Shown here piece after piece: positions 1 through 7,527 of a stretch of 7,527 bases of DNA. The DNA is from an uncultured Spirochaetaceae bacterium. Its GTDB lineage: Bacteria > Spirochaetota > Spirochaetia > Treponematales > Treponemataceae. The stretch lies in NCBI GenBank assembly GCA_902766345.1, contig CACXDK010000307.1:1-7527 (forward strand). Direction: 5' to 3'. Within the stretch, counting starts at the first letter, position 1, and every line of letters begins with the position of its first letter. Under the pieces are notes generated by a model. The model saw only the letters and a list, made by a program, of their open reading frames with translations, ran no database searches and was not told where the DNA came from. The position numbers and the translations under genes are program-made.

Positions 1-1
1 C

Positions 2-1729
2 AATTCCACTCTCAACCTGTCGCATCAAAAAGCAGCAGAAGAGATTATGAAAGATTACATTGCCTACGCAAACTCAGAGTATAAAAAAGACATAAAAAAC
101 AGGCAAAATAATGCATTTAAGAAGTACGTTCCTATGACATCTTTGTTGAGTCTTATGTTTAACCTTCCAAGTCTGCGTGTAAGCGGTCAGAAAAATGAAC
201 TTACTGCAATGAAAGCATACCGTGAAAAAGTAAATCCTGTAATAGATGTTATGTCCCTCATGCTAGGCATGGACACATTAAAAACAGAAGTTGTCAACCG
301 CGGAAATGCCCTTATACAACAGAATACAGAAAAAACAACAATTGAAGGAACAATGGTTGCCATTGAAAATGAAACAGGCTATGTAGATGCATTAGTCGGT
401 GGTTCAAAATACGACCATTCAAATCAGTTTATCAGGGCTGTCCAGTCAAAACTGCAGCCAGGTTCAACCTTTAAGCCACTCTACTACTCTGCAGCAATTG
501 ACAGCAGAGAATTTACAATGTCATCTGTAATAAGTGACACCCCGTATGTTTTCCACAATGAAGACGGTACTCCATATATCGTTCAGGACTTCAAGGGTGT
601 ATACGAAGGTGATGTTCAGATGTGGTATGCACTTGCCCATTCCATGAACATTCCATCAATCAAAGTATTGGATAAAATCGGATTCCAAGCTGCCATAAAC
701 AGAGCGTCAGCTTTGCTTGGACTAAAACAGACAGAATTCCAGGAACGAAACCTTATTCCTGTCTATCCAATCGGACTTGGAGTTTGTTCCGTTCGCCCTA
801 TTGAAATGGCAAAAGCCTTTGCAACTTTCGCAAACAATGGAAAGGAAGTTACACCTATAGCAATCCGGAATGTTCTTGACAGAAACGGAAAAGTAAAGCT
901 TGATCCTGAACGAGAATTGCGTACAGCTCAGAAAAATATGGGCAACAGCATACAGATAATCAGTCCAGAAACAGCATTTATCATGCAGGAAATGCTTAAA
1001 AAGACTGTAGAAACAGGAACATTACGTTATGGTTCCGATTTCGATTCTACTTCGTATACAATAAAAAAGCGTAAAGGACACGGCAATAAATTCTCATTCA
1101 AAAACAGTAATGGAGATGCATTCTTAATGCCAGCAGCTGGTAAAACAGGAACAACGCAAAACTGGGCAGATGCATGGACTGTAGGATTTACACCTTATTA
1201 CACAGCTGCATTCTGGTTTGGTTTTGACCGCCCGGGACAGTCTCTTGGTCTTTCAATAACAGGTTCAACCCTTGCAGGTGTTGCTTGGGGCGATTTTATG
1301 CACGAAGCAAACAAAGGTAAATCTTACAAGCCGTTTACATCTAAAATACCTAATGGTATTGTTCAGATGGATGTATGTTCCGTAAGTGGTGGACTTCTTA
1401 CTCCAGAATGTGGAAATAATAAGATTACTGCATACTATCTTGTAGGTACAGAACCAACTTCAGTCTGCACAAGACACTCCTATAACACAGGTAGAGTATT
1501 GGCATTGGATCGTCTTAAAGTTGAGCGTTATAAAGCAGGGTATAATTTCTACTTTGATGATGACAGACAAACACCACTTGCAGCACCAGATTTGTCATTC
1601 CTTAACAGTAACAGACCTGTAGAACAGCATTCAGAAGATGAAATTGAACTTCTTGACGAAATGGAAGAAAATGAACAGAATGAGATGACAGACGAAGACA
1701 GTTACGAAGGAAACTGGTTATTACAGTAA
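2..1729 (+). CDS. Class A penicillin-binding protein (PBP1A type), 5'-truncated: transpeptidase half
   Basis: The reading frame is open from base 2, so the gene starts upstream; the ATG at 47 is internal. The 575 codons present hold the linker and the penicillin-binding transpeptidase domain, which cross-links peptidoglycan in the periplasm. The three active-site motifs are in order: STFK with the catalytic Ser at 464-466, SMN at 641-649, and KTGTT at 1142-1156, followed by the usual WADAWTVGFTP stretch. After these comes the family's C-terminal TPxC / GTEPTxxC region (about 1405-1470). Full class A proteins have some 700-900 residues, so the membrane anchor and glycosyltransferase domain lie outside the window. 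The last 37 residues are a low-complexity acidic tail (15 Asp/Glu, no Lys/Arg). A parB-like gene follows after 19 bases, probably co-transcribed. The family call is firm; PBP1A rather than another class A member is inferred from the motif style. Confidence 0.93.
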   Translation, partial: NSTLNLSHQKAAEEIMKDYIAYANSEYKKDIKNRQNNAFKKYVPMTSLLSLMFNLPSLRVSGQKNELTAMKAYREKVNPVIDVMSLMLGMDTLKTEVVNRGNALIQQNTEKTTIEGTMVAIENETGYVDALVGGSKYDHSNQFIRAVQSKLQPGSTFKPLYYSAAIDSREFTMSSVISDTPYVFHNEDGTPYIVQDFKGVYEGDVQMWYALAHSMNIPSIKVLDKIGFQAAINRASALLGLKQTEFQERNLIPVYPIGLGVCSVRPIEMAKAFATFANNGKEVTPIAIRNVLDRNGKVKLDPERELRTAQKNMGNSIQIISPETAFIMQEMLKKTVETGTLRYGSDFDSTSYTIKKRKGHGNKFSFKNSNGDAFLMPAAGKTGTTQNWADAWTVGFTPYYTAAFWFGFDRPGQSLGLSITGSTLAGVAWGDFMHEANKGKSYKPFTSKIPNGIVQMDVCSVSGGLLTPECGNNKITAYYLVGTEPTSVCTRHSYNTGRVLALDRLKVERYKAGYNFYFDDDRQTPLAAPDLSFLNSNRPVEQHSEDEIELLDEMEENEQNEMTDEDSYEGNWLLQ

Positions 1730-1748
1730 AAAACTACAACGGAGAATT

Positions 1749-2174
1749 ATGCTTATAAAAGTCAGTGACATAAAAGTAAAAAAACGAATACGAAAAGACA
1801 TGGGAGATTTGCGAGCTCTGAAAGAGAGTATGCACACCTATGGTCTTATGAATCCCATTACTGTTAATGCAAACCATGAACTGATTGCAGGAGGCAGAAG
1901 GCTTGCTGCAGCAAAAGAATTGGGATGGGAAACAATAAACGCAACAGTACTGACTAACGTAGATGAAATAAAAGAATTGGAAATGGAGTTAGAAGAAAAC
2001 AATCAGCGCAAAGAATTTTCACAAGATGAAATTCTAGATGGTTATGAACGTTTACGAAAACTTCAAAATCCAAGCATCTTTACAAAACTTTGGAACTTTA
2101 TAAAAAAACTCACAAAGAAAATTACAGATTTACTAAAAAAAATTTTTACAAAAAAAAGGAAAGACCAAAAATAA
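1749..2174 (+). CDS. Stand-alone ParB N-terminal (ParB/Srx fold) domain protein with cationic amphipathic tail
   Basis: This 141-residue protein starts at ATG 1749 behind a GGAG (1741-1744). Residues 1 to about 100 match the ParB N-terminal nucleotide-binding fold: LIAGGRRLAAAKELGW (about 45-60) corresponds to the GERRxxA box, and ELEENNQRKEFSQDEI (about 81-96) to the ENxQRxxLxPxE box. In ParB proteins these boxes bind CTP. The helix-turn-helix and C-terminal dimerisation domains of chromosomal ParB are absent, so it is not an ordinary partition protein. Instead, residues about 108-141 form a Lys-rich stretch with hydrophobics at helical spacing (LWNFIKKLTKKITDLLKKIF), which suggests an amphipathic helix for membrane or nucleic-acid contact. 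It lies 19 bases after the PBP gene and probably shares its transcript. The domain call is well supported; the cellular role is unknown. Confidence 0.82.
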   Translation: MLIKVSDIKVKKRIRKDMGDLRALKESMHTYGLMNPITVNANHELIAGGRRLAAAKELGWETINATVLTNVDEIKELEMELEENNQRKEFSQDEILDGYERLRKLQNPSIFTKLWNFIKKLTKKITDLLKKIFTKKRKDQK

Positions 2175-2188
2175 TAGTCTTTCCTTTT
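2154..2188. terminator. Bidirectional intrinsic terminator between convergent parB-like gene and tyrS
   Basis: A perfect 12-bp stem (2154-2165 with 2177-2188) has an 11-base loop. On the minus strand the 3' arm runs into a tract of seven T in all (complement of 2151-2157, its first four bases being part of the stem), which suits termination of tyrS 22 bases after its stop. On the plus strand the stem is followed by ATTATTTTTATTT, which can end the PBP/parB-like transcript. The parB-like stop codon (2172-2174) sits in the loop, so ribosomes finishing that gene would disturb the plus-strand hairpin. Confidence 0.85.
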
Positions 2189-2209
2189 ATTATTTTTATT
2201 TGTATTTAT

Positions 2210-3454
2210 TTATTTTAGAACAACACGTGCAAACTTCTTTTTACCGGCCTTAACAACAAATTCCCCATCAGAATCAGCATCAGAAATGGAAATAACAGCC
2301 TTAACATCTGTTATCTGCTTTCCATTTACTGTAGCTCCGCCCTGCTGTACAAGACGGCGTGCATCAGACTTTGTTGCACACAGCTTTGTATTAAAATACA
2401 GGTCGCATACATTAACGCCGGCTTCAAAATCAGCTTTAGTAAGCTCAACAGTAGGCATTGAAGTCTTGTCACCTTCACCACTGAAAGCAGCTTTTGCACC
2501 TGCAAGGGCACGGTCAGCTTCTTCCTTACCATGAATTACAGCTGTTACTTCATAAGCAAGACGCTCTTTTGCAGCATTAATGTCACCAGCACAAATAGTT
2601 TCAATTTCTGGAATTTCAAGGAACGTAAACAGAAGCATAAACTTCTTAACGTCTGCATCAGGAACATTGCGCCAGTACTGGAAGAAATCATAAACAGGGG
2701 TAAGCTCAGGATCAAGGAAAATTGCACCTTTTTCTGACTTACCCATTTTCTTTCCGTCTGCTCTCATAATAAGAGGGAATGTAAGACCATAAACTTCATG
2801 CTGTTTGTTAAGTTCTGTTGTTCCACCAAGCTTTCTGCGGATCAAATCAACACCAGCAGTAATATTACCCCACTGATCAGCACCACCAATCTGCAGCATC
2901 ATATCATATTTCTGATGCAGCATGTAAAAGTCATAAGCCTGCAACAGCTGATAGTTAAATTCAATGAAAGAAAGACCACGTTCAAGGCGCAGACGATACT
3001 CTTCAAACGTAAGCATTTTATTTACGCTAAAACAAGAACCAATGTCACGCAAGAAATCAATATAATTCAAGTGTTCAAGCCAGTCTTTGTTATTTGCTGC
3101 AAGAGCATGAGTTCCATCAAAACCAAGGAACTTATCCAACTGAGCCTTAATACGCTCAACGTTAGAATCAATCTGCTCATAGTCAAGCATCTTTCTCATT
3201 TCCGTCTTGCCGCTAGGGTCTCCAATGCGACCAGTGCCACCACCAATCAGAGCGACACCGCGATGCCCGAATTTTATAAGATGACGGAATGCAAAAAACG
3301 GAACCATGTGACCAATGTGAAGGCTTGGACCTGTAGGATCACAGCCTACATAAAAAGTAATAGGACCTGCATCCATGCGAGCAGAAAGAGCTTCTACATC
3401 TGTACACTGTGCAAAAAAACCACGGGCCTTTAAGGTCTCAATAGCTTCATTCAT
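2210..3454 (-). CDS. tyrS: Tyrosyl-tRNA synthetase
   Basis: This cytoplasmic enzyme charges tRNA-Tyr with tyrosine using ATP. With the start at 3454 it has 414 residues, normal for bacterial TyrRS. Visible motifs are Tyr35 in FYVGCDPTG (tyrosine pocket), the HIGH signature H46-IGH49, YQLLQAYD (168-175) with the substrate-recognising Tyr, Gln and Asp, DQWGN (193-197), and KMGKS (236-240) as the KMSKS loop. A C-terminal S4 RNA-binding domain follows (about 350-412, including SDARRLVQQGGATVNGK). Start choice: GGAGG at 3467-3463 is 8 bases from ATG 3454 but only 2 from ATG 3460, and the in-frame TTG at 3469 overlaps the GGAGG itself, so ATG 3454 is preferred. The gene is preceded by a Tyr-rich leader ORF and an attenuator-type terminator, and it ends at a terminator shared with the convergent gene. 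Confidence 0.95.
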   Translation of the reverse strand: MNEAIETLKARGFFAQCTDVEALSARMDAGPITFYVGCDPTGPSLHIGHMVPFFAFRHLIKFGHRGVALIGGGTGRIGDPSGKTEMRKMLDYEQIDSNVERIKAQLDKFLGFDGTHALAANNKDWLEHLNYIDFLRDIGSCFSVNKMLTFEEYRLRLERGLSFIEFNYQLLQAYDFYMLHQKYDMMLQIGGADQWGNITAGVDLIRRKLGGTTELNKQHEVYGLTFPLIMRADGKKMGKSEKGAIFLDPELTPVYDFFQYWRNVPDADVKKFMLLFTFLEIPEIETICAGDINAAKERLAYEVTAVIHGKEEADRALAGAKAAFSGEGDKTSMPTVELTKADFEAGVNVCDLYFNTKLCATKSDARRLVQQGGATVNGKQITDVKAVISISDADSDGEFVVKAGKKKFARVVLK

Positions 3455-3467
3455 TTTCATTTCCTCC

Positions 3468-3497
3468 AAAAAAAAGAACCTTCCTTACGGAAGGTTC
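3468..3497 (-). terminator. Intrinsic terminator (attenuator) in the tyrS leader
   Basis: On the minus strand GAACCTTCC (3497-3489), loop GTAA, and GGAAGGTTC (3484-3476) form a perfect 9-bp stem followed at once by eight T (3475-3468). The tyrS Shine-Dalgarno GGAGG begins at the next base. A terminator placed between the promoter and its own gene, with no gap before the ribosome binding site, means tyrS can be expressed from the upstream promoter only by read-through. This is the mark of an attenuator. Confidence 0.9.
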
Positions 3498-3550
3498 ACG
3501 GTATCCCTACTTAGTAAACACACAACACACCAAAACTTAGCGTGAACTCC
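3489..3550 (-). promoter_or_regulatory. Predicted antiterminator of the tyrS leader, with competing upstream hairpin
   Basis: GTTCACG (3547-3541, last codons of the leader ORF) is perfectly complementary to CGTGAAC (3500-3494). With a 2-base bulge, GGA (3550-3548) also pairs with TCC (3491-3489). Together these sequester the whole 5' arm of the terminator, so the two structures exclude each other. The same leader segment can also fold earlier: TCAAAAT (3563-3557) with GTTTTGG (3536-3530), and GCG (3552-3550) with CGC (3542-3540), which would hold GTTCACG back and leave the terminator free. Pairings were read by eye; no energies were calculated. Confidence 0.7.
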
Positions 3551-3641
3551 GCAGACATTTTGAGAACCAATAGCAGCCATAATAAAGGTAGGCCAGCGTG
3601 GTAGAATTGATTTTCAATGCCCAACGGACTGTATTCATCAT
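3537..3641 (-). CDS. Tyrosine-rich leader peptide of tyrS (34 codons)
   Basis: A complete small ORF runs from ATG ATG (3641-3636) to TAA (3539-3537). It opens MMNTVRWALKINSTT, carries the cluster AYLYYGCYWF (codons 17-26), and ends SKCLRSSR. Tyr codons 18, 20, 21 and 24 (TAC 3590-3588, TAT 3584-3582, 3581-3579, 3572-3570) give four Tyr in seven positions, next to Trp and Phe. Such a peptide between promoter and terminator of an aminoacyl-tRNA synthetase gene resembles the Phe-rich leader of the enterobacterial pheST operon. The inferred role is as a sensor: ribosomes stall at Tyr codons when charged tRNA-Tyr is scarce, freeing the antiterminator. There is no GGAG before the start, and the ATG falls about where the promoter would place +1, so the message may be leaderless. 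The peptide itself probably has no function. Confidence 0.8.
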   Translation of the reverse strand: MMNTVRWALKINSTTLAYLYYGCYWFSKCLRSSR

Positions 3642-3647
3642 GTAATT

Positions 3648-3676
3648 ACTTTACCATGAGTAAAAAACTTAGTCAA
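3648..3676 (-). promoter_or_regulatory. Sigma70-type promoter of the tyrS leader transcript
   Basis: On the minus strand there is TTGACT (3676-3671, 5 of 6 to consensus), a spacer of exactly 17 bases, and TAAAGT (3653-3648, 4 of 6). Six bases then separate it from the leader ATG at 3641, so the expected +1 is at or within a base or two of that ATG. A weaker alternative -10, TAATAT (about 3684-3679), lies upstream without a good -35. Confidence 0.7.
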
Positions 3677-3704
3677 GCATATTACCAGTTCTTATTACTA
3701 GCTC

Positions 3705-3723
3705 TAATTTTAAATTAAAATTA
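3705..3723. repeat. AT-only palindrome between divergent promoters
   Basis: TAATTTTAA (3705-3713), one central A, and TTAAAATTA (3715-3723) form a perfect 9-bp inverted repeat. It lies between the -35 of the tyrS leader promoter (3671-3676) and the likely -35 of the glycan promoter (about 3736). It could be an operator or UP-like element, but an all-A/T palindrome in A/T-rich DNA may be chance. Confidence 0.35.
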
Positions 3724-3735
3724 ATAATAAATATC

Positions 3736-3764
3736 TATGCAGTTAGGGAATTATGGTATATAAT
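3736..3764 (+). promoter_or_regulatory. Probable sigma70 promoter of the surface-glycan cluster
   Basis: A perfect -10 TATAAT (3759-3764) has a weak -35 TATGCA (3736-3741, 3 of 6) at 17-base spacing. Transcription would start near 3771, leaving a 5' UTR of about 110 bases before the GTG at 3881. No gene or stable hairpin is evident in that UTR; it holds three copies of a 9-base repeat. Confidence 0.55.
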
Positions 3765-3778
3765 GAATATTAAGAGGA

Positions 3779-3844
3779 CAAAAAGTAAAAATATTAATAA
3801 ATGTTACAAAGCAAAAAGTATAACTATAATTAATACAAAAAGTA
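3779..3844 (+). repeat. Three direct copies of CAAAAAGTA in the glycan-cluster 5' UTR
   Basis: Exact copies lie at 3779-3787, 3812-3820 and 3836-3844. Spacings between starts are 33 and 24 bases, so there is no constant helical phasing. All lie between the predicted start of transcription and the first ribosome binding site. They could be sites for an RNA- or DNA-binding regulator, or simply A-rich recurrence. Confidence 0.45.
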
Positions 3845-3880
3845 CGAAAAAATTATTTGAATACTTGGAGTAAAGGGCTT

Positions 3881-4555
3881 GTGAACATAAAGAACAATAT
3901 TTTTAACTTAAAACCTAAAATAAAAAAAATATACAGACTTGTAGTTCCACAAAAAATTAGGAACGTAATATGGCTTTTTCGAAAACACTGTAAACGTTTA
4001 ATAAGAGAAGCTACTGAGTTTAAAGGAATAAGGAAGAATTATTATTTCAATACCAGCATTTCGCTTTCTGAAGTTCCAATTGATAAGAGGCGCTGTACAA
4101 TATTTGCTTCGTACAGCTATGACGGAACTATTCCTGATTATACAGTATATTTTTTAAAAGAATTAAAGAAAATATCACAGTTCATAGTTTTTGTTGCAGA
4201 CAATGACTTAAAGAATGAATCTGAACTAAATAAAATTGACACCCTCGTAAATGTTGCTTTTTTTGGACGCCATCGTGGTTATGATTTTAATTCTCAAAAA
4301 AAAGGATATAATTATCTTCTCGAAAAAGATTTTGCAAAGGATTTTCATGATTTTTTATTTGTAAATGATTCTTGCTACGGTCCTATGTACGACTTGTCTT
4401 CGGTATATGAAAAAATGAAACCGAAAAACGTAGATTTTTGGGGACTTTGCGATTCAACGGATGATGTATATCATTTGCAATCATTTTTTATAAACTGCAA
4501 TAGTAAAGTATTCTTTAGTAAAGAACTAAATTCATTCTTTTCATCTTTACCGTAA
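3881..4555 (+). CDS. RgpF-like rhamnan-synthesis protein, N-terminal part ending at an in-frame stop
   Basis: This is the first part of an RgpF-family (rhamnan synthesis F) protein, involved in building rhamnose-containing cell-surface polysaccharides. Visible family features, numbered from GTG 3881, are IFASYSYDGTIPDYTVYFLKEL (74-95, start of the glycosyltransferase-like fold), RHRGYDFNSQKKGYNYL (130-146), FVNDSCYGPMYD (160-171), and DFWGLCDS...YHLQSFF (185-203). The N-terminal 50 residues are basic, without a signal peptide. Start choice: GTG 3881 has GGAG at 3867-3870, in the same GGAGTAAAG context that precedes the downstream glycosyltransferase; an in-frame TTG at 3857 lies ahead of that site and is less likely. 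The family continues well past the TAA at 4553-4555, and the missing part follows in the same frame from 4559. This looks like one gene broken by a nonsense codon. Confidence 0.8.
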   Translation: MNIKNNIFNLKPKIKKIYRLVVPQKIRNVIWLFRKHCKRLIREATEFKGIRKNYYFNTSISLSEVPIDKRRCTIFASYSYDGTIPDYTVYFLKELKKISQFIVFVADNDLKNESELNKIDTLVNVAFFGRHRGYDFNSQKKGYNYLLEKDFAKDFHDFLFVNDSCYGPMYDLSSVYEKMKPKNVDFWGLCDSTDDVYHLQSFFINCNSKVFFSKELNSFFSSLP

Positions 4556-4558
4556 AAA

Positions 4559-6565
4559 ATGGATTTTCAAACAGCAGTTGATAAAGGTGAAAAGCCGTTT
4601 ACAAAAATGCTGTCAAAATCATTTACGAGTGGATGTTTTTTACCAAGATTTGCAACAGGCAACACAAAAAGCTATATAGGAGGAAACAGGAATCCTACGG
4701 TCTGGCCAGTTTCATTATTGAAAGCAGGCTTTCCTCTTATAAAGGTAAAAGCTTTGATTGGAGTGTATGAAAAGCAATTAAATGAGTCTTTTAGTGATAC
4801 TATGCTTTATATTTATAAGAATAATAAGCCATTGTATGAAATAATAATTAATGATTTAAAAAGAAGATTTGGGAATGTTCCTAAGGAGTACTATTTCTCT
4901 AAAAATGGCGAAGACTTGACATTTGTATTAAACGAAAATATAAGCGTCGTCAGTTTTGATATTTTTGATACACTTCTCATCAGGCCGTTTACAAATCCTA
5001 CGGATTTATTTTTGTTGATTGAAAAAGATCAAAATTTAGACGGCTTTTATATTGAAAGGATAAATGCAGAAAAAAGAGCAAGAGAAATTTCTAAATTTCA
5101 AGAAATAACAATCGATGAGATATATGAAAATATAAACCCAAAATTTTCACATGTAAAAGAAATTGAACTGGACTATGAAAAACGATTACTCCGTAGAAAT
5201 CCTGCAATAGAAAAGATATATGCACAAGTCTGCAATACTAATAAAAAAATCATCGCAATCTCTGACATGTATTTAGGAAAAGATTTTCTTCGTGAAGTCT
5301 TAATAAAAAATAGATTTGAAAATATCTCTGAAATTTTTGTAAGTTCAGATTGCAGAAAAACAAAAAGCTCTAGGGATATATACAAATTTGCCATATCAAA
5401 TACCCCCCCCCAATTTCACACACAACAATTACTTCATATCGGAGACAATGAAGAGTCTGACGAAAGAATACCTTTATCAATGGGCATAAACGCATTTCAA
5501 ATTGATAAAGTTATAGACAGATTCATTATCCCTAGCAATGCAAAATGGGTAAACTGGTATTATGCCAATAAGTCTCTTGGAAAATCAATACATTTTTCAT
5601 TAATTGCAAAACATTTATTTTATGAAAAAGAGTTTAATATCCCCTACTGGGAAATGATGGGCTACAGGCTTGGACTCGGTATAGTTTCGTATTTGAATTA
5701 TGTCCTGAAGGGATGTCAAAAAAACAACATTGACAGGTTGTTTTTTGTTGCAAGGGATGGATGGATTTTAAAAGAACTGTATGAAAAGTTTTTTATGAAA
5801 CTTTACGGAATACCTTGCTCCTATGTTTATTTAACTCGCATTATAGGCTTAAAAGCAACGCTTGACTTCAACGAAGAGCCTGTTTATCTAAAAAAACTGT
5901 TGAAGGAAGCTTCAAAAGAAATTAAAGGCTTAAATGTACACGATGACTATGAAAGCAATCTAAAAGAATTTAAGATTCATGAGGATTCAATAAAAAGTTG
6001 GTCTGCCCCCAAAAAAACAGAATTTGAAAAACATTTAAAATTGCAAGCAAAAGATTCTAAGAACATAGCCGTTGTAGATACAACAACAGGGAACTTTTCT
6101 TCTTTACGCTTTGCAAAGTCTGTACTTGACAGCCGCATAAAAACAGCTTTTTTTACAGGAACATCTTTTGAAAAGCCTGAATATGCCTATGCAACTTTTT
6201 CTAACAGGCTTTTGAGTATTGAGGATAAATGGTATGTAATGCTTATGGAGGAAATCTTTTCAAGTCCATTTCCATCTGCAATTTCATTGGAAAACGGAAA
6301 TCCTGTTTTTGATCAGGAAGAAGATTCTTCCAGAAGCAATCTTTTCTTACAACTGGCAAAAGGCATTGAAGATTATGTTCGAGACCTTATAGATTTGTTT
6401 GGCACAAACATTAATTCTATTTGTATTACATTTGAAGACTTTTTAGATATGTTAAAATGGTATAAGAGAAATATAAATCCGATAGATTTGGAAGAACTAT
6501 CTCATATTAAACACAAAGATTTGATGAGAGATGAAGAATATGATTTATCATTAAGTGCAAAATAA
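4559..6565 (+). CDS. Remainder of RgpF-like domain fused to a HAD-superfamily domain and a conserved C-terminal domain
   Basis: The 668-residue ORF is in the same frame as the preceding gene, separated by TAA AAA. No GGAG precedes its ATG, so expression would need reinitiation or read-through. Residues 1-105 complete the RgpF domain (NPTVWPVSLLKAGFPLIKVKAL at 45-66). Residues about 128-315 form a HAD domain: motif I SFDIFDTLL with nucleophile Asp134, motif II Ser235 in IAISDMYLG, motif III Lys near 267-269, and motif IV HIGDNEESDE (293-302). The +2 residue after the nucleophile is Phe136 rather than Asp, as in haloacid-dehalogenase-like members, so phosphatase activity is uncertain. The C-terminal part has FFVARDGWILKELYEKF (about 395-411) and VVDTTTGNFSS (about 504-514), seen in large glycan-cluster proteins of this type. 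A C9 run lies at codons 282-285. Substrate unknown; a role in surface-polysaccharide assembly is inferred from the fusion and neighbours. Confidence 0.8.
   Translation: MDFQTAVDKGEKPFTKMLSKSFTSGCFLPRFATGNTKSYIGGNRNPTVWPVSLLKAGFPLIKVKALIGVYEKQLNESFSDTMLYIYKNNKPLYEIIINDLKRRFGNVPKEYYFSKNGEDLTFVLNENISVVSFDIFDTLLIRPFTNPTDLFLLIEKDQNLDGFYIERINAEKRAREISKFQEITIDEIYENINPKFSHVKEIELDYEKRLLRRNPAIEKIYAQVCNTNKKIIAISDMYLGKDFLREVLIKNRFENISEIFVSSDCRKTKSSRDIYKFAISNTPPQFHTQQLLHIGDNEESDERIPLSMGINAFQIDKVIDRFIIPSNAKWVNWYYANKSLGKSIHFSLIAKHLFYEKEFNIPYWEMMGYRLGLGIVSYLNYVLKGCQKNNIDRLFFVARDGWILKELYEKFFMKLYGIPCSYVYLTRIIGLKATLDFNEEPVYLKKLLKEASKEIKGLNVHDDYESNLKEFKIHEDSIKSWSAPKKTEFEKHLKLQAKDSKNIAVVDTTTGNFSSLRFAKSVLDSRIKTAFFTGTSFEKPEYAYATFSNRLLSIEDKWYVMLMEEIFSSPFPSAISLENGNPVFDQEEDSSRSNLFLQLAKGIEDYVRDLIDLFGTNINSICITFEDFLDMLKWYKRNINPIDLEELSHIKHKDLMRDEEYDLSLSAK
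5403..5411 (+). repeat. C9 homopolymer inside the HAD coding region
   Basis: Nine consecutive C encode Thr-Pro-Pro-Gln (ACC CCC CCC CAA) in an otherwise A/T-rich gene. Loss or gain of one C would shift the frame in the HAD domain before its motif IV. In the version shown the frame is open. Confidence 0.9.
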
Positions 6566-6580
6566 AAAAAGACAAATGGC

Positions 6581-6586
6581 AAGGAG
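6581..6586 (+). promoter_or_regulatory. Ribosome binding site of the glycosyltransferase gene
   Basis: AAGGAG lies 8 bases before ATG 6595 and fixes that start. The GGAGTAAAG context is shared with the site before GTG 3881, which supports the start chosen there. Confidence 0.8.
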
Positions 6587-6594
6587 TAAAGAAT

Positions 6595-7527
6595 ATGAAA
6601 GACACCCCATTTTTTTCAGTCATAATGCCGACTTACAACCGTGCATTTTGTATTTGCAATGCAATTGATTCCCTACTTGCTCAAACATATCAGAACTTTG
6701 AGTTTATTATTGTAGATGACGGCTGTACAGATGAAACAGAAACGCTTGTAAAAGACACATATTCTAAGGAATTTGACTCACAAAGATTTTCTTATATCAA
6801 GCACAAAAAAAATAGCGGACTTAATGCAAGTAGAAATACAGGTTTAGACTTTACAAAAAATGATTGGATTGTTTTTTTAGACGATGATAACACCCTCCAT
6901 CCGAATTATTTGGAAACGTATAAAGATGCAATAAATCAAAATCCGAACTGCAAAGTTTTTTATTCACAGATAAAAGATCCAAACGGTAATGCCGTTGGAA
7001 TGAAAATGGATTATTCCATACTAATAAATTCCAATTTTACAGATATGGGAATATTTGTTGCACACAAATCTGTATATGATAATTATGGCAGATTCGATAC
7101 ACATCTTAAACGGCGTACTGATTATGATTTTATTTTACGGTGTGCACGATTTGAAAAAACTTGTTTCATACCAAAAGTTGTATTTAATTATAATTTTGCA
7201 GACTCTCCAAGAATTTCAAATTCAGAGTCCTTTGACGAAGCATCAAAAATAATCTATGAAAAGATGAACAAAATCTACTACCCCTTCTACGAAAACGTAA
7301 AGCAGATAAGCAGCATAAATGTTTTCTACGACAGTGGCAGTGGATTTTCAGAATACGAAAAAGACGTATTCTATCATTTTCCAATCAATCTACAAGTTGC
7401 AGACTCTATAAAGTCAGTTATGATAAGACCATGTACCCGCTTCTGTATAGTCAAGGACATTTCCATAAAACTAAACGGCAAAGATTTGCCGTTTAGTACA
7501 AATGCATACAGACTGAACAATGGAATA
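6595..7527 (+). CDS. Family 2 glycosyltransferase (GT-A fold), 3'-truncated by the window end
   Basis: 311 codons are open from ATG 6595 to the window end, with no stop. The GT2 fold is clear: SVIMPTYNR (8-16), FIIVDDGCTDET (37-48) with the nucleotide-binding Asp pair (the usual Ser of DDGS is Cys44), LNASRNTGLDF (76-86), the metal-binding IVFLDDDN (92-99), and TDYDFILR (175-182) in the acceptor/base region. Such cytoplasmic enzymes transfer a sugar from a nucleotide-sugar to a growing glycan. After about residue 240 comes a different, beta-rich stretch (INVFYDSGSGFSEYEKD, then SVMIRPCTRFCIVKDISIKLNGK), which resembles the accessory C-terminal domain of some clostridial and spirochaetal glycosyltransferases; that match is by eye. 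The gene starts 29 bases after the HAD-containing ORF, so one transcript is likely. Donor and acceptor sugars cannot be told. A near-perfect palindrome lies at 7470-7497 inside the gene. Confidence 0.88.
   Translation, partial: MKDTPFFSVIMPTYNRAFCICNAIDSLLAQTYQNFEFIIVDDGCTDETETLVKDTYSKEFDSQRFSYIKHKKNSGLNASRNTGLDFTKNDWIVFLDDDNTLHPNYLETYKDAINQNPNCKVFYSQIKDPNGNAVGMKMDYSILINSNFTDMGIFVAHKSVYDNYGRFDTHLKRRTDYDFILRCARFEKTCFIPKVVFNYNFADSPRISNSESFDEASKIIYEKMNKIYYPFYENVKQISSINVFYDSGSGFSEYEKDVFYHFPINLQVADSIKSVMIRPCTRFCIVKDISIKLNGKDLPFSTNAYRLNNGI
7470..7497. repeat. Perfect 13-bp inverted repeat inside the glycosyltransferase gene
   Basis: ACTAAACGGCAAA (7470-7482), centre GA, and TTTGCCGTTTAGT (7485-7497) are exactly complementary. 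As RNA this gives a stem of 12 bp with a 4-base loop. It encodes part of KLNGKDLPFST and is not followed by a T tract on the plus strand, so it is not an ordinary terminator. Confidence 0.85.

Follow-up and report, generated by a model that had tools for sequence, protein, structure and literature searches.

A Putative Tyrosine-Codon Attenuator Upstream of tyrS, with Homologues Upstream of aroF, in Gut Spirochaetes

Introduction

In a stretch of 7,527 nucleotides from an uncultured Spirochaetaceae bacterium (contig CACXDK010000307.1, here called the window), the gene tyrS is preceded by a short open reading frame (ORF) with several tyrosine codons and by a hairpin with a run of T. This arrangement raises the question whether transcription of tyrS is governed by the supply of tyrosyl-tRNA, and by what kind of device. 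In Firmicutes, tyrS is usually controlled by a T-box. In the trp leader of Escherichia coli, three mutually exclusive RNA pairings, designated 1:2, 2:3 and 3:4, are switched by a stalled ribosome. On the basis of comparative analyses, ribosome-mediated transcription attenuation of tyrS by tyrosyl-tRNA supply is considered here the probable reading, with a probability of about 0.9; the locus appears to contain a switch which would raise tyrS when tyrosine is scarce. The parts of this predicted attenuator, their conservation, covariation and geometry could be shown at the level of sequence and are described below.

Results and Discussion

Parts of the Locus

The following features were recognized in the window, given in the direction of transcription of tyrS:

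3671..3676, minus strand: -35 hexamer TTGACT; a hexamer of this kind is at the same place in 52 of 68 leaders, including the window
3648..3653, minus strand: -10 hexamer TAAAGT, extended by an upstream TG and separated from the leader ATG by 6 nt (promoter scan and relatives)
3537..3641, minus strand: leader peptide ORF MMNTVRWALKINSTTLAYLYYGCYWFSKCLRSSR, 34 codons plus stop, conserved in relatives; presumed to be translated, probably leaderless
3606..3637, minus strand: segment 1, 5' half of the ORF, partner of segment 2 when the ribosome is absent (folds, pairing tests)
3570..3590, minus strand: control codons Tyr 18, 20, 21 and 24 (from the translation; kept in aligned leaders)
3541..3571, minus strand: segment 2, 3' part of the ORF; its positions 3553-3541 are the antiterminator strand (folds, pairing tests)
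3501..3523, minus strand: small hairpin between leader stop and terminator, nested in the antiterminator (folds; sequence partly conserved)
3486..3500, minus strand: segment 3, antiterminator partner (3500-3494 and 3491-3486), overlapping 5' arm and loop of the terminator (folds)
3468..3497, minus strand: predicted intrinsic terminator, 9-bp hairpin 3497-3476 and eight T at 3475-3468 (terminator scan, relatives)
3463..3467, minus strand: Shine-Dalgarno sequence GGAGG of tyrS, immediately 3' of the T run
2210..3454, minus strand: tyrS, tyrosine--tRNA ligase (TIGR00234, E 1.4e-123)

The ATG at 3454 was preferred as start of tyrS, since an in-frame ATG at 3460 is missing from L002/L083 and L003/L081. 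The leader region gave no match in a plasmid collection. On the plus strand, the window also encodes a short protein with a ParB N-terminal domain (PF02195) as its sole domain and a lysine-rich tail (1749-2174), an ORF matching just the first quarter of RgpF (3857-4555; PF05045, residues 1-131 of 503) and, beginning right after it, an ORF without Pfam match (4559-6565); the latter two are possibly an interrupted polysaccharide gene.

Occurrence in Relatives

Among the best 80 of 304 places encoding relatives of tyrS, the leader recurred upstream of tyrS in L001, L002, L003, L010 and L014. Profile scoring of the loci with enough upstream sequence, i.e., excluding L039, L040, L048, L061 and L074, found it in 5 of 75 window-type tyrS loci; thus, it is patchy, and dispensable in most relatives. 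Comparison of the upstream regions, as suggested in the preliminary description, bore out its expectation: the Tyr codons, leader stop, terminator and antiterminator recur, the antiterminator with compensatory changes. An intact terminator without the ORF had been named as contrary to attenuation. By stricter criteria, a terminator was present in 4 of 70 tyrS upstream regions lacking the leader, and leader plus terminator in none of the 70; by looser criteria (6-bp stems, anywhere in 330 nt), a terminator-like site was present at ten loci lacking the leader.

A profile of 6 peptides, applied to eight genomes, yielded three further leaders (L089, L090, L091), each upstream of a DAHP synthase gene. 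With a second profile of 9 peptides, matches at E <= 0.01, weak ones included, were obtained in 67 of 200 genomes of the genus and 72 of 274 of the family. Among 73 loci examined, 38 leaders precede tyrS and 29 precede the gene for DAHP synthase (aroF); five loci are cut by contig ends and one match (L163) was spurious. No other target gene was seen among the complete, non-spurious loci. A search of 390 genomes sampled from the order gave strong matches (E < 1e-12) only in genomes already known, all others having E > 0.01. Eleven weak profile matches were also read; one was a further aroF leader (L209), and the remaining ten were unconvincing.

Seven of the 38 leader-bearing tyrS genes are of the window's type (80-99% identical to that of the window) and 31 are of another type with about 36% identity, so that both types of TyrRS carry the leader; clustering gave groups of 7, 30 and 1, the singleton (L150), which is cut short, being assigned to the second type by its sequence. 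NCBIfam models matched six representatives. Scores exceeded the curated cut-offs for two DAHP synthases, an IF-1 and a TyrRS from each of the two types; the sixth, a stretch of 70 residues from the gene that follows aroF in L138, weakly matched prephenate dehydrogenase (E 1.6e-5). In 8 of 9 loci inspected, the next frame after aroF resembles prephenate dehydrogenase at its start; the frames listed downstream of aroF in L090 and L091 include none of this kind.

Leader Peptide and Control Codons

The 34-codon ORF at 3641-3537, with Tyr at codons 18, 20, 21 and 24, was reproduced exactly as previously described. Tyr20 is invariant and Tyr18 is kept in at least 90% of 51 aligned leaders. In the 5' part of the ORF, frame and residues are kept; pN/pS values for codons 7-20 were 0.29 in tyrS leaders (22 distinct), 0.58 in aroF leaders (23 distinct) and 0.46 in both pooled (45 distinct). 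Conservation of reading frame and residues suggests that the leader is translated.

Over the ten codons that begin with Tyr18, 35 distinct tyrS leaders average 3.17 Tyr, 1.06 Phe and 0.14 Trp, versus 3.40 Tyr, 2.96 Phe and 0.56 Trp for 25 distinct aroF leaders. The difference lies in Phe (p = 5e-9) and Trp (p = 0.007) and not in Tyr (p = 0.60), these p values being too small because the sequences are related. TyrRS needs tyrosine alone and DAHP synthase feeds the pathways of all three aromatic amino acids; therefore, the control codons match their targets. About one Phe per leader is still kept in the tyrS leaders.

Promoter and Start of the Leader

The promoter proposed in the preliminary description, TTGACT (3676-3671) and TAAAGT (3653-3648) separated by 17 nt, is present, with TG before the -10 hexamer. 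Since 2 promoter-like sites were found in positions 3300-3900 and 2.3 were expected, the promoter of the window taken alone is at chance level. It gains significance by its recurrence: a promoter stands within 12 nt of the ATG in 51 of 67 related leaders, compared to 6.3 +- 1.9 in shuffled sequences. A simple scan of 3300-3900 revealed no tyrS promoter downstream of the terminator, an arrangement which had been named as contrary to attenuation.

The distance from the end of the -10 hexamer to the ATG is 6-10 nt in 52 of 68 leaders, counting that of the window. The usual distance from the -10 hexamer to the transcription start is 6-8 nt; thus, the transcript should start at or next to the ATG, and translation of the ORF probably begins on a leaderless mRNA. 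Initiation of transcription and of translation would then nearly coincide.

The other 16 leaders have no promoter adjoining the ATG; all are tyrS leaders of the second TyrRS type, and seven have an AGGA motif at Shine-Dalgarno distance. In one tyrS clade (L115, L118, L122, L123, L130, L142, L143, L145, L149), the leader lies 11-45 nt after an infA-like frame; the upstream frame was read in these nine of the 16 promoterless leaders and identified as IF-1 by NCBIfam in one.

Terminator and Antiterminator

The terminator at 3497-3476, with 9 bp, eight T and the adjoining GGAGG, was found as proposed. Two terminator-like sites were detected (3497-3476 and a weaker one at 3544-3526) versus 0.2 +- 0.6 expected. 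All 68 leaders (67 relatives and the window) possess a terminator hairpin adjoining a stretch of five T; a simpler finder recovered it in 63 of 67, missing L117, L147, L149 and L150.

The alternative pairing of 3547-3541 with 3500-3494 does exist, but as part of a longer helix than the 7 bp originally proposed: the antiterminator of the window has 13 bp, formed by 3553-3541 with 3500-3494 and 3491-3486, and an energy of -17.3 kcal/mol. In relatives, too, the 3' end of the ORF (segment 2) is complementary to the 5' arm and loop of the terminator. RNAalifold on MAFFT alignments gave near-empty results because the terminator was misaligned, and pairwise pairing tests were used in its place; neither these swaps nor the shuffles remove the relatedness of the leaders. 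For 61 distinct leaders, the 2:3 energy was -14.9 kcal/mol with native partners and -13.2 +- 0.32 with swapped partners (0 of 10,000 as low), and -9.5 +- 0.32 when segment 2 was shuffled. Within groups, the swap test gave 0 of 10,000 for tyrS and a weaker 12 of 10,000 for aroF leaders. G-C/A-U exchanges occur in the antiterminator columns (62 of 63 distinct leaders anchored). The antiterminator core was found in 67 of 68 leaders and in all three reading frames, and in L089 it lies just 3' of the stop codon; the occurrence in all frames indicates that the core is kept as RNA and not as peptide.

A strict, peptide-independent pattern of the RNA scaffold (GTGTTTACT...GTAATTAC), too strict for an informative result, matched in 5 of 200 genomes, three of the matches being at known aroF leaders (G047, G064, G173). 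The two others, in G150 and G191 (L169, L171), are away from known leaders.

The Hairpin within the ORF

An early hairpin with 3563-3557 as its first arm had been postulated as the structure that competes with the antiterminator. It was not reproduced in folds; the competing structure in the window is instead a long hairpin within the ORF, in which the 5' half (segment 1, 3637-3606) pairs with 3571-3543. The 1:2 energy of 60 distinct leaders was -19.6, compared to -17.6 +- 0.32 after swapping (0 of 10,000); with aroF leaders alone, the test was weaker (16 of 10,000). On alignment A3, 77.3% of cells were paired versus 37-54% when the structure was slid, a comparison which favours the native hairpin since the structure had been derived from L113, itself a member of the alignment; its covariation score was reached by none of 500 shuffles. 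Against a null of synonymous codons, the hairpin was only slightly favoured in tyrS leaders (mean z -1.26; 8 of 38 below -2, 6 above 0) and unconvincing in aroF leaders (mean z -0.43; 1 of 27 below -2, 9 above 0).

Smaller structures were also noted. An apical hairpin, 3591-3594 with 3575-3578 in the window, encloses Tyr codons. The third base of Ala17 and the first base of codon 22 covary in 65 distinct leaders (T/AGC 31, C/GGC 10, T/GGC 8, A/GGC 5), and C at the former never occurs together with A at the latter. Between leader stop and terminator, an element (U)UGUGUUUACU-n-GGUAAUUAC is partly conserved in many relatives and corresponds to 3501-3523 of the window; this small hairpin, nested in the antiterminator, is outside of what the attenuation model explains.

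State Model and Proposed Mechanism

The positions of a ribosome were examined with a static model of 66 distinct leaders, assuming that the ribosome covers 18 nt on its upstream side and 15 nt on its downstream side. With the ribosome stalled at Tyr20 and no pairing across it, the antiterminator formed in 65 of 66 leaders (the exception was L112), and in 52 of 66 when RNA on the 5' side was allowed to pair across the ribosome. With the ribosome at the stop codon, it formed in none of 66 (4 of 66 if pairing across was allowed). Both claims of the preliminary description, that a stall at Tyr codons would lead to the antiterminator and arrival at the leader stop to the terminator, are thus upheld in the model, in which segment 2 is free during a stall at the control codons and covered at the stop codon. 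Without a ribosome, 1:2 was present in 62 of 66 leaders, yet 45 of 66 retained at least 5 pairs of 2:3 in this static treatment. For the window itself, the model gave the 13-bp antiterminator with stalls at codons 21 and 24 and none at the stop; stalls at codons 18 and 20 were ambiguous, with no clean antiterminator if pairing across the ribosome was allowed.

The following mechanism is proposed. Transcription would begin at or next to the leader ATG. Without a ribosome, the 5' half of the ORF would pair with its 3' part (1:2), segment 2 would be sequestered and the terminator (3:4) could form. A freely translating ribosome would open 1:2 and then mask segment 2 at the stop codon, which should again lead to termination. 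During a shortage of Tyr-tRNA, the ribosome would stall at the Tyr codons, located in the loop of 1:2; having opened 1:2, it would leave segment 2 free, 2:3 could form, the terminator would be prevented and tyrS transcribed. The aroF leaders of the same genus could represent this device in a version richer in Phe and Trp codons. Translation of the leader, function of the terminator and a response to Tyr-tRNA are what we infer from sequences.

Diverged aroF Leaders and Origin of the Leader

A search with the aroF protein located it in 155 of 196 genomes of the genus. From the listed genes, 40 aroF upstream regions without a profile leader were taken, in list order with some skipped and not at random. 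In 28 of the 40, a short ORF with an aromatic-rich stretch (6 or more of 12 residues) was followed, 10-65 nt after its stop, by a terminator; the same criteria yielded no hit in the 70 tyrS upstream regions without profile leader, nor in 400 mononucleotide-shuffled sequences. Examples of the diverged peptides are MKHTYYAYYYYWYSHNACRVLAK and MKANLNFTFQTSQKYGTKLAYFYYYWYYFFSSGFFGMCR, and the 28 include those of T. ruminis (L272, in the L038 genome) and T. saccharophilum (L271, in the L018 genome). In these 28 leaders, the terminator arms vary in sequence (CTTCCA, ACTCTGC and others), and segment 2 varies in step; native 2:3 energies were -14.3 versus -10.8 +- 0.60 for swapped partners (0 of 10,000; near-copies were kept). 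No such leader was seen at 12 of the 40 aroF genes sampled: ten had no terminator by these criteria (one of them, L260, with just 146 nt of upstream sequence), and L241, cut by a contig end, and L242 lacked a clear leader despite having a terminator. Leader ORFs rich in aromatic residues, accompanied by terminator and antiterminator, widely precede aroF in Treponema, comprising the 29 loci found by profile (L089-L091, L102-L112 and others), L209 and 28 of L241-L280.

A phylogeny of the leaders, built from 60 rows and 78 columns and too weak for the dating of transfers, places the window leader beside aroF leaders (91/91) and not beside other tyrS leaders. One ancestral aromatic-sensing attenuator cassette may have served the whole genus, being old and widespread at aroF, copied more than once to tyrS genes (of two TyrRS types) and retuned each time by exchange of Phe and Trp codons for Tyr codons, with promoter and 1:2, 2:3 and 3:4 pairings kept; we consider the chances of this scenario to be evenly balanced. 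If true, the cassette would be a movable, re-addressable leader-peptide sensor.

Alternative Explanations

Conservation of the leader extends beyond its control codons: residues 7-20 are conserved outside of them too (pN/pS 0.29 in tyrS leaders), and Ser14, Leu16 and Ala17 are kept in at least 90% of leaders, though outside the main 1:2 stem. This would suit an arrest peptide, in which the nascent chain (RWAQKIN-SxLAYxY) stalls the ribosome beyond the effect of hungry Tyr codons, perhaps by sensing free tyrosine in the exit tunnel. However, 65 of 67 leaders use TTG or CTG for Leu16, and Ala17 together with codon 22 conforms to the apical RNA hairpin, so that RNA accounts for part of the residue conservation. 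The 28 diverged aroF leaders, moreover, mostly lack the N-terminal residues and keep dense aromatic codons, and codon content follows the target amino acid; an arrest peptide is thus judged unlikely. The same match of codons to each target speaks against a simple partial terminator accompanied by a functionless short ORF, i.e., constitutive attenuation without amino-acid sensing, as do the covariation of the antiterminator, the exposure of segment 2 at a Tyr stall with its coverage at the stop, and the finding of leader and terminator in 0 of 70 tyrS upstream regions without profile leader. Such a terminator would agree with the absence of the leader from most window-type tyrS genes, and is regarded as very improbable.

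In the window, the T run abuts GGAGG, as would be expected if the terminator-like hairpin acted on translation of tyrS by masking and exposing the Shine-Dalgarno sequence. In relatives, the stem ends about 20 to 180 nt before the gene start (20 in L158, 181 in L118; loci where an ATG-only rule missed the true start are omitted) and a T run comes after it, in keeping with termination but not, in general, with masking; the probability of translational control is slight indeed. A T-box, riboswitch or protein-dependent attenuator using the same terminator is the most remote of the explanations, with a probability close to nil. Rfam gave no match at gathering score, the T-box covariance model included; in E-value mode, the sub-threshold hits were Phe_leader (RF01859; 22.1 bits versus a cut-off of 55, E 0.15) and RAGATH-32 (E 0.94), and the conserved ORF and its stop occupy the available space.

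Comparison with Known Systems

Attenuation of tyrS by a translated leader would resemble the E. coli trp leader in its three exclusive pairings and the switch by a stalled ribosome. It differs from the latter in that the control codons lie in the loop of 1:2 and not in segment 1, and in that the 5' end of the RNA probably coincides with or adjoins the start of the ORF.

Among the closest systems by description is the aroR-aroF attenuator of Corynebacterium glutamicum, where a leader peptide (Phe-Tyr-Phe) precedes a DAHP synthase operon and stalling raises transcription; leaderless small mRNAs were also reported from this organism (PMC11802643, PMC4046766), and an ilvBNC leader peptide is reportedly made without a ribosome binding site (work cited in PMC4046766). 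In contrast to the system described here, aroR-aroF responds to Phe and not to Tyr, and the excerpts of these papers describe no tyrS partner (PMC11802643, PMC4046766). In Acholeplasma, the predicted uORFC-13-1 has Phe codons, possible -35 and -10 sequences and a terminator before aroF; unlike the present leaders, it has a ribosome binding site, its U run codes for Phe and tyrS is not involved, and it is confined, according to the excerpted source, to Acholeplasma and environmental sequences (PMC8632094). Leaders rich in the amino acid of the synthetase itself, with a terminator and, where described, an antiterminator, are found at pheST of gamma-proteobacteria, trpS and leuS of Streptomyces (PMC1262725) and cysS of Rhodobacterales (uORFC-8-2; PMC8632094). 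These concern other amino acids; none is at tyrS, and a leader shared with a biosynthetic gene is not described in the sections of these sources that were available (PMC1262725, PMC8632094). The literature comparison also took in trp of Chlamydia (excerpts of PMC3937554). The preliminary description knew of no tyrosine-leader attenuator of tyrS in spirochaetes; likewise, none for tyrS or Treponema was among the open-access matches listed, which is weak evidence, since most subscription papers lie outside this scope.

The computational evidence would place leader-peptide attenuation in the spirochaetes and give tyrS a leader-peptide attenuator. An aminoacyl-tRNA synthetase would be linked to the first enzyme of aromatic biosynthesis via one homologous leader, the control codons of which differ by target, and the tyrS/aroF pair could serve as a natural experiment in copying and retuning of an attenuator. 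The mechanism is classical; new, as far as the searched literature shows, are tyrS as target, the phylum and a codon-matched leader common to tyrS and aroF.
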